DNA of 64,000 nt from Nitrospirales bacterium (GTDB taxonomy: Bacteria; Nitrospirota; Nitrospiria; Nitrospirales; UBA8639): the NCBI GenBank assembly GCA_029261355.1, contig JAJDBM010000054.1, positions 1-64,000 on the forward strand, written 5' to 3'. The notes under the pieces were generated by a model, which worked only from the letters and a program-made list of their open reading frames with translations, did not search any database and had not been told where the DNA came from. Below, one piece after another: positions 1 through 64,000 of the stretch; position 1 is the first letter of the stretch; each line of letters begins with the position of its first letter. The translations under genes and the position numbers were made by a program.

Positions 1-77
1 CGGGTATAATTTTGTTCAATGATCAGACTGACTGCATCCAACTTGAATTCTTTGGAATACCGCTTTCGTGTCCTCAT
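1..77 (-). mobile_element. 5' end of an IS3-family OrfA-type transposase (partial)
   Basis: Only the first 25 codons lie in the window. They read M-R-T-R-K-R-Y-S-K-E-F-K followed by L-D-A-V-S-L-I, which is the typical opening of the helix-turn-helix OrfA protein of IS3-family elements (HTH_Tnp_1). OrfA binds the element's ends, and OrfB supplies the DDE catalytic domain; OrfB would lie outside the window. The ATG at 77 is preceded by a strong GAGGAGG ribosome binding site at 82-88, so the start is well supported. Whether the element is complete cannot be seen. No terminal repeat or target duplication can be assigned with confidence. Confidence 0.75.
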
Positions 78-85
78 GGCCCCTC

Positions 86-115
86 CTCAGTTAAGTGCAT
101 ATTCTCTTAACTGAG
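86..115. repeat. 10-bp perfect inverted repeat beside the IS3-type gene
   Basis: CTCAGTTAAG (86-95) and CTTAACTGAG (106-115) are exact inverse complements around a 10-base spacer. The repeat covers the stop codon of the ORF at 107-586 and the ribosome binding site of the transposase. It could act as a transcription stop without a U-tract, as a hairpin limiting transposase translation, or as part of an element end. Confidence 0.6.
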
Positions 116-586
116 CTGTCCCAATCCAGTAAACCACGTCAAATCAGCTACATTCATAGATGATCCAAACTGAATAACTTCTTCACGAGCCTCTGTAATC
201 AGTCTAATGAATTGTACGTCACCTAGCCTCATCCAGGTCTTAAGCTCAGCTGACGCTAGATCTAAAAAATCACCAACGTTACCGAATTCACTCCCGCCAA
301 TCCAAAATACTTCCCCTAGTTTAGCTATAAAACGAGACCTTCTTTCAACAACCGAATCTGATTCGTGGGCAACAAGTTCAGAAATGTGATGAAGCGTAAA
401 AAGCAGCCGTGTCTCCGATGATGTGATCTTCTCTACAAGGCGTTTCGCAATTCCATCTCCATTCTCCCATTCTTGCCATAGCTTTATTATAAGGGAAGAA
501 TCAAGAGAAAGTGCACGGGGCTGGACAATTATAGACATGCCAATAAATGGATGAATAAGAGTTTTCAAAAAAGAACTAGGGGGCAC
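107..586 (-). CDS. Hypothetical protein, possibly PIN-like and possibly cut by the IS element
   Basis: A 159-residue ORF with a GTG start; an ATG at 538 (protein beginning M-S-I-I-V-Q-P) is an equally plausible start. After that internal Met, the stretch R-A-L-S-L-D-S-S-L-I-I-K-L-W resembles the first beta strand and acidic residue of PIN-domain nucleases, and an acidic helix S-E-L-V-A-H-E-S follows. The other acidic residues of a PIN active site cannot be placed securely. The stop lies inside the inverted repeat next to the transposase, so the natural C terminus may have been replaced by element sequence. Function unknown; the PIN resemblance is weak inference. Confidence 0.45.
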   Translation of the reverse strand: MPPSSFLKTLIHPFIGMSIIVQPRALSLDSSLIIKLWQEWENGDGIAKRLVEKITSSETRLLFTLHHISELVAHESDSVVERRSRFIAKLGEVFWIGGSEFGNVGDFLDLASAELKTWMRLGDVQFIRLITEAREEVIQFGSSMNVADLTWFTGLGQLS

Positions 587-929
587 CTCTAGTATTCATA
601 TATTTTTTCTGAAATTTGTTATTCTTCTCAATTTATTCTAAGAGTTCTTTGATTGAGGAAAACTGAATGAAGAAAATTCGAGTTTCTGTCTCCATCCTCT
701 CAATACATTGAATAATGGTATATGTAATAGAAAGACCTATGCAAAAGGCGATGTCATGCTGTGAAGCATACAGAATCTGGCTTATTTATCAAGATTTATA
801 TCGAGTGAAAAGCTAAGAATTAGAATTCAGGTTGCGTGCTTTCTTCCTATATGGATAGAACCTGTAGTTGAACCAATAAAAAAATAATATCATTGCGGAG
901 ACTTTAATCAATTTATTTATTGGTATAAA
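587..929. other. AT-rich intergenic stretch, no gene seen
   Basis: This gap lies upstream of the ORF at 107-586 and downstream of the rhomboid gene. It is AT-rich, with several stop codons in all frames. I see no ORF with a ribosome binding site, no convincing hairpin with a T-tract and no repeat shared with the rest of the window. It probably contains the promoter of the minus-strand ORF ending at 107. Confidence 0.5.
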
Positions 930-1487
930 CTACGACTCTCGTAGTCTTTTCTGACTGTTACAATATAAATTAGCCGCAATCACACCTGCCACTAAACCCG
1001 ATGTATGCCCAATCCATGAAATATGTGCGCGCACATCCAGCAATGTAAAGAAAAACCCACTATAAAAAATGAGGACGACCGTTGCGATGATGACCGATTT
1101 GAGTGATCTTGTATTGTATGCATCTGCTAACAAAAATGACCAATACCCCATGATCAGGCCACTGGCACCTGCATGATAGGCTGTTGATCCAAACACCCAG
1201 GTACCAAGCCCTGTTAATAGAGAAATGATGAACGTGGCTCCCCAAAATATTGTGATATTTTTAAATTGGACTAATGAACCTAAAATGAGAAATGGAATGG
1301 AATTACTGATTAAGTGCCACCAACCATGATGGATGAATGGCGCAAAGAAAATACCGATTAATCCACGATAGGTTCTGGGTAAGATCCCATATTGTCCGAT
1401 CTCTGGCCACGCAAACACCTGTGTAGTTTGAATAACCCACATAAGTACGAGAAGATACAGGGCGTGGGGTATTTTTATGTGAAACAA
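930..1487 (-). CDS. Rhomboid-family intramembrane serine protease
   Basis: A 185-residue integral membrane protein with about six hydrophobic helices. It carries rhomboid hallmarks: an H-G-W-W-H-L-I-S-N segment at about 54-62 (the helix 2 His/Asn region), G-A-S-G with the nucleophile Ser109, and I-G-H with the catalytic His161 in the last helix, followed by a G-L-V-A-G packing motif. Rhomboids cleave transmembrane substrates by this Ser-His dyad; the substrate cannot be inferred here. The length matches the compact six-helix bacterial form without an added cytoplasmic domain. The gene stands alone on the minus strand, so genomic context gives no further hint. Confidence 0.88.
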   Translation of the reverse strand: MFHIKIPHALYLLVLMWVIQTTQVFAWPEIGQYGILPRTYRGLIGIFFAPFIHHGWWHLISNSIPFLILGSLVQFKNITIFWGATFIISLLTGLGTWVFGSTAYHAGASGLIMGYWSFLLADAYNTRSLKSVIIATVVLIFYSGFFFTLLDVRAHISWIGHTSGLVAGVIAANLYCNSQKRLRES

Positions 1488-1765
1488 TGTATGGCTTTCG
1501 CTTGATTCACTTCTTGGGTGTCGTTCAAAAGGTAGGGGTAAGTTATTGGCTTTAAAATATAGAGGGACTTTGAGTCAGGGGTCATGCTGCTTGTTTCATG
1601 ATATAGGCGCTCATTCTCTGAATCATCTTCACGCAGTCTGGATTTTCTTTGCAGCGTTTCCGTATCTGAACGATGATGAAATTCACCGAATCAATATTCT
1701 TAACCTAAACGTTCCTAGGTCAATTCAATATTATAAAGCAATCAATCTTCCCTGTATTCTGTGTT

Positions 1766-2122
1766 CTATTCAGATAGCTGTAGTTTGGTTGCCGCTTTTT
1801 GTAAAGACGTATTTGCTGTCCATATCGCACAGCCTGTCAACTGCGCGGCTGCTAGTAGATTCATGTCTATCCACCCTATTCCTGTGCCATAGAGTTTGTG
1901 GAATTCTAATAGATGCATCACTTCGTGATGCTCTGGAATGTGTGTTTCGGGAAGGGCGCAAAGCAAGGCGAGTATTTCTTTTCGATTCTTCAGTCCCCCA
2001 CAAGCGAGTTCACCAACGATCCAGGGATGAATGAGTACCTGTGTGTCTTGAAGCAACGACTCTAGGCGAGGGCTCCCGTACCGAAAGTGATTGACCCAGA
2101 TTGATGTGTCGACCAGGGTCAT
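1766..2122 (-). CDS. vapC: VapC-type PIN-domain toxin
   Basis: A 118-residue PIN-domain ribonuclease, the usual length for VapC toxins, which block growth by cutting RNA and are neutralised by a co-encoded antitoxin. Acidic residues visible are Asp5 (L-V-D-T-S), Glu38 (V-G-E-L-A) and Asp86 (G-W-I-D). At the fourth position, usually Asp in the W-T-x-D-x-x-L motif, this protein has Asn104 (W-T-A-N-T-S-L). The fourth acid is the least conserved, so activity may be retained, but partial loss of function is possible. The ATG overlaps the vapB stop by 4 bp (2119-2122), the standard coupled arrangement. Confidence 0.9.
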   Translation of the reverse strand: MTLVDTSIWVNHFRYGSPRLESLLQDTQVLIHPWIVGELACGGLKNRKEILALLCALPETHIPEHHEVMHLLEFHKLYGTGIGWIDMNLLAAAQLTGCAIWTANTSLQKAATKLQLSE

Positions 2123-2319
2123 CGTGTCTGGGGCGATCGTCGTCGTGGAGGCAACTTCAGTTGCTTCTCTGAGCCGCCGAGTTGAGCAAGCCGCAATGCG
2201 GCTTTTTTAGAAATCAGGGCCTCAAGGCCAAGCCTCACTAAGGACGTTTTTTCAGAAATTCCTGTGAGGTTTGCGGCTTTTTCAAGAAGATCGTCATCGA
2301 TGTTTAATGTCGTTCTCAT
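2119..2319 (-). CDS. vapB: VapB-type ribbon-helix-helix antitoxin
   Basis: A 66-residue antitoxin beginning M-R-T-T-L-N-I-D-D-D-L-L, the classic N-terminal strand and helix of type II VapB ribbon-helix-helix proteins, with a basic C-terminal tail (P-P-R-R-R) expected to wrap the toxin. I chose the ATG at 2319 rather than the longer reading from 2355, because it gives the family's normal length and leaves the palindromic operator upstream. The protein binds VapC and represses its own operon together with the toxin. Confidence 0.9.
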   Translation of the reverse strand: MRTTLNIDDDLLEKAANLTGISEKTSLVRLGLEALISKKAALRLAQLGGSEKQLKLPPRRRSPQTR

Positions 2320-2346
2320 ATGTATTAATATGCATTGTATATGCAT
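2320..2346 (-). promoter_or_regulatory. Probable VapB operator: three helically phased ATGyAT boxes
   Basis: Immediately upstream of the vapB start, the hexamers ATGTAT (2320-2325), ATGCAT (2330-2335) and ATGCAT (2341-2346) occur at 10- and 11-bp steps, i.e. on one face of the helix. ATGCAT is itself palindromic. This fits cooperative binding by ribbon-helix-helix dimers and suggests conditional autoregulation of vapBC. The repeats are seen in the sequence; the binding is inferred. Confidence 0.6.
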
Positions 2347-2414
2347 GTAATTCAATGAGCCAATTCTAACGTCAGTCTAGGACAAAATAGAGAATATAGT
2401 GACTCCTTTTTCAA

Positions 2415-2954
2415 CTAAACAGACAAATCATATAATTTCAGTACTGACTTCCAGTTTCTCGTGGTCGCTTCGACACCAAGCTTCTGCTCTAGAAAGTTAT
2501 TTGACAGCTTGCTTGTTCCATACCCATTAGGGCAATACAGATAGACCTCTGTTCCCTTCACGACTAACTTCTCTGGTGCAACCACATATTGTTGAAGTTC
2601 ACCAACTTTCACTGCTGTAGGCCTTCTTGATAGAAACGTGACTAAGACTTTTGTGCCATCTTCACTTACATTTATCGATCGAAAAGGGATGTTTTCAGTA
2701 ATCGCTTCAAGTTCACTTTTTGTGCGAATCTCCACGGGTACGTGAAATGAATAGTTCTTTTTAATCGCTTGTTCTATGTGGTCTTTCACATTTGTTTTAC
2801 TTTTGCTTGTGGCCTCAAATATCACATTGCCACTTTGAATGTATGTCACCACGTTCTGAAAGCCTAAAGCCTCGTAGAGTGTTTTTAGGTCACTCATCAC
2901 CACCTTCTTTTGGCCACTTACATTAATTCCACGAAGTAGTGAAATGTATTTCAT
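2415..2954 (-). CDS. DUF1697 domain-containing protein
   Basis: A 179-residue protein that starts M-K-Y-I-S-L-L-R-G-I-N-V-S-G and continues with a Y-I-Q-S-G-N-V segment. Both are diagnostic of the DUF1697 family, cytosolic proteins of about 180 residues with two alpha-beta sandwich halves. No biochemical function is established for the family. Length and both halves look intact, so the gene is probably functional. It is on the same strand as the methyltransferase at 3030-3833, but the 75-bp gap and lack of functional link do not prove an operon. Confidence 0.85.
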   Translation of the reverse strand: MKYISLLRGINVSGQKKVVMSDLKTLYEALGFQNVVTYIQSGNVIFEATSKSKTNVKDHIEQAIKKNYSFHVPVEIRTKSELEAITENIPFRSINVSEDGTKVLVTFLSRRPTAVKVGELQQYVVAPEKLVVKGTEVYLYCPNGYGTSKLSNNFLEQKLGVEATTRNWKSVLKLYDLSV

Positions 2955-3029
2955 AACTCTTTTCTCAGGGGACCCATGGTCCAGGGCTAAGATAATTGTC
3001 TTCAGAAAGAACGAAAAGAGGAGGAGGGT

Positions 3030-3833
3030 TTATCTCTCTGGAATAACTTGCTCAGCATTTTTCTGACACACACATGAAATCGTTGAATAGTAGATTGCTA
3101 ACGATCGGCTATCATCTGTTCCTTCGATGTACTTCACAATGTCCTGCTCGTCTACCATACCCGTTTCGATATACCGTTGTTGCAATACTTTCGTTGATGC
3201 AGCCATAACTTGCGCAACAGGTGATGTTCCCTTGCATAGATGCATGTCACCATGGAGACTGACTATTTCTAATCCGTGTCTTGGAAGTTCGACGGGCATC
3301 TCTGAGCCAAACGCAGGATTCAGTCCCATATTCCTAAACATGGCGTTCATCGCTCGATTGACTCTGTTGCCAGATTCAGCATACTGCGGGTCAATCCATC
3401 TCGCTGTTGTAAAGTCAGGCTCTTCTAAGATGAGTCGTCCACCTGGTTTTAAGAGTTTGCCAATTTGGGCAATAAGCTTATATGAATCCAGATTATGGAC
3501 AAAGACATATCTCGCGTGAATTACATCAAATTGTTCGTCTAGATCAAATTCTTGTATCAGGCCTTCTATAATCTTGATCTGAGGTTCGTGGAGATGCTGC
3601 AGATATGTTGTATTTTTGTCGAGGCCAACGACTAATCCGTTTGGTCCGACTAATTCACTTAACCATTGTAGAATGGAACCTGCGCCTGCCCCAATCTCTA
3701 AACATTTCCATCCCAGTCCAATCCCTGTATTTTGTATCGTTTCTTTAGTCTTCTCATCAAATGCTTGTTCGAGCAGTTGCAGTCTTCGAAATTCCTGATC
3801 CTGTTCATTCTCAGTAAAGATATAGGGTGTCAT
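3030..3833 (-). CDS. Class I SAM-dependent methyltransferase
   Basis: A 267-residue Rossmann-fold methyltransferase. Motif I is C-L-E-I-G-A-G-A-G-S-I, motif II ends in V-V-G-L-D, and a D-V-I-H-A-R-Y post-motif and L-K-P-G-G-R-L motif follow in the correct order. This resembles UbiE/Methyltransf_25-type small-molecule enzymes; the substrate cannot be told. The ORF stays open to 3908, but the ATG at 3833 (M-T-P-Y-I-F-T-E-N) starts just before the conserved fold and is preferred; neither start has a strong ribosome binding site. Neighbours do not suggest a pathway. Confidence 0.82.
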   Translation of the reverse strand: MTPYIFTENEQDQEFRRLQLLEQAFDEKTKETIQNTGIGLGWKCLEIGAGAGSILQWLSELVGPNGLVVGLDKNTTYLQHLHEPQIKIIEGLIQEFDLDEQFDVIHARYVFVHNLDSYKLIAQIGKLLKPGGRLILEEPDFTTARWIDPQYAESGNRVNRAMNAMFRNMGLNPAFGSEMPVELPRHGLEIVSLHGDMHLCKGTSPVAQVMAASTKVLQQRYIETGMVDEQDIVKYIEGTDDSRSLAIYYSTISCVCQKNAEQVIPER

Positions 3834-3999
3834 GATAATTTTGAATTGAGTACGTACGAAGTTTAGCGGCTGTGCGAAGACATAGCTCTGAGTCGTACTC
3901 GCAATCACACTATCCTGCCTGAACGAGAGTCTTGGGTCCAGAGTTTTCCAGGATTATACAACGCTCAGCACGATAGTTTTTCCCTTGTCTTTCAAACGA

Positions 4000-5661
4000 C
4001 TATTGTAAATGAATGTTTTTGGCTGGAATTTCCGCACCTTTTAAACGGCCGGTTACCACCCATTGGTTCAACTTAGTTTTTTGTCCGCCTTCAGTGTAGT
4101 AAGCCAGGGACGTATAATAGATGTAATGTTTATCCCCGACTTTTTCGGCACTGACCACTTTATATTCATCCCACTCGAAATGATGGGTGATCGCTGTTCC
4201 ACTCATGGTGATGTTGCCGCTACTTGATACATCGATGTCATCAAAGGTTTCATGGGTTACGTCATTTGCGCGATGGACCTTCTTTGACGTGATGACAATA
4301 CGTTTGATTTCACCAACTGTGTCGTAGCCAGGTGGTATAGCGTTTTTCAACGCTTTGCGAGCAATGGTCAACAACGCCTCATCCGTTGAAACAGGTGTTG
4401 GCATTCTGGCCAAACTGAGAGCTTTGTTAAAATTCGATTGGTATTGCGTCGTCGCTTTTTCCACTCGTTGTAAGAGTTTCTGCCTGGCATCGAGATCCTT
4501 GCTTTTCATTCGTTGAGAAAAAGTGATGGCTTCACTGACCAGCAGATGTTGACTGGCTAGGCGACCTTTTATCTCCTCAGCGCGCCCTTCATAGAGAAAA
4601 TGTTTCAGTCGATCTTCCTCTTTTGTTGGGTCATAGCCCTGCATCATCGACAAATCTCTCTCTGCATGCTCAACGTTCACTTGCAGGTCATCACGAAATT
4701 TCTTCAGGTCCGTCTCTATCTTGGATGCCATCCCACGCAGTGAGTGATCCAGTCGATTCACATCATCCATCTCATACGTGCCGGTCTGTTCGACCGTGAA
4801 TCGCGTATTGGGTAGATAGGCCATTTTCTGTATTTGAGGCAAAGGCTTAAAGGTTTTGCTCCCCACTTGACGTATCGTTCCCAATTCAGCAAGCCATTGC
4901 CCAATCTCTCCTTTTTTAAATGGGATTCTCGGTACTGTTGGCATTTTCAATTTCTTTACAATGTCATTAATCTTCCGTAAGCGAGTTTGCACATCACCCA
5001 AGACAGTCAAGTCCTTCGCTGCCTGCTGTTGTCCAAATGCGATCATCTTCTCCAGCTTGGCCATGGACTCTTGGGCTGAAATAATCGTGGGGTGTGCAGC
5101 AAAATCCTGGTACTTTTTAATTGCCTGTTTATAACGATCTAGTGATTGTTGGTATTTCTGGACATATTTGGGATCCTGAAATGGCTTCATTCCTGCCTTA
5201 TCCATCGTATCAAACACACTTTCGACATCCCGTTTTATTTTTTTTACACGGATTTGATGCTGAGAGATCATTTCCTTCGGTGCGGATGCTGTCGACTTTT
5301 TTGTGGTTTGTGCGCTCGTGGCAGTCGTGTTGTTCTTTGGTGCTGGGGTAGCTGGTTGCGCTTTTCTTGGTTTCAATACATTGTTCAATTGATTGTGTAA
5401 GGCTGTATGTCGGGCATCGGCTTTTTCCCATGCCGGGTTTGCTTTATCAGCCACGCCATCAAGACGTTGGCGAGTCAGACCAAGCAGCTTGAGTATGCGC
5501 TTGGCAGTGTTGGGGGTTACTGATGACCCGCCAATCTGTTTTTCGTATCGGCTGAAGTCCGCTAACACATTTTCAATTTGTCTATCTGTATGACCTGCAG
5601 CACTGACTAGACCACTGCCTATTACCAGGCTTATGAACAAGACACCTATTATCATTTTCAT
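4000..5661 (-). CDS. Large secreted coiled-coil protein of unknown function
   Basis: A 553-residue protein with a signal peptide (cleavage probably after V-S-A-A near residue 22). A Thr/Ala/Lys-rich linker follows at about 95-130, then a long, mostly helical region rich in Lys, Gln and Glu to about residue 440 that should form coiled coils. The last ~100 residues are different: they have alternating hydrophobic residues and a Y-Y-T-S-L-A-Y-Y segment and look like a beta-rich domain. I do not recognise the family. It stands alone with a 340-bp upstream gap. A periplasmic or surface role is likely from the signal peptide, nothing more. Confidence 0.7.
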   Translation of the reverse strand: MKMIIGVLFISLVIGSGLVSAAGHTDRQIENVLADFSRYEKQIGGSSVTPNTAKRILKLLGLTRQRLDGVADKANPAWEKADARHTALHNQLNNVLKPRKAQPATPAPKNNTTATSAQTTKKSTASAPKEMISQHQIRVKKIKRDVESVFDTMDKAGMKPFQDPKYVQKYQQSLDRYKQAIKKYQDFAAHPTIISAQESMAKLEKMIAFGQQQAAKDLTVLGDVQTRLRKINDIVKKLKMPTVPRIPFKKGEIGQWLAELGTIRQVGSKTFKPLPQIQKMAYLPNTRFTVEQTGTYEMDDVNRLDHSLRGMASKIETDLKKFRDDLQVNVEHAERDLSMMQGYDPTKEEDRLKHFLYEGRAEEIKGRLASQHLLVSEAITFSQRMKSKDLDARQKLLQRVEKATTQYQSNFNKALSLARMPTPVSTDEALLTIARKALKNAIPPGYDTVGEIKRIVITSKKVHRANDVTHETFDDIDVSSSGNITMSGTAITHHFEWDEYKVVSAEKVGDKHYIYYTSLAYYTEGGQKTKLNQWVVTGRLKGAEIPAKNIHLQ

Positions 5662-6001
5662 CTAACTACTCCCCCATATGAATTATGATCAAGTTAGAGT
5701 ACCTTAAACAGATCACAAACGAACAATCAATTGACGTCTGTGATCAGTCTAACCACTTCCGCAAAGGAACGTTAATTTCCCTCAAAATGCTAGGCTCATT
5801 GGCCCTAAAATTATAGACATCAGTGATGTTTTTTTAGGTAGTATTACTAGTATCTATATGCTATTCAGGTTCAACCCTTCGCATCTATTCAATACGAACA
5901 AATGGGACATGTTTTCTTATCAGTCTTGGACAGATTCAAAAGGTGAACCAGGGTTTCAACCGAGAACGCGTTGGCGTAGAATAGGCTCTGGAGCTCTTAC
6001 T
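5662..6001. other. Intergenic region with an 8-bp inverted repeat and a short T-tract hairpin
   Basis: This divergent gap separates the coiled-coil gene from the 104-residue ORF. AGATCACA and TGTGATC(A) flank an AT-rich centre near 5712-5742, an outward-facing palindrome that could bind a dimeric regulator. A small hairpin ACATC-AGT-GATGT at 5817-5829 runs into seven T's and could end transcription on the plus strand, though the stem is only 5 bp. No additional ORF is convincing. Confidence 0.4.
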
Positions 6002-6316
6002 ATGCGTTTCTATATTTTACGTAATCAGGTTGTCGTGTTGGCTTCTGGCGCGAAGGAGTTTGGCGAATGGGTGGAAACGGCTGATCGAGTGGTGGGTCAC
6101 ACCGAGGTTGCTGATGTTGAGGTCTCTACGGTGTTTCTCGGCATTGACCATCAGTTCTTCGCCGGGCCTCCTCTCCTGTTTGAAACGATGGTGTTTGGTG
6201 GCGACCTTGATCAGTTGTGTCGCCGCTGTTCCACGTGGGATGAAGCCGTGGCGCAACATGAAGCAATTTTGTCAGAAGTGTTAAACCGCATGTATGGCTA
6301 TTATAAGCCTGGTTGA
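6002..6316 (+). CDS. Conserved hypothetical protein (104 residues)
   Basis: The ATG at 6002 (M-R-F-Y-I-L-R-N-Q) follows a GGAG at suitable spacing, and the sequence upstream of it in the longer ORF looks non-coding. The protein has a small alpha/beta pattern with the stretch V-S-T-V-F-L-G-I-D-H-Q-F and a P-P-L-L-F-E-T-M-V-F-G-G segment. I recall similar small proteins as hypothetical proteins of phages and bacterial genomes. No catalytic motif is visible. It is a free-standing cytosolic protein upstream of the RlmM-like gene, with a 208-bp gap. Confidence 0.6.
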   Translation: MRFYILRNQVVVLASGAKEFGEWVETADRVVGHTEVADVEVSTVFLGIDHQFFAGPPLLFETMVFGGDLDQLCRRCSTWDEAVAQHEAILSEVLNRMYGYYKPG

Positions 6317-6524
6317 ATCTGTGTCGTTTCGCTTGAGAAAGTGGGGAATCTCCGTTTTAGCGATGGGGTGGAGCCTACTCTCTTTGTAAGAAACTTCACG
6401 ATCTCACCGTTCTTGATCACATTTTCTTTTCAAAGCAAAGTGAGTAAGGCTTGGATCTCTCCGAGATTGAGGGTTCTCGAACCAGTCATTCAACATTTTT
6501 CGTCGACAGGTATACTGACCAGCA

Positions 6525-7466
6525 ATGCCAGAAACAATACACTACGCCTATCTGGCTGCAGAAGGATTTCAGGATCAACTCGCCAACGAGCTTGAAGGAA
6601 TTCAATCCCAACATGGTCGGTTGATTGTGACGGATCGTCTTCCTGTACACCCTCCCTTATGGGCGCAGAATTGTTGGCGTAATCCCATCTTGATCCCGAT
6701 ACAGTCGATTTCAGACGCGGTCCATCAGCTCAAATCCCTCCAACGAAACTGGAGCCTGTATTCCTTTCACTTACATCGACGGGGCCAACTGATTCAAGAA
6801 CAACTTCCTTATGTTTCCGCAAAACCGTTACATTTTCCCACGCGGCCACCTCAGGCCCCTCTCGGGTCATGGACGCTTCTTGATCGAGAGACTCTTTTAG
6901 CCGCCAGCGACTGCTCTAGTGCATTTCCAAATGGAGAAATACCGTTTGTTGAGGATAAGACAAACCCACCTAACCGGGCGTACTTAAAGTTATGGGAAGC
7001 CCTCACGACGATCCAGCACTATCCAAGCTCTGGTCAGTTTTGCATTGATGTCGGAGCAAGCCCAGGCGGATGGACCTGGGTCTTGGCCAAATTGGGCGCT
7101 GAAGTCTTAAGCATTGATCGATCGGTGTTAGACGAAAGAATATCTGCAATGCCGGGGGTCTTTTTTCAAAAAGGGGATGCCTTTTCCCTCACTCCAGAAA
7201 AATTCAAAGAGTCTCGAGACCACACCGACTGGCTCTTCAGTGACCTTGTGTGTTATCCCGAAAAACTGTTCGATTGGGTCATGATGTGGGTCGAATCAGG
7301 TCTCTGCCATAATTTTATGTGTACCTTGAAGTTTCAGGGAGACAGCGATTACCAGATAGCCAAAAAATTTGCCGCTATTCCCCATAGCCAAGTGCTCCAT
7401 CTTTTTCACAATAAACATGAGTTGACTTGGATAAAGCTGAAAGCCTGGGAAGCAATCCCCGAATGA
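6525..7466 (+). CDS. RlmM-like rRNA 2'-O-ribose methyltransferase
   Basis: A 313-residue protein with an N-terminal half like the THUMP-type region of RlmM and a C-terminal RrmJ/FtsJ Rossmann fold. The SAM-binding motif I-D-V-G-A-S-P-G-G-W-T lies at about 172-182. The catalytic tetrad of RrmJ-type enzymes can be read as Lys155, Asp240, Lys269 and Glu299. E. coli RlmM methylates C2498 of 23S rRNA; the same role is likely but the protein is about 50 residues shorter. The gene is 34 bp upstream of exonuclease III on the same strand and may be co-transcribed with it. Confidence 0.78.
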   Translation: MPETIHYAYLAAEGFQDQLANELEGIQSQHGRLIVTDRLPVHPPLWAQNCWRNPILIPIQSISDAVHQLKSLQRNWSLYSFHLHRRGQLIQEQLPYVSAKPLHFPTRPPQAPLGSWTLLDRETLLAASDCSSAFPNGEIPFVEDKTNPPNRAYLKLWEALTTIQHYPSSGQFCIDVGASPGGWTWVLAKLGAEVLSIDRSVLDERISAMPGVFFQKGDAFSLTPEKFKESRDHTDWLFSDLVCYPEKLFDWVMMWVESGLCHNFMCTLKFQGDSDYQIAKKFAAIPHSQVLHLFHNKHELTWIKLKAWEAIPE

Positions 7467-7500
7467 AAACCAGTGATACGTGTATGGAGAAAATAAAAAA

Positions 7501-8259
7501 ATGAAACTGATTTCCTGGAACGTGAACGGCGTTCGGGCCGTGATCAAAAAAGAATTTGCAGCATCTCTTGAAGTGATGAACCCTGATGTGCTCTGTCTTC
7601 AAGAAACCAAAGCTCAAGACGATCAGGTCTTGGAAGCGTTAGAGGATATTTCTGGCTATCATATCTTTTCGAACTCGGCCATTAAAAAAGGGTATTCGGG
7701 GACAGCTATTCTTTCAAAAAATGAACCGCTTCGCGTGACCGAAGGCATAGGGATACAGCAACATGATCAAGAAGGTCGAGTCTTGACGGCAGAATTCAAC
7801 GACTACTACCTGGTCAACACCTATGTTCCAAATTCTCAGAACGGATTAAAGCGTCTACCGTATAGACAACAATGGGATCACGATATGTTGGCGTATCTGA
7901 AGGAGTTAGAAGTCAAGAAGCCTGTGATGTGGTGTGGTGATCTGAATGTTGCCCATAAGCCGATTGATCTGAAAAACGATAAGTCCAACTATAACAAGAC
8001 CGCCGGATATACTCAGCAAGAGATTGACGGAATGGACAATTATCACAAAAGTGGATTTATCGATTCTTTCAGACATCTTCATCCAGAAGTTGAGAAATAT
8101 TCATGGTGGAGCTATCGGATGAATGCCAGAGAGAGGAATGTCGGCTGGAGAATCGATTATTTTTTGATTTCTGAGCTATTGATGCCCGAGGTTAAAAATG
8201 CCTTTATCCTTAATGAAATTCACGGCTCAGATCATTGTCCCGTTGGAATAGAGTTATAG
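7501..8259 (+). CDS. xth: Exodeoxyribonuclease III (AP endonuclease)
   Basis: A 252-residue member of the exonuclease III/APE1 family, starting M-K-L-I-S-W-N-V-N-G-V-R. Metal and catalytic motifs occur in the expected order: L-Q-E-T-K near residue 34, C-G-D-L-N-V-A-H near 145, W-R-I-D-Y-F near 216 and the terminal G-S-D-H-C-P-V. The enzyme incises DNA at abasic sites and removes 3' blocking groups in base-excision repair. The ATG at 7501 fits the family's N terminus exactly and lies 34 bp after the RlmM-like gene. Confidence 0.95.
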   Translation: MKLISWNVNGVRAVIKKEFAASLEVMNPDVLCLQETKAQDDQVLEALEDISGYHIFSNSAIKKGYSGTAILSKNEPLRVTEGIGIQQHDQEGRVLTAEFNDYYLVNTYVPNSQNGLKRLPYRQQWDHDMLAYLKELEVKKPVMWCGDLNVAHKPIDLKNDKSNYNKTAGYTQQEIDGMDNYHKSGFIDSFRHLHPEVEKYSWWSYRMNARERNVGWRIDYFLISELLMPEVKNAFILNEIHGSDHCPVGIEL

Positions 8260-8283
8260 AGGGACAGTCAGAAGCCTACAATT

Positions 8284-8862
8284 CTAAGGTATGGCCCTAT
8301 CAATGAGCGCTTTTGCTGCTCGTTTGGCAATTTGGGCAGTTTTGGGATTCTGTGAGACTTGGGCCGTGACGGTTGCACCTTCTAATAGTAAGGCTAATTC
8401 CTCAGCTAATTTTTGTGGTTCCGATGCTCCCGCTTGTTGGCAAAGGTATTGGATGTAATCCTTTACCAATTTCTTATATTCCTTGCATATCTGGCGAATA
8501 GGTGTGTCATCATCTGAGTACTCACCAACGGCATTAATGAATAAGCAGCCGTAAAAATTATTCTGCTGAAACCATCGTTGAGCAACATCAAAGATTGCTA
8601 GGAGATTCGCTCTTGGTGTCTTTCCTCCACGTTCGACCTGCCGCATAAATTCATTTCGAGCCAATCCATCATAATGTCGTAGAGTCGCGAGGACCAACTC
8701 ATCTTTTGACCGGAAATGCGCGTACAGTGTCTTTTTGGTGACGCCGGATTGTTCTGCGATGGAATCCACTCCGGTGGCATGAATCCCATTCTTGTCAAAT
8801 AACTCAAGTGCCGTTTTGATTAAGAGCTCTCGTTTGGAAAGACTGCTGGTTTTCTGCTTCAT
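8284..8862 (-). CDS. TetR/AcrR-family transcriptional regulator
   Basis: A 192-residue protein with an N-terminal TetR helix-turn-helix (I-A-E-Q-S-G-V-T-K-K-T-L-Y-A-H-F at about 35-50) and a helical ligand domain containing N-N-F-Y-G-C-L-F-I-N-A, which resembles regulators with a TetR_C C-terminal domain. It is convergent with xth and divergent, across a 233-bp gap, from the YHS gene at 9096, which it may control. Ligand unknown. No obvious palindrome marks its operator. Confidence 0.85.
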   Translation of the reverse strand: MKQKTSSLSKRELLIKTALELFDKNGIHATGVDSIAEQSGVTKKTLYAHFRSKDELVLATLRHYDGLARNEFMRQVERGGKTPRANLLAIFDVAQRWFQQNNFYGCLFINAVGEYSDDDTPIRQICKEYKKLVKDYIQYLCQQAGASEPQKLAEELALLLEGATVTAQVSQNPKTAQIAKRAAKALIDRAIP

Positions 8863-9095
8863 ATCGCTCTACTGCCTTGTCTACGAAGAATATGCATAAA
8901 TATTTTGTTGCATCCTTATAGGAACAGTCATAAGTGTAGGCATAAGTTGCCACAAACACAACAAAGTCATTGAATTTTCTTTGTGAAAATAATCAGAATC
9001 AATCTGTAACAAATACGATTCTTAGTTGACTAGGCGTTATGAAGTATACAGTTCGGTATACATAAAAATTAACTTTCTCTAAAAGGAGGTTCACC

Positions 9096-9557
9096 ATGAA
9101 GGTGACAAGCAAATCAATTCTTTCAGCATGTATTCTTCTTATTGCAGTTATGGCCACCCCGGTCTTCGGACAGGATGTGAGCAAAAGTACACCAGGACTC
9201 AGTGGCTATGATCCAGTGGCCTATTTTACTGATGGCAAGCCGATGAAGGGTAGTGGATACCATGTCGCCGAGTTCGATGGTGTGACGTATGCCTTTTCCA
9301 GCAAAGAGCACAAAGAGATGTTCTCTGCGAGCCCTGAGAAGTATCTGCCTATGTACGGTGGGTATTGTGCCTATGGGGTAGCCGTTGGAAAGAAATTTGT
9401 TACCGATCCAGAAGTCTGGAAAGTCGTTGATGGGAAGCTCTACTTAAACTTGGATGATGGCATTCAAGGTAAGTGGAACAAGGATATTCCAGGATACATT
9501 AAAACAGCTGACGAGAATTGGTCAGAAATCAAAGGTAAGTCGCCAGCGGCCTTATAA
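9096..9557 (+). CDS. Secreted YHS-domain protein, copy 1
   Basis: A 153-residue protein with a signal peptide ending V-F-G-Q, followed by one YHS-type domain: G-Y-D-P-V-A-Y-F-T-D-G-K near residue 38, G-V-T-Y-A-F-S-S near 62 and G-G-Y-C-A-Y-G-V-A near 88. YHS domains are small metal- or heme-associated modules; secreted versions are common near periplasmic redox genes. A strong AAAAGGAGG site precedes the ATG and a good terminator follows. It is paralogous to the protein at 10363-10821, sharing the order of all these motifs, and was probably produced by local duplication. Confidence 0.88.
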   Translation: MKVTSKSILSACILLIAVMATPVFGQDVSKSTPGLSGYDPVAYFTDGKPMKGSGYHVAEFDGVTYAFSSKEHKEMFSASPEKYLPMYGGYCAYGVAVGKKFVTDPEVWKVVDGKLYLNLDDGIQGKWNKDIPGYIKTADENWSEIKGKSPAAL

Positions 9558-9569
9558 GAGAAGCCTGGA

Positions 9570-9600
9570 AAGCCCGTGGACATCTGTTCACGGGCTTTTT
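9570..9600 (+). terminator. Rho-independent terminator after the first YHS gene
   Basis: AAGCCCGTG (9570-9578) pairs with CACGGGCTT (9589-9597) around a 10-base loop and is followed by a T-run. It lies 12 bp after the stop at 9557. Confidence 0.9.
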
Positions 9601-9892
9601 CATCGACAAACATATTCAGCAGAAAGGGGACGACTACTTGTAGGCAAGAAGTCTACCTGGCCCTTCAAGTAAGACTTCTTGTCTGGTGTTTTCGTGAATG
9701 TATTCCCACGCTCAATGATGACAGACATCTTTGTTGCGAATAATCTTCAGGTTTCATCGCCTTTTCCTCATCAGTGAGCACTTTGCTTCATGAAACGATT
9801 TTCTTTTTTCTTAGACTATGTATTTAGTAAGAACGTGTCACCCTGGAAATGCTTCAGATTGCTGACGTTCGGAAGGAAAAGGCGAAGATATC
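9601..9892. other. Intergenic stretch after the terminator, no gene seen
   Basis: Between the terminator and the zinc-ribbon gene I find no ORF with a plausible start and no clear repeat. An AAGGAAAAGG ribosome binding site for the next gene lies at its right edge. Confidence 0.5.
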
Positions 9893-10072
9893 ATGACAAC
9901 ATGTACTCTGTGCGGACAAACAGTTGATTCGGTTTCTCATGTCGCTGAGGATGCCACCCTCAAGCTCATTCAAAAAATGTATCCCAAGTGGGTGAGTCGT
10001 GATGGGGGTTGCCCCAAATGTTTGGACTACTATCAGAATCTCGACAAGAGAGTGAATCTTCTCTCGGATTAA
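9893..10072 (+). CDS. Small zinc-ribbon protein of 59 residues
   Basis: This short gene begins M-T-T-C-T-L-C-G-Q-T and contains a second Cys pair in G-G-C-P-K-C-L-D-Y-Y, i.e. C-x2-C ... C-x2-C separated by about 35 residues, a classic zinc-ribbon layout. An AAGGAAAAGG ribosome binding site sits 9-18 bp upstream. Between the Cys pairs is an amphipathic helix (L-K-L-I-Q-K-M-Y-P-K-W-V). It lies between two paralogous YHS genes on the same strand, so a role in metal handling or redox regulation is possible, but function is unknown. Confidence 0.7.
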   Translation: MTTCTLCGQTVDSVSHVAEDATLKLIQKMYPKWVSRDGGCPKCLDYYQNLDKRVNLLSD

Positions 10073-10362
10073 TAGATGGGAGGAAGAAACGCTGGGATAG
10101 GCTTGTTGTAGGGATAGGCTTAGCTTGGCATGCTTAGGTATGAATGTGTGTCTTGCCGACTGACATTGCACCAAATCAGAATTTAAATAATCCCCAGTTT
10201 TTAATTCTCTTTTTGTAACAAAGCCAAGACTGATCGTACTGTACCATTAAATATGCATGCTATTGGAATTTTGATTAACCAAAAAAACACGAACATTGCG
10301 AATTCATCTAATTATCCTCTGCTTGACTCTTTAATCTGCGAATTTCAACAGAAGGCTTGTTC

Positions 10363-10821
10363 ATGCCCTCACCACGATTATTGCTGATGTTTATGACTCT
10401 CTTGTTCTTCACCGTCACGACAACATCATTTGCCATAGATGAACCTCATAGAGGAACAGGTATAGGTAACTATGACCCTGTTGCCTATTTTACTGATGGG
10501 AAGGCAGTCGTTGGCAATGACCATCATGTGGCGATGTTCAGGGGAGTGACCTACTATTTTATCTCAAAAAATAATCAGGAAATCTTTGCTGCTGACTCTG
10601 AAAAGTATGTGCCGGCGTATGATGGGTACTGTGCTTATGCTGTTGCCTTCGGTCAAAAAGTTGAGGCTAATCCTCAAGTCTGGAAGATAGTCAGGGGGAC
10701 GTTGTACCTCAACGTGAACGCAGATGTTCAGCAGACTTGGGAAAAAGATATTTCAGGAAACATCATGAGAGCTGATGAACAGTGGGAACAGATTCAGGAT
10801 ATTGCTCCTGGTGACCTGTAA
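10363..10821 (+). CDS. Secreted YHS-domain protein, copy 2
   Basis: A 152-residue paralogue of the protein at 9096-9557. It has its own signal peptide (ending S-F-A), then N-Y-D-P-V-A-Y-F-T-D-G-K, G-V-T-Y-Y-F-I-S and D-G-Y-C-A-Y-A-V-A in the same positions, and a W-E-K-D-I-S-G C-terminal part. The ATG at 10363, after AGAAGG, is preferred over the TTG at 10357. It precedes the di-heme cytochrome gene at 11074, which suggests the YHS proteins work in periplasmic redox or heme chemistry. Confidence 0.85.
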   Translation: MPSPRLLLMFMTLLFFTVTTTSFAIDEPHRGTGIGNYDPVAYFTDGKAVVGNDHHVAMFRGVTYYFISKNNQEIFAADSEKYVPAYDGYCAYAVAFGQKVEANPQVWKIVRGTLYLNVNADVQQTWEKDISGNIMRADEQWEQIQDIAPGDL

Positions 10822-10908
10822 ACAGAATCGCTGGATTCTCTACGAACGCGATCGCGGCCATTCGGTTTACAAGATAATTTTTTTTCATAGGAACGCTGGA
10901 AGACGAAG

Positions 10909-11016
10909 ATGCCCAGCCACATGCTCTGCCTGATTTTTGGAGTTGTATTTGTCTTAGTGGGCATACTGGGATTTGTTCAAACCCGATGGTTTTGCTCAAA
11001 GGCTTTTTTGTCGTGA
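10909..11016 (+). CDS. Short membrane peptide, perhaps a remnant of a larger gene
   Basis: A 35-codon frame starting M-P-S-H-M-L-C-L-I-F-G-V-V-F and continuing V-L-V-G-I-L-G-F-V, a single hydrophobic helix. It resembles the first transmembrane helix of small multi-pass membrane proteins (DUF4383-like) that often carry F-G-x-V-F-L-x-V-G-x-L-G-F. The rest of such a protein is missing, so this is either a genuine single-helix peptide or the stub of a decayed gene. A GGAACG and a purine-rich GAAGACGAAG precede it. Confidence 0.35.
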   Translation: MPSHMLCLIFGVVFVLVGILGFVQTRWFCSKAFLS

Positions 11017-11073
11017 ATAACCAACAAAATGATCTGAGTGAATATCACAAGGAATAGAAAAAGGAGGGATCAC

Positions 11074-12492
11074 ATGCATCAATCGGAAGTATGCTCTCGG
11101 TCTCTATCAACGTTTTGCAAACTAGCTGGAGGACTCATTTTTAGTGTGAGCGTATTTGCCGGTCCCTCCCTCGCAGCAAAATATGACGAATCCGATCAGT
11201 TCATTAATGACAATCATCCATCTGAATTTGGGCCACCTTTATTCTCGGGGAAAGGAAGTGGTCGCTTCGGTAAGTTCCGGCGCCAGCATCGACGGGATCG
11301 ACTTGATACCAAGGATACTGTGCAGACGCTCACCGAAGGAAGGAATACATTTCGTTTTGACACAATGGGGAATGAGTCTTTTTGGGGCGAGACGTTACGT
11401 CTTCAGGAGAGCCTTTCCCAATTGAGTCCTCGTGCGGCGCTGGAGCTTGGGCTTCAGGTCGATGCTTCCGCCCTTCCGCGTCGAGTGATTCGCGCCATTC
11501 GAAGAAACCGAGTCAACTTCGATGATCCGGGTGTTACCAAAATGTTGCTTAAAAGAAATGCGGTCGTAGGCGTTACCGGATTTTTTGATGATGCAGATCA
11601 GCTTACTTCAGTCGGTATCCAATGTGCTTTATGCCATTCGGTGGTTGACAATTCAATTGCTCCAGGAATTGGACGGCGGCTTGATGGTTGGGCGAATCGT
11701 GATATGAACGTCGGGGGAATCATTAGCTCTGCTCCAAATCTAAAGCCCTTCGCTGATCTTCTTCGTGTTTCGGAGGGTACCGTGCGAGCGGTGTTGCAAA
11801 GTTGGGGCCCTGGTCGATTTGACTCTGCGCTGTTATTTGATGGCATTGCCTTTCAGCCTGACGGCCGATCTGCGTCCGTCCTTATTCCTCCCGTATTCGG
11901 GCTGGCCGGAATTAATCTCCATACGTGGACTGGCTGGGGATCGGCTGCGCATTGGGCGGCGTTAGTCTCGACTCTTGAGCTCAATGGGAAGGGCACATTT
12001 TATGACCCACGACTGAATAATGCCGCGCAATTTCCCATAGCCGCAGAAAATGGATTTGGGGATGTTCGCAATGATCCTGATCTCGTGACAGAGAAACTGC
12101 CGGCACTGCATTTCTATATCCTCTCATTGAATGCCCCAAAACCATCCAGAGGAAGTTTTGATAGGCAAGCGGCACAACGGGGAAAAGAGGTGTTCAAGAA
12201 GCAAGGTGATTGCGCACGATGCCATGTTCCACCGTTGTTTACTGAGCCAGGCTGGAATTTACATACGCCTGAGGAAATCGGTATTGATGGCTTTGTGGCA
12301 AACCGTTCACCGGAACGGGCATACCGAACTGCGCCATTGAAAGGATTGTTTTCCCATGTTCAAGGCGGATTTTTTCATGATGCTCGATTCTCGACTCTCT
12401 TAGAGGTGGTGAATCACTATGAGGCCACGTTTAATTTGGGGTTGAGCGAGCAACAGAAGGGTGACCTGATTCAGTATCTACTATCACTCTGA
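11074..12492 (+). CDS. Secreted di-heme c-type cytochrome related to cytochrome c peroxidases
   Basis: A 472-residue protein with a signal sequence (cleavage near S-L-A-A) and two CXXCH heme-attachment motifs: C-A-L-C-H at 184-188 and C-A-R-C-H at 380-384. The C-terminal part (R-G-K-E-V-F-K-K-Q-G-D, G-G-F-F-H-D-A-R-F and H-Y-E-x-x-F near the end) matches the second half of di-heme peroxidases of the MauG/CcpA type. The N-terminal ~160 residues are extra and very Arg-rich. The ATG at 11074 follows AAAGGAGGG. Peroxidase activity is not certain because the usual first-domain motif spacing is altered; a specialised periplasmic oxidoreductase is equally possible. Confidence 0.82.
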   Translation: MHQSEVCSRSLSTFCKLAGGLIFSVSVFAGPSLAAKYDESDQFINDNHPSEFGPPLFSGKGSGRFGKFRRQHRRDRLDTKDTVQTLTEGRNTFRFDTMGNESFWGETLRLQESLSQLSPRAALELGLQVDASALPRRVIRAIRRNRVNFDDPGVTKMLLKRNAVVGVTGFFDDADQLTSVGIQCALCHSVVDNSIAPGIGRRLDGWANRDMNVGGIISSAPNLKPFADLLRVSEGTVRAVLQSWGPGRFDSALLFDGIAFQPDGRSASVLIPPVFGLAGINLHTWTGWGSAAHWAALVSTLELNGKGTFYDPRLNNAAQFPIAAENGFGDVRNDPDLVTEKLPALHFYILSLNAPKPSRGSFDRQAAQRGKEVFKKQGDCARCHVPPLFTEPGWNLHTPEEIGIDGFVANRSPERAYRTAPLKGLFSHVQGGFFHDARFSTLLEVVNHYEATFNLGLSEQQKGDLIQYLLSL

Positions 12493-12523
12493 CTTGGGGC
12501 GTGTTGTTGAAGTATCGAATCAT

Positions 12524-12554
12524 GGGGTATGCATCAATGGTGCATACCCCTTTT
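12524..12554 (+). terminator. Rho-independent terminator after the di-heme cytochrome gene
   Basis: GGGGTATGCA (12524-12533) pairs with TGCATACCCC (12541-12550) around a 7-base loop, followed by TTTT. It lies 32 bp after the stop codon. Confidence 0.88.
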
Positions 12555-12761
12555 AGTGTAAAGGGAAAGACGTTTTCTGTAGAACTACCAATGTGATCGA
12601 GATAAAAGAACGAGCTGGGGTTAGGTGAAATTACCAGATGACGGAAATTCCTCATTCAGGCATGAATGTCGTAACCGGAGTCAGAATTGTTGTGTGGTGG
12701 CCAGGTCTATTGAAAGGAAGTATGGCGAATTTTTGAGGTTCGAGTGTGGTAGGGGAAATTC

Positions 12762-13034
12762 TTAAAATAAACGATCACGAAAGAAAAATCGCTCCCACGG
12801 ATAAACTTTTCGGACCAGGGGACTGTTCGCATCAAGTCGACTGCGTTTCCCTCGACGAGTTTCAACTTCTATCGTATTGTCATCGAAGACCTGGACTACC
12901 TTCCAAAATTTGTCGATGATGTACGAATACGTATCCCCATGTTTCGCCGGTTGAAGATCTTTGGCGCGTGGGCTTGGTCGAACGGATGTTTTCGATTTTC
13001 GAAAAATCACGAATTCACCAACTTTGATCTTCAT
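12762..13034 (-). CDS. Conserved hypothetical basic protein (90 residues)
   Basis: A small, strongly basic protein with alternating hydrophobic residues: K-V-G-E-F-V-I-F-R-K-S, then S-P-R-A-K-D-L-Q-P-A near residue 21, D-K-F-W-K-V-V near 42 and a T-R-R-G-K near 60. I recall similar proteins with the P-S-P-R-A-K-x-x-x-P-A-x-x-G-D-T-Y-x-Y core as uncharacterised. The beta-rich pattern and basic charge would suit an SH3-like or KOW-like nucleic-acid binding fold, but this is inference. It stands alone, convergent with the cytochrome gene. Confidence 0.68.
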   Translation of the reverse strand: MKIKVGEFVIFRKSKTSVRPSPRAKDLQPAKHGDTYSYIIDKFWKVVQVFDDNTIEVETRRGKRSRLDANSPLVRKVYPWERFFFRDRLF

Positions 13035-13263
13035 ACGATGTCTCCCTCTATCTTGCCCGTTTCTTCAAAATTTGACACGTCGTATTTTTTCCTTTGATGC
13101 CATCTTCTTTGTGATGGTATCTCTTTAGTCTTGTGATATCAACCTTTTGCGTTATTGGTATAGAGTTTTCTCTCGTTACCGCGAATCGTGTAACATAAAA
13201 TTTTCGGTGTATTTGGTCTCAAAGTTAAGCGAACGTTCGATCTCAGTTTCTCTTTTCTCTATT

Positions 13264-14415
13264 ATGAGTTCTCGCAACCTTCCAACTGAAACAGACGTGG
13301 TCATTGTAGGGGCAGGTCCAGCTGGCCTAGCCGTTGCTAGCTGCCTGCAGCATCGTGGAATTTCTCATGTGCTTCTGGAGAAGTCCCACGCGACGGTACC
13401 AGCTTGGAGAAGTCACTATGATCGGTTGCACCTGCATACCAATCGGTCATTCTCCGGACTCCCTGGTTTTCCCATGTCTCGTCAACTTCCAAAGTACCCA
13501 AGCCGAAAGCAGGTCGTTCATTACTTGGAGGAGTATGCAGCGTGGGCGCAGCTATCCCCATTTTTCAATGTGACGGTCGAACGTATCAATCATGAAGAGG
13601 GAGGATGGTCTACATGTACCAATGTCGGGCGGATCACCAGTCGAGCTGTGGTCGTGGCCACAGGATACTATGGCGAACCCGTTTTTCCGCATTGGCCAGG
13701 TCTGGAAGGATTTTCTGGGACCGTTCTTCATAGTAGCGCCTATCGAAACGGTGACCCTTTTGCCACGCAAGGTGTTTTGGTCGTGGGGTTTGGGAACTCG
13801 GGAGGGGAGATTGCTCTCGACCTTCTGGAGCATGGGGCTCAACCGACGATTTCCGTTCGGGGTCCTGTCAATATCATTCCACGGGATGTTTTGGGGATTC
13901 CCATTCTGGCTATTGCGATCGTACTGTCGAAGCTACCGCCAGGGTTAGCCGATGCTCTCAGTTGGCCATTACTGAAGATGTATTACCCGTCGTATCAGAG
14001 TTTAGGACTGGAGAAGGCAGTCTGCGGACCATTTAAGCAAATTGCGAGGAATCAGAAAATCCCGATCTTGGATATTGGAACGATTCGTAAGATTCGTCGA
14101 GGAGAGATTTAGGTGGTGAGAGCCATCCACGAGATCAAAGGACATACGATCGTGTTTGCCGATGGCGTGGAAAAGGATTTTCAGGCAATTGTCTTGGCCA
14201 CTGGATTTCAGCCAGGATCGATGTCGTTCCTGCCTGTTGAATTTGGCATCATGAACGGACCTAGGGTTGGCGTGGAGACTGGTCTGCTAGGATTGTTTTT
14301 GTGTGGTTTCAATGTCTCAGCAACAGGGATGCTCAGAGAAATAGGAATCGAAGCGACACACATCGCTGATCACATGGCTCGACAGAGCTCGAGCCATGTA
14401 TCGAGCTCAACTTAG
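13264..14415 (+). pseudogene. FAD/NAD(P)-dependent monooxygenase broken by an in-frame amber codon
   Basis: Two reading frames in the same phase are separated only by TAG at 14110-14112. The upstream part (282 codons from the ATG at 13264) has the FAD Rossmann motif V-V-I-V-G-A-G-P-A-G-L-A, the active-site-like H-Y-D-R-L-H-L-H-T segment and a second dinucleotide motif V-V-G-F-G-N-S-G-G-E-I. The downstream part holds the conserved end motif I-V-L-A-T-G-F-Q-P. Together they make one flavin-containing monooxygenase of the CzcO/YdhS-like type, of normal length (~383 codons). No base is inserted or lost, so one substitution (for example CAG to TAG) explains the break. The start lacks a good ribosome binding site. 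Confidence 0.85.
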
Positions 14416-14487
14416 AATGTTTTGACGACGGGATTGTTCGATCTTCATAGAGAGAAGAAATGGGAGAGTCGGTTATATATCATACCG

Positions 14488-14832
14488 TCATCCGATCAAT
14501 TTGGACTTATTGAGATAATCGCCAAGTGTTCCTCTGCTGTGTTCATCATCATGGCAGTATACGCACAGGTTTTCCCAGTTCGTCCCATTGGACGGATTGT
14601 GATGGTGATTGCCATCCTTATGATGCACGGTCAGTAGATGTCTATTCGTGTCGTCAAACTCTCTTGCGCATTTTGCACAGATCAGTCCATGAATCTTCAG
14701 CGATTGTTCGCGATAGTTGCACGAATCAGTCTTCGTTTTCCGTAGTTCTTGTACGACCTCTTCAACGGATTTTCCTGATTCGACTTTTTGCAGACGTCGA
14801 AGTTTATTTCTACCTCTGTATTGGCCTGCCAT
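14488..14832 (-). CDS. yajD: YajD-type HNH nuclease family protein
   Basis: A 114-residue protein of the size of E. coli YajD. The C-terminal half has a zinc/HNH core: I-C-A-K-C with a partner C-V-Y-C-H, the H-H-K-D-G-N-H-H-H-N-P catalytic-like segment and N-W-E-N-L. HNH folds cut DNA with a single metal; YajD's substrate is not established. The start at 14832 (M-A-G-Q-Y-R-G-R-N) follows GGAG and matches the family; the longer reading from 14967 is not supported. Convergent with the broken monooxygenase. Confidence 0.82.
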   Translation of the reverse strand: MAGQYRGRNKLRRLQKVESGKSVEEVVQELRKTKTDSCNYREQSLKIHGLICAKCAREFDDTNRHLLTVHHKDGNHHHNPSNGTNWENLCVYCHDDEHSRGTLGDYLNKSKLIG

Positions 14833-14975
14833 TGTTCGTGATCTCCAGAAGGAATGTGTCCGACTGTACACCTTAGAGCAGAACGTTCCGATGAACTGAG
14901 GGGGAAGTTCAACAACGTCCGTCCAGCACGGCCAAATAGCGAGAACGCTGTTGGCGACTTTTATCAACTTTCCGA

Positions 14976-15410
14976 TTATTTCAATGCCTCAAGAGTGGTG
15001 CGCATTTCCTGCACTTCTGTCTTAAGTAATGTCAGGTGCTCGTCACGTTGAGGTTGGTCATCCTTGAACTTCCATATCCGCTTAAAGATGGTCCACAGTT
15101 CTTTATTGTGGGTCACGGCCAAGTCGTACGTGGATGTCTCTCGTTTGGCCTTGGCGACACAGCATAATGTTTCATCAAAGGCATGAAGTTGATTGTGCAA
15201 ATCATCAAAGGCTGGGTCGTTCCCTTTTCCGCCTTTCGCTGCATCTGCACTCGCTTCCATCATGGTGGTGAGATTGAGGAGCGTTTCAACGCCGGTGGTT
15301 CCCTTCGCTTGCGCTGCATATTCATCCGCACGAGGATAGAACAGATAACTGCATCCGCTGAGCCCTGCGAGCATGACGGCTGTTGCGAACATGGCGACAA
15401 TCTTTTTCAT
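14976..15410 (-). CDS. Small helical lipoprotein of unknown function
   Basis: A 144-residue protein with a short signal sequence ending in the lipobox L-S-G-C near residue 20, so it should be anchored to the outer or inner membrane. The mature part is mostly helical (A-D-E-Y-A-A-Q-A-K, E-T-L-L-N-L-T-T-M-M-E-A-S, a C-C pair in T-L-C-C-V). A GAGGG sits upstream of the ATG at 15410. No family is recognised. Divergent from the tpm region. Confidence 0.72.
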   Translation of the reverse strand: MKKIVAMFATAVMLAGLSGCSYLFYPRADEYAAQAKGTTGVETLLNLTTMMEASADAAKGGKGNDPAFDDLHNQLHAFDETLCCVAKAKRETSTYDLAVTHNKELWTIFKRIWKFKDDQPQRDEHLTLLKTEVQEMRTTLEALK

Positions 15411-15875
15411 AAATCCCTCCATTGAAAATATGTATGAGTTCCGTAGCGACTGGTTTTTCCTTGTTTCTCCATATTTCAATCGTAGCTGGGAATGCAGCGT
15501 TAGACAACCATCCTTGATAGGCCAATTAGGAGTCGAATCTGAATCGATATTTTTCCATTATATGATTTGAGTCAGGCGAAGTTTGGTCAATGTCTCACTT
15601 TGCTCTTTGTGTTATTTAGAATGATAATGTATCCGTCTCTATTTATGTCTTATTTTTAATAGGTTCTTGACATTTAAGACGAATCTGTAATGATTTTATT
15701 TTTTCTGAGGCGTACATGATTCTGCTTTAAAAAACTGCGGGGTAAGGTGAGGAAATTAAATATACGAACTCTTAATGAAAAGGTATTGCAATGAGGACCA
15801 ACTTTAATCCTTGCTTGTATGTAGGTGCGAGAGTCGGAATGAACGGTCATCAAAAATGGGGAAGGAAAGATTTCT
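15411..15875. other. 465-bp gap upstream of tpm containing one copy of a dispersed 34-bp repeat
   Basis: No gene with a plausible start is visible. The segment 15661-15694 is one of two copies of a short repeat (28 of 34 bases identical to 57807-57840). It contains TTGACA and might supply a promoter for tpm. Confidence 0.5.
15661..15694 (+). repeat. Dispersed 34-bp repeat, copy A
   Basis: Begins AGGTTCTTGACATTTAAGAC and ends GAATCTGTAATGAT. It matches the copy at 57807-57840 at 28 of 34 positions with no gap. Both copies are in plus orientation, about 150-200 bp upstream of a plus-strand gene. Confidence 0.55.
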
Positions 15876-16514
15876 ATGAAAGCCGAATTTTGGCACGACA
15901 GATGGCAACACAATCAGATTGGCTTCCACAATAGTGAGGTTCACCCGTTGTTGCTTCGCTTTTGGTCCACGTTGGAATTATCGAAGGATGCTAGGGTCCT
16001 GGTCCCACTGGCGGGTAAATCGCTGGACGTATGCTGGCTGCTAGCACAGGGCCACGCTGTTACTGCCGTGGAATTAAACAAACTGGCGGTCGAAGCTTTT
16101 TTTACAGAGCAGCAATGGCCCGCAACTATTACCCATCGCGCCCAGCATATAGTTTTTCAACACGAAGCACTTGAATTTTTGGTTGGTGATTTGTTTGCTC
16201 TCGAGAACGAGAATCTCATGGATTTTGATGGTGTCTACGACCGTGCGGCATTGATTGCACTCCCACCAGAAATGCGTGCGGGCTATGTCAAAACGATAAG
16301 TGCATTATTGAAGCCTGGCGCAAAATATTTGTTGGTTAGCCTGGAATATCCTGCTGGCATGCTGAATGGACCTCCCTTTGCCATTGATGGCCAAGAAATT
16401 GCTCGACTGTTTCATGGAAATTTTTCTGTCCATTTTCATAGTAAACATCCCTCAGACGTGAAGGGACGTGCCTGCTTCGAAACCGTTTACACTTTGCAAC
16501 GTCTGGATGTGTAA
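15876..16514 (+). CDS. tpm: Thiopurine S-methyltransferase
   Basis: A 212-residue class I methyltransferase of the TPMT family. It has the family's N-terminal F-W-H-D-R-W-Q-x-N-Q-I-G-F-H, motif I V-L-V-P-L-A-G-K-S-L-D, and the Y-D-R-A-A-L-I-A-L-P segment. The enzyme transfers methyl groups to sulfur, selenium or tellurium compounds; in bacteria it is linked to tellurite/selenium tolerance, while the natural substrate is not settled. The start is well placed relative to the family. No operon partner. Confidence 0.93.
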   Translation: MKAEFWHDRWQHNQIGFHNSEVHPLLLRFWSTLELSKDARVLVPLAGKSLDVCWLLAQGHAVTAVELNKLAVEAFFTEQQWPATITHRAQHIVFQHEALEFLVGDLFALENENLMDFDGVYDRAALIALPPEMRAGYVKTISALLKPGAKYLLVSLEYPAGMLNGPPFAIDGQEIARLFHGNFSVHFHSKHPSDVKGRACFETVYTLQRLDV

Positions 16515-16621
16515 CGTGAATTCAAGAACATGATACCGTTCGATTCCCGTCCGTCACAAATTCGAGTGTAGGCGTTAAGGACTTCAACCCTGAGTGGCGG
16601 GTAGTTTTTTGACTCTTATCT

Positions 16622-16645
16622 AGAAAACCTAGCACGAGGTTTTCT
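16622..16645 (+). terminator. Terminator-like hairpin after tpm
   Basis: AGAAAACCT (16622-16630) pairs with AGGTTTTCT (16637-16645) around a 6-base loop. It is AT-rich and followed by TCCAATTTT, so the T-tract is imperfect; it could act in both directions. Confidence 0.5.
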
Positions 16646-16672
16646 TCCAATTTTAACACCCGTTGGATCTCT

Positions 16673-16912
16673 TTAAAGGTTTTTTATTGGGTCTCCCATG
16701 ACTGTACATACTTTATCGAAGGTTTGAGGGGCATACGGCAAGTTAGGGCTATTACCCTTCTTTATTTTGCTTCTCTTCATAGTAAAGAGTTGATTAATCG
16801 TTTTTGCTGCGCGAGCAACTATGGCTTCTGAGAAATTAGGATGAAGTCGTCCAGGTTCTCCTAGTTGATCTTGCCCTTCTCTCGTTCCTGCCGGCTTATG
16901 TCCCTTTGCCAT
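16673..16912 (-). CDS. Doubtful small ORF (79 residues)
   Basis: A basic frame starting M-A-K-G-H-K-P-A-G-T-R-E-G-Q, with a possible amphipathic helix (S-E-A-I-V-A-R-A-A-K-T-I). The ribosome binding site is weak and no family is recognised. It lies divergently from the tetR gene and convergent with tpm. Ordinary codon use keeps it possible, but it could be a chance ORF. Confidence 0.33.
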   Translation of the reverse strand: MAKGHKPAGTREGQDQLGEPGRLHPNFSEAIVARAAKTINQLFTMKRSKIKKGNSPNLPYAPQTFDKVCTVMGDPIKNL

Positions 16913-16967
16913 CGTGAGGTTTGTTAGGAGCTAGTCTTGTTAATAAATTATTAAACTTGCATATATA

Positions 16968-16983
16968 CATACCGGTTGGTATG
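16968..16983. promoter_or_regulatory. Palindromic operator upstream of tetR and the efflux operon
   Basis: CATACC (16968-16973) and GGTATG (16978-16983) form a perfect inverted repeat with a 4-bp spacer, 34 bp before the tetR start. The arrangement is typical of TetR autoregulation. A matching GGTATGTAT half occurs at 17738-17746, just before the adaptor gene. Confidence 0.7.
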
Positions 16984-17017
16984 ATTGTATTTTGTGAGCA
17001 AAAAAGGAGGCCATGAT

Positions 17018-17695
17018 ATGGGTAAGCATACCGATACGAAGGAAAAGCTGCTAGAGACTATGACTCAGCTCATTTGGCAGAGCAATTACAGCAATGTTGG
17101 TGTGAATGAAATCTGTCAGCAAGCTGGGGTGACGAAGGGGAGTTTTTATCATTACTTTGAAACAAAAGCTGATTTGTTTTATGAGGCTTCTGAACATCAC
17201 TGGCTGGGCATGAAGAAAGATCTTGATGCGCTGTTTTCTCCCGCCTTTACTCCACTCGAACAATTAGAGAACCTCATTCAATTTGTCATTAATATTCAAA
17301 AAAAGGCCAAGACTGGAGACGATAACCCTGTTTCTGGTTGCCCATTCTTTACCGCAGGTGGTCAAGCTGGTGCTAACGAAATACGTGTGCGCGAGGCTTC
17401 TCAAAAAATGTCCGAACATGCAGTGAAGTATTGTGTGGCGCTGGTACGAAACCTTAAGGCCGAAAATGTCCTCAATAGCGAACTTGATCCTCAGCAGGTC
17501 GGTCGTTTGATCCATCAGTTTATCCAAGGTTTATTGATATATGGGCGCGTCTATTCAGACTTAGATATCGTAAAAATTGATCTCAGAGAAGGACTTTACC
17601 GATTGGTTGATCTTCAGCACGAATTCCGTCAGTCGTGGGCTGACTCCGAACCATTTCTCCAAGATGATGTCCTGTCACTCACTGTAGGGGAATAA
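17018..17695 (+). CDS. TetR-family regulator of the RND efflux operon
   Basis: A 225-residue protein with a TetR helix-turn-helix (I-C-Q-Q-A-G-V-T-K-G-S-F-Y-H-Y-F at about 33-48) and a helical ligand pocket that includes G-C-P-F-F-T-A-G-G. Preferred start at 17018 after GGAGG. A palindrome CATACC-N4-GGTATG sits just upstream, and a half copy precedes the next gene, so it probably represses itself and the efflux genes, with derepression by a toxic ligand. Spacing to the adaptor gene is 84 bp. Confidence 0.9.
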   Translation: MGKHTDTKEKLLETMTQLIWQSNYSNVGVNEICQQAGVTKGSFYHYFETKADLFYEASEHHWLGMKKDLDALFSPAFTPLEQLENLIQFVINIQKKAKTGDDNPVSGCPFFTAGGQAGANEIRVREASQKMSEHAVKYCVALVRNLKAENVLNSELDPQQVGRLIHQFIQGLLIYGRVYSDLDIVKIDLREGLYRLVDLQHEFRQSWADSEPFLQDDVLSLTVGE

Positions 17696-17737
17696 TGGCA
17701 AGCAAATTTTTCATTATTTAATGAATTAAACAGACTG

Positions 17738-17746
17738 GTATGTATT
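17738..17746 (+). promoter_or_regulatory. Second TetR operator half before the efflux adaptor gene
   Basis: GGTATGTAT matches the complement of the left arm of the palindrome at 16968-16983 including its outer flank. The opposite half is only 3 of 6 conserved. Lies about 35 bp before the adaptor start. Confidence 0.5.
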
Positions 17747-17779
17747 TTCGGTAACTTTTTAAAGACATCATTTGTGAGA

Positions 17780-18952
17780 ATGAATATGAGCACATTTCGA
17801 AACCTTCTGAAAACGCACCTTATCCTCACTCTGCTTGTCGTCATAGGATTCTTAGCCATCAGTGGAGTGACGATTCGCTATATCTCCCAGGCCTATGCTT
17901 CAAAAGACGCCCAGACTTCTGCCGGGCCACCGATTCCCTCTGTTGATGTGGTGACGCTACAACCACAATCCATTCGCAGTTGGAGTAAATTTTCTGGACG
18001 TTTACGAGCTGTAGATTATGTGGAAGTACGTCCTCGCGTGGGAGGGACGATTATGAACGTATTGTTTGAAGATGGCACTCTCGTTGAAAAGGGTGACTCA
18101 CTGTTCATGATTGATCCTCGACCCTTTAAGACTGAGTTCGCGAGTGCACGAGCTGAGCTTGAGTCGGCAGAGTCTCGAGCAACGCTCACCAAGCAGGAAC
18201 TGATGCGTGCAAAAGGGTTGGTGAAAAAGAACGCCATTTCTCAAAGTCGGTTTGATACGGCGAAAAACGATTATCGAATGGCGATGGCTTCAATTAATTC
18301 AGCCAAGGCCCGAATCAGGCGAGCCCATTTGGATCTCGAGTACGCCCACATCAAGGCCCCGGTATCTGGTCGGATTAGTCGTGCTGAAATTACTGAAGGA
18401 AATGTTATCGAAGCTGGCCCCAATGCTCCTGTGCTGACCACGATAGTTTCGATTGATCAGCTTTATGCGGAATTTGATGTGGATGAGCAGACCTATATCA
18501 AAACGAGGAGGCAATCAATCGGAAACACGATGCCCGTCGAATTAACACTCACGAGTGATGACAGCGTGGTGTACCAGGGGGTGATTCATTCATTTGATAA
18601 CCAATTGAATACCACATCCGGGACAATCCGAGCTCGGGCCATTTTCGACAACAAAGATGGAGCGCTGGTCCCTGGAATGTTTGTGGCAGTGCGTTTGGGT
18701 GCTCCCAGCGAGCAATCGACCTTGCTGGTGAGCGACCGTGCCGTGCGTACAGATCAAGATAAAAAGTATGTGTATATTGTCACTCCCGACAAGAAAGTGG
18801 CATATCGTGAGGTGAGACTAGGAGAGCCACGGGAAGGACAGCGTGTCGTGCTCTCTGGCCTGGCACCTGGAGACCAGGTATTGGTCAACAGTTTGCAACG
18901 TGTCCGCCCTGATATGGAAGTACAACCGGTCGACATTACTGGAAAAAAATAA
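17780..18952 (+). CDS. RND efflux periplasmic adaptor subunit
   Basis: A ~390-residue membrane fusion protein. After an N-terminal hydrophobic segment come a lipoyl/barrel-sandwich half (V-R-P-R-V-G-G-T-I-M-N-V), a coiled-coil hairpin between about 115 and 190, the second lipoyl half (I-K-A-P-V-S-G-R-I-S-R), and beta-barrel and membrane-proximal domains (L-V-P-G-M-F-V-A-V-R). It bridges the inner-membrane pump and the outer-membrane channel encoded next. The exact start is uncertain: GTG 17774, ATG 17780 and ATG 17786 are all in frame, and none has a strong ribosome binding site. Confidence 0.92.
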   Translation: MNMSTFRNLLKTHLILTLLVVIGFLAISGVTIRYISQAYASKDAQTSAGPPIPSVDVVTLQPQSIRSWSKFSGRLRAVDYVEVRPRVGGTIMNVLFEDGTLVEKGDSLFMIDPRPFKTEFASARAELESAESRATLTKQELMRAKGLVKKNAISQSRFDTAKNDYRMAMASINSAKARIRRAHLDLEYAHIKAPVSGRISRAEITEGNVIEAGPNAPVLTTIVSIDQLYAEFDVDEQTYIKTRRQSIGNTMPVELTLTSDDSVVYQGVIHSFDNQLNTTSGTIRARAIFDNKDGALVPGMFVAVRLGAPSEQSTLLVSDRAVRTDQDKKYVYIVTPDKKVAYREVRLGEPREGQRVVLSGLAPGDQVLVNSLQRVRPDMEVQPVDITGKK

Positions 18953-19019
18953 GTTCCCGGTTACTGTCAATGCGTGACTTCCAGTCACGAATGTTTCAAC
19001 GAACGAGAGACCTCGAATC

Positions 19020-22000
19020 ATGAATATCGCAAAGATCTTTATCGACCGACCAATTTTTGCAGGAGTTCTATCGACCCTGATCTTTCTCAGCGGCCTGATT
19101 GCGATGTTTCAATTACCGATTTCTGAATACCCTGAAGTTGTGCCACCTTCCGTTGTGGTTATCGCTCATTTCCCTGGTGCAAACCCCAAGGTTATTGCCG
19201 AGACTGTCGCGACGCCGCTCGAAGAACAGATTAACGGTGTGGACAACATGTTGTATATGTATTCGCAATCAACGTCTGATGGGAAGATGACGCTGACTGT
19301 TACCTTTGACCTGGGAACTGATCCTGACCTCGCTCAGCAGCTGGTGCAGAACCGAGTCTCTCAGGCTGTACCGCGCTTACCTGCCGTTACCAGACAATTG
19401 GGCGTGACGACGATTAAAAGCTCACCCCAACTGACCATGGTGGTTCATGTGAAGTCCCCGAATGATCGCTATGACATGCTCTATTTGCGTAATTACGCTG
19501 TTCTGAATATCAAGGATGAATTAGCCAAAATTGCTGGTGTTGGACAGGTGCAGCTGTTTGGGGCTGGAGATTATGCCATGCGCATTTGGCTCAATCCTGA
19601 AAAAATTGCTGAACGCAATCTCACGGCAGGAGATGTCGTTAATGCTGTTCGTGAACAGAACGTTCAGATTGCAGCTGGAATCATTGGTGGTGCTCCTTAT
19701 GCGGATGTGGTGCAGCTGCAACTACCTGTGAATGCCAAGGGACGGTTAGAAACGCCAGAAGAATTTGAGCAAATCATTGTTCGAACCGGAGCAGAAGGAC
19801 AGATTACGAGACTGAAAGATGTGGCAGGTGTGGAGATGGGGGCTTCGGAATATGCGTTGCGCTCCTTACTCAATAATAAGAATGCCGCGGCCATACCGAT
19901 TTTTGCCTCACCTGGCGCCAATGCGCTGGATATTTCAAACAATGTTCGGGCGAAAATGGAAGAGCTGAAAAGAAATTTCCCTGAAGGTGTTGACTACAGT
20001 GTTGTCTATGACCCGACGATATTTGTGAGAGACTCTATTAAAGCCGTGATTGTGACGCTCCTGGAAGCGATTGCTCTCGTTGTCCTGGTGGTCATTGTAT
20101 TCCTTCAGACATGGCGTGCGTCTATTATTCCATTGTTGGCAGTTCCCGTCTCCATCATTGGAACCTTCGCGGTTCTCTATCTGTTTGGGTTTTCCATCAA
20201 TGTGCTGACATTGTTTGGCTTGATTCTCTCAATTGGAATTGTTGTTGATGACGCTATTGTTGTCGTGGAAAACGTCGAGCGTAATATTGAAAATGGCCTC
20301 TCCCCAAAAGAAGCCACCTATAAAGCCATGCGCGAAGTTAGTGGTCCGATCATTGCTATTACGCTTACACTCATCGCCGTGTTTGTACCGATTGCTTTTA
20401 TCAGTGGCCTAACTGGACAGTTTTATCGTCAATTTGCGTTGACGATTGCCATTTCCACTGTGATTTCTGCGTTTAACTCACTGACCTTGAGTCCGGCTAT
20501 GGCGAGTCTGCTCCTTAAGCCAAAAGGTCAGGGCAATGATTGGTTGACGCGGGGAATGAATTCGATTTTTGGAAGATTTTTTGAAAAGTTTAATCAATTT
20601 TTCAAATTTAGTTCAGACAAATATTCCAGTGGTGTTGGGAAAATTATCATTCGTCGGAGTGTGGCCCTCACGATCTATCTGGGGTTATTGACGGCCGCAT
20701 ACGGCATGTTTAATCTTGTGCCAGCCGGCTTTGTTCCATCTCAAGACAAACAGTATTTAGTGAGCTTTGCTCAACTGCCAGATGGTGCCACCTTGGATCG
20801 AACTGAATTGGTGTTGGATGAAATGTCTAAACTTGCGCTCCAAACACCGGGTGTGAGTGGGGCAGTCGGATTTCCAGGACTCTCGATCAATGGCTTCACC
20901 AATAGCTCTAGCGCAGGGATTGTATTTGTCACCCTCGATGAATTTGATAAACGAACCAACTCGTCGATGTCTGGATTTGCGATCAGTCAAACGCTGCAAG
21001 AAAAGTATAATGCCATTGAGGAGGCATTTGTTGCGATTTTTCCTCCACCGCCGGTTGAGGGGCTTGGCACAATTGGTGGGTTCAAGCTCCAGATCGAAGA
21101 CCGAACTGACCAAGGTTATCAGGCTTTACAGGAAGCGTTGGGGAAGGTTATGGACAAAGCCTACGCAGCATCGGAACTGACTGGCGTTTTTTCCAGTTAC
21201 AAAATTAGCGTACCGCAACTTTATGCGGATTTGGATCGTACGAAAGCTAAGCAACTTGGACTCAACATTAACGAAGTGTTTGAAGCCATGCAGATCTATC
21301 TCGGATCGCTCTATATCAATGACTTCAACACGTTTGGGCGTACGTACCAAGTGATTGCGCAGGCCGAAAAACAGTTCCGTGATGCCCCGAATGATATCCT
21401 GAACCTCAAGGTTCGAAATCGTAGAGGCGAAATGGTCCCACTGGGTTCTGTGTTGGAGCTCAGCGAAACGTTCGGACCGGAATCTGCTCAGCGATATAAC
21501 GCGTTTCGAGCAGCAGATCTGAATGGAGATGCCGCACCAGGATACTCCTCAGGTCAGGCACAAGATACGATCACGAAGATCTTAGAAGAGACTCTTCCTC
21601 CCGGTATGCAGTTTGAGTGGACGGATCTCACGTATCAGAAAATTCTAGCAGGCGATTCAACGATGTACGTGATCCCGCTGGTTGTGTTTCTCGTTTTCCT
21701 TGTGCTGGCTGCACTCTATGAGAGTCTCACTCTTCCGCTGGCGATTATTCTCATTGTGCCCATGAGTAGCCTGTTCGCGTTGATTGGCGTATGGCTGACT
21801 GGTGGCGATAACAATATCTTCACACAGGTCAGCCTGTTTGTGCTTATGGGACTCGCGACCAAAAATGCCATTTTGATTGTGGAGTTCGCTCGGGAACTGG
21901 AGGAGAAAGGCCGAAGCATTACCCAGGCGGCGATTGAAGCTAGTCGATTGCGTTTGCGTCCCATTCTCATGACCTCGTTCGCATTCATCATGGGTGTCTT

Positions 22001-22205
22001 GCCGATGGCCGTCTCAAGTGGTGCCGGGGCTGAAATGCGAAACGCTATGGGTATTGCCGTATTTGCCGGCATGCTGGGGGTGACGTTTTTTGGTTTGTTC
22101 CTTACCCCCGTATTCTATGTGGTGCTACGCAAATTAGAAACTCGTTCTTCGAAAAACAAAATTATTAGTGAAGAGCTCAGACATGATGCCGTACCCAACA
22201 ACTAA
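19020..22205 (+). CDS. RND multidrug efflux permease (HAE1 type)
   Basis: A 1061-residue pump of normal AcrB/MexB length with twelve expected transmembrane helices and two large periplasmic loops. The proton-relay pair is present in G-I-V-V-D-D-A-I-V-V-V-E-N-V-E-R (helix 4), with the matching Lys in helix 10 (A-T-K-N-A-I-L-I-V-E-F). The N-terminus (F-I-D-R-P-I-F-A) is typical. It takes up hydrophobic or amphiphilic compounds from the membrane and periplasm and exports them with the adaptor and outer-membrane factor. HAE1 class is clear; the substrate is not. Confidence 0.95.
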   Translation: MNIAKIFIDRPIFAGVLSTLIFLSGLIAMFQLPISEYPEVVPPSVVVIAHFPGANPKVIAETVATPLEEQINGVDNMLYMYSQSTSDGKMTLTVTFDLGTDPDLAQQLVQNRVSQAVPRLPAVTRQLGVTTIKSSPQLTMVVHVKSPNDRYDMLYLRNYAVLNIKDELAKIAGVGQVQLFGAGDYAMRIWLNPEKIAERNLTAGDVVNAVREQNVQIAAGIIGGAPYADVVQLQLPVNAKGRLETPEEFEQIIVRTGAEGQITRLKDVAGVEMGASEYALRSLLNNKNAAAIPIFASPGANALDISNNVRAKMEELKRNFPEGVDYSVVYDPTIFVRDSIKAVIVTLLEAIALVVLVVIVFLQTWRASIIPLLAVPVSIIGTFAVLYLFGFSINVLTLFGLILSIGIVVDDAIVVVENVERNIENGLSPKEATYKAMREVSGPIIAITLTLIAVFVPIAFISGLTGQFYRQFALTIAISTVISAFNSLTLSPAMASLLLKPKGQGNDWLTRGMNSIFGRFFEKFNQFFKFSSDKYSSGVGKIIIRRSVALTIYLGLLTAAYGMFNLVPAGFVPSQDKQYLVSFAQLPDGATLDRTELVLDEMSKLALQTPGVSGAVGFPGLSINGFTNSSSAGIVFVTLDEFDKRTNSSMSGFAISQTLQEKYNAIEEAFVAIFPPPPVEGLGTIGGFKLQIEDRTDQGYQALQEALGKVMDKAYAASELTGVFSSYKISVPQLYADLDRTKAKQLGLNINEVFEAMQIYLGSLYINDFNTFGRTYQVIAQAEKQFRDAPNDILNLKVRNRRGEMVPLGSVLELSETFGPESAQRYNAFRAADLNGDAAPGYSSGQAQDTITKILEETLPPGMQFEWTDLTYQKILAGDSTMYVIPLVVFLVFLVLAALYESLTLPLAIILIVPMSSLFALIGVWLTGGDNNIFTQVSLFVLMGLATKNAILIVEFARELEEKGRSITQAAIEASRLRLRPILMTSFAFIMGVLPMAVSSGAGAEMRNAMGIAVFAGMLGVTFFGLFLTPVFYVVLRKLETRSSKNKIISEELRHDAVPNN

Positions 22206-23640
22206 GATATTCAGGCTAGGGATTCTCATTCTGGCCCTCCTGGTTCTATCGGCATGTTCAGTCGGTCGGGACTATCAGGCACCGGAAATTGAGCCTTTGG
22301 TTCAAGACCAGTTCTTGGAACAGGATCAAGGTCGCTTCCAAGCCACTGAGCCCATTATTGCCTGGTGGCGAGAATTTAATGAAAACCAGCTCAGTCTGTT
22401 GGTTGAACAAGCACTTGATCATAACCTCGATGTTCGTATTGCTTTAGCCAACTTGCAAGAAGCACGTTTTTTGTTAGGTGAAACCAAGTTCGATCGCTTT
22501 CCGACCATCGAAGCTGATGGCGATCTTACTCGTCAGCTACAAACAGAGGAAGGTTTATTTCCCCCGTTCGGTGATCGAGTGCAGACGACGTATAACACGG
22601 GTTTTGATGCATTATGGGAATTAAATTTATTTGGCCGTGTCAGTCAGCGTATTGCGGCATCTGAGGCCAACTTAGAAGCCCGTGAGGCCGATCTCGAGGC
22701 CTTTTATGTGACGATCGCCGCAGAAGTTGCTCGAACGTATATCGAGTTGCGAGGAGCACAATACCGATTAGATGTCGCCAGACGAAACACGGACAATCAA
22801 CAACAAACGTATGACCTGACGCGTGATCTGTTTGAAGGAGGGGTCAGTGATAAGCTGGATATTGAGCGAGCCAACACCCAGCTAGAATTGACGAAGTCTA
22901 CGATTCATCCACTTGAAGCGGAGGTGAATGGGGCGATGAATCGCTTGGCAGTTTTGACAGGGCAACCCCCAACGGCCTTGCACGATTTACTCCTAGCCGA
23001 TAAGGCCCTTCCATCCATTCCGAGTACAGTTAATGTTGGAAATCCCGTCGATCTACTTAAGCGCCGACCAGACATTCGGGCGGCCGAACGAGAATTTGCC
23101 AGTGCTGTGGCCGAATATAATTTGAATGTTGCCGACCTCTATCCCAATGTCACATTCAAGGGCAGTCTTGGTTTTTCATCTACTTCGATTTCTAACTTAT
23201 TAACCGGGGGAGCGGGGACGTATCTCCTTGGCCCTCAAATTAATTGGGCTGCATTTAATATTGGTCGTGTACGTGCTCGGATTGATGCAGCTGATGCCAG
23301 AACTCATGCACGTCTGGCATCATTTGAAAAAACCGTCTTGCAGGCCTTGGAAGAGACCGAGACGGCTATGGTCAAGTTCTCGCGTGAGGAACGGAGCCGG
23401 GCTCACTTGCAGAATGCTGCGGCGTCCAGTGCTAAGGCTGTGAGCTATGCTCAAGACCGGTTCGAGGCAGGAATAGACAATCTTCTTGATGTCCTTGTGG
23501 CTCAACGGACTATGCTTGAAGCCCAAGATCGATTGGCGAATAGTGAAATTAACGTCGCACTGAACCTTATTTCCATTTATAAAGCCCTCGGTGGAGGATG
23601 GCAGGTAAAAACATCTTCTGCTATGACCGCAGCTCACTAA
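22183..23640 (+). CDS. TolC/OprM-type outer-membrane efflux factor (NodT family lipoprotein)
   Basis: A 485-residue outer-membrane factor with a lipobox L-S-A-C near residue 26, so it is probably lipid-anchored. It has two repeats of the OEP fold, with W-W-R-E-F-N-E-N-Q-L-S-L near residue 55 and R-R-P-D-I-R-A-A-E-R in the second half, both signatures of the OprM/NodT group. Start codons ATG 22183/22186 overlap the end of the pump gene by about 20 bp, implying translational coupling. It completes the tripartite pump. Confidence 0.93.
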   Translation: MMPYPTTKIFRLGILILALLVLSACSVGRDYQAPEIEPLVQDQFLEQDQGRFQATEPIIAWWREFNENQLSLLVEQALDHNLDVRIALANLQEARFLLGETKFDRFPTIEADGDLTRQLQTEEGLFPPFGDRVQTTYNTGFDALWELNLFGRVSQRIAASEANLEAREADLEAFYVTIAAEVARTYIELRGAQYRLDVARRNTDNQQQTYDLTRDLFEGGVSDKLDIERANTQLELTKSTIHPLEAEVNGAMNRLAVLTGQPPTALHDLLLADKALPSIPSTVNVGNPVDLLKRRPDIRAAEREFASAVAEYNLNVADLYPNVTFKGSLGFSSTSISNLLTGGAGTYLLGPQINWAAFNIGRVRARIDAADARTHARLASFEKTVLQALEETETAMVKFSREERSRAHLQNAAASSAKAVSYAQDRFEAGIDNLLDVLVAQRTMLEAQDRLANSEINVALNLISIYKALGGGWQVKTSSAMTAAH

Positions 23641-23793
23641 AGATAGTGTTGTTGACGCGTTTTTAATACTCCTCTCCTGATGTAGGCCCATGTTTTGATC
23701 TCACAAAAATACTTTATTAGCGTAAAAGGCTAATCCTGATTCGATTTGTGAGACCTCGCATAATTGTCAATTAAAGACCTTACCCGTTCTCTT

Positions 23794-24588
23794 CTATACA
23801 TAAATCCCAAACTGAGAATGAAGACAAATTTTCTTCTCATCCTCGTTCTTTAATTCTCGTTCAGTGATCAACGTTCTGGCATGCGTAATTTTTAATGTGC
23901 GATCCTTTAACGTTGCACGCCCATCTGGAAGGGCTAATGTTACGAGAGGTTCACGCGTGAAGAGGGATTCTTCAGAGGTTTGGTGGAATTGGCATCGGTC
24001 CGCAAATTCTTCAAGCTTGCAGGCAGTAGGGTTCACGACAAAACGAATTTGCCAATCGTGGTCATCAGATTCTCGAACTTCTAGGGCTTGCATGCCTTCA
24101 TATGCTCCAATTCGATACTGTTTCCCTTCTGGCGTTGTACTCACTTCGTGCTTGTCGAGTCTCATTGGCATTCGGACTGACTCACCATTACCGACATCGA
24201 CTAAATATTGATGGCAATCAATTTCAACGATTAACACCATATGATCATAGGCGGGAGACAATGCTTTTTTCTGCATCATCTGAGCCGAACACATTCGGAC
24301 TCGAAAGCCTAATGCTTCCAAGAGACGATGAAAGAGTCCATTGCTCTCATAGCACAAGCCGCCTCGCTTTTCTTCGACAATTTTTCGCTCTGCCATTCCT
24401 CGTTCTAGGAGAATCGGGCGGCCTTGATGAATATCGAGATTTTCGAAGGGTACGGTTAACAAAAATGCCTGTTGGAGTGCCACAAGCACATTCACTGATA
24501 TAAATCTTGGGCCGATGTACCCGATACGGCTGAATGTCTGATTAATATCTATTTCCACTGTGTTTGGTTTTCTAGGCGAATCACTCAT
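23794..24588 (-). CDS. nat: Arylamine N-acetyltransferase
   Basis: A 264-residue NAT-family enzyme. The catalytic Cys79 sits in the canonical R-G-G-L-C-Y-E-S-N motif; the His (Y-D-H-M-V-L-I-V) and Asp (V-D-V-G-N-G) of the Cys-His-Asp triad follow in order. NATs transfer acyl groups from CoA thioesters to arylamines and hydrazines, and some make amide bonds in secondary metabolism. The start codon shares a base with the stop of the sigma factor (TAATG), so it is the last gene of the ECF41 operon and probably under that sigma factor. Confidence 0.92.
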   Translation of the reverse strand: MSDSPRKPNTVEIDINQTFSRIGYIGPRFISVNVLVALQQAFLLTVPFENLDIHQGRPILLERGMAERKIVEEKRGGLCYESNGLFHRLLEALGFRVRMCSAQMMQKKALSPAYDHMVLIVEIDCHQYLVDVGNGESVRMPMRLDKHEVSTTPEGKQYRIGAYEGMQALEVRESDDHDWQIRFVVNPTACKLEEFADRCQFHQTSEESLFTREPLVTLALPDGRATLKDRTLKITHARTLITERELKNEDEKKICLHSQFGIYV

Positions 24589-25487
24589 TACCTTATCCTA
24601 TGACCTGTCTTTCGTAAGAGACAGAGCTTCTCAGGGTTTCGCATGATGTATATATTTGTCGCTTCCCCGTTGTTATTAAAAGCGAAGGAAACGGAGGCGA
24701 TGATCTGATCGTTCTGATAAAATATGAGACCCTGGTTGCCGTTAATTTCCGATGAAATCTGATGGAAATCTCCCCAGGCGGGATTTAAGGTTTGTGAGAT
24801 AAATTTCAGTATTTTTTCTTTTCCATGCAGAACTTTTTTTACGGCAATCACTTTCCCATCACTGTCGGCACAGAGGGTAATGTCCTCGGAGAGCAATACC
24901 TCAAGCCGGTCTGTGGTTCCGTTCTCAATGGCCATCCGAAATGCAGCGAGCAGTCTTTTTTGTCTATCAGGGGGAGTGTCATGTCTGATGTTCGATTGGT
25001 CAAGATGGGGGCGAGCTCTGGAAACTAGTTTCCGGCATGCGTTTTCTTGGATGTGAAGAATGTGTGAAATTTCGGCATAGGTGAAATCAAAAATCTCATA
25101 CAGCAAATATGCGGCGCGTTCTTTAGGCGTGAGACGTTCTAGCAATAATAGGAATGCCGTGGTGAGAGAGGAGGCGAGTAGTGCCTGATCTTCTGGGGTC
25201 TCATGTGTGAACGTATGTATTGGTTCGGGGAGCCATGTCCCCACATAGTTGACTCTGGTTTTATGGGCTGTTTGTAACAGGTCGATGCATCTGCGAGTGC
25301 ATACCATGGTGAGCCAAGATGAAGGATTGTGAATGAGGCTTGTATCCGCTCCTTGCCATTTTAGGTAGATGTCTTGTACCGCGTCTTCTGCTTCCGAGAA
25401 TGATCCCAATATGCGATAGGCGAGTCCCAGCAATCTGGGCCTGGCGTTGGTGAAGATAGCTAAGTCTTTTTGATCACTCATACTCAA
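24588..25487 (-). CDS. ECF41-type RNA polymerase sigma factor with C-terminal SnoaL-like domain
   Basis: A 299-residue sigma factor: sigma region 2 (A-Y-R-I-L-G-S-F-S-E-A-E-D-A-V-Q-D at about 23-39), a W-L-P-E-P linker motif characteristic of group ECF41, sigma region 4 (L-T-P-K-E-R-A-A-Y-L-L with an E-I-S-H-I-L recognition helix) and a ~110-residue SnoaL-like extension that controls activity in this group. The group's DGGGK motif reads D-S-D-G-K here, and the terminal N-P-D-K-L motif reads N-P-E-K-L. ECF41 genes typically lie beside carboxymuconolactone decarboxylase-like genes, as here: overlap of 4 bp with the upstream gene and 1 bp with nat. Confidence 0.92.
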   Translation of the reverse strand: MSMSDQKDLAIFTNARPRLLGLAYRILGSFSEAEDAVQDIYLKWQGADTSLIHNPSSWLTMVCTRRCIDLLQTAHKTRVNYVGTWLPEPIHTFTHETPEDQALLASSLTTAFLLLLERLTPKERAAYLLYEIFDFTYAEISHILHIQENACRKLVSRARPHLDQSNIRHDTPPDRQKRLLAAFRMAIENGTTDRLEVLLSEDITLCADSDGKVIAVKKVLHGKEKILKFISQTLNPAWGDFHQISSEINGNQGLIFYQNDQIIASVSFAFNNNGEATNIYIMRNPEKLCLLRKTGHRIR

Positions 25488-25915
25488 TATGTTGAAACCT
25501 GAAATCTATTCCACAGGTTTATCATGTTGATGATCGCGGTTAAAGTGCTAATTTCTTGATTGGAAAAATGTTTTTGAAGTTCTGTCTTCAATGTCCCATA
25601 GTCGGTTTCGGTATTCATGTGAGTCAGTGCCTCTGTCCATTTAAGGGCCGCCTTTTCACATTCCGTGAAATCGTTCACATGCTGCCAGACAATCAACCGG
25701 TCTAGTCGTTCATTTGTTTCTCCATCTTTGCGTGCCTCTTTCGTATGCATTTTTACACAAAAAGCACATTGGTTTATCTGTGATGCTCGTAGTTTGACAA
25801 GATGATGTAGGGGGCGATTGAACTCATATTGAGTAATTGCATGTTCTACGGATTCCAGTACGTGGAGAATGTCAGGGATTTCTTGGTCATATCGAATCGT
25901 GGTGGTTTTTAGCAT
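25484..25915 (-). CDS. Carboxymuconolactone decarboxylase/AhpD-like protein
   Basis: A 143-residue all-helical protein of the CMD/AhpD family with the redox motif C-A-F-C-V-K-M-H-T-K-E-A (C-x2-C followed by His), typical of alkylhydroperoxidase D-like proteins that cycle a disulfide. Its stop overlaps the ECF41 sigma start (ATGA, 25484-25487). In ECF41 loci this type of protein is the usual partner and usual promoter target. Its substrate is unknown; a peroxide or electrophile response is likely from the fold. Confidence 0.9.
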   Translation of the reverse strand: MLKTTTIRYDQEIPDILHVLESVEHAITQYEFNRPLHHLVKLRASQINQCAFCVKMHTKEARKDGETNERLDRLIVWQHVNDFTECEKAALKWTEALTHMNTETDYGTLKTELQKHFSNQEISTLTAIINMINLWNRFQVSTY

Positions 25916-25961
25916 TATCCATTCCTTTGTTTGAAAGCGTAATTAATCCTTTCATAGATAA

Positions 25962-25988
25962 GACGATTGGAGATGGTCGTGTGTGACA
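25962..25988 (-). promoter_or_regulatory. Predicted ECF41-dependent promoter of the CMD-sigma-nat operon
   Basis: Read on the minus strand, TGTCACA (25982-25988) and CGTC (25962-25965) are separated by exactly 16 bases. This matches the group ECF41 consensus as I know it (TGTCACA, 16-bp spacer, CGTC). It lies 47 bp upstream of the first gene's start, suggesting autoregulation. Confidence 0.75.
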
Positions 25989-26258
25989 TTCAGAAGGGGG
26001 TAATATCATAGATAATTGAAATCAAAGGGAAATATTTATGTGTCGTGTAAGATTGTATGCTCCATTGCCGTGTCATACTCGCTGAGTCCTGACGACATTC
26101 TCTTGCCTTTTAAGGGCAAAGGTTCTACCATTTTTCTCATACTTTTTTCTTATTTATTGCGGCCTTCTTTGTTCGGTTCCTCCTATCATTTTAGGCCGCA
26201 GCCTAAGACTGATTGAGTTGTTAGCGTTTAGTCAGAGAATTAATGTGGAGCGATTTCC
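25989..26258. other. Divergent intergenic region between the ECF41 operon and the sensor protein gene
   Basis: Beyond the ECF41 promoter no further gene is convincing; a 66-codon plus-strand frame at 26016 has no ribosome binding site and no family. A GTGGAG site precedes the sensor protein ATG. Confidence 0.45.
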
Positions 26259-29200
26259 ATGTTCCCCTCTGCCCCCAAGCCTCCTAATGAAGCCGAACGA
26301 CGTCGAGTACTTGGGGAGTACCGAGTACTCGATACTCATCCAGAAGAATCCTTTGATGATCTTACTCTGCTAGCAAGCGAGATTTGCCAGACACCCATTG
26401 CCCTCATTAATTTTGTTGATTCGGATCGACAATGGGTGAAGTCGAACCTTGGTTTGGCAGCTCATGAAGTTTCTCACCATTTTGAGTTTTGTACTCAAAC
26501 ACTCCATCAATCTGATGTGTTTATGATTCCCGATGCTGTGGTTGATCGTCGGTTCTCAGATTGTCAGCTCGTTACCCAAGGCTCCAAGGTTCGGTTCTAT
26601 GCAGGTGTTCCTCTACAGACGCCAGAAGGGCATGTCCTTGGAACGTTGTGTGTGATGGATCGAGTGCCACGTGACTTATCAGTCAAACAGAAGGACGCAT
26701 TACGTGCGCTAAGTCGTCAGGTGGTGATTCTCCTTGAATATCGCTGTGAACTTTTTCAATCAGGGAAGAGCACGTCGAGACAGCTTAAAGAGGAGTTACA
26801 GGAAAAAGAGGAGCATATTTGTCTCTTGATGGAGTCCACAGCTGAGGGGATCTATGGTGTCGATCTCGAAGGGTTGTGTACCTTCTGTAACCCTGCATGT
26901 CTTCAACTGTTAGGGTATGAGGGTCGTGAGGAATTATATGGCCAAAATATGCATGCCCTCATTCACCATACTCAAGAAAATGGTGTGCCATGTGGCATAT
27001 GGCAGTGCCAAATGTCCAGCTCTTTTCAGAGTGGAAATGGAGTTCATGTTGCGAGTGAAATTTTCTGGAGAAAAAATGGAATAAGTTTTCCGGTTGAATA
27101 CTGGGCCTATCCCATCTTGCGTGAAGGTCAATTGATCGGATCCGTGGTGACCTTTGTCGATATTACTAAACGGAAACAGGCTGAGGAAGCCTTACAGGAA
27201 ATGAATGTTGCGCTGACCCATGCCACTCCTGGAATTTCTCTCTTAAATTATGATGGGTGTTATCTACAGGTTAACCATGTGTATGCCACGCTTCTTGGAT
27301 ACCAACCCCAAGAGTTGCTTGGTCAATCCTGGAGCCCGACGGTTCATCCTGATGATTATGCGAAGGCTTTGACCGCTTTTGATATCATGAAAGCGACAGG
27401 CAAAGGAGAATTTGAGGCCAGAGCCATACGAAAAGATGGGTCATTCTTTTATAAGCATGTTGTGATGGTGAAGGGGATTGCCAAAGTGGGCGTTCCTGAG
27501 AGTTACCATTGTTTCATGCGTGATATCACCGTGCGAAAACAGACGGAAGACGAACTTGATGCGCAACGAATTTTTTTTCGACAAGTCATCGATGCCATTC
27601 CCAACTTCGTTTTTGTGAAAGACCAGGCGGGCAAGTTCCTGCTTGCTAATCAAGCGGTTGTAGGGGCTTACGGTACAACTGTTGAGGCGATTCTCGGTAA
27701 ATCAGATGCCGATTTTAACGACAATCTCGAAGAGGTAGAGTTTTTTCGACAAAAGGATCTCATGGTGTTGAACTCCTCACAAGACTTATTCATTCCCGAA
27801 GAACTGATCACGGATGCAGCGGGAAAGACTCATTGGTTGCAGACCATCAAGCGCCCACTGATAGACAGAGATGGTGCGACACATGCTGTTCTAGGAGTTT
27901 CGACCGATATTACTTCTTGGAAGCAAGCTCAGGAAGCCCTGAAGGTAAGTGAAGAACGATTGCGTCTTGCCCTTGAGGCAAGTCGGGAAGGGGTGTGGGA
28001 CTGGGATATCTCCACAGGAACGGTGCTTTTTAGCTCACGGTGGCGGGAGTCTTTAGGGTTTTCCTTCGAAGATGTCGAGCCAACAATGGTCTTTTGGGAG
28101 GAACTGGCTCATCCGGATGATCGATTGCCAATGTCAGAAGTTCTCAACGCTCATCTTGAAGGCCATATTTCTATGTTTGAATATGAAAGTCGATTACGGA
28201 CTAAATCTGGCATGTATCGATGGAACCTTCGACGTGGGAAAATAGTGGTTCGTGATCATACTGGGACCCCACGTCGAATGGTTGGGGTGGATATTGATAT
28301 CACAGATCGAAAACGAGCAGAAATGGCGTATCTCCAAGATAGTAAACTTGAATCGGTCGGAATGCTTGCTGGAGGTATTGCCCAGGATTTTAATAGTTAT
28401 CTGATGACTATTCTTGGGGCCATTACCCTGGCGCAACATGCTCTTGCGCCGGAGACACAGGCTAATTCTCATCTATCGATTGCGGAGTCTGCATGTGAAG
28501 ATGCGAAAAGCTTAAGTGCACGGCTCTTGACCTTTTCCAAGGGGGGAAGTCCCGTCAAAGAAGTCGTGATGGTTGAAGAGCTGATCAACAAGTCAGCCGG
28601 ACTTGCCTTGAGCGAGCCAAATATCAGATATACAGCCAATTTTTCTCCTGATCTGTTCTCTGTCAATGTCGATTGTGGACAGATGTGTCAAGCTTTACAT
28701 AATGTTCTTCTCAATGCTCAGCAAGCTATGGCCAATGGTGGATTGATCACCATACAAGCCGAAAATTTGGTTCTTGATAGCAACATGTCACCATCGGGTA
28801 CAACGCTGCAGCCAAATCATTACGTGAAGGTTTCCATTGACGACCAAGGGCCAGGAATGGCGTCTAGTATTATGGAGAAAATTTTTGATCCTTATTTTAC
28901 GACAAAGCCTCAAGCGGTAGGGTTAGGTTTAACGACAACGTTTTCAATCTTGAAAAACCATGGTGGAGATATCACCGTAGAATCTCATCCTGATATTGGC
29001 AGTACGTTTTCCCTCTATCTTCCAGCTTCAGGTACAAAGGCTTCAACAAAAACCTTAGAACAAAAAGGTGACGTCGTGACAGGTCAGGGCTTAGTCCTGA
29101 TTATGGATGATGAATTATGTATTCGCGAAGTTCTCGGGGCCATGTGTGAACAATTAGGATACTCTGTAGAACTAACATGCGATGGGGCGGAAGCAATCGA

Positions 29201-29465
29201 GCGAGTTGGCCGATATCAACGAGTTGAACAACGTATCGATGCCGCAATTCTTGATTTAAGTATACCTGGAGGAATGGGAGGGAAGGACGCAGTTGGAAAG
29301 ATTCGTGATATTGATCCTCGGATAAAAGTGCTGGTGTCGAGTGGATATAGCGACGATGATGTTTTAAGTAATCATAGCGAGTTTGGTTTTGATGGCGTGA
29401 TCAAGAAACCCTATAACTTGTCAACGCTGAGTCAGGCTCTGAATTCAATTCTGGGCGATATCTAA
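26259..29465 (+). CDS. GAF/PAS hybrid sensor protein with a kinase core lacking the phospho-acceptor His
   Basis: A 1068-residue cytosolic protein without obvious transmembrane helices. Order: N-terminal GAF (about 20-165), four PAS domains (about 190-310, 310-430, 440-560, 565-690, several ending in D-I-T-x-R-K), a dimerisation helix, an ATPase domain (N-box H-N-V-L-L-N-A-Q-Q-A; G1 D-Q-G-P-G-M; G2 G-L-G-L-T-T-T) and a receiver domain with phospho-acceptor Asp999. The dimerisation motif normally reads G-G-I-A-H-D-F-N; here it is G-G-I-A-Q-D-F-N with Gln709 (CAG, 28383-28385). Since His is the phosphorylated residue, classic autophosphorylation should be lost. It may act as a phosphatase, an allosteric partner, or be decaying; the rest of the gene is intact. 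Confidence 0.9.
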   Translation: MFPSAPKPPNEAERRRVLGEYRVLDTHPEESFDDLTLLASEICQTPIALINFVDSDRQWVKSNLGLAAHEVSHHFEFCTQTLHQSDVFMIPDAVVDRRFSDCQLVTQGSKVRFYAGVPLQTPEGHVLGTLCVMDRVPRDLSVKQKDALRALSRQVVILLEYRCELFQSGKSTSRQLKEELQEKEEHICLLMESTAEGIYGVDLEGLCTFCNPACLQLLGYEGREELYGQNMHALIHHTQENGVPCGIWQCQMSSSFQSGNGVHVASEIFWRKNGISFPVEYWAYPILREGQLIGSVVTFVDITKRKQAEEALQEMNVALTHATPGISLLNYDGCYLQVNHVYATLLGYQPQELLGQSWSPTVHPDDYAKALTAFDIMKATGKGEFEARAIRKDGSFFYKHVVMVKGIAKVGVPESYHCFMRDITVRKQTEDELDAQRIFFRQVIDAIPNFVFVKDQAGKFLLANQAVVGAYGTTVEAILGKSDADFNDNLEEVEFFRQKDLMVLNSSQDLFIPEELITDAAGKTHWLQTIKRPLIDRDGATHAVLGVSTDITSWKQAQEALKVSEERLRLALEASREGVWDWDISTGTVLFSSRWRESLGFSFEDVEPTMVFWEELAHPDDRLPMSEVLNAHLEGHISMFEYESRLRTKSGMYRWNLRRGKIVVRDHTGTPRRMVGVDIDITDRKRAEMAYLQDSKLESVGMLAGGIAQDFNSYLMTILGAITLAQHALAPETQANSHLSIAESACEDAKSLSARLLTFSKGGSPVKEVVMVEELINKSAGLALSEPNIRYTANFSPDLFSVNVDCGQMCQALHNVLLNAQQAMANGGLITIQAENLVLDSNMSPSGTTLQPNHYVKVSIDDQGPGMASSIMEKIFDPYFTTKPQAVGLGLTTTFSILKNHGGDITVESHPDIGSTFSLYLPASGTKASTKTLEQKGDVVTGQGLVLIMDDELCIREVLGAMCEQLGYSVELTCDGAEAIERVGRYQRVEQRIDAAILDLSIPGGMGGKDAVGKIRDIDPRIKVLVSSGYSDDDVLSNHSEFGFDGVIKKPYNLSTLSQALNSILGDI

Positions 29466-29579
29466 GAAAGCCTATTTCCCAACTCATACGCTTCCCCTTT
29501 GTTCAGTTCTCATTCACAAGTACCCTCAGTGTAATGCAGTTATACCATAGACTCCACTGGCTTCCTCTTCTTCAGGTCT

Positions 29580-30047
29580 CTATTTTTTTTCTTCCTGTTG
29601 AGCCATGAATGAGGTGAGGTAGTGATCGAGGTGCTTGGCAAATAATTGTCGATTTCTTTGAGTCAATGCCGGTGGACCACCTGTTTCAATGCCGCTGGCT
29701 CGAAGCGTCTCCATAAAGTCACGCATCGTGAGCTTGGCTTGAATTGTATCGGGTGCATGCAATTCACCACGTGGATCAAGCGCTTGTCCACCCTTTTCAA
29801 TGACTTCAGCAGCAAGGGGAATATCAGCCGTTATGACGAGGTCGCCCGCTTGAAGTTTTTTTACTATTTCAGAGTCAGCCACATCAAATCCATCGGCGAC
29901 TTGTAGTGCTGAAATATTGGGTGATGATGGAGTCCACAGTAGGCGATTTGCCACGAGGATAACCGGTATGGCTGCCCGGTCAGCTGCACGAAACAAAATT
30001 TCTTTGATCACCTTAGGACAGGCATCGGCATCAACCCAGATAGACAT
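29580..30047 (-). CDS. yaiI: YaiI/YqxD family protein (DUF188)
   Basis: A 155-residue cytosolic protein. The start [11 protein letters not shown] is diagnostic of the family, along with a V-V... D-x-x-I motif (A-D-S-E-I-V) and the C-terminal F-M-x-x-L-R-x-x-G segment. DUF188 proteins have a PIN-like alpha/beta fold; the N-terminal Asp residues may bind metal but the function is not established. The ATG at 30047 is preferred to 30104. It is divergent from glutaminase across 360 bp. Confidence 0.9.
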
Positions 30048-30408
30048 AATGTACTTTTCTCCTGTGTAGATCGAGAAGCTAGAAGTCGAGAGCTTAAGAC
30101 TCAAGGAACGTTACGACGGGACTGGTATGAGCCAAGCCTACGTGGGGGCGGAGAAATAAGCAAGATTGGCTGTCGCATGCTAGTATTTCCTGCCCCATCA
30201 TGAAGGAAGCTGTCTGTTCAATGTCATTATATTGGATCATACGGAAATGCCCTGAAGAAGGTCTGATGAAACAAGGAAAGTTGTGGCAATAGTTGGTATG
30301 TTGCGAATGGAAATGGCCGAAATGAACATTCTTGCGCTGCTTCCAAAATAATCTTACAACTCACGAAGAGTGGGCTGTATGGGACTGATGTGATGAGAGG
30401 GAATAGGC
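30048..30408. other. Gap between yaiI and glutaminase, no gene seen
   Basis: A minus-strand frame of 153 codons at 30227-30688 runs antisense into glutaminase and has no supporting ribosome binding site or family; I treat it as a shadow. The region must hold the divergent promoters. No repeat was noticed. Confidence 0.45.
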
Positions 30409-31323
30409 ATGGACTATCACAATATTTTTTCTGACATAGCGATCGAATTGCAAGCGATGGAAAATCTTGGTGCTGTGGCCTCCTATATACCGGAATTACA
30501 GAATGTTGATTCTCAGAAGTTTGGGATACATCTCTCCACGATCGACAAGCAGGATTATAGTTATGGTGATTCCAATGACAAGATTTCAATACAAAGTATC
30601 GCGAAGGTCTTAGCCCTGACCCTTGCCTTTGTATTAGAAAAGGACAATTTGTGGAATCGTGTTGGGGTTGAACCTTCCGGGTCGCCATTTAATTCATTGA
30701 TTCAATTAGAGTATGAAAAAGGCATCCCGCGAAACCCATTTATTAACGCCGGAGCGTTGGTCATTTGTGATATTTTGGTGAGCCGTCTTTCCCGCCCAGA
30801 ACAAGAATTTCTTGAGTTCACGAGAGCCGTGTCAGGGAATGCTCATATTAATTATGGCTCCAGAGTGGCTGAATCTGAAAGACTCACGAGCTATCGAAAC
30901 GCGGCGCACCTCAATTTGATGAAAGCGTATGGCAATATACGCAATGATATCGATACGGTCTTAGATTTTTATTGCCATCTGTGCTCCATTGAAATGACCT
31001 GTAAAGAATTGGCGCAAGGCTTTTTATACCTGGCCTCCAATGGGGTGAACCCCTTCACTGGTCAAAGGGTGATTGGTGAGAGTGAGGCCAAACGTATCAA
31101 CGCCATTATGCAGCTCTGTGGTTTCTATGATGAAGCTGGAGAGTTCGCGTTCACGGTAGGATTGCCAGGGAAGAGTGGTGTGGGAGGTGGAATCATTGCG
31201 ATTCATCCTGGAAATTATAGTATTGCGGTCTGGAGCCCAAAGTTAAATAACAAAGGGAATTCCTATAGAGGCATGCGAATTCTTGAGTTCTTTACGACCA
31301 GAACACAGTCATCCATATTTTAA
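30409..31323 (+). CDS. glsA: Glutaminase A
   Basis: A 304-residue member of the serine-dependent glutaminase family, a cytosolic enzyme converting L-glutamine to glutamate and ammonia. The catalytic S-x-x-K is Ser63-Ile-Ala-Lys66 in S-I-Q-S-I-A-K, followed by the N-P-F-I-N-A-G-A motif near 107-114 and the terminal G-K-S-G-V-G-G-G. Length matches the E. coli YbaS/YneH type. Monocistronic by appearance. Confidence 0.95.
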   Translation: MDYHNIFSDIAIELQAMENLGAVASYIPELQNVDSQKFGIHLSTIDKQDYSYGDSNDKISIQSIAKVLALTLAFVLEKDNLWNRVGVEPSGSPFNSLIQLEYEKGIPRNPFINAGALVICDILVSRLSRPEQEFLEFTRAVSGNAHINYGSRVAESERLTSYRNAAHLNLMKAYGNIRNDIDTVLDFYCHLCSIEMTCKELAQGFLYLASNGVNPFTGQRVIGESEAKRINAIMQLCGFYDEAGEFAFTVGLPGKSGVGGGIIAIHPGNYSIAVWSPKLNNKGNSYRGMRILEFFTTRTQSSIF

Positions 31324-31712
31324 TGATGACTTATGACTGTTATGCGTCTTTTAAAAATTACGACGAAAGATATGTCATGGTATTATTATGTTGAATAGGG
31401 TAAATTCCACCACATGTATGCGTCTGCATCTTACGGTGTTGCGCACGTGGATTCCTTGCGCTCCAGAAGCAATCCGGGTTTTAGAGGTATTTGAATGTTA
31501 GGGAATGAGAAGAGGAATCCAGTTGTGAGGAAATATCAATAATCCGCATGTACAAGCAGTCGCATGACCAGAAATGGAGAATGGGGCAACAGATATCTTG
31601 ACAGGCGATGATTGAAACAGCTACTCAAGGGCAACTTTTTGTGCTTCTCCCGTGGTGACGTGTGGCCATCTCTGGAGTGCACCTTTCATACTATTTGCAT
31701 GGAGGCTCTCAT
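31324..31712. other. 389-bp gap after glutaminase, no gene seen
   Basis: No ORF with a good start, no strong hairpin with T-tract. GGAGG at 31701-31705 is the ribosome binding site of the next gene. Confidence 0.5.
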
Positions 31713-32036
31713 ATGAAAATCATGATGCTTGTACTTCTGGGATTTAGCCTAGGAGGATGTTTCGCTTCAACTCCTGCTGAAAAAGCCCATAGGGCGTGTT
31801 TAGATAGGGTTCCTGAAGAAGTGGCTTTGGCTGCGAATGGCGAAATTGATGGTTATCAACATGAGACTCCTCTGACTCTTACCAAGGGCGACAGCCTTTC
31901 TCATCAGCAGCCTCTTTCCAGCCAAACGCGCTGTTCCCCAATTTGCCTGGATGCACGTGCAGAAAGAGATCGCATCGTTTCAGATTGTTTTCAACAATGG
32001 GAAAAGGTTCATCCCACTTCGGAACCCAATTCGTAA
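31713..32036 (+). CDS. Small cysteine-containing lipoprotein
   Basis: A 107-residue protein with a short signal sequence and a lipobox S-L-G-G-C at about 13-17. The mature part has Cys residues at H-R-A-C-L, T-R-C-S-P-I-C-L and S-D-C-F, so disulfides are possible in the periplasm. The ATG at 31713 sits after GGAGG with good spacing, so the longer frame from 31662 is not needed. No family recognised. It is 66 bp from the cyclotransferase gene on the same strand. Confidence 0.7.
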   Translation: MKIMMLVLLGFSLGGCFASTPAEKAHRACLDRVPEEVALAANGEIDGYQHETPLTLTKGDSLSHQQPLSSQTRCSPICLDARAERDRIVSDCFQQWEKVHPTSEPNS

Positions 32037-32102
32037 GCAATCATGGAAGTCCAACGGTCAGGGGCGGGGGATGTGGCCAGGAGATGACAGGAACTATTGA
32101 CT

Positions 32103-32594
32103 ATGCACTACTTCGCCTATGGCTCCAATTTGTCGAGGAGGCGATTAGAGAATAGGTTGAGCTCCGTGTCTTTTATTTGTTTGGGGAGTCTGCCTGCACA
32201 TCGACTTCTTTTTCATAAGAAGAGTCAAGACGGGTCTGCAAAGTGCGATGCTCAGTCTACAGGCAATACGGATGATTGGGTGTTTGGAGTGATCTATGAG
32301 TTTGATGAGGGAGAAAAGCCTCTTTTAGACCGAATAGAAGAGCGGGGTTATGGCTATCAAGAAAAGGCTGTGACTGTGCATACAGCAGAAGGAGCGACTA
32401 TTGAAGCCATGGCGTATGTCGCGTTACAGATCGACTCTTCACTCAAGCCGTATCATTGGTATAAAGAGCATGTTTTAATTGGTGCACGTGAGCATCATCT
32501 CCCTCCAGCCTATATATTGGCTATCGAGGGGGTTGAGTCTATGGATGATCCCTTGCCTGAACGTCAGACGCGAGAGTTGCAGATATATCGTTAG
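32103..32594 (+). CDS. Gamma-glutamylcyclotransferase-like protein
   Basis: A 163-residue protein of the GGCT/AIG2-like beta-barrel family: the nucleotide/substrate-binding Y-G-S-N at the N-terminus (F-A-Y-G-S-N-L), G-V-I-Y-E-F near residue 62, and a Glu in E-E-R-G-Y-G-Y near 80 as the probable catalytic acid. Family members cleave gamma-glutamyl peptides to 5-oxoproline; the exact substrate here is unknown. The ATG at 32103 directly precedes the motif-bearing strand, whereas the TTG at 32097 adds only two residues. Confidence 0.85.
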   Translation: MHYFAYGSNLSRRRLENRLSSVSFICLGSLPAHRLLFHKKSQDGSAKCDAQSTGNTDDWVFGVIYEFDEGEKPLLDRIEERGYGYQEKAVTVHTAEGATIEAMAYVALQIDSSLKPYHWYKEHVLIGAREHHLPPAYILAIEGVESMDDPLPERQTRELQIYR

Positions 32595-32668
32595 CGCCCT
32601 ACCTATCACATTGTTCTTCTTCTGATGTGCCTAGTAAGTGTGACGAAGGAGTCTCATCTCAACTTAGC

Positions 32669-33241
32669 TTATTGAAACGGCACCACATATTTTTCAAAAT
32701 ATTCCTTCGCTTGCTCCTGAGCTTTCGATATACAGGTCGGACCAAGGATTCTTCTGAGCTTATCTCGGAGATCTTTTGCCAGAGTGGAATGCCCTTGAGC
32801 TGCGGAAATATTAGCCCAAACATAGGCTTCGATGTCATCTTGAGGAACCCCCTGACCATTGGTGTAGAGTAGTGCAAGATTGTATTGGGCATTGGCATGT
32901 CCTTGTTTAGCGGCTTTCAAGTAGAGCTTCCGAGCTTGAACAAAGTCTCGTTCAACGCCTCGCCCATGGTCATACATCAATCCTAGATTATTTTGTGCCT
33001 CTGCATGTCCCTGTTCGGCGGCCTTGCGAAACCACTTTTGGGCCAACCCATAGTCCTGTGAAACCTCCCGGCCTCGTCGATAGATAAGACCAAGACTTGC
33101 TTGTGCCTCCACTTCACCTTGTTCTGCACGTTGCTGAATTTTGGTTACGGACTGTTTCTTATCTTCAGCAAAACTGACATGGGGCACCAGTAACAGAATT
33201 ATCATCATGAATAGGGTTCGTGTGAGAAGAATTGAATTCAT
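32669..33241 (-). CDS. Secreted Sel1-repeat protein
   Basis: A 190-residue protein with a signal peptide (cleavage after S-F-A) and three to four Sel1-like repeats: A-E-Q-G-E-V-E-A-Q-A-S-L-G, A-E-Q-G-H-A-E-A-Q-N-N-L-G and A-K-Q-G-H-A-N-A-Q-Y-N-L-A, each followed by Y-x-x-G. Sel1 repeats form helical solenoids for protein-protein contacts. AAGGAG precedes the start. It is the last gene of the long minus-strand island of envelope proteins. Confidence 0.88.
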   Translation of the reverse strand: MNSILLTRTLFMMIILLLVPHVSFAEDKKQSVTKIQQRAEQGEVEAQASLGLIYRRGREVSQDYGLAQKWFRKAAEQGHAEAQNNLGLMYDHGRGVERDFVQARKLYLKAAKQGHANAQYNLALLYTNGQGVPQDDIEAYVWANISAAQGHSTLAKDLRDKLRRILGPTCISKAQEQAKEYFEKYVVPFQ

Positions 33242-33322
33242 GTCATTTATCTCCTTTGTCGTGATAATGGTTTATACATTCTGAATTATTGTTCCTGTGC
33301 GATGGTGATGTTGTCCTAATTG

Positions 33323-33697
33323 TCATGTGTTGGTTGAAGCAATCGTTGCACGTATCTCTAGGTCGTCGTGACACGGAAATATGACAGTATTCTCATTCAC
33401 AGGTTCATGGCTCTCTATCCAACCCGATGTGTCTGCTGCGCCGACTGTTTTTTTGACAATGATATCCAGCTCATGAGATTGCAACATGAATGATGGCGTT
33501 TCTTCATATGGGCAATCCCATGAGGCCACGAGTAGAGAATAGTTTTGACATCCATATTGTGCTTCTCTGACATATTCCGGAATGTTTTGCGGGTCACAAC
33601 GCTATCCTTTATCAGTATTGTGATTGCTGGCCAGGTCTCGTACGGGTCGTCATGTTTCTTTACTGTGAAAAAATCAATTGCTTCATGATAATTTATT
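33323..33697 (-). pseudogene. Hypothetical gene apparently broken by a frameshift
   Basis: Two overlapping minus-strand frames seem to be halves of one protein. The upstream frame reads ...N-M-D-V-K-T-I-L-Y-S; the downstream frame continues V-A-S-W-D-C-P-Y-E-E-T-P-S-F and ends near 33323 with ...I-R-A-T-I-A-S. The switch lies at about 33525-33530, where a single missing base would restore T-I-L-Y-S-V-A-S-W-D. The 5' end is also unclear: an ATG frame (M-K-Q-L-I-F-S-Q) near 33690 stops after eight codons. A decayed secreted protein is the simplest reading. Low certainty. Confidence 0.4.
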
Positions 33698-34363
33698 TCA
33701 TTTTTGCTTTCTCGCTTTTCGGACTTCCAAAAATAATGTGATGGAATACAGTACAAAGAATGAGGAAATATGAAACATCGATCTATTGATTAGCGCGTGA
33801 GTTTGATGTCGCAACTGTTGTTTCATGGCCTCTACCTGGGTATTGGTGTTTTCCCATTTCCCCTTCTCTTCTTGCTCTTCTTTACTTGGGCTATAGACCA
33901 CGTAGGTATGATCCTTAGACTTATACATTGTCTTAATTCCAGATATCATATAGAGCATGGCTGCCGCTTGAGATCGTGCATCGACATTACTGTCGAGTAA
34001 TGCCCGATCGACAAGCCTTTCAATCGTTTCCTCAATAGGAGGTTGTTCTGCCATCGTAAAGGCATCGACTGCGGTCCGCTCCACACCGCTATGTATGAGT
34101 TGGCTCAAGATAAAAATCAACAAATATCCTAGTGAAAAGAAGGCACCCTTTACAGTGAAGTGTTTACCTTTCACATACCATACGGTTGATTTGCAAAACC
34201 CCACAGGCACGGCCAATGCCAGGAATATATCCAGTGGACCGACCATGGCTTGTATGACATTCACCGTAGGATAGGAAGTCATACTCACATAGATGAATAG
34301 CAATGCAACACAACATGCAGCGAGAATGAGCTTTTGTGACATTTCCAATTGCATTTCATTCAC
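33698..34363 (-). CDS. Multi-pass membrane protein of unknown function
   Basis: A 221-residue protein with hydrophobic segments at about 10-29, 36-55, 73-93 and 195-212. Between the third and fourth is a ~100-residue soluble part with an E-E-T-I-E-R-L-V-D-R-A-L-L helix, then a Lys/Glu-rich stretch near 160-175. No family recognised. It belongs to the minus-strand island of small membrane proteins, followed by the frameshifted ORF. Confidence 0.6.
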   Translation of the reverse strand: MNEMQLEMSQKLILAACCVALLFIYVSMTSYPTVNVIQAMVGPLDIFLALAVPVGFCKSTVWYVKGKHFTVKGAFFSLGYLLIFILSQLIHSGVERTAVDAFTMAEQPPIEETIERLVDRALLDSNVDARSQAAAMLYMISGIKTMYKSKDHTYVVYSPSKEEQEEKGKWENTNTQVEAMKQQLRHQTHALINRSMFHISSFFVLYSITLFLEVRKARKQK

Positions 34364-34511
34364 CCACTTAAAGTGTCAGGTCAATGACTCAGGCAATCCA
34401 GAACCAACTGACAAAATATAAAAGTTTCATTGCAGACCCTGCCGTGTGTGACTGTTGAAATCGGTTTCCAGGTGTGTCGTCATTCTCATGATCGCATAAG
34501 GAATATGTATC

Positions 34512-34808
34512 TCAATTAACCCTACTTAAATATCCCATTTCAGCAAGTGGGAATGATACGAACAGTATGACCTCAAGGGCAAAAGTGCCTTGTATCGTTA
34601 GTTTTTCAAATTTCACATCAGTATTTTTGGCATCCGCTACCAGCGAAACCACAAGGCTCAACAGTGCGATGATAAAACTGACGATGTTGACAATCGGTAT
34701 GGTCAGATCTGTGGGAAAGTTGGGATGTATCTGATTCGCGATAGTGGCTCCTAGGAATAGGCAGAGAGCGGCTACTGATAAGGCTCTGGATGCTTTCCCC
34801 CAAATCAT
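34512..34808 (-). CDS. Small membrane protein, paralogue A of a three-member local family
   Basis: A 98-residue protein with three hydrophobic helices. Its pattern, A-N-Q-I-H-P-N-F near residue 24, then P-I-V-N-I-V-S-F, S-L-V-V-S-L-V, and the C-terminal V-I-L-F-V-S-F-P-L, parallels the two paralogues at 36015-36302 and 38195-38491. The N-Q-(I/L)-(N/H)-P motif after helix 1 is the clearest shared feature. A GGGAGGTAAGG site precedes the ATG. Function unknown. It is the most divergent of the three. Confidence 0.68.
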   Translation of the reverse strand: MIWGKASRALSVAALCLFLGATIANQIHPNFPTDLTIPIVNIVSFIIALLSLVVSLVADAKNTDVKFEKLTIQGTFALEVILFVSFPLAEMGYLSRVN

Positions 34809-34907
34809 CGTTCCTTACCTCCCATGGCTACTCGTTACGGCTCTGGCTAGTGAAAGCACATGCTGCATGCATACGCCTTACGGTCTTCTGAAACATCGCG
34901 CATACTG

Positions 34908-35261
34908 TCATAGACTGACAGATACGACGCTGGCATTTGGAACGCTCGCATGACATGATGGACATGATTCTGGAACATTTCCGTGATAGTCATTGACGAT
35001 TCGTCCGCATGGATCACAGATTTTCAGATTGCGTAAAAATAATTGAGAAACAAAGACGGCAAACGCGGTGACGAGTAGGGCAGCGATCACTCCTTGGGAG
35101 AAGTATGCAATGCCGACCATTTGTACTCCGTTGACTGCAAAAAATGGGAGCAATAACTTACGTTTTAAGGTGGCATCCTTTCCTATAAAAAATAGGACGA
35201 GGCATCCAATTGAAAACAGTATTCCGATACCTTTGAATATAAGGAAAAGTTGTAATAACAT
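34908..35261 (-). CDS. Membrane protein with C-terminal zinc-ribbon
   Basis: A 117-residue protein with three hydrophobic segments in the first 75 residues and a cytosolic tail carrying two Cys pairs, I-C-D-P-C and S-C-P-S-C, spaced like a rubredoxin/zinc-ribbon knuckle (C-x2-C-x15-C-x2-C). A strong AAGGAGAG precedes the ATG. No named family is recognised. The ribbon may bind a partner or sense metal. Part of the envelope-protein island. Confidence 0.65.
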   Translation of the reverse strand: MLLQLFLIFKGIGILFSIGCLVLFFIGKDATLKRKLLLPFFAVNGVQMVGIAYFSQGVIAALLVTAFAVFVSQLFLRNLKICDPCGRIVNDYHGNVPESCPSCHASVPNASVVSVSL

Positions 35262-35303
35262 GATGATCTCTCCTTGTGTGGGTAAGATTGTGTCGTCCTA
35301 TTT

Positions 35304-35933
35304 TTATTCTCCGTACGAGAGCCAGATCTCAGAAATTTGTGGATTCAATTCTTGTAGCGTCTGATTGGCTGAAGAGAAATCTTGTTCTCCCAATATGTCA
35401 AATTCTTTTTGGCTATCTGGAGGCCGATTTAAACTGAAACGAACATGTGTTTGGCATGCCGATGAAGGTGGAGATTCAAGGTGACCACCTGACCAAGAAG
35501 TTTGTGTGCCCCCATGGTCATACCCAAATCCCTGCAAGACAAAGGCTTGGCCATTGAGCTGTTCAACTTCATGCAGGGTTTGACCAAGAGTCAAGCCATT
35601 GTCCGTTCTCCATGATTTTTGTTCACCTCGAATACGGACAATTTTTGGATACTGTTGTTGCTGCACGTCTTTCCAGAAAATTTCAACAGGACCTACGCCA
35701 GAACCTCCAAAGATTACCGTGCCTTGTTCGTAAAACCCCTCACCTTCATGCAGGGCCGTGGATTCCACGTTTAGGTTTGAAAATTGTTTTCGAATTTCCT
35801 CGTGACTACTGTTGGGTAAAAAGGTGGAACGACAGTCCAGCATGCGGTCAGCCGCAAAGCCACGATCCTGGGTCAAGAGAAGCAGCAATAGGATGCCAAA
35901 TATAAAAGGGCCCGGTGAGGTGATATTGGTCAT
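35304..35933 (-). CDS. Secreted protein of unknown function
   Basis: About 210 residues with a signal peptide (M-T-N-I-T-S-P-G, hydrophobic run of six Leu, cleavage near F-A-A). The mature protein has two Cys (L-D-C-R, S-A-C-Q-T) that could form a disulfide, a G-G-S-G-V-G-P-V-E-I-F motif, and a L-T-L-G-Q-T-L-H-E-V-E-Q-L-N-G segment that resembles small periplasmic proteins predicted to sense or bind. The start at 35933 is preferred over the GTG at 35951; neither has a strong ribosome binding site. Family not recognised. Confidence 0.62.
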   Translation of the reverse strand: MTNITSPGPFIFGILLLLLLTQDRGFAADRMLDCRSTFLPNSSHEEIRKQFSNLNVESTALHEGEGFYEQGTVIFGGSGVGPVEIFWKDVQQQQYPKIVRIRGEQKSWRTDNGLTLGQTLHEVEQLNGQAFVLQGFGYDHGGTQTSWSGGHLESPPSSACQTHVRFSLNRPPDSQKEFDILGEQDFSSANQTLQELNPQISEIWLSYGE

Positions 35934-36014
35934 GAGGTTAGCTTCGTTCACAATTGATTTCTCTGAGATACATTAAAGGATATGCGTGTATGGAGATGCT
36001 GAGCATGTGATTCC

Positions 36015-36302
36015 TCAATGAATAAAAGTCAACGATCCAGGAAATAACAAAACGAGTACGACGACATATGCGACTCCTAACTTCATTGTGCGTTTTGCTA
36101 ACGTCATATTTGTATTTTTTTGATAGGCGAATACAGATATGGCAAGCCCCAAGAGCGAGATGAGGACGCTGAGTGCATGGTAGACCGGTACAGCCAGTCC
36201 CGAGATATAACTAGGGTTAATTTGATTGATGATTATGCTTCCAACCAAGAGGCTCAGTGCCGCGAACAGTAAGGCCAGGGCTATGAAGAAGACCCCAATC
36301 AT
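36015..36302 (-). CDS. Small membrane protein, paralogue B
   Basis: A 95-residue, three-helix protein: M-I-G-V-F-F-I-A-L-A-L, I-I-I-N-Q-I-N-P-S-Y, L-A-V-P-V-Y-H-A-L, a Y-Q-K-N-T-N loop, L-A-K-R-T-M-K-L-G and L-V-L-L-F-P-G. It is clearly paralogous to the protein at 38195-38491 (shared N-Q-x-N-P-S-Y, L-A-V-P-x-Y, L-A-K-R-T-M-x-x-G and V-L-V-L-L-F-P). The start codon overlaps the stop of the four-helix protein upstream (ATGA, 36299-36302), so the two are translationally coupled. Confidence 0.75.
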   Translation of the reverse strand: MIGVFFIALALLFAALSLLVGSIIINQINPSYISGLAVPVYHALSVLISLLGLAISVFAYQKNTNMTLAKRTMKLGVAYVVVLVLLFPGSLTFIH

Positions 36303-36715
36303 CGTAACTCTCTCATCGCTACATATTTCACGATCAAGAGGGAGACCCCACATACCACAAAACTGGCTCCGAGCCAGCTGAAAAGTTGAGTGCCAATGTG
36401 CCCCACATTCATATCCCAGCGAATAACGCTATAGGACAGTCCTGCTAGTAGGAAACAGGACAATAGAGCTGATCCCCATTCCATTTTCTGTGTTTCAAAA
36501 GGCAAAAAAGGATGGAGCACGACACGAGCAAGCAAGGCGATAAGCCCAGTGAGAGTTGAGCCGATAGCTGCAAAGATAGCTGTAAAGAGAATGCTGCCCC
36601 AACAGTCAAATTTCGGATCACTCTGTTGCAGAATGCATGGTTCGAAGGCTGCAAGGGTAATCCAACTTCCAAACATTAATAGTGCAACAGCTGTAGGGAA
36701 TAGAAACGGTCTCAT
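36299..36715 (-). CDS. Four-helix membrane protein, copy 1
   Basis: A 138-residue membrane protein (start 36715, M-R-P-F-L-F) with four hydrophobic helices. It shares with the protein at 41916-42362 the motifs F-E-x-C-I-x-Q-x-S-D-P, H-P-x-L-P-F, S-A-L-L, I-R-W-x-M and W-L-G-A-S-x-x-V-C-G in the same order. The conserved Cys before helix 2 and the Cys a dozen residues later lie on the same side and might form a disulfide. Both copies directly follow a tandem-LCCL gene, so the pair forms a conserved module. Function unknown. Confidence 0.72.
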   Translation of the reverse strand: MRPFLFPTAVALLMFGSWITLAAFEPCILQQSDPKFDCWGSILFTAIFAAIGSTLTGLIALLARVVLHPFLPFETQKMEWGSALLSCFLLAGLSYSVIRWDMNVGHIGTQLFSWLGASFVVCGVSLLIVKYVAMRELR

Positions 36716-36855
36716 CTGTACACTCTCAAATGATTTCCTGTTAAAGGAACGATCGGGTTGGGCCCGGCAAGGATCCTTGCCAGGCCCGATGTCTGTTCTT
36801 TTATTCATAGTGCTGAGCATGTCGTGCACTTTATTTTGAATAAATCCCGTTCTTA

Positions 36856-37614
36856 TTATTTCACCGGATTTTCAACGAAGGAGAGCGCACTTTGACCACT
36901 TGACCCGCTTTTGCTTTCAATCCCATTACGCACACTGCCGGTTAGTTTTCTGTTTTCTGGGTTCATTTGTACGGTCACGATTCCACCGTCAGTTGTTATG
37001 GCTCCTGCATGAACAGCCGTTTGGCAAATCACGCTGTTAAACGCATAGGCTTCGGTGCCGACCATACGTCGTACGAGCATATTGCTTGGGGCTTTGGGAC
37101 ATTCAAACGAGAAGCGTTGTCCGATGAAATGTTTATAGGCAAATCCTGACTTGGTGAATTTGGTATCCCATTTAATGCGTTGAATATGCTCTTGATAGAT
37201 TTGGTCCGTGGCCTTCGCATCGGCATGGCCCACCACACTTATGCTACTTGCATGAGTAGCGCCAGCGCTGCCGGCAGTGACGTCTCCATTCGGATTTAAC
37301 TGTACAGTCATGAGGCCACCTTTGGCATCAATGGCTCCTGCGTCTAGACCAGCTTGGCAAATCGAATGAGTGCTGCCAAATGTGGTGATTTTTTCCCTGC
37401 TGGCTTTCTGAGAAGTTGGCGGACACATGCTAGTAAATCGTTTGCCAAAAAATTTGTCTTTATCAAATTGGAATTTGTTGAGCGTCGTCTTCCATTCAAT
37501 TTCTGGAATAGATCGGCCATCGACTTCCGTCAATGCCGGGGTGAAGGCCAAACTGTTTAATGAGAGACTAAGGGCGAGGAGCGTAAGGGTAGCTGGATAA
37601 GTAATGTGTGCCAT
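36856..37614 (-). CDS. Secreted tandem LCCL-domain protein, copy 1
   Basis: A 252-residue exported protein (signal peptide ending near L-A-F) with two LCCL-like domains. Domain 1, about 55-120: F-T-S-M-C-P, H-S-I-C-Q-A-G, D-A-G-A-I and K-G-G-L-M-T-V-Q. Domain 2, about 165-245: F-S-F-E-C-P, V-G-T, S-V-I-C-Q-T-A-V-H-A-G-A-I, G-G-I-V-T-V-Q and G-S-V-R-N-G-I-E-S. The (A/x)-H-A-G-x-I and G-S-x-R-N-G-I elements are LCCL hallmarks. LCCL modules are extracellular, disulfide-bonded and bind lipids or proteins. The gene has a paralogue at 42432-43154 and a Pho-box-like repeat upstream. Confidence 0.8.
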   Translation of the reverse strand: MAHITYPATLTLLALSLSLNSLAFTPALTEVDGRSIPEIEWKTTLNKFQFDKDKFFGKRFTSMCPPTSQKASREKITTFGSTHSICQAGLDAGAIDAKGGLMTVQLNPNGDVTAGSAGATHASSISVVGHADAKATDQIYQEHIQRIKWDTKFTKSGFAYKHFIGQRFSFECPKAPSNMLVRRMVGTEAYAFNSVICQTAVHAGAITTDGGIVTVQMNPENRKLTGSVRNGIESKSGSSGQSALSFVENPVK

Positions 37615-37716
37615 GAGTTGTTCTCCATTGTGATGATGAAAGTAAATTGAAGAGGTCTGGTCAGTATTGAGATGCGTTTTGCATTCGTTCTTACTCCTAG
37701 GTTTAGCATTTCCGCG

Positions 37717-37734
37717 GTAACAGATCTGTAACAG
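37717..37734 (-). promoter_or_regulatory. Tandem direct repeat resembling a Pho box, copy A
   Basis: On the minus strand the site reads CTGTTACAGATCTGTTAC: two CTGTTAC heptamers separated by 4 bases (11-bp period), as in OmpR/PhoB-family boxes. It lies 103 bp upstream of LCCL copy 1. Near-identical sites occur at 50551-50568 and 51242-51259. Confidence 0.6.
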
Positions 37735-37937
37735 GTTCCCATTTCTTTAGATTTTGTGGTTTGCTGAATAATCGTTCTCTGTTGATCTGTTAGAAGTTTG
37801 TGAACATTGCATAGGTCTACGATAGAGCAAGCATAGTGCCAATTCATTGAATGCACGCAACTCCTTAACTTTAGGGTGATTTTTACTGAACTCGCTATGG
37901 AGAAGAATAAATGGGTAGGGGGACATTTTTGATCACT

Positions 37938-37970
37938 GGTGATATGCAGCCAATTTGGCTGCATATCACC
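37938..37970. repeat. 33-bp near-perfect palindrome
   Basis: The 16-base arm GGTGATATGCAGCCAA (37938-37953) is followed after a single T by its exact complement (37955-37970). No T-tract follows on either strand. It could be an operator for a dimeric protein, a cruciform-forming site, or a processed RNA hairpin; a normal terminator is unlikely. Confidence 0.65.
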
Positions 37971-38194
37971 ATATATATCCTCAACCCGTTAAGGTTACGT
38001 CGTCATCGAAGAGGTCGTCTTAATATCGATTTTGGTGGAAGAACACGTATGACGATCACGTTGTGTGCGAGTGAAGGGGGGGCAATGAGCAGTGTGAATT
38101 TACTGGGTGGAAAGGGGTGGCTGGATTTTATTGACTGGGGCACATACCTTAATCCTGATCATTGTATGTGCTGAGTATCCTCCTCAATACATTC

Positions 38195-38491
38195 TTAATG
38201 GACTATGCTGAGGGCTCCCGTATTGGAAAGAGGAAATAACAATACGAGTATCACGACACTTATAATCCCGAACCTCATTGTGCGTTTGGCTAATAGGAGA
38301 TCTGAATTTCTCTGATAGGTGATAATGGATACGATCAAACCTAGAAGCGCCAGAATGATACCAAGAGCATTGTAAATTGGTACGGCCAGCGCTGAGTTGT
38401 AGCTCGGGTTGAGTTGATTGGTAATAATAATTCCCAACATTAACCCAATAGACCCTACGCTAAATACGAGAGCAATGATGATCCCAATCAT
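38195..38491 (-). CDS. Small membrane protein, paralogue C
   Basis: A 98-residue protein with three hydrophobic helices, closely matching paralogue B: I-I-I-T-N-Q-L-N-P-S-Y, L-A-V-P-I-Y-N-A-L-G, Y-Q-R-N-S-D loop, L-A-K-R-T-M-R-F-G and V-I-L-V-L-L-F-P-L. A GGAAGG precedes the ATG. Function unknown; membership in a locally amplified family argues for a selected role in this island. Confidence 0.74.
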   Translation of the reverse strand: MIGIIIALVFSVGSIGLMLGIIITNQLNPSYNSALAVPIYNALGIILALLGLIVSIITYQRNSDLLLAKRTMRFGIISVVILVLLFPLSNTGALSIVH

Positions 38492-38711
38492 GTTATGCCT
38501 TCCATGGATTTGCTCAACCAGCAGTCATAGGCAGTGATTCTCTCTGCTAGCCCCAAGCTGTATTGAGCTCATAGTTCTACCATCTTGTGATGGTTGAGCC
38601 TATTCATTCATCAACGAGGTGTATGGAGATGCCAGATTTACGCCAATGAAAATAGTCACACCAGAGTTGCCTCACACACAATGCCAAACATCATCCTTCG
38701 TTTCGCCATCT

Positions 38712-38900
38712 TCATTTCTTTGTTCTTGCTGTATGCACCACCGCACATTGCTTGAGATTGGCCATCACGATTTCGACACCTTCTGACAACTTGCCTTCCT
38801 GGAACAATTTGGTTAACGGCTCTTTGCTTATGGTTTCATCTGCAAAGACCGACCCACTCCAGAGCAGGCAGATGACGATCATCATTATTCGCATAGCCAT
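38712..38900 (-). CDS. Small secreted protein (62 residues)
   Basis: Starts M-A-M-R-I-M-M-I-V-I-C-L-L with a signal peptide cleaved near V-F-A-D. The mature ~40-residue part is amphipathic and contains one Cys and a basic end (H-T-A-R-T-K-K). A GAGG lies 6 bp before the ATG. It lies just downstream of the SIMPL gene on the same strand. No family recognised. Confidence 0.55.
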   Translation of the reverse strand: MAMRIMMIVICLLWSGSVFADETISKEPLTKLFQEGKLSEGVEIVMANLKQCAVVHTARTKK

Positions 38901-38943
38901 TATGACCTCATTTCTTCTTGGTGGTGGACAAAGTATTTTCTAC

Positions 38944-39669
38944 TTAATCTGTGAGATAAAAGGTTATGGTGGTTACGACTCGAACATCCTTTTCAACCTT
39001 TCGCGAATCACCTGAATTCTCACCAGCATCGCGAATGTAAAAATTCCCCTGTCTTGCTCTACGAATGCCACCGACTTCTACCCCTGCATTTTCTGCAAAT
39101 TCATTGGCCGCAAGTCGTGCATTGTGAGTCGCTTCTCGTAACAATTCTGGCTTAATGTCATTCAGTTTGGTGAAGACATATCGAGGGGCTTTGTTTTCAA
39201 TATCTAACCCCTGAGCCATGAGCTTATTCACTCCAGCACGTACCTTAGAGACGAGTTTGACTTTGTCGGTTTCTACACTAATAGACCCAACTAATTCGTG
39301 TTTCTGATCCACCACCGTTTGATTGGCATCTCGATATTCCCGATGGAAATAATCAATCACTCCTATTTCGATTTCACCTTCATCAAACCCACTCTTCTTC
39401 AATACTTGAATGATTGCATCCTGATGTGTCTCAGCTTTCTTGTACAAACCTGACATGTCACCGCGCTTGTTCCCAGTAACGCGAAAGACCAGCGTCCAAT
39501 TGGCTTGATTCGCTTCGACTCGTTGTTCCGCAAGACCTTTCGCTTCTGCCGTATTGGTGGCCACTTTTGCGTTGTACATGGTCTGCCCAATAAAGTAGCC
39601 GCCTAACGCGATGCCGACGGCTAGGCAAAAGCCGACTCCAATGAGTCCAGATTGATTATTTGGTATCAT
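38944..39669 (-). CDS. SIMPL domain-containing envelope protein (DUF541)
   Basis: A 241-residue protein with an N-terminal membrane anchor or uncleaved signal (G-V-G-F-C-L-A-V-G-I-A-L-G-G-Y-F near 11-26) and a SIMPL/DUF541 domain: F-R-V-T-G-N-K-R-G-D, then a central I-Q-V-L-K-K-S-G-F-D, Y-V-F-T-K-L-N-D-I-K and A-T-H-N-A-R-L-A-A-N-E-F-A. SIMPL proteins are BP26-like periplasmic oligomers with poorly known function. GAGGA precedes the start. It sits centrally in the envelope island. Confidence 0.85.
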   Translation of the reverse strand: MIPNNQSGLIGVGFCLAVGIALGGYFIGQTMYNAKVATNTAEAKGLAEQRVEANQANWTLVFRVTGNKRGDMSGLYKKAETHQDAIIQVLKKSGFDEGEIEIGVIDYFHREYRDANQTVVDQKHELVGSISVETDKVKLVSKVRAGVNKLMAQGLDIENKAPRYVFTKLNDIKPELLREATHNARLAANEFAENAGVEVGGIRRARQGNFYIRDAGENSGDSRKVEKDVRVVTTITFYLTD

Positions 39670-39743
39670 AGAATTTCCTCACTTGTTCGAGATGATGTGA
39701 CGTCCTTGTGCAATCCTCTTTCTGGGTTCTTTGGCAATATTCA

Positions 39744-41024
39744 TCACTGGCGTTTCTGATGTGTTTGGCACGCAGTATTTTCACCATCTGCTGAAAGTTC
39801 GAAACAGGTGGTGTTCTCCATGAGTTCTCTCTGCTGCGTGAGGGCTGTCATATAGCCCACGATACCGAGTTGCGATTCTAGGCGCAGCATCGTTTTCTCA
39901 GCTTGATATTTTTCTTCTGCCTGCTGATCTAGCGAGGGATCCCATTCATACGCTTGGACGATTGAATGGGCACCTGCATAGGTCTCATCGCGAAAAAGCG
40001 TTAGAAGCTCGCGTAAGACTCGGACTCGTTTAGCTTTCGTTTCATTGAACTGTGTTTGAACGTGCTGAAGACTGGGTTCTCCCTCAAACTTCCAACCAGG
40101 ATCGTAGTTTTGGGAATAGTAGGGATTCCATTCCTCAAGTTTTGGCACGGTGGCCTCGTAGACAACAGTGAGTTCATGCGCAGTGAGACTACCCAGTTGC
40201 ATCTGGATCATACGCATCAGGCTCTGAATTGCTGGGGTAGGACTATCTCCTCCCTTTTCTGTTGGTGTGTAGTGTTTTCGCTCGACTTGAGCTCGAATGG
40301 TTCCCGCGTGATATAGCAGTGCCCCATCTTCGAGGCGTTTCTCGCGCATGGCAATTTTCGCTGCAATGAGTAAGGTGAGAGATTTCCATCGTTCGAGATC
40401 TGCGTGGACACGATCTACGTATTCGTCCCACTTTCCCTTCTTTATTAAGTGATCGAGCATGATTGTTGTTGTGGGTCCATGAGTTTTGGTCTCTTTTCGA
40501 ATATTCACCACGTACTCACGATTCAATAGACTGACATGCTCGACCTGCCTACCTTGATAACACCAATAATTCTTTGAGCAAACGAGGTCGAGATTCTGAT
40601 TGCCGTCGTGTTTGGTTTTTGTGACTGAGAACAACACTTGGCATTGATGAGGGACCGTATTGGGGTTTCTTGGGCCCACACAGATGGAGATATCATGCGG
40701 TTCCCACCACGAGTTGGTATCAGGAGAGAGTTCTTTGAGAGGAATATGGAGAGAGTGTGTCTGTTCTGTGATTTCTGGAATGTACGTGAATTCTTCTGGT
40801 TTTATTTGACAAAGATCCGAGTCTTTACCGTAGGTCGGACAGCCGCTTTCTCGAGCATTCTTGACATACATCACCCTGACCATATATTCCAGATCCTCAT
40901 CTAGAGTACCAGAAATATTCAGGTAGTTCTCACTCGGATTCTCATATGATGTGAATTGCGCTTGGACACAATTTCCTGCAGTGAGAAATATTGACAACAC
41001 CATCAGTGAAAGTACTTGTTTCAT
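39744..41024 (-). CDS. Large secreted helical protein of unknown function
   Basis: A 426-residue protein with a signal peptide (cleavage near V-Q-A-Q). The N-terminal ~170 residues include a beta-rich, Cys-containing region (S-G-C-P-T-Y, L-C-Q-I, S-I-C-V-G, H-Q-C-Q, V-C-S-K-N-Y-W-C-Y), probably disulfide-bonded. From about 180 it is mostly helical with charged repeats (W-D-E-Y-V-D-R-V-H-A-D-L-E-R-W). AGAGGGAAG precedes the ATG. No family recognised. Lies between the membrane protein at 41059 and the SIMPL gene on the same strand. Confidence 0.65.
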   Translation of the reverse strand: MKQVLSLMVLSIFLTAGNCVQAQFTSYENPSENYLNISGTLDEDLEYMVRVMYVKNARESGCPTYGKDSDLCQIKPEEFTYIPEITEQTHSLHIPLKELSPDTNSWWEPHDISICVGPRNPNTVPHQCQVLFSVTKTKHDGNQNLDLVCSKNYWCYQGRQVEHVSLLNREYVVNIRKETKTHGPTTTIMLDHLIKKGKWDEYVDRVHADLERWKSLTLLIAAKIAMREKRLEDGALLYHAGTIRAQVERKHYTPTEKGGDSPTPAIQSLMRMIQMQLGSLTAHELTVVYEATVPKLEEWNPYYSQNYDPGWKFEGEPSLQHVQTQFNETKAKRVRVLRELLTLFRDETYAGAHSIVQAYEWDPSLDQQAEEKYQAEKTMLRLESQLGIVGYMTALTQQRELMENTTCFELSADGENTACQTHQKRQ

Positions 41025-41058
41025 GCTTCTTCCCTCTTTTCTAGTTACAGGAACCTAT

Positions 41059-41919
41059 TCACCCCGCCATAGCCTGAAAGGCTTGGCCAAGGCGCAGAAG
41101 AGCCGCAGCAAAGAAGATCATGAGGCCAATAGAACCCACAACGTTCAAGAATCGCTGGCGGTCGAGAGGAATGACTCTCTTCAAACCCCAGAAAAGACCA
41201 AACATGATGATCCAAGCGATGGGATAGTACATGATCGCATCGAGTCCTATGTTCCATCCGCGAGCATAGTCATTTTCTACGCCAGGGACACCCATGATCC
41301 AGAACGGAAGTATCAAAGCGCATAATGCGGCGAACGCACCCGTTATGACGGGAATGCCGAGGTGCACGGGATTTGAAAAGATTGAGGCCGCATCCGCTAG
41401 TAACTTATGATTTGTCGTGACGGTTTGTCCGGGTGGTTGATATCGAATGCCTAGGAACACAGCTGTCGCAAGGATCACGTCAATGGCAATGCTTGGGACT
41501 TTCATCGCCATGAAGAACACGAACATCTCAAGCTGTGCTTGGGAAACGAGTATTGTTTGTACTACAGTCCAGAGAATAGACACAGCCATGACATAGTAAA
41601 ACATGCGTATTCCATATGACTTCGTCCTGAGAAAGAGGCCGGCCAGCACATAGGCTCCTGAAATGAGAAGAGAGATGACTCCAATGGCAATAGTTCGAAA
41701 GACATGTTCGTTATAGGTATGATCGAAAGTTCCTAGATTTTCATCAAGTTGAGTTGATTCACGTACTTGAGTTTCCCTTTCTTGAGTTATTTCCTTTTCT
41801 GATTCCATGGCAAGATAGTAGGAAGAAGATCCGATGGTGACGACCTGATTCACGATTCCCCACAAACCAATAATAATGGTGAGGACTCCAACGATCGTCT
41901 TCCATTTGGGTCTGTTCAT
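41059..41919 (-). CDS. Polytopic membrane protein of unknown function
   Basis: A 286-residue protein with about seven hydrophobic helices (near 8-28, 73-95, 105-126, 130-152, 187-210, 232-252, 260-280). Helices 1 and 2 are joined by a hydrophilic Glu/Gln-rich loop (E-K-E-I-T-Q-E-R-E-T-Q). No transporter or enzyme motif is evident. The start overlaps the stop of the four-helix protein copy 2 (ATGA, 41916-41919), the same coupling that paralogue B has with copy 1. Confidence 0.68.
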   Translation of the reverse strand: MNRPKWKTIVGVLTIIIGLWGIVNQVVTIGSSSYYLAMESEKEITQERETQVRESTQLDENLGTFDHTYNEHVFRTIAIGVISLLISGAYVLAGLFLRTKSYGIRMFYYVMAVSILWTVVQTILVSQAQLEMFVFFMAMKVPSIAIDVILATAVFLGIRYQPPGQTVTTNHKLLADAASIFSNPVHLGIPVITGAFAALCALILPFWIMGVPGVENDYARGWNIGLDAIMYYPIAWIIMFGLFWGLKRVIPLDRQRFLNVVGSIGLMIFFAAALLRLGQAFQAMAG

Positions 41920-42362
41920 GATTCACTTTTCCTTCGAGAGAAATAATTCAAGATGATCAGAAAAATTCCACAGACAAGGAGACTGGCTCCCAGCCAATTA
42001 AAAACTGAACCAGCTACGTTTGGAAAATACATCTCCCAGCGAATAAGTCCATAGGAGATCACCCCGATGAAAAAATTGAATAGCAGAGCTGAGGGCAATT
42101 CTGAGATCGTGGTAGAAAAGGGTAATATTGGATGATAGATCACGCTTGTCACCCACGCCACTAAACCGGACAGCACCACGACGCCACAGGCAAAGATCGA
42201 ATAAAACTGTACGCTATGCTCACAATGAATGATTGGATCAGACCATTGCGGAATACAGGATTCAAAGAACCACAGAGCAGCCCACGTTCCAAAGATCATG
42301 CCGAATTCGGCAAAGGAACCTAGAAATGGGATCATGTGTGTTCTTCTAATCTGAGTCGTCAT
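41916..42362 (-). CDS. Four-helix membrane protein, copy 2
   Basis: A 148-residue paralogue of the protein at 36299-36715, with F-E-S-C-I-P-Q-W-S-D-P, H-P-I-L-P-F, S-A-L-L, I-R-W-E-M and W-L-G-A-S-L-L-V-C-G. I chose the start at 42362 (M-T-T-Q-I-R-R) because GAAGGA lies 6 bases before it. It follows LCCL copy 2 by 69 bp and overlaps the next gene by 4 bp. Function unknown. Confidence 0.72.
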   Translation of the reverse strand: MTTQIRRTHMIPFLGSFAEFGMIFGTWAALWFFESCIPQWSDPIIHCEHSVQFYSIFACGVVVLSGLVAWVTSVIYHPILPFSTTISELPSALLFNFFIGVISYGLIRWEMYFPNVAGSVFNWLGASLLVCGIFLIILNYFSRRKSES

Positions 42363-42431
42363 TGTCCATCCTTCATTCATGGGCCCTGCTAAGATGCCGG
42401 ACCCATGATTCCTCAATCAATTTTCTTCTTC

Positions 42432-43154
42432 TTATTTGATGGGATTGGCAACAAAGGTGAGTGCACTCAGGCCACTGGTGCCATTTTTTGTTTCGATGCC
42501 ATTCCGAGTGCTGCCCACCAATTTCTTTGTCCCTGGATTCATCTGGACCGTCACAAGTCCGCCATCAGTGGTAATTGATCCTGCATGGACCGCCGCGCGA
42601 CAAATCATACTTTTGAACGCATACGAATCAGTCCCCACCACTCGTCGTGATTGCAGATCACTAGGAGCCGTCGGACATTGAAAGGAAAAGCGTTGGCCGA
42701 TTAACTGCTTATACCCAAAGCCCGTGGACGTAAATTTCGTGTCCCATTTCACTTGGGGAATATGCTCGCGATAGACCTTATCGGTGTCCTTCACATCCGA
42801 ACGCCCAACCACACTCATGTTGTCCGCATTCAACTGTACGGTGACCAACCCGCCTTTGGAATCAATGGCCCCGGCCTGCAGCCCCGCTGAACAAATTGAC
42901 TGTGTTTTGGCATATGTCGCGACTGTGACTTTCTCACTCTTGGCCTTTTGAGCAGATGGAGGGCACATGGCTGTAAATCGCTTTCCAATAAATTTGTCCT
43001 TATCAAATTGAAACTTTTTTAATGTTGTCTTCCAGTCAATGGCGGGAATCGATCGACCATCAACTTCTGTAGTCGGGGGCGTAAAAGCCAAGCTGCTTAA
43101 TGAGAGACTGAGAGCCAAGAATGTGAGTGTTGTTGGATAGGGGGTCTTAGTCAT
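42432..43154 (-). CDS. Secreted tandem LCCL-domain protein, copy 2
   Basis: A 240-residue paralogue of the protein at 36856-37614. The signal peptide ends near L-A-F, then W-K-T-T-L-K-K-F-Q-F-D-K-D-K-F-I-G-K-R, a first LCCL-like unit (A-M-C-P-P, S-I-C-S-A-G, G-A-I-D-S-K-G-G-L-V-T-V-Q) and a second (F-S-F-Q-C-P, M-I-C-R-A-A-V-H-A-G-S-I, G-G-L-V-T-V-Q, G-S-T-R-N-G-I-E-T). It lacks about 15 residues present between the units in copy 1. AAGGAG precedes the ATG at 43154. No Pho-box-like repeat was seen in its upstream region. Confidence 0.8.
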   Translation of the reverse strand: MTKTPYPTTLTFLALSLSLSSLAFTPPTTEVDGRSIPAIDWKTTLKKFQFDKDKFIGKRFTAMCPPSAQKAKSEKVTVATYAKTQSICSAGLQAGAIDSKGGLVTVQLNADNMSVVGRSDVKDTDKVYREHIPQVKWDTKFTSTGFGYKQLIGQRFSFQCPTAPSDLQSRRVVGTDSYAFKSMICRAAVHAGSITTDGGLVTVQMNPGTKKLVGSTRNGIETKNGTSGLSALTFVANPIK

Positions 43155-43623
43155 GAGAGTTACTCCTTTATGATGGTGTTGATGGATCGATGGATTTGAT
43201 TGAAAATCATTCATGTATCAATGATAGAGCAAGCTGAATGCCAAGACGTTCTGAGGATTGTAAGTGTTCAATTTTTATGGAAATTTAATAGTTATTCGTG
43301 GATGTTGTCCTATTGACAGTGACATGTCGATATCTCGATTGGCGAAATAGCGCCAAAATGATTGAATCGCACCATCTGCCTTTTCATTATCCTATTGGTT
43401 TGCCGTAATCTGCAGGTTCTATCCTGTTTTTTCATACTCTTTACACACGGACTGTCTTGCTTTGTTCGTTTAATATGCATAAGGATTATGTCCAAGAGAT
43501 GCGAGGAACGTATTTTATTCTGTCAGTCTAAGAATACGTCGAATTTGTCTCGCACGGCTCTTGCTCTGACCACTTAACAAATTGATTTATTATTTAAGTG
43601 GACAAAACAAGGAGGCGCACATC
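43155..43623. other. Divergent 469-bp gap between LCCL copy 2 and the propeller gene
   Basis: No gene is convincing. A 6-bp hairpin TTGGCG-AAATAG-CGCCAA lies at 43339-43356 without a T-tract. The AAGGAGG at 43610-43616 serves the next gene. Confidence 0.45.
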
Positions 43624-45300
43624 ATGAGACGGTCATGGCAGGACTATCAACAGTTTTTTCGTATTGGGTTGTTCGCTAGTACGTGCTTGTTTGGGGTAGT
43701 AGGAAATGGAAGTGCGGAGTTGTTCTCAGATGGTCCGGAGTTTCAAGTGAATACCTTCTTGCCAAATGGACATGAGCGTCCATCTGTCGCGATGAATGAC
43801 AGCGGACAATCCGTGATCATCTGGCAAAATAACGGGCAAGATGGGGATGGTGATGGAGTCTTTGGGCAACGCTATAACCCCGTTGGGGTTCCAATTGGGC
43901 CAGAGTTTCAAGTGAATACGGTGACCAACTCTCCTCAGAATGAGGCCGATGTGGCAATGGATGACGCCGGTAACTTTGTCGTCGTCTGGCAACGCTTTAA
44001 TTTTGTTACTGATGAGGGAGGAATCTTTGGTCAACGATTCGCTAACACAGGTAATCCGATCGGATCAGAGTTTCAAGTGAGTGCACAAACGACCGCTGAT
44101 CAAAGGAGCCCTGCAGTCGCCATGGATGCCAATGGAGATTTTGTCGTGGCGTGGCAAGATGATAGTGGAGTCAATACTGATGACTCTGGTGTTTTGGCCA
44201 GACAATATAATCAAAATGGAAATCCGGTCGATATTCAGTTTCAAGTCAATACCTACCTTCCTGGTTGGCAAGCACATCCAGATATAGCGATCGATAGCGC
44301 AGGAAGCTTCGTAATTGTGTGGGATAGCTGGGAGCAGGATGGGAATGGAACAGGAATTTTTGGGCAACGCTTTGACAGTACTGGGAGTACCATTGGGTCA
44401 GAGTTTCAAGTGAATTCATGGACAAATAACGACCAAATATACCCTTCTGTAACATTTGATGGAGATGGCAAAATTATTGTCGTCTGGCAAAGTGAGGAGC
44501 AAGATGGGGATCAGAGTGGGATCTTTGGTCAGCGCTATCACGCCAATGGAAACCCCCAAGGCAACAACTTTCCGGTGAATACGTTTACGACGCATAGTCA
44601 GATCTCTCCCGCGGTCCATGCCAATGCCAATGGACAATTTACCGTTGTGTGGCAAGGATGGGGGCAAGATGGGAGTGGCTTCGGGGTCTTTGGTCAATTG
44701 TTTAGCGCTTCAGGGACAGCGGTTGGCGATGAGTTTCAAGTCAACACATCGACTTCATACAACCAGCGATACCCTGGCGTTAGCATGGATGGAGAGGGAA
44801 ATGCGATCATCGTGTGGGACAGCGTTCAGGGTGATGGAGGATTCAGCTATGGCATATTGGGGCAACGATACCTTCCCAATAATTCCCCTGTGTGCGATGC
44901 AGCAAGTGCAAGTCCCTCGCTCCTCTACTCAAACGATAATGCCTTCAAGATTATCAATATCACAAACGTATCTGATCCAGATGGTGATTCTCTCACCATT
45001 ACTATCAATGAGATTTATCAAGATGAACAAGTCAATGCATGGACTGGTGGATACACTGCTCCCGATGGACAAGGAATTGGTACGAATGCAGCTGAAGTGC
45101 GAGACGAGCATTTAATGCTTGGTAATGGGCGACAGTATCGCATCTATTTTACTGCAGAAGATGGGCTCGGGGGATCATGCTCAGCTATGGTCTATGTCCG
45201 TTCAGGATTCAAAAGCAAATACGATGAGGGTTGGATTATCTATGACTCAACAGAAGTTCCATTCATAGGGGTTGGGCCTCAGTCATTCAAAGCAAGATAA
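43624..45300 (+). CDS. Secreted seven-repeat beta-propeller-like protein
   Basis: A 558-residue exported protein. After a signal segment come seven repeats of about 55 residues (residues 37 to ~425) with the pattern G-x-E-F-Q-V-N-T, P-x-V-A-M-D, G-x-F-V-V-V-W-Q and G-I-F-G-Q-R-(F/Y). Seven units of this size fit a seven-bladed propeller. Acidic Q-D-G-D-G-x-G loops may bind calcium. The C-terminal ~140 residues resemble an Ig-like/cadherin-like module (V-S-D-P-D-G-D-S-L-T-I-T). Probably surface-exposed, for adhesion or binding; no enzyme motif. AAGGAGG precedes the ATG at 43624. Confidence 0.8.
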   Translation: MRRSWQDYQQFFRIGLFASTCLFGVVGNGSAELFSDGPEFQVNTFLPNGHERPSVAMNDSGQSVIIWQNNGQDGDGDGVFGQRYNPVGVPIGPEFQVNTVTNSPQNEADVAMDDAGNFVVVWQRFNFVTDEGGIFGQRFANTGNPIGSEFQVSAQTTADQRSPAVAMDANGDFVVAWQDDSGVNTDDSGVLARQYNQNGNPVDIQFQVNTYLPGWQAHPDIAIDSAGSFVIVWDSWEQDGNGTGIFGQRFDSTGSTIGSEFQVNSWTNNDQIYPSVTFDGDGKIIVVWQSEEQDGDQSGIFGQRYHANGNPQGNNFPVNTFTTHSQISPAVHANANGQFTVVWQGWGQDGSGFGVFGQLFSASGTAVGDEFQVNTSTSYNQRYPGVSMDGEGNAIIVWDSVQGDGGFSYGILGQRYLPNNSPVCDAASASPSLLYSNDNAFKIINITNVSDPDGDSLTITINEIYQDEQVNAWTGGYTAPDGQGIGTNAAEVRDEHLMLGNGRQYRIYFTAEDGLGGSCSAMVYVRSGFKSKYDEGWIIYDSTEVPFIGVGPQSFKAR

Positions 45301-45312
45301 CCGATCTGTCTT

Positions 45313-45342
45313 TGTGCACGAACGGATGATTGTTCGTGCACA
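45313..45342 (+). terminator. Strong hairpin after the propeller gene
   Basis: TGTGCACGAAC (45313-45323) pairs perfectly with GTTCGTGCACA (45332-45342) around an 8-base loop, 12 bp after the stop. No T-run follows, so it may stabilise mRNA or act as a Rho-assisted stop. Confidence 0.65.
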
Positions 45343-45667
45343 GATCCTCTCCAGTTGTGCCAATCAGTATTCATCCTTACCCTCAATAGAGAGGGGGTAT
45401 GCCAGATTTCCTTCTGTTATCAGCTATCCCCTTAGTCAATGGAAGGTCAACACTTAAGGACGCTCTAGTCTCTCTAATTACTGATCTGTATAAAACGGAG
45501 TATTCAAAAGGCACTTTGCAGAAAGACTGTGCGGGATGGTGATTGGTAGGGCATCAAACTATAGTTAATCCATGCCCTGGCCTCTACGTTGCTCTTCAAT
45601 TCTACGTAGATGTAAGGCTTGCCATGTCTGGATGTCCAGGATGGATAAGAAGTATGAGGCGAGTAGG
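45343..45667. other. Convergent intergenic stretch, no gene seen
   Basis: No ORF with a plausible start and no repeat found between the hairpin and the end of the REC gene. Confidence 0.45.
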
Positions 45668-46084
45668 TCAGGTGAATGTCGTTGGTGCTATTGTTCGATG
45701 AAGGTGTTGCAACTGCAAATGTAAGGCGATGCGGGTTAAGACTTCCAAATTAGTGAATGGTTTTGAGATCACGTCAGATGCGCCTGAGTCTAACGCGTCT
45801 CTCCAAGTTTCCGGTTCCACGTGAGCGCTGGTCAAGAGGACTGGAACATCCTGCATGTCCTCTAATGCTTTAAGACGTCGACAGGTTTCATAGCCATCGA
45901 TCCCTGGCATGCGTATATCGACCAGGACGAGATCTGGATGTCCTTTCTGCGCACAGCCTATGCCCATTTCTCCGCTTTCTGCCACCAGCACATGGTAGCC
46001 AGCATCAACCAACAGATCTGACAATATGTGAAGATTATCTGGCGTATCATCAATGAGCAATAGCGTGGTGAGGTCTGTATTCAT
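45668..46084 (-). CDS. Single-domain response regulator (REC only)
   Basis: A 138-residue CheY-like receiver. Acid pocket: L-L-L-I-D-D-T; phospho-acceptor in V-L-V-D-I-R-M-P-G; conserved Thr/Ser in L-L-T-S-A-H; Lys in I-S-K-P-F. Without an output domain it probably passes phosphate between kinases or binds a target. AGGAAGA precedes the ATG at 46084. Located downstream of the kinase/sigma-54 regulator pair on the same strand, it may work with the same kinase. Confidence 0.9.
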   Translation of the reverse strand: MNTDLTTLLLIDDTPDNLHILSDLLVDAGYHVLVAESGEMGIGCAQKGHPDLVLVDIRMPGIDGYETCRRLKALEDMQDVPVLLTSAHVEPETWRDALDSGASDVISKPFTNLEVLTRIALHLQLQHLHRTIAPTTFT

Positions 46085-46197
46085 ATCATTCTTCCTAGGT
46101 TGAGGAAATTGTCGAGACAAGATCACGATTATCACGCTTGTCCCTCTTCCTGCATTTCTCTTGACACGATATTAGCAATTTAAATGCCACAGCACCC

Positions 46198-46220
46198 CAA
46201 AAATCTCTAACATAGAGATT
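46198..46220 (-). terminator. Terminator of the kinase/sigma-54 regulator operon
   Basis: Read on the minus strand, AATCTCT (46214-46220) pairs with AGAGATT (46202-46208) around 5 bases and continues into TTTTTGG. It lies about 180 bp past the stop of the sigma-54 regulator and ahead of the REC-only gene. Confidence 0.6.
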
Positions 46221-46397
46221 AAGTTCTCAAACTCCACGCCATGAGATGAAAGAGAAGTGACGACCTGATCGGAGAGAAGAACCGAGGATGAAGGAAAAGG
46301 AGTTCCCGCTAAACGCTGTGTGGCCATATGTCGCCAAAATGGTGGATTGTCGCCACAGAGACCATTTGGTGAGCGGTGAGAATTGAAACGTAAGGTG

Positions 46398-47897
46398 TTA
46401 TTCTTCTCGATCGATGCCGAGTTTTTCCATACGCCCTCGTAAGGTCGAACGATTGACCCCAAGGAGCTGAGCTGCTCCTTTTTCTCCAGAAATGCGCCAT
46501 TTTGTAGAATCCAGTGCACGAAGGATATGGAGTCGTTCAATTTCTTCGAGAGACAGAAAGGCGGTTGTTTCCGGGGAGGGCTGTGGCAACATTTGGTCCA
46601 TGGGTGATGACATGGTTGTTTCAGACTGACTGCCAAGCCAATTTCCCATCTCAAGAGTGTGATTTTTGTTCACAATCACGGCCCGTTCAATTACATTTTC
46701 TAGTTCTCGTATATTTCCAGGCCAAGGATAATTCATCAATTCACGATGACTATCTGGGTGTATATCCGTCACTGTCCTCCCATGTCTCTCCGAGAATTTT
46801 TTAAGAATATGCCTAAAGAGTAAGGGTAAATCTTCTTGACGTTCACGAAGAGGTGGAATATTTACGGGGAACACATTCAGGCGGTAATAGAGATCTTCTC
46901 GAAATTGTTTCTGGGCCACAGCTTCTTGGAGGTCTCTGTTTGTGGCGGCAATGATGCGGACATCAACTTTTTGGGTACTGTGTCCTCCGACTCGTTCGAA
47001 TTCTTGTTCTTGAAGCACACGCAATAGTTTGGATTGAATATCGAGAGGGAGTTCTCCGATTTCGTCAAGAAAGAGCGTGCCTCGATGGGCCAGTTCGAAT
47101 CGACCGACACGTTTGCTCGTTGCCCCAGTAAAAGCACCCTTTTCATGGCCAAAAAACTCACTTTCAAATAAGTCTTTGGGAATGGCCGCGCAGTTGACTT
47201 TGATCATGGGCAAGTCGGCTCGAGCGCTCTGTTCGTGAACGGCCCGAGCGAGTACTTCTTTGCCGGTCCCAGTTTCGCCAATGAGCAGAACCGTGCAATC
47301 CGTTTTTGCCGCTTGTGCGACGTGATCAAGTGCCTCTCGAATCGAGGGACTGCTCCCGACAATCCCTCCGCCAACTTGTTGGGATTGTAGTTCATCCTGA
47401 AGGTACCGAACCGTTCCCTTAGTTCGAGTATGAGCATCGATTTCCTCTTGCAGCAGCTGATTCTGCTCTTCAAGGTGAACTTTTTGACCTTCCAACTTAC
47501 AGCAGAGTTCCCGAAGAGCTAGATGCGTTCGCACGCGTGCGAGTACTTCTTCTTGGTGAAACGGTTTCGTGATGTAATCAACGCCACCGACCTCGAATCC
47601 CTTAACTTTTTCGATGGTTTCCGAAAGCGCAGTCATGAAAATTATAGGAATATCTCTCGTATCAGGGTTAGCTTTCAAGCGTGTGCAGGTCTCGAACCCA
47701 TTTAGTTCGGGCATCAAAACATCGAGCAAAATGAGGTCTGGGTGCTCGCGTCGGATAACTTCCTCCGCATCATTTCCATCCTCGGCTACGAGCACTTTAT
47801 AGCCTGCGTCATCCAAAAAGGCTGAGACAATCTGAAGATTGGTCGGAGTGTCGTCCACAACCAAAATTTTTCCGTGGGACTCAGCTCGTATCGTCAT
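46398..47897 (-). CDS. Sigma-54-dependent response regulator (NtrC family)
   Basis: A 499-residue protein: receiver domain (acid pocket V-V-D-D-T, phospho-acceptor in L-L-D-V-L-M-P), coiled-coil linker, AAA+ ATPase with Walker A G-E-T-G-T-G-K-E, the sigma-54 contact loop G-A-F-T-G-A and Walker B L-F-L-D-E-I, and a Fis-type helix-turn-helix at the end ([13 protein letters not shown]). It activates sigma-54 promoters after phosphorylation. Its start overlaps the stop of the hybrid kinase by 4 bp (47894-47897), so that kinase is the likely partner. Confidence 0.94.
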
Positions 47898-50467
47898 GAT
47901 GTTTGACCTTTGAGATTTTCAAGGAACAAGCGTAGCTTTTTGACTTGAAACTGTTGGGCAAATGTTCGGACCTTGTTGATAAAGGTTTGATGAGCTGGGT
48001 CAGTTTCCTCAAACAACTGAAGGCGGTGGAGCACTTGTGTCATATCTCCAGATGCAACCAATGTTTGGAGTTCGTGAATGACGTCAATGGGCGGGATGAT
48101 GAGCTCCGTTGGTGAAGTTTCTTGATCCTGAGGGATCGTTGCCGTTGGGTCTGTCTCTTGATCGTAGGTAATGGAAAGATGGAGATGTTCACAGAGTAGC
48201 CGTACAAGTTTGCCAATTCGAAAGGGTTTTGAGAGGAATCCATCCGCTCCTGCCTCGAGACATTCGGTTCGATTGTGCTCAAAGGAACTGGCGGAAACCG
48301 CCAAGATTATCAAGCCTCTCATGTCGGGTAGAGTCCTAATTTGTTTTGTTGCTTCTAGGCCATTAAGTTGTGGCATACGTAAATCCATTAAAATTGCATC
48401 AGGCTTTTTGATTGCGAGCTGTTTAAGGCATTCTTGCCCATTCGTGGCCTGTTGGACCGTAAAGCCAAGAGGGCGCAACGCATCTGCTAAGAATTGTCGA
48501 TTGTCTGCCTTATCATCGACCACTAAGATGTTTCGTTTTGGCCCGACGACTCCAAGAATGATCCGTTCCTCTTGCCCAAGGTCTTGTTCCGTGACGTCAG
48601 CTTCAGGGAGTTCAAGGTCAAACCAAAAACTGCTGCCTTGACCGTAAACACTGGCGGCTTCAAGTTTACTGTCCATTAAGTGCACGAGCTTTTGACCGAT
48701 CGTAAGTCCGAGGCCTGTTCCCTCTGGCATCAGGTTTGAGTGATGTATTTGTCGAAACGCCTGAAAAATAGATGCCAAGTCGTCTGGATTGATGCCGACA
48801 CCGGTATCCTCGACTAAGAACCGAATGGCCTTGTCGTGATATCCCACCTTGAGCGCAATGCCTCCCTCCCGTGTATACTTAATTGCGTTGTCGAGTAAGT
48901 TGATCAATACCTGACGAAGTCGTTTAATATCGCCCATGACAATGCGGGGAAATTCTGAGAGCAGTTCGAAGGTGAACATGAGCCCGTTGTCTTCAGCTCG
49001 AGCACGCATGATGTTGACTAACGATTCAAGCATGGGGCGAAGCGAAAAGGGTTCGGTGTAGATCTCGAGGCTTCCCGCTTCTATGCGGGTGAGATCTAAG
49101 ATTTCATTGATGAGTCCGAGAAGATGCTCCCCTGACTGCTCAATCACCGAAATGGCTGTTTGATGGGATGTCGCCACGGATTTGTCATTTTTCAGGAGTT
49201 GTGCATATCCTAAGATTCCAGTGAGTGGAGTACGAAGCTCATGGCTCATCGTTGATAAGAATTCACTCTTGGCTCGATTGGCCAGTTCTGCTGCTTCTTT
49301 GGCTGCCTGAAGCTCACGTTCGGCCGCAATACGTTTGGTAATATCTTTGCCATAAATCGTCACGAATCCTTCTTCTTGAAACGGGACAAAGAATAAGGAA
49401 TATATCTGTGGCTCAACTCCGGTTTCGAGATATTTATTGGATCCAGTTGTGCTCACTTCCCCAATAACTTGAGCGATCGATGATGGCGCGACGTTTCCTT
49501 TTTTACATTCCCACATTGTTAGGAGTGTTTGACTGGCTGGATTGGCATAGACAATTGTCCCATCGTTTGCCAGTCTCAGAACGGGATTTGGATTCATGTC
49601 AGGAAATTTTGTGCTCGCTTGCGCAGACTTCTCAGCTGCCTTTCTTGCTGTAATATCTCTGAGAAATCCACTAAAGACGATTCTTCCATGAGAAGGTAGC
49701 GGTGTAATACTCAGCTCAATAGGAAATTCATGGCCATCTTTGTGGAGTCCTGTGATTTCGATTCGCTGTTTGAGAAGCTTGGCTTCTCCAGTTTCCACCA
49801 TACGTTTTAGTCCGGCGCGATGTGCTTCTCGATATTCTTGTGGGACGATGGTTGTTTCTAAACTCTGGCCGATGGCTTCTTCTCGCTTCCAGCCAAAAAT
49901 CGTCTCAGCTTGATGATTCCACCCTGTAATGATGCCTTCTGAATCCATGGCAACGACTGCGTCGAGGGCGTTGTCGACGATCAGGCGGGTGGTTTCGTCA
50001 CTTTCACGGAATCCGGCTTCTATCCACTTGCTCTGAGTGATATCAATCATGACGGCCACAAGCCGACAATCGAGACTTTCCTTATCGGTAACGAATTGTC
50101 CACGGTCGTAAATATAGGCATAGCTGTCATCCGCACAGCGAAACCGATATTCTGCTGACCAGAGGGAGTTCGTCGTCTGCAGGGCTTTCTCTAGTTCCTC
50201 GAGGACAGCTGTTCGGTCTTCCGGATGCAGACGGTCCTCCCACCATTGGCTTGTTTGACCGACCTCATGTTTGGCATAGCCAAAATGCTTTGATTCTCCG
50301 AATTCCCAAGTCATGATATTGGTCATGAGATGACAATCACGAACAACGCCGCATGACTGCGCCACCATGGACCATGGTTGATTGTGAGGCTGAGATTCTT
50401 GACCCCGGTTACGGGGAGGAATGGATGAGGGGGGTTGGTTTTTCATCGTCGAGTCATATGTTGGCAT
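47894..50467 (-). CDS. PAS-domain hybrid histidine kinase with receiver domain
   Basis: An 857-residue cytosolic sensor kinase. Three PAS-type domains (about 40-150, 160-280, 285-375), a dimerisation helix with the intact motif M-S-H-E-L-R-T-P-L (phospho-acceptor His409), the ATPase domain (N-L-L-D-N-A-I-K-Y; D-T-G-V-G-I; G-T-G-L-G-L) and a receiver domain (V-V-D-D-K; I-L-M-D-L-R-M-P). The last ~100 residues are helical and might be a phosphotransfer-like module, but no H-x-L-K-G motif is seen. No transmembrane helix, so a cytosolic signal is likely. A Pho-box-like repeat lies 84 bp upstream of the start. Confidence 0.92.
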   Translation of the reverse strand: MPTYDSTMKNQPPSSIPPRNRGQESQPHNQPWSMVAQSCGVVRDCHLMTNIMTWEFGESKHFGYAKHEVGQTSQWWEDRLHPEDRTAVLEELEKALQTTNSLWSAEYRFRCADDSYAYIYDRGQFVTDKESLDCRLVAVMIDITQSKWIEAGFRESDETTRLIVDNALDAVVAMDSEGIITGWNHQAETIFGWKREEAIGQSLETTIVPQEYREAHRAGLKRMVETGEAKLLKQRIEITGLHKDGHEFPIELSITPLPSHGRIVFSGFLRDITARKAAEKSAQASTKFPDMNPNPVLRLANDGTIVYANPASQTLLTMWECKKGNVAPSSIAQVIGEVSTTGSNKYLETGVEPQIYSLFFVPFQEEGFVTIYGKDITKRIAAERELQAAKEAAELANRAKSEFLSTMSHELRTPLTGILGYAQLLKNDKSVATSHQTAISVIEQSGEHLLGLINEILDLTRIEAGSLEIYTEPFSLRPMLESLVNIMRARAEDNGLMFTFELLSEFPRIVMGDIKRLRQVLINLLDNAIKYTREGGIALKVGYHDKAIRFLVEDTGVGINPDDLASIFQAFRQIHHSNLMPEGTGLGLTIGQKLVHLMDSKLEAASVYGQGSSFWFDLELPEADVTEQDLGQEERIILGVVGPKRNILVVDDKADNRQFLADALRPLGFTVQQATNGQECLKQLAIKKPDAILMDLRMPQLNGLEATKQIRTLPDMRGLIILAVSASSFEHNRTECLEAGADGFLSKPFRIGKLVRLLCEHLHLSITYDQETDPTATIPQDQETSPTELIIPPIDVIHELQTLVASGDMTQVLHRLQLFEETDPAHQTFINKVRTFAQQFQVKKLRLFLENLKGQTS

Positions 50468-50550
50468 AAATTTATAGCCTATTGCAGCTAATGTCTCAAT
50501 GGATAAAGGTCAGATAACCCATTATTTAGTATAAAAATATCACAGAGGTG

Positions 50551-50568
50551 GTAACAGATATGTAACAG
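50551..50568 (-). promoter_or_regulatory. Tandem direct repeat resembling a Pho box, copy B
   Basis: On the minus strand: CTGTTACATATCTGTTAC, two CTGTTAC units separated by ATAT. It matches a PhoB consensus as I know it at 15 of 18 positions and lies 84 bp before the hybrid kinase start. The flank (AAAGAAA on one side) is also shared with copy C. Confidence 0.65.
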
Positions 50569-50664
50569 ATTTAAAGAAAGTGACCCATTTATTATCATTA
50601 ACTACGACCGCCTTCTACTATTTAGTTGTCTTTTTCGAGATCGGGTCCAAGAGCCTCTTTCGTG

Positions 50665-51138
50665 TCAGTATTTTCCTTCATCCGTGAATGGATTGGGGGT
50701 TATTTTCAGTGATTTTGAAGATTGGCGGTCTTGGTTAACGTTAATAGTCAGAATCTCTCCACCATCTCTTATTGATCCGCAGGGCAGGCTTTCGGGTGTG
50801 ATCGAGAAAATATCGACAACACAATCACACAAGTAGGCTGAAAACAGCTGGATCTGGAGTAAAGGAATCGTGGTCCAGTATTGATACAGGCCTTCGGGAA
50901 TGGGTTTCAACGGACGAACATGTAGAGTCATTTTTGGAGGTATGACCTCGAGTCTCTGTATATGCCCCCTCGCCATCCAATTGGCCAGAACTTGGTCCGC
51001 AGGAGCATTGAAACGTTGCAATTCAGTTAACAGGGGCGACAGATTCGAGTGAATGGCGAGCCTATGTTTGGCAGCATCTTGCTGGGATTTCTGACTGGAG
51101 GTGTGGGCTGCAAGATGGGTTTTCTTTGTTGCCTTCAT
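50665..51138 (-). CDS. Hypothetical protein (157 residues)
   Basis: A soluble protein with a basic, Gln/Ser-rich N-terminal ~30 residues, a helical part (L-S-P-L-L-T-E-L-Q-R-F), and a beta-rich C-terminal part containing a D-G-G-E-I-L-T-I-N-V segment. A GGAG lies 6 bp before the ATG. No family recognised. Its upstream region holds a ten-G homopolymer and Pho-box-like copy C, shared with the divergent MalT-like gene. Context suggests a signalling-related role but nothing in the protein proves it. Confidence 0.55.
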   Translation of the reverse strand: MKATKKTHLAAHTSSQKSQQDAAKHRLAIHSNLSPLLTELQRFNAPADQVLANWMARGHIQRLEVIPPKMTLHVRPLKPIPEGLYQYWTTIPLLQIQLFSAYLCDCVVDIFSITPESLPCGSIRDGGEILTINVNQDRQSSKSLKITPNPFTDEGKY

Positions 51139-51172
51139 CGTGACTCCAAATTTGTGCCTCGTTCCGAGCGTT

Positions 51173-51182
51173 GGGGGGGGGG
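51173..51182. repeat. Ten-base G homopolymer in a divergent promoter region
   Basis: A run of ten G lies 35 bp before the start of the 157-residue gene, between it and Pho-box-like copy C. Runs this long are prone to slippage, so it could switch expression on and off. Confidence 0.7.
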
Positions 51183-51241
51183 AATGGTTCTAAAGAATTC
51201 AAATTTCTACTTCTGATGACTGCAGATATATCAGGCATGTC

Positions 51242-51259
51242 GTAACAGATATGTAACAG
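51242..51259 (-). promoter_or_regulatory. Tandem direct repeat resembling a Pho box, copy C
   Basis: Identical over 18 bases to copy B (minus strand CTGTTACATATCTGTTAC). It lies 104 bp before the 157-residue gene and 87 bp before the plus-strand MalT-like gene at 51346, so it could serve either one. Confidence 0.65.
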
Positions 51260-51345
51260 ATTCAAAGAAAAGGCAAGGGCACGTGCTGTTTTTTCTAGCT
51301 CTTGACATATTCCAAGTTTTCTCTGGCCTATGCTAGGCTGCACAA

Positions 51346-54300
51346 ATGAGTGCTCATTCCCTTCATTCCCAAACTTTTTGCCAAAAGACAACTTCGACGA
51401 CAAAGTCCCAGAAACGTCTCGTACAACCAATAATTTCGCTTGCCAAACTTACGCCTCCTTCCTTACCGAGACTCGTAGAACGTCCACACCTGATTGAGCA
51501 AATCGATCAAATTCGACAGAGGGGCACAAAGGTGTTGTGGATTCAGGCTGCTCCTGGTGCGGGAAAAACCACTTTGGCTGCGAGTTACCTGCTAACGACG
51601 AAACGACGGGCCCTTTGGTATCAATTGAATGCCGGCGATGCCGACCCCGCTACTTGGTTCCATTATTTGACACTAGGAATTGAGGAGGCTGCACCGCGTT
51701 TTCGTAAGCCGATGTTGGCATTGGAGCCGGCTTACATGGCCGACCTTCCTGGCTTTACGCGGCTCTTTTTTGAGCAACTTTTTAGTCGACTCAAATCACC
51801 TGGGCTGTTGATTTTTGATAACTATCACGAGCTTCCCTCCGATAGTCCCGTGCAGTCACTCATGATTGAGGCCTTTCGCACCGTACCGCCTGGTGTCTGT
51901 TGTATGGTCACAAGCCGACAGGCCCCTCCTCCAGCCTTCGCGACCTTGATTGCCGACCAATCCCTGGTGGAGTTCTCTGCCTCAGAGCTCTCCTTTGACC
52001 TTTCCGAAACGCGACGCCTTCTAGCTCTTCATCACGTCAACGATGCAAGCATGTCGTCGGATTGGGCTCAGCAGCTTCATACACATACGCAAGGTTGGGT
52101 GGCTGGGGTCATCTTGTTAGGAACCCAACGACCGTCAAATCCTTTGACCTCTTCCATGTCACAAGCTGTTTCCCTCAAGGCTGGAAAAACAGCTGATCAC
52201 TCAGTCCTCATTGACTATTTTGTACAAGAAGCTCTCACGCGTCTGTCTCCGGATGTTCGCATGTTGCTGTTGAAGACCGCGATGTTTTCCTCCTTCAGTG
52301 CACAGATAGCCCAACGTCTGACGGGATTGTCACAGGCAGGATATGAACTCAATAAACTCGCGCGTGCGCGTTATTTTGTTGAAAGCCGTGATGGGGTTTT
52401 TCAGTACCACCCACTCTTTAAGCAGTTTTTGTCTCAACAGGCTGTACTGGAATTTGGCCATGATTCCTGGCGGGTTCTTCAGTCAGAGGCGGCGGAACTG
52501 TTGGTAGAAGATGGGTGGGTGGAGGAGGGGATTCGGCTCTTTCTCGAGTCTGGCCAAACGCGTCATGTGAGCCGTCATTTGATCGAACAAGCTCCCTCCT
52601 TGATGGAGCAGGGACGTTTTCAGACATTGTCTCATTGGATAGCATGCCTGCCAGCTCAAGAATGCGAGCGTGAGCCATATTTGCTGTACTGGAAAGGCAT
52701 GAGTCAGGTTGTTCACAACCCCGCGGAAAGTCTACAGCGTTTTGAGTCTGTGTTTTCCATATTTCAAACTCGTGGGGATGTGAGTGGCATGTTATTAGCT
52801 GCCAGTGGTGCGATCTACGCTATCGACTTTACCTGGACAGGTTTTGATCGAATTGATAAGTGGCATTCAATCATTGAGGCTTTGTGGGACAAGAATGTTG
52901 CGAGCCTTTCTCCCGATGTGCAATCGTCCGTGATCATCGCAATGATGCGTAGTCTCTTTTGGCGTCAGCCACACCGAAGGATTCTCCAATCATGGCTCAA
53001 ACGAGCCGAAGCATTTATCCAGCATTATGATCGTGTGAGTGAGCTCACGATTATCGTCCATCATATTCTCTGTTGCTCTCGTAGTTTTGGGAGTATTCAA
53101 GAGGCGGTTCAAGCAATTACTCCAGTGTGTAAGCAGCTTGATCAACTGGCGCTGTCACTTCCTACTCAGGTGGCGTGGGAGATATCGCAAACAGGAATTT
53201 CCTGGGTTACTGGAGAATTTCGTGAAGCCAAAATTCATTTTCAACGTGGTTCTGAATACATCCACGAAGTGCCGGTCTTTCGAGGGCCGATGATATTCAA
53301 TGGGTTATATGCTGCTCTGCACAGTCAAGACTTTGAACATGCCGACACCATTGTGTCGAACGAATATTTTACTCTCCAGCATATGGGACTGGCGTTCTAT
53401 GCCATTGGCACTTTTCAACAAGGATGGTTCCATGCGCTAAGAGGGAATTTAAAAGAAGCTCATGATTGCGCACAAGAAAGTATCGTGTTGGCTCAGCAAT
53501 CCAAAGCGCAACATTTCGAGGCTGTGGCGATCTTAGGTTTTGCTACCGTCTTAGCCGCAGCCAATCGATTTGAAGAGGTAGAAAAACCTTTGTCTGAAGT
53601 TGAATCGATTGCTGACAAGATTGAACATATTTCCCTGAGCTATTCGTGTCATGTGCTTCGTGCGTATGTCTTATTAAAGACTCGTCCTTTCTCTGACGTT
53701 ATTCCCGTATTGACTCAGGCATTCAATCTCGGCAGGCAACATGATATTTTTTATACGTACGAATCGTGGCTACCTAGTATTCTGGCTCCCTTATGTGCTC
53801 ATGCAATAGAAGAAGATATTGAGTTTGACTATGTGAGGCAGCTCATTCAGGCGAAGAAGCTGACGCTCGATTCGACAAGGGCAGGGACGTTAAATTGGCC
53901 ATGGCCAATTCGTATTCAGACGTTGGGGTCGTTCCAAATTATTACAGAAGCCGGGCCTGTCACATTTGCGCGTAAGGCTCCCCTTACGCCGTTGCGTTTG
54001 TTGAAGCTCCTGATCAGTCTAGGGGGGGGAGACATTTCACTCACGCGGTTGGCTGATGATCTGTGGCCTGATGCGGAGGGTGATGCCGCTTATCGGTCGA
54101 TTTTGACGAATCTTGCCCGTCTGCGAAAGTTGCTGGGTCGAGAAGATGCGTTACGTGTGCGGGGTGGAGTCTTGAGTATCAATACGTGTCTTTGTTGGGT
54201 GGATAGCTTGGCTTTTGAGCATATGGCCAAGACCGCTCTCGCAGCTTCAAGTGTGGGAAATAAGATCGAGGCTCGAACCTTGGCGACTCGTGCCCTATCT

Positions 54301-54408
54301 CTCTATCATGCTCCCTTTCTCGCAGGTGAGGAGGCACTTGTTGAAGTCGAAGTCACACGGATGCGTTTGGTCACCCTTCATACGCAACTGATGTCGGCAA
54401 TGCTTTAA
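51346..54408 (+). CDS. MalT-like ATPase regulator with C-terminal OmpR-type winged helix
   Basis: A 1020-residue STAND-type regulator. Near the N-terminus a P-loop A-A-P-G-A-G-K-T-T (Lys74), Walker B-like L-L-I-F-D-N-Y-H, and sensor segment M-V-T-S-R; then a winged-helix NTPase region and a long TPR-like helical array (about 380-850). The end (about 850-960) has L-G-S-F-Q-I, F-A-R-K-A-P-L-T-P-L-R-L-L-K-L-L and L-A-D-D-L-W-P-D-A-E-G-D, which is a Trans_reg_C/SARP-type winged helix rather than the LuxR helix-turn-helix of MalT. An eight-G run lies in codons near 54022-54029. Ligand unknown. Confidence 0.85.
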   Translation: MSAHSLHSQTFCQKTTSTTKSQKRLVQPIISLAKLTPPSLPRLVERPHLIEQIDQIRQRGTKVLWIQAAPGAGKTTLAASYLLTTKRRALWYQLNAGDADPATWFHYLTLGIEEAAPRFRKPMLALEPAYMADLPGFTRLFFEQLFSRLKSPGLLIFDNYHELPSDSPVQSLMIEAFRTVPPGVCCMVTSRQAPPPAFATLIADQSLVEFSASELSFDLSETRRLLALHHVNDASMSSDWAQQLHTHTQGWVAGVILLGTQRPSNPLTSSMSQAVSLKAGKTADHSVLIDYFVQEALTRLSPDVRMLLLKTAMFSSFSAQIAQRLTGLSQAGYELNKLARARYFVESRDGVFQYHPLFKQFLSQQAVLEFGHDSWRVLQSEAAELLVEDGWVEEGIRLFLESGQTRHVSRHLIEQAPSLMEQGRFQTLSHWIACLPAQECEREPYLLYWKGMSQVVHNPAESLQRFESVFSIFQTRGDVSGMLLAASGAIYAIDFTWTGFDRIDKWHSIIEALWDKNVASLSPDVQSSVIIAMMRSLFWRQPHRRILQSWLKRAEAFIQHYDRVSELTIIVHHILCCSRSFGSIQEAVQAITPVCKQLDQLALSLPTQVAWEISQTGISWVTGEFREAKIHFQRGSEYIHEVPVFRGPMIFNGLYAALHSQDFEHADTIVSNEYFTLQHMGLAFYAIGTFQQGWFHALRGNLKEAHDCAQESIVLAQQSKAQHFEAVAILGFATVLAAANRFEEVEKPLSEVESIADKIEHISLSYSCHVLRAYVLLKTRPFSDVIPVLTQAFNLGRQHDIFYTYESWLPSILAPLCAHAIEEDIEFDYVRQLIQAKKLTLDSTRAGTLNWPWPIRIQTLGSFQIITEAGPVTFARKAPLTPLRLLKLLISLGGGDISLTRLADDLWPDAEGDAAYRSILTNLARLRKLLGREDALRVRGGVLSINTCLCWVDSLAFEHMAKTALAASSVGNKIEARTLATRALSLYHAPFLAGEEALVEVEVTRMRLVTLHTQLMSAML
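54022..54029. repeat. Eight-base G run inside the MalT-like gene
   Basis: Codes for part of L-G-G-G-D in the DNA-binding region. Slippage would shift the frame and remove the end of the DNA-binding domain. Confidence 0.6.
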
Positions 54409-54451
54409 TGAGTTTGAATCTAACCATTGCTGAGTTTATGAGGTCGTGACA

Positions 54452-55351
54452 TTATGCCGGGAGGGATTTCAGTACTGTTTTTTCCAAGGCGTTCACGAGT
54501 GCTTCTTTGACAAATCCTTTTCTGAGTGTAAGGTACACCGTACGGTTGGGTTTTTTATCAGAAAAGGTTCTCAATAGTTTTTTCTCTTGCGGGTGGAGTT
54601 TTAGTGTTGAGAGGTAGGGGAGTAATGTATATCCGAAATTTTCTTGGACGAGTAATCTGAGGGACTCAAGGTTCCCAATTTTGAAATTTAAATGTCCAGG
54701 AAGTTTAGATACATCATGGCGCAAGTGACAGGTTTTAATAATTTCGTCACTGAGGCAATGTCCGTCTTCTAGTAACCAGAGATCCTTCAGCCTAATGTCG
54801 GAAGTGGAAACTGCGGTCTTCTTTAATAGTCTATTGTCTTTATTCGCAAATAACAGAAATTCTTCATCGTAGAGTTTTTCCTGCACAAATAGTTTGTCAT
54901 CTTCCTTTGTAGCTAGGATTGCCACATCAATTTCCTCCAGCTCTAATTGCTTGAGACAGGTACATGTTGTCAGCTCAGATATGGTGATCGCAATTTTGGG
55001 GTAGGTCGTATTAAACGACTTGAGAAAGAGTGGCACCAAATAGGGGGAAATCGTCGGAATGACCCCTACGCTGATGTTCCCAGCAAGACCAGTTTTGAGC
55101 GTCTGAATGATTTCAGGGATTTTCAATGTTTCGCTATAGGCCACCTTGGCTTGTTGAATAATACGTGCTCCAACTTTTGTTGGTCGGATTGGTGACTGCG
55201 ATCGATCAAAGATGATGACCCCTAGTTCTTCTTCTAATTTTTGAATCTGCATGCTGAGCGTTGGTTGAGTAACAAATCGTGATTTGGCTGCACCCCTGAA
55301 ACTTTGTTCTTTTGCTACCGCTAAAATGTATTCAATTTGCGTCAACGTCAT
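54452..55351 (-). CDS. oxyR: OxyR-type peroxide-sensing LysR regulator
   Basis: A 299-residue LysR-family regulator: N-terminal helix-turn-helix (A-K-E-Q-S-F-R-G-A-A-K, T-Q-P-T-L-S-M-Q-I) and a ligand domain carrying L-L-E-D-G-H-C-L-S-D-E-I-I-K-T-C. The two Cys fall exactly at residues 199 and 208, the redox pair of E. coli OxyR that forms a disulfide on contact with hydrogen peroxide. A perfect ATAG-N7-CTAT half-operator lies 16 bp upstream of the start (55367-55381), and the divergent genes include cytochrome c peroxidase, a natural target. Confidence 0.93.
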   Translation of the reverse strand: MTLTQIEYILAVAKEQSFRGAAKSRFVTQPTLSMQIQKLEEELGVIIFDRSQSPIRPTKVGARIIQQAKVAYSETLKIPEIIQTLKTGLAGNISVGVIPTISPYLVPLFLKSFNTTYPKIAITISELTTCTCLKQLELEEIDVAILATKEDDKLFVQEKLYDEEFLLFANKDNRLLKKTAVSTSDIRLKDLWLLEDGHCLSDEIIKTCHLRHDVSKLPGHLNFKIGNLESLRLLVQENFGYTLLPYLSTLKLHPQEKKLLRTFSDKKPNRTVYLTLRKGFVKEALVNALEKTVLKSLPA

Positions 55352-55366
55352 TGGCCTGCCTCATTG

Positions 55367-55381
55367 ATAGATAATAGCTAT
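55367..55381. promoter_or_regulatory. OxyR half-operator between oxyR and the peroxidase gene
   Basis: ATAGATAATAGCTAT matches the ATAG-N7-CTAT consensus and also the internal T and A of the OxyR motif. A second half at the usual spacing is poorly conserved. Confidence 0.7.
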
Positions 55382-55503
55382 CACTTGATCGAAAAATAGT
55401 ATTTTACTTATCGGGTAGCCTTTGCGATAACTCATCTATCACGTCAGGCGTGAGTAACAAATGCAACCGAACTATTACTAATCTAAAGAAAGGAGAAGCG
55501 AGC

Positions 55504-55641
55504 ATGACATCATTTACGGAATATCATACAGAAATTCGAGTAATTCGGTCATTGTTTATTGGACCGTTGCGCATTCATCTCAATTCGGTATTTCCTCAAT
55601 CGAGCACATATGACAGTAGTCATAAAGGAGGTTCAGCATGA
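55504..55641 (+). CDS. 45-residue upstream ORF coupled to cytochrome c peroxidase
   Basis: A short frame from ATG 55504, preceded by AAAGGAG at proper spacing, ending in TGA that overlaps the peroxidase ATG (ATGA, 55638-55641). The peptide (M-T-S-F-T-E-Y-H-T-E-I-R-V-I-R) has no signal or known motif and ends in a segment encoded by the next gene's ribosome binding site (K-G-G). It may be a translated leader that couples expression of the peroxidase, or a real small protein. Family unknown. Confidence 0.55.
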   Translation: MTSFTEYHTEIRVIRSLFIGPLRIHLNSVFPQSSTYDSSHKGGSA

Positions 55642-56717
55642 AAAGATCTTTTACCGTATCGACAGATCGAAATAATAGGAATCATTTGAGGTCAAGGTTT
55701 TGGATGACCGTGAGCGTTATCTTGCTTGTTAGTGCTCCATCTCTCTCGTGGGCCGCGCTTCCCGGAGAAGATGAGTGGGAAGCACCATTGGGATTAGATG
55801 GAGACCTTATTGTGATTCCTAAAGATAATCCCTTGACCAAGGAGAAGGTGGCATTAGGGAAGCTGCTCTTCTTTGACAAGCGTTTGTCCACCACAAATTC
55901 CATTGCATGTGCGAGTTGTCACATGCCCAGTTTAGCCTTTACCGACGGACAACCAGTCTCGACGGGGGTTCATCGTTTGCAAGGTGGGCGAAGCGCCCCT
56001 GCATCAATCAATCGACTGTTTAGTTCAGCTCAATTTTGGGACGGACGCGCAGCGACTCTGGAAGATCAATCAACTGGTCCATTTGTCAGTCCAGTAGAAC
56101 ATGGGTTTGCTAACCATGATGAGTTAGTCGCGAAATTGAAGACCATTCAGGGATACGAACCTCTCTTTCAGGACGTGTTTCAAGGCCCCATTACCAAAGA
56201 TCGCATTGGACAAGCCATTGCCAGCTTCCAACGAACGATTATTTCCGGAAACAGCCCCTATGATCGGTTTGACTATGGAGGAGAGGAGAAGGCCATTTCT
56301 CCCGAAGCCCAACGAGGGTTGAAATTATTCTTGAAAAAGGCTCGATGTACCCGATGTCATTCCGGGTTTAACTTTACCGACGAAAAGTTTCATAATTTGG
56401 GAATTGATTGGGATACGGAGCATGTTGATCTTGGTCGATTTACCGTCACCAAAAATGCTGAGGACATTGGAGCGTTTAAGACTCCCACGTTGCGTGAAAT
56501 ATCCAGGACAGCTCCTTACATGCATGATGGTCGATTTGCGACACTACGGCAGGTTGTGGACTTCTATGATGGCGGAGGAATTAAAAACCCTCGCCAAGAC
56601 AACACCATCATTCCACTTAAATTAACCGAGGAAGAAAAAGAGGATTTAATTGAATTCTTACAGTCGTTGAGTGGTGAGGGGTGGCAAATGGAAGTACCTA
56701 CTAAATTTCCGAATTAA
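55638..56717 (+). CDS. Di-heme cytochrome c peroxidase
   Basis: A 359-residue periplasmic enzyme with a signal sequence (cleavage near S-W-A-A) and two heme motifs: C-A-S-C-H at 91-95 and C-T-R-C-H at 237-241. It has the family's L-G-K-L-L-F-F-D-K-R-L-S, R-S-A-P-A-S-I-N-R, F-W-D-G-R-A-A-T-L-E-D-Q and the second-domain F-K-T-P-T-L-R-E-I-S-R-T-A-P-Y-M-H-D-G-R-F. The enzyme reduces hydrogen peroxide with electrons from a small c-type donor. Divergent from oxyR and probably under its control. Confidence 0.95.
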   Translation: MKRSFTVSTDRNNRNHLRSRFWMTVSVILLVSAPSLSWAALPGEDEWEAPLGLDGDLIVIPKDNPLTKEKVALGKLLFFDKRLSTTNSIACASCHMPSLAFTDGQPVSTGVHRLQGGRSAPASINRLFSSAQFWDGRAATLEDQSTGPFVSPVEHGFANHDELVAKLKTIQGYEPLFQDVFQGPITKDRIGQAIASFQRTIISGNSPYDRFDYGGEEKAISPEAQRGLKLFLKKARCTRCHSGFNFTDEKFHNLGIDWDTEHVDLGRFTVTKNAEDIGAFKTPTLREISRTAPYMHDGRFATLRQVVDFYDGGGIKNPRQDNTIIPLKLTEEEKEDLIEFLQSLSGEGWQMEVPTKFPN

Positions 56718-56739
56718 TCTACGATTAATCGAACGCTAC

Positions 56740-56769
56740 TCCTCTCGGTGGAATACATCGCCGAGGGGA
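56740..56769. terminator. Hairpin between the convergent peroxidase and PEP-CTERM-like genes
   Basis: CCTCTCGG (56741-56748) pairs with CCGAGGGG (56761-56768) with one G-T pair and one extra flanking pair. No T-run on either strand, so it is only a candidate bidirectional terminator. Confidence 0.4.
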
Positions 56770-56777
56770 AGTAGTGC

Positions 56778-57389
56778 CTACCAGTGAGTAGAAGGTTCGT
56801 GCTGATGCCATTGATACATCATAAGATGGCCAGTCGCCAATAACAGTATGGTGGAGGGTTCGGGTATAACCGGACCAGAGCCTGTAGGTTTGACCGAAAT
56901 AGAAGCCGGAGTTCCGAAGAGTCCGGCTTGGTTTCCCTGTCTATCAACCGGACCACCGAGAATACCTAATGAACTCCCGCCTACGCGATTGCCAGTAAAT
57001 GTTAGTGTGGCCAGGGAGAAGTTCTCTGGTTGCAAGGGGAAAAGTTCATCTTCAGAAAGACGAGAGTCTATGAATATTTGTAATTTACTCTGAAAGAATC
57101 CAAAGGAGATAAGAGTTTCCGAGTCATCCAATGGATTACCAAAGGAAGGGCCAAACGTGACAGCATTAAACTGCAAGATACTTCTATCGAAGGTTATTTC
57201 TACACCAAATGCAAAAAATGGGGGAGGGGTTGAAGCCACTAGCCCATCAATGTTGATAGCAATATCAATGGTGTCTCCAAGTACGATGGTTGATTCTGTT
57301 GGTTGAAGAGAGAGCGAAAGTCCCCAAGCTGGGCCAACTGGCAAGCCAAGCAACACGCAGATAGTGAGCAGCGTATAGAGTCGACTCAT
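56778..57389 (-). CDS. Secreted protein with cohesin-like domain and degenerate PEP-CTERM end
   Basis: A 203-residue exported protein. After the signal peptide (ending A-W-G) comes a cohesin/lectin-like beta domain (V-L-G-D-T-I-D-I-A-I-N-I, F-G-V-E-I-T-F-D, F-S-L-A-T-L-T-F-T-G). Near the end V-I-P-E-P-S-T-I-L-L-L-A-T-G is the PEP-CTERM signal for exosortase sorting, but the following sequence is M-M-Y-Q-W-H-Q-H and lacks the usual hydrophobic run with Arg cluster. It is probably a surface protein whose sorting signal is decayed or unusual. Exosortase is not in the window. Confidence 0.78.
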   Translation of the reverse strand: MSRLYTLLTICVLLGLPVGPAWGLSLSLQPTESTIVLGDTIDIAINIDGLVASTPPPFFAFGVEITFDRSILQFNAVTFGPSFGNPLDDSETLISFGFFQSKLQIFIDSRLSEDELFPLQPENFSLATLTFTGNRVGGSSLGILGGPVDRQGNQAGLFGTPASISVKPTGSGPVIPEPSTILLLATGHLMMYQWHQHEPSTHW

Positions 57390-57806
57390 CAGTTACCTCC
57401 CTCATGGTTATGCAAGATTGACTGGCGGAACTAGGCGCGTTGATCCTGATCGTGATTGCCCTATTCTCTTGGATACATCAAATGTCAAGGTTCCCATACA
57501 AAGTAATTGCACTGAGCAAATGAATGAAGTGATCTTATTTTAGTTGGTCCTGATCTTTATTCATGACAGAAATCAGTCGGCGAATGCTGTGAAGAATTTG
57601 ATGGTACATTAACCTTAATCTTGCGATTGAGTAGTGCCCAAAAGAGATTTTTGCCTTTGGGACGAAACACTTTCGCATCTCTGCTCCACTACCACTATTT
57701 GGATCGTTAACTTGGGGTATATAGTATGTAGTAGATATATCTCGTTACTACTAGGTGATTTTTTGAATGGGCACTGTATTCGCCTCCATTCAAGTTCCGC
57801 TCCCAA

Positions 57807-57840
57807 AGGTACTTGACATTTAAAGTGAATCTGCAAGGAT
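57807..57840 (+). repeat. Dispersed 34-bp repeat, copy B
   Basis: Begins AGGTACTTGACATTTAAAGT and ends GAATCTGCAAGGAT; 28 of 34 bases match the copy at 15661-15694 without gaps. Confidence 0.55.
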
Positions 57841-57844
57841 CCCA

Positions 57845-57868
57845 CTTCACTTAGAAGAATAAGTGAAG
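57845..57868. repeat. Hairpin CTTCACTTA / TAAGTGAAG
   Basis: Perfect 9-bp stem (57845-57853, 57860-57868) with a 6-base loop, adjacent to repeat copy B and about 90 bp before the HEPN-like gene. No T-run. Confidence 0.5.
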
Positions 57869-57958
57869 GATGTATTGGAAGAATATGCGCTCGGGAGAAA
57901 ATTATTAAATTAACATCTTTAATCAATCAATTAACAATTTGGGCGTAGTGGGGTGGCA

Positions 57959-59017
57959 ATGGATCTGAAGGTAGAGGTCTACCAGTTCCTTTCAAGGTCA
58001 AATATCTCAAAGTTCACCTGTGGAAATTGGACAACGTATCCGGTTCAACGACCCGACATCGGTATTACCATTGATTTTCAAGTCTGCGACAAGCCCTTCG
58101 AAATAAATTTTAGCCACATAATTGCTAAAAACCCTTCCCAAGGTCCACACGAGTACATTGATCCCTTCCTAGATAAGTACATGTCTAAACGATGGCCAAA
58201 ATGTATTAAAGGCACTGCGACTGTAAGCAGTTCAGCCTCTGATTTGAAAGAAACAGATATGTTGAAGAATATTCTGCTTTTTCTGAGAAAATTCCTATGG
58301 GAGAGGAACTCCGGACCTGAGTTTCGTGAATTCATAAACCAAACCTGTGATCAAACAGCGACTACGCTAGGTTACAGGCGTGAATATTTTAGTAGCCAGA
58401 TGTTTGATGCGGTCGGCAATCGGAGGCCTAGTAACATAATAAACTTTATTCCTACTGATATTGGTGAGTATGTTGGTCCAGGCATTGCTCATCTACCCGA
58501 TATTCGGCCATTTGAAAACGTAAATGAATTAGTGTGGAGCTGGATTATCCCTTTTCAAGATAGAAGCAATGTAGGCGATGACCTTCAGAAGATAGAAGGG
58601 GAAATTAGAAAGACGAAGTTACATTTTAATTCTTACAGAGAGCTAGAAGACGCGAGGCGATACTTAGATTCTGGAGAAATAAGAACCTGTGTTAGATGTG
58701 CTGCAAATTCAGTCGATGCAATACTTAGATACTATTGTAATGCTTGGAGAATAAAATTTCCTGCTAATAGCTTTCCCTTCGACGAAAAAATTGAAGAAAT
58801 TCTTGATATGGCAAAAAAGCCTTCATATAAAAAAGTAGCTAGTGAAAACCTTGAAAAGTTGCTCTTTTTGTACCGTTCAAGAAACTCATCGCATGAAGGC
58901 GACTGTTCTTATAAAGACAGATCAGGAACATTGATTGAAGTAACATATAAGTCGCAAGCAGAAGATTTTGTTCGTGCCGCGGAGGACTTTACATTATGGA
59001 TCGACTCAATGGTCTAA
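57959..59017 (+). CDS. Hypothetical protein with HEPN-like C-terminal region
   Basis: A 352-residue cytosolic protein, AT-rich compared with its neighbours, which hints at transfer. The C-terminal ~130 residues are helical: A-R-R-Y-L-D-S-G-E-I-R-T-C-V-R-C-A-A-N-S-V-D-A, a typical first HEPN helix, and Y-R-S-R-N-S-S-H-E, an R-x5-H motif as in HEPN ribonucleases. The N-terminal part has beta strands and no recognised motif. HEPN proteins often act in toxin or defence systems. The ATG at 57959 follows GGGGTGG. No partner gene for a toxin-antitoxin pair is adjacent. Confidence 0.6.
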   Translation: MDLKVEVYQFLSRSNISKFTCGNWTTYPVQRPDIGITIDFQVCDKPFEINFSHIIAKNPSQGPHEYIDPFLDKYMSKRWPKCIKGTATVSSSASDLKETDMLKNILLFLRKFLWERNSGPEFREFINQTCDQTATTLGYRREYFSSQMFDAVGNRRPSNIINFIPTDIGEYVGPGIAHLPDIRPFENVNELVWSWIIPFQDRSNVGDDLQKIEGEIRKTKLHFNSYRELEDARRYLDSGEIRTCVRCAANSVDAILRYYCNAWRIKFPANSFPFDEKIEEILDMAKKPSYKKVASENLEKLLFLYRSRNSSHEGDCSYKDRSGTLIEVTYKSQAEDFVRAAEDFTLWIDSMV

Positions 59018-59110
59018 GCAACAGAGAGGAAGTCAAGGAGTTTCCAGATGCAAAGTTTTGTAGTGAACGATGCTGTAGAATGAGTTTTTCATTGTATGAA
59101 TATGTTTCTC

Positions 59111-60424
59111 TTATAACGGAAAGCAGCGGGCAAAGGCTTTGAGGAATTTAATGGGACCTTTGATGCGAATTTTCCTTGTGAGTAATGCCCAGAAGAGACT
59201 TTTTCCTTTTGCAAGAAACCCCAGCCAAGTTTGGCTATCAGCTGTGAGCTGAAAGTCAGGTCTTCCCACGAGACCTTTGCTAACTCGTACTGTTTTGTTT
59301 TGAAAGATTACCGTTGCTTTACTGGTTTCTTTGCCTGTGAATGTAAAGTGGTAGGTGGCGGTGAGGCCTTCAGCTTGGTTTCGTTGAAAGATGAGAGGTA
59401 AGCCATCGAGGAAGCCTTGGATCGATCTTGGGCATAAGCTATTGCCAACCTGTTTTATTTGCTTGTGTGAAAACCGTTTGGCCACATGAGATTCTGCATC
59501 TGATCCTGGGACGACAAAAATCGTTTCTTCTTTCCTTTGAAGTGGTTTTACAATTTCGGAGACGAATCCTTTTCGATCTTCTTTGAATGGACTGATTACG
59601 TCTTCGCCGGCTGGACAGACGGCTATGCAGTAAGCAGCTTTGTAATTGGCGCCAAAGGAGAGGCTCTGCCACATGGATGCGGATTCCGAATCATTTACTT
59701 TTTTTCGATATTGTTTGGCGGTTTTACTTTCAGCGACTTGTTCAACCCAATCTGTGAAGCCTCCCATAAATTCTCGATAGTTGTGGGTGTAGCATGCGGA
59801 GAAGTCAAAGTACCCGTCTTGTCCAATAGCGCCAACTGGGCAAGCTGTGACACAGAGTTTACATTCCAGACAAGGATTGTAGTCGATAGGTTTGTCGGTG
59901 GCGGTCACTTCTGTATCTATGAGAATAGTTCCCAGTAATATGAAGTTCCCAAACTTTGGATGAATCACATTGCGGTGAATGCCCATTTGGCCAAGTCCCG
60001 CGGCGACAGCAACAATCTTATGCGAAACTGTCCAGATTTTCCCTGGAAACTTTTCCATTTCCATTGGAAACCCCATAGCCGGATTCAGGGCACGCCCGCC
60101 ATTGGCCTCGAGTTCTTTGACGATGTCGCGGGCTATTTCGTTTACTTGATCCCCAGTATGATGAAATTCAAGGTTCGCCACAGACCGCGCTGGGCTGCGA
60201 ATGGGTTCACGATTCATTCGAACGACAAAGCTGATCAATGTTTTGGTTCGGGGAAAGGCCTTGAGAATATCTGATCGGTCTTTATCGAGTTCTGGACGAT
60301 CAATTTCTACGAATCCCACATCATCTGCTCCGGAGTTGAGGCATACTGTTTTCAACCATTCCTGATCTAAGGCCACGGTGGAGGTTTTAGTCTTTAGTAT
60401 TGGTAGCTCGGTAAGTGGTGACAT
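59111..60424 (-). CDS. Ferredoxin-domain oxidoreductase fused to an SCP2-type domain
   Basis: A 437-residue protein. The first ~310 residues look like reductive dehalogenase/QueG-type iron-sulfur proteins, with C-L-E-C-K-L-C-V-T-A-C-P-V-G-A-I (4Fe-4S) and later C-I-A-V-C-P-A-G-E-D with an upstream A-C-Y. The last ~110 residues (T-Y-H-F-T-F-T-G-K, K-T-V-R-V-S-K-G, A-D-S-Q-T-W-L-G-F-L-A-K) match an SCP2 sterol-transfer fold. No twin-arginine signal, so cytosolic. Start at 60424 after GGAGA. Controlled by the upstream MarR via a GTGTA-N2-TACAC site. Substrate unknown, presumably a bound hydrophobic molecule. Confidence 0.85.
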   Translation of the reverse strand: MSPLTELPILKTKTSTVALDQEWLKTVCLNSGADDVGFVEIDRPELDKDRSDILKAFPRTKTLISFVVRMNREPIRSPARSVANLEFHHTGDQVNEIARDIVKELEANGGRALNPAMGFPMEMEKFPGKIWTVSHKIVAVAAGLGQMGIHRNVIHPKFGNFILLGTILIDTEVTATDKPIDYNPCLECKLCVTACPVGAIGQDGYFDFSACYTHNYREFMGGFTDWVEQVAESKTAKQYRKKVNDSESASMWQSLSFGANYKAAYCIAVCPAGEDVISPFKEDRKGFVSEIVKPLQRKEETIFVVPGSDAESHVAKRFSHKQIKQVGNSLCPRSIQGFLDGLPLIFQRNQAEGLTATYHFTFTGKETSKATVIFQNKTVRVSKGLVGRPDFQLTADSQTWLGFLAKGKSLFWALLTRKIRIKGPIKFLKAFARCFPL

Positions 60425-60446
60425 GGAAATCTCCTGCTTAAATAAG

Positions 60447-60458
60447 GTGTAGATACAC
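60447..60458. promoter_or_regulatory. MarR operator before the ferredoxin/SCP2 gene
   Basis: GTGTAGATACAC is a 12-bp inverted repeat (GTGTA-N2-TACAC) 22 bp upstream of the start at 60424. A related site lies at 60946-60957. Confidence 0.65.
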
Positions 60459-60476
60459 ATATAAAATTAAAAAAAA

Positions 60477-60938
60477 CTAGCTACCTTCGATCACTTCAAT
60501 TGTGGCAGACAAGTCTTTCAGTAAACGGTCAACGCGTGTTTGTCCTAATGCTTTGGTGACCTGTTGTTGGACCTGTTTCCAAAGTGGGAGGGCTTTGCTC
60601 AAGATATCTTGCCCTGCGATGGTAAGGGTTACCTCTCGTTCACGACGATCCTCGCTCCCAGGAGTGGTTCGAAGGAATCCTTGATTTTCTAGTGGTTTGA
60701 GATTTCTAGTTAATGTAGTTCGATCCATGACTAAGGATTTAGCCAAACGGTTGATCGTGGCCACTCCATGTAACCGTGTCGCGACGAGTAGTGAAAATTG
60801 TGTTGCGCGAAGGCCTGTGGGTCGTAAGGCTTCTTCATATAATTGGGTGATGGCTCTGGCTGACTTACGAAGGTTAAAGCAGACACAGCCCTGGGCTGGT
60901 TCTAAATATTGCTTTCTCTCTTGGGTTGAAGTCTTCAT
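60477..60938 (-). CDS. MarR-family transcriptional regulator
   Basis: A 153-residue winged-helix regulator: N-L-R-K-S-A-R-A-I-T-Q-L-Y near residue 22, recognition helix L-A-K-S-L-V-M-D-R-T-T-L-T-R-N-L-K-P-L-E and wing G-S-E-D-R-R-E-R-E-V-T-L-T, all standard for MarR. It probably represses itself and the ferredoxin/SCP2 gene 52 bp downstream; similar palindromes precede both genes. A Cys pair near the N terminus (G-C-V-C-F) might sense oxidants or electrophiles. Confidence 0.9.
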   Translation of the reverse strand: MKTSTQERKQYLEPAQGCVCFNLRKSARAITQLYEEALRPTGLRATQFSLLVATRLHGVATINRLAKSLVMDRTTLTRNLKPLENQGFLRTTPGSEDRREREVTLTIAGQDILSKALPLWKQVQQQVTKALGQTRVDRLLKDLSATIEVIEGS

Positions 60939-60945
60939 ATAATAA

Positions 60946-60957
60946 GAGTATATACAC
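60946..60957. promoter_or_regulatory. MarR operator before marR
   Basis: GAGTATATACAC resembles GTGTA-N2-TACAC with one mismatch and lies 8 bp before the marR start, so binding would block initiation. Confidence 0.6.
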
Positions 60958-60975
60958 CTATTGTTGCTTAGTCAA

Positions 60976-61082
60976 CTAGGACGCCTGTAATTTTAGTTTT
61001 AGAGAGGTGCAGCCTTTAAAACGTAGGCTTACATCATTGGTGTGGAAATACTTGGCTGTACCGCGTCCTAGGACGCCTGTAA
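60976..61082. repeat. 15-bp direct repeat 92 bp apart, one copy in a 14-bp palindrome
   Basis: CTAGGACGCCTGTAA occurs at 60976-60990 and again at 61068-61082. The second copy is part of the perfect palindrome GCGTCCTAGGACGC (61063-61076). It lies between marR and the DUF4139 gene. Confidence 0.6.
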
Positions 61083-61130
61083 CAGAAATTCCAATCCCTC
61101 ACGGAAGGAAGTCAAAGTGAAGAGTAGTCA

Positions 61131-63221
61131 TCAGCTAGTTTCCAACCCCATCACATATTCTTCGAATGCTTGCTTCTGTGTGGTTTCTTTTTCCCTTAGT
61201 TTTTCCAAGTCTTGTTGAATCATTTCGAGTTCGGTTTCTTGTGCATGAAGTTTTTTGACGTAGCGCGTATAGAGCTGGCTCTGTTTGTTGAGCCGATTCA
61301 TGTTCTCACGGATTCGTTTTTGATCTTTCGCGATATTGGCTATGCGAGATTCGAGCTTTTTACGAGCTTCTTGGGTGTGTGAGAGTTGCTGGCGAAGTTC
61401 GACGACACGTTGCAATGCGGCTTTGACGTCAGAACTGATTTGGTTGGCTTTGAGGTAGAGACCGATGGTGTCGTTCCCAGATGTGAGTAGCCGGATGGTT
61501 TGTTCGATAGGTTTCCCTTCTTGAACATTCAGTGATTCCGTCTTCTCTGAATCGACCGTGACAGCGAAGCGGTAGGCATTTCGGGTTTGTTCTTTTGGCT
61601 TTGTCGTGTTGATGAGTTTCCAGTCTGAACGATACGGATGTTCTATAAGCACGACCTTTTGTTTTTTACTTCGATTCGTCACGGTATAGGTGGTGGCGTT
61701 GAGTGCTTTTCTGGTGGCAATGAGTAGTCCTTTTTGAAGCTTAGCCGAGATGAGTTCTTGCTGAGAATGAACTGGTGTTTGATGGACCTCAGTCGTGAGA
61801 TCTAAGGCATAGCTAATCAGTCGATCTTGTCCGGGGGCAAGGTCTTTCATGTGCGCATCACCGGCGTAGGCATTGTCATCAAAGACGGTGATGGGACCCT
61901 GCATGAGTGATAGGTCCGTTATGTTGTTGAGTCGAAAAGCTTGTAAGGGATGTGTGGCATGGGTCTTCGAGTTATAGAGCGAAAACTTGTCGCCTGTAAC
62001 GGATTGACTGAGTATGGGGAGCATGGCGGACTCATGTCGTGGAATGCTGACTGGTGATTGAATCGTGTAGGCAAACAGTTCACCGGTTTCTTGGCCTTGT
62101 GCGGTAGCGGTAACTCCTTGGCGTAGGTCCCCTTCCGCATCAGCGAGGGCTTTGGCGGGAGCTGGGGCCGCAAAGGCTCTGAGTGCTTCCTGTCGATTGG
62201 ATTGTCCGTGACGTGAGCGTTTCGATTTTGCAAAATTTGGTTGTCCGCCGTACTGGACTTGTTCTTCACTTTCTACATCGTCCGTGAACCTGTCACTATG
62301 GGTCTGAGGTTTTAGTGATGTATGTAACTCTGGCTTCACGATTGGGCGAGGAACATAGAGTGGTTGATAGAGATCCATGACAAATGAGATGGGCCGTCCC
62401 GAGACCAAGGAGAGCTGTACCTCGTTCCAGTCATGGTCAGTGGTATTGTCGACGATGCCCCATCCTTGCAGGAATGGCGGGCTGTCGTCTTGTAGTACCA
62501 AGCGATAGGAGGTTTTCCATACTGGGTTTTCTCTCAGGTAGGCCATGCGAATATGTCGATCGTCTTTTCCTTCCAATGAGATCGTAATCATTTTTTTTTG
62601 CCGGTCATGGCTGCGAGCCAACATGGTCAATGCCTGTTGTAGTTCTTTATTCAAGGTATTGTTGAGCAATTGAATGTCTTGGATGTGGGGAAGTGGAATG
62701 GACTGGAGTCTACCGCTTGTGAGGAGATTGACGTATTCGACTTCACTATAACGTTGATCGGTTCCAGCCTCTTTCCATTCTGTTTTTTTCTCGACACCCA
62801 GGATGGTCCCTGTGATGGGGGAGGGAGTGGTGAGTTGTACCGGTTCTCCACGCAATTGAGTGAGCAGTTGTGCGAGCGTTGGATTGGTGGAAAGGTCAAT
62901 GCTAAAGGAGCTGAGCGTTTTTGTAAGAGGAACCTGGGACTGATAGTGAATTGACGAGACTGAGCCACCATCCAAGTCTTGAACAACTAGACTTTTCAAG
63001 AGGTCATTGATTTCGGTGACACGCGCAGGCAGATGAAGCTGAGAATCGTTCTGCACGGTCCCATCATGTTGAAAGTATCCAACGCCACTTGTATAGAGAA
63101 CGATCTTTGAAATGGGGAGGGTCGTCGATTCAGATATCTCAATATTCTCGGCGTTTACAAGGAAAGGCAGCGGTAAAGATAAAAAGGTTATGCAGAAGAA
63201 CCAGAGCTTACAATGATACAT
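61131..63221 (-). CDS. Secreted DUF4139 domain-containing protein
   Basis: A 696-residue exported protein (start 63221 after GGAGG; signal peptide ending near V-N-A). The N-terminal part has I-V-L-Y-T-S-G-V-G-Y-F and the middle region K-T-S-Y-R-L-V-L, W-G-I-V-D-N-T-T-D-H-D-W and L-S-L-V-S-G-R-P-I-S-F, the typical DUF4139 pattern. The last ~120 residues form a coiled coil (V-V-E-L-R-Q-Q-L-S-H, L-E-M-I-Q-Q-D-L-E-K-L). The function of DUF4139 proteins is not established; a beta-rich periplasmic or surface role is likely. Monocistronic by appearance. Confidence 0.88.
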   Translation of the reverse strand: MYHCKLWFFCITFLSLPLPFLVNAENIEISESTTLPISKIVLYTSGVGYFQHDGTVQNDSQLHLPARVTEINDLLKSLVVQDLDGGSVSSIHYQSQVPLTKTLSSFSIDLSTNPTLAQLLTQLRGEPVQLTTPSPITGTILGVEKKTEWKEAGTDQRYSEVEYVNLLTSGRLQSIPLPHIQDIQLLNNTLNKELQQALTMLARSHDRQKKMITISLEGKDDRHIRMAYLRENPVWKTSYRLVLQDDSPPFLQGWGIVDNTTDHDWNEVQLSLVSGRPISFVMDLYQPLYVPRPIVKPELHTSLKPQTHSDRFTDDVESEEQVQYGGQPNFAKSKRSRHGQSNRQEALRAFAAPAPAKALADAEGDLRQGVTATAQGQETGELFAYTIQSPVSIPRHESAMLPILSQSVTGDKFSLYNSKTHATHPLQAFRLNNITDLSLMQGPITVFDDNAYAGDAHMKDLAPGQDRLISYALDLTTEVHQTPVHSQQELISAKLQKGLLIATRKALNATTYTVTNRSKKQKVVLIEHPYRSDWKLINTTKPKEQTRNAYRFAVTVDSEKTESLNVQEGKPIEQTIRLLTSGNDTIGLYLKANQISSDVKAALQRVVELRQQLSHTQEARKKLESRIANIAKDQKRIRENMNRLNKQSQLYTRYVKKLHAQETELEMIQQDLEKLREKETTQKQAFEEYVMGLETS

Positions 63222-63348
63222 AGAGGCCTCCGTCAATTGTGGGTGGGCAGAACATCTTTGATGTTATCATGCTTTGCCAGGACGTATAGTGGTGATGCCT
63301 CAATGCGTTTCTTCCGTTGCTCATTCGCTGATTGAGTTTCAGGTCTGT

Positions 63349-64000
63349 CTACCCTTGTGGATCAGAGTGGTCAACGACTTTCTTCGATTCGAAATGTATG
63401 GAGGTTTGTTCTAACCCTTTTTTCACGGCTTCAATTGCGTGGAGGGCGGTTTCGATGTGTTCGTGGGTATGTTCAGACGTAATGGTCATCCGTAGCCGGC
63501 TGGTGTTTTTGGGGACGGTCGGTGGGCGAATAGCTGGGACGTAGATTCCATGTTCTAGTAATTTCGTACTCATGGCAAGAGCCTGTTGAGGATCATTGAG
63601 GATTATAGGAAGAATGGGGCTTTGGGTCTGTGCAAGTTGAAGCCCCATGGCCTTGAGTCCCTTGAATAGGTGATCGCGATTCTTCCAAAGTCTCTCACGA
63701 CGGTTGGGGGCAGATTGAACCATGGTGATGGCGGCTTGTGCGGCCGCGGCCATGGATGGTGGTGGCGCGGTAGTGTAGATAAATGAGCGGCAAGTGTTGA
63801 GAAGGTAATCGATCAACGACGATGATCCCACGACATATCCACCAATAGTTCCTAAGGCTTTACTGAAAGTGCCAATTTGAATGAGGGCGTGAGGGTCTAT
63901 GCCGGAATGTTCGATCGTGCCGCGCCCGTTTGCTCCCATTACTCCCGTACCATGAGCATCATCAACTAAGAGAGTTGCTGAAAATTCTGAGGCAAGACGC
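63349..64000 (-). CDS. bioF: 8-amino-7-oxononanoate synthase-type aminotransferase (partial, 5' end outside the window)
   Basis: The open frame continues past the window edge. The 216 visible C-terminal residues have V-D-D-A-H-G-T-G-V-M-G, the PLP-binding Lys in I-G-T-F-S-K-A-L-G-T-I-G-G-Y and the F-I-Y-T-T-A-P-P-P motif, typical of the alpha-oxoamine synthase family. BioF condenses pimeloyl-thioester and alanine in biotin synthesis; 2-amino-3-ketobutyrate CoA ligase and other family members cannot be excluded from this part, but the D-D-A-H-G-T-G pattern and I-R-P-P-T-V-P end suit BioF. Confidence 0.85.
   Translation of the reverse strand, partial: RLASEFSATLLVDDAHGTGVMGANGRGTIEHSGIDPHALIQIGTFSKALGTIGGYVVGSSSLIDYLLNTCRSFIYTTAPPPSMAAAAQAAITMVQSAPNRRERLWKNRDHLFKGLKAMGLQLAQTQSPILPIILNDPQQALAMSTKLLEHGIYVPAIRPPTVPKNTSRLRMTITSEHTHEHIETALHAIEAVKKGLEQTSIHFESKKVVDHSDPQG

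Follow-up and report, generated by a model that had tools for sequence, protein, structure and literature searches.

A hybrid sensor kinase encoded in the window (the whole 64,000-nucleotide stretch of Nitrospirales DNA analyzed here) carries a glutamine in place of the phospho-acceptor histidine, which raises the question whether the sequence is wrong, the gene is decaying, or the protein takes part in signaling by other means than kinase chemistry. A HisKA domain that lacks its histidine is unable to transfer phosphate to a receiver. The DNA at 28371-28394 is GGAGGTATTGCCCAGGATTTTAAT, which translates to GGIAQDFN, and the Gln709 codon reported in the first-pass annotation is confirmed both in the DNA and in the 1068-amino acid ORF (Table 1); all of the nearest relatives examined have GGxAHDFN. 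The architecture is that of a hybrid histidine kinase, with sensor, DHp, CA and receiver domains in one chain (by Pfam, and by alignment and structural modeling in the case of DHp). The GAF domain, the four PAS domains and the receiver that had been read from the translation are all found by Pfam and NCBIfam, with four PAS S-box stretches detected by the latter.

The Pfam HisKA model, which finds 61 domains in the 4.6-Mb genome of this bacterium, has no match in the 1068-amino acid protein at E-values up to 0.01. The missing match alone carries little weight because some of the His-bearing relatives also score near the cut-off of the model. The best NCBIfam matches are PRK13557 and CckA, and the best match among the solved structures is 5idj, a histidine kinase core of the CckA/GGxAHDFNN type. 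The AlphaFold2 model, a monomer prediction that was run with 24 related sequences and carries no partner information (mean pLDDT 84, pTM 0.64), consists of two long DHp helices, the first of which contains Gln709, followed by a CA domain of ordinary form and a receiver with the (beta-alpha)5 fold; that is, the DHp/CA/REC fold is predicted to be intact.

Table 1. Layout of the Gln709 sensor gene and of its key codons (window coordinates).
Feature	Coordinates	Strand	Evidence
Complete ORF, GAF-PAS x4-DHp-CA-REC hybrid sensor, 1068 aa	26259..29465	+	Uninterrupted frame
GAF domain, aa 28-157	26340..26729	+	Pfam PF01590
PAS domain 1, aa 189-302	26823..27164	+	Pfam PF00989
PAS domain 2, approx. aa 310-427	27186..27539	+	PF00989 and PF13426 (three stretches each), TIGR00229 (four); borders approximate
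PAS domain 3, aa 445-553	27591..27917	+	PF08448
PAS domain 4, aa 591-677	28029..28289	+	PF08447
DHp domain, aa 692-766, modeled as a pair of long helices	28332..28556	+	Alignment and predicted structure
Codon 709, CAG, Gln replacing the phospho-acceptor His	28383..28385	+	DNA and alignment
Codon 713, AGT, Ser replacing the H+4 Asn (HisKA phosphatase residue)	28395..28397	+	Alignment; role of the position: PMC3510030
CA (HATPase_c) domain, aa 809-923, N, G1 and F boxes intact	28683..29027	+	Pfam and alignment
Codon 886, GCG, Ala replacing the first Gly of the G2 box	28914..28916	+	Alignment
Receiver domain, aa 946-1061, catalytic residues all present	29094..29441	+	Pfam and residue check
Asp999, receiver phospho-acceptor (with D950/D951, S1028, K1050)	29253..29255	+	Residue check

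The gene is an orphan. The flanking genes, of which one encodes a carboxymuconolactone decarboxylase-type protein and the other a DUF188 protein, lie on the opposite strand on both sides; no response regulator that would be an evident partner was found adjoining the gene, and a promoter scan of the upstream region yielded a single weak site that did not rise above shuffled sequences. A conventional HisKA hybrid kinase (47894-50467, minus strand) adjoins an NtrC-type sigma-54 response regulator (46398-47897, minus strand) at a distance of 18 kb, and nothing connects this pair with the Gln709 gene. Elsewhere, the window encodes an RND efflux set (17774-23640, plus strand; HlyD-type fusion protein, AcrB-type pump and outer-membrane factor) and a 1020-amino acid protein (51346-54408, plus strand) that matches an NPHP3-type NTPase region and MalT-type TPRs only weakly and for which the family assignment is not confident.

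The acceptor histidine is not the only catalytic residue that is missing. The H+4 position is occupied by Ser713, that is, by neither the Thr nor the Asn that bifunctional HisKA phosphatases require, and, in the ATP-binding boxes, N819, D862-x-G864-x-G866 and F876/P878 are kept but the first glycine of G2 is Ala886, so that the earlier description of the ATPase motifs as intact holds for the N, G1 and F boxes only. The receiver retains the acidic pair D950/D951, D999, S1028 and K1050, the full set of residues of a phosphorylatable receiver, and Asp999 is intact as originally stated. In an alignment of 107 kinase cores, where the His-containing ones were reduced to 51 non-redundant sequences and breaks of invariant columns were scored in a leave-one-out scheme, the Gln709 protein breaks three otherwise invariant columns (H709Q, N713S and G886A), compared with none in 45 of the His-containing relatives and one in the remaining 6. 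DHp is the most diverged domain, with an unusually low mean identity to same-family relatives of 0.477 (0.532 for the lowest relative); the CA domain is slightly low (0.432 versus 0.446 for the lowest relative), and the receiver is ordinary (0.462 versus 0.454, within the range). The triple residue loss and the divergence centered on DHp, next to an ordinary receiver, indicate that kinase chemistry is the part that was given up. The protein had been called full-length and otherwise well-kept; the former is correct but the latter is not, given the loss of the H+4 Asn and the G2 Gly and the state of DHp.

Among the eleven matches to GGxA-X-DFN in the same genome, the other ten all have CAT or CAC at the acceptor position, and Gln709 is therefore not a chance occurrence. 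Across the phylum, the Gln codon is found in this motif in 3 of 396 genomes; matches with a His codon number approximately 420 (hand-summed) in a sample of 100 genomes. In a published survey, 0.9% of the HisKA domains (722 of 76,471) were without the histidine (PMC12632262). Taken together, the phylum counts and the survey figure imply that the feature is uncommon, yet of a known kind, so that ‘unusual', the word chosen in the first-pass annotation, is apt but should not be read as unprecedented. A scan for other non-His codons in the motif, which left out codons starting with CG, CC or CT, added one further true H-less kinase, L128 (genome G154), a hybrid kinase with the motif GGIANDFNNLL, in which Asn occupies the acceptor position, the H+4 Asn is kept and a receiver is present. 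The candidates L129-L132 were rejected as H-less kinases, the kinase frame being absent.

No orthologue of the Gln709 protein was found in 5 genomes of the genus and 49 genomes of the family, in which the best relatives share 32-45% identity with a part of the protein only and, where examined, have His. A scan of GTDB contigs with strict seeds retrieved nothing closer, and a plasmid search retrieved no orthologue. Same-family hybrid kinases, each with a single in-frame stop, were encountered at L005 (TAG after the DHp motif, FANIG*AKML) and in genomes G010, G268 and G409; these are split genes, pseudogenes or errors.

Two of the three genomes with the Gln codon belong to sister species (L110 and L111) from another family of the same order, where the protein in question has the architecture REC-DHp-CA-REC. 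A search of the respective genus (that of G262) detects this protein in 28 of the 29 species. The motif is readable in 27 orthologues (L133-L159), with GGxAHDFNN in 24, GGLAQDFND in the 2 sister species and GGLARDFND in 1 (L159, an Arg case that was reached only via its orthologue group). The H+4 Asn is replaced by Asp in all three H-less orthologues, and in one member of the Gln pair, the first G2 Gly is gone as well. The three cluster in the tree (support 0.86) on long branches and may derive from one single loss event; the Gln709 protein, L110 and L111 do not count as three separate Gln events, given that the latter two come from sister species. The loss of His in this family arose independently of the Gln709 protein. 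Of the columns that are invariant in the His orthologues, the three H-less proteins have changed 7-9 of 55 in DHp, 7-9 of 110 in CA and 2-3 of 94 in the C-terminal receiver. For the Gln species pair, dN is 0.029 and dS is 0.207, and the ratio of 0.14, which is above most of the close His pairs (mostly 0.05-0.10, one 0.16) and far below 1, indicates that the Gln version in that family is held by selection.

The fate of the H+4 residue can be compared across all these proteins. Asn is found at this position in each of the 112 distinct His-containing motifs among the loci in hand, and in only one of the five H-less sequences (L128, NDFNN), the other four having S, D, D and D. Counted by events, Asn is lost in 2 of 3 H-less cases versus 0 of 112 His-containing ones, with a Fisher p-value of 0.0005 that is only indicative, owing to the relatedness of the sequences and the post hoc choice of the column.

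An error of sequencing or assembly at the His codon has a negligible probability: CAG is one base away from CAC and CAT, but Ser713 and Ala886 would need independent errors at two more invariant positions and, because the three substitutions are in separate places, a base-calling error is implausible and one sequencing error cannot explain the pattern. It is also very improbable that the role of the acceptor has shifted to H727 or H738, the two downstream histidines of DHp. A shift of this kind has been raised as a possibility for a Caulobacter protein (PMC11481889), but the two residues are not conserved as His in the relatives and are 18 and 29 residues off, near the helix end and the second helix in the model. 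Enzymatic action in trans, whereby the CA domain would phosphorylate the His of a mixed-dimer partner or the protein would dephosphorylate its own or a different receiver, appears improbable too. The first variant accords with the kept N, G1 and F boxes but not with Ala886 at the first G2 glycine; the second accords with CrdS H371A, which keeps phosphatase activity, the His being dispensable for it (PMC3510030), but not with H+4 being Ser rather than Asn or Thr. In CrdS, the H+1 and H+4 residues separate kinase from phosphatase, a change of Asn to Asp at H+4 abolishes both activities, and Thr at H+4 gives partial phosphatase activity (PMC3510030), for which reason, by analogy, some phosphatase activity may remain with Ser713.

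Gradual erosion of a kinase gene, in a lineage that no longer needs the kinase, with the catalytic residues the first to go and the frame still open, is unlikely without being far-fetched. The 1068 codons contain neither a stop nor a frameshift, the GAF and PAS domains still score strongly, the receiver residues are complete and the parallel Gln pair from another family is under purifying selection, all of which argue against decay, even though the failure to find an orthologue in the genus and family genomes and the relaxation of three catalytic residues and of the whole DHp would fit it.

The Gln709 protein is most likely a genuine pseudo-histidine kinase of the hybrid form, as judged from the sequence and the predicted fold. 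Pseudo-histidine kinases are described as having the histidine kinase fold without at least one of the histidine kinase functions and as still belonging to a signaling network (PMC12632262), and on sequence and predicted fold, the Gln709 protein has this fold and appears to lack one or more of these functions. The protein is very probably not an autokinase. The original proposal of a full-length pseudo-kinase, with a non-kinase role that now looks likely, is better supported than could be known at the time, since the joint loss of three catalytic positions goes with an untouched receiver.

In such a protein, autophosphorylation at the canonical site would be impossible and phosphatase activity would be poor at best. 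The GAF/PAS array would still drive a conformational change of the dimer, and the output would be by contact: the protein would either form a mixed dimer with one of the cell's numerous His-containing kinases or control it allosterically. Asp999 would be phosphorylated by the partner kinase or another donor, in which case the protein would read out or buffer another pathway instead of starting one. That a functional protein works by this combination of contact and receiver is somewhat probable. The 61 HisKA matches in the 4.6 Mb of this genome make for a densely populated kinase network that offers numerous potential partners.

The alphaproteobacterial protein DivL, with Tyr550 for His, is without kinase or phosphatase activity, senses a regulator and controls the activation of CtrA, acting by control of another kinase, CckA (PMC4211667). 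DivL resembles the Gln709 protein in the multiple PAS domains, the kept histidine kinase fold, the replaced acceptor His and the expected lack of kinase and phosphatase activity, but it lacks a receiver, shows conservation over a whole class and has a known regulator, DivK~P, as binding partner, whereas the Gln709 protein has a fused receiver and no orthologue that was found, and is also changed at H+4 and G2. In sequence, CckA-type and ZraS chains match the protein better than DivL (4q20) does. With Gln at the acceptor position and a receiver present, the protein does not belong to the DivL family, though it is possibly alike in its way of working. CckA and the GGxAHDFNN-type hybrid kinases share the DHp/CA/REC core but keep the His, the H+4 Asn and the first G2 Gly. 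Caulobacter CCNA_03265, likened here by description, similarly combines an H-less DHp with an intact receiver Asp, and either mixed dimerization or phosphate supply by an outside donor has been proposed for it (PMC11481889). ChrS of Corynebacterium glutamicum is a dead kinase that works through HrrS, with the formation of ChrS-HrrS mixed dimers (PMC9491836); the catalytic inactivity and the route via a partner kinase match the role proposed for the Gln709 protein, but ChrS is non-hybrid and its defect is a laboratory-evolved frameshift in CA. RetS inhibits GacS by heterodimerization via the DHp domains, largely independently of its own phosphorelay residues (PMC4866733), and can be likened, again by description, as a hybrid kinase that controls another one by DHp contact, as proposed here. 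The differences are the other organism, the other sensor and the known partner.

To our knowledge, few pseudo-histidine kinases have a known function. The present case adds to the known picture the triple residue loss and an independent, selected Gln lineage, and the group of His, Gln and Arg orthologues is a ready comparison set in which the question of His loss can be tested directly. In the Gln709 protein and the Gln/Arg group, the residues lost together are the acceptor His, the H+4 Asn and, sometimes, the G2 Gly, and the receiver stays. It is conceivable, if doubtful, that receiver-bearing sensors that have dropped the acceptor His and the phosphatase Asn are a recurrent functional class. 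If this is true, the kinase core would have become a part for docking and dimerizing, the receiver, phosphorylated by other kinases, would perform the main job, and the flow of information would be reversed relative to a normal hybrid kinase.
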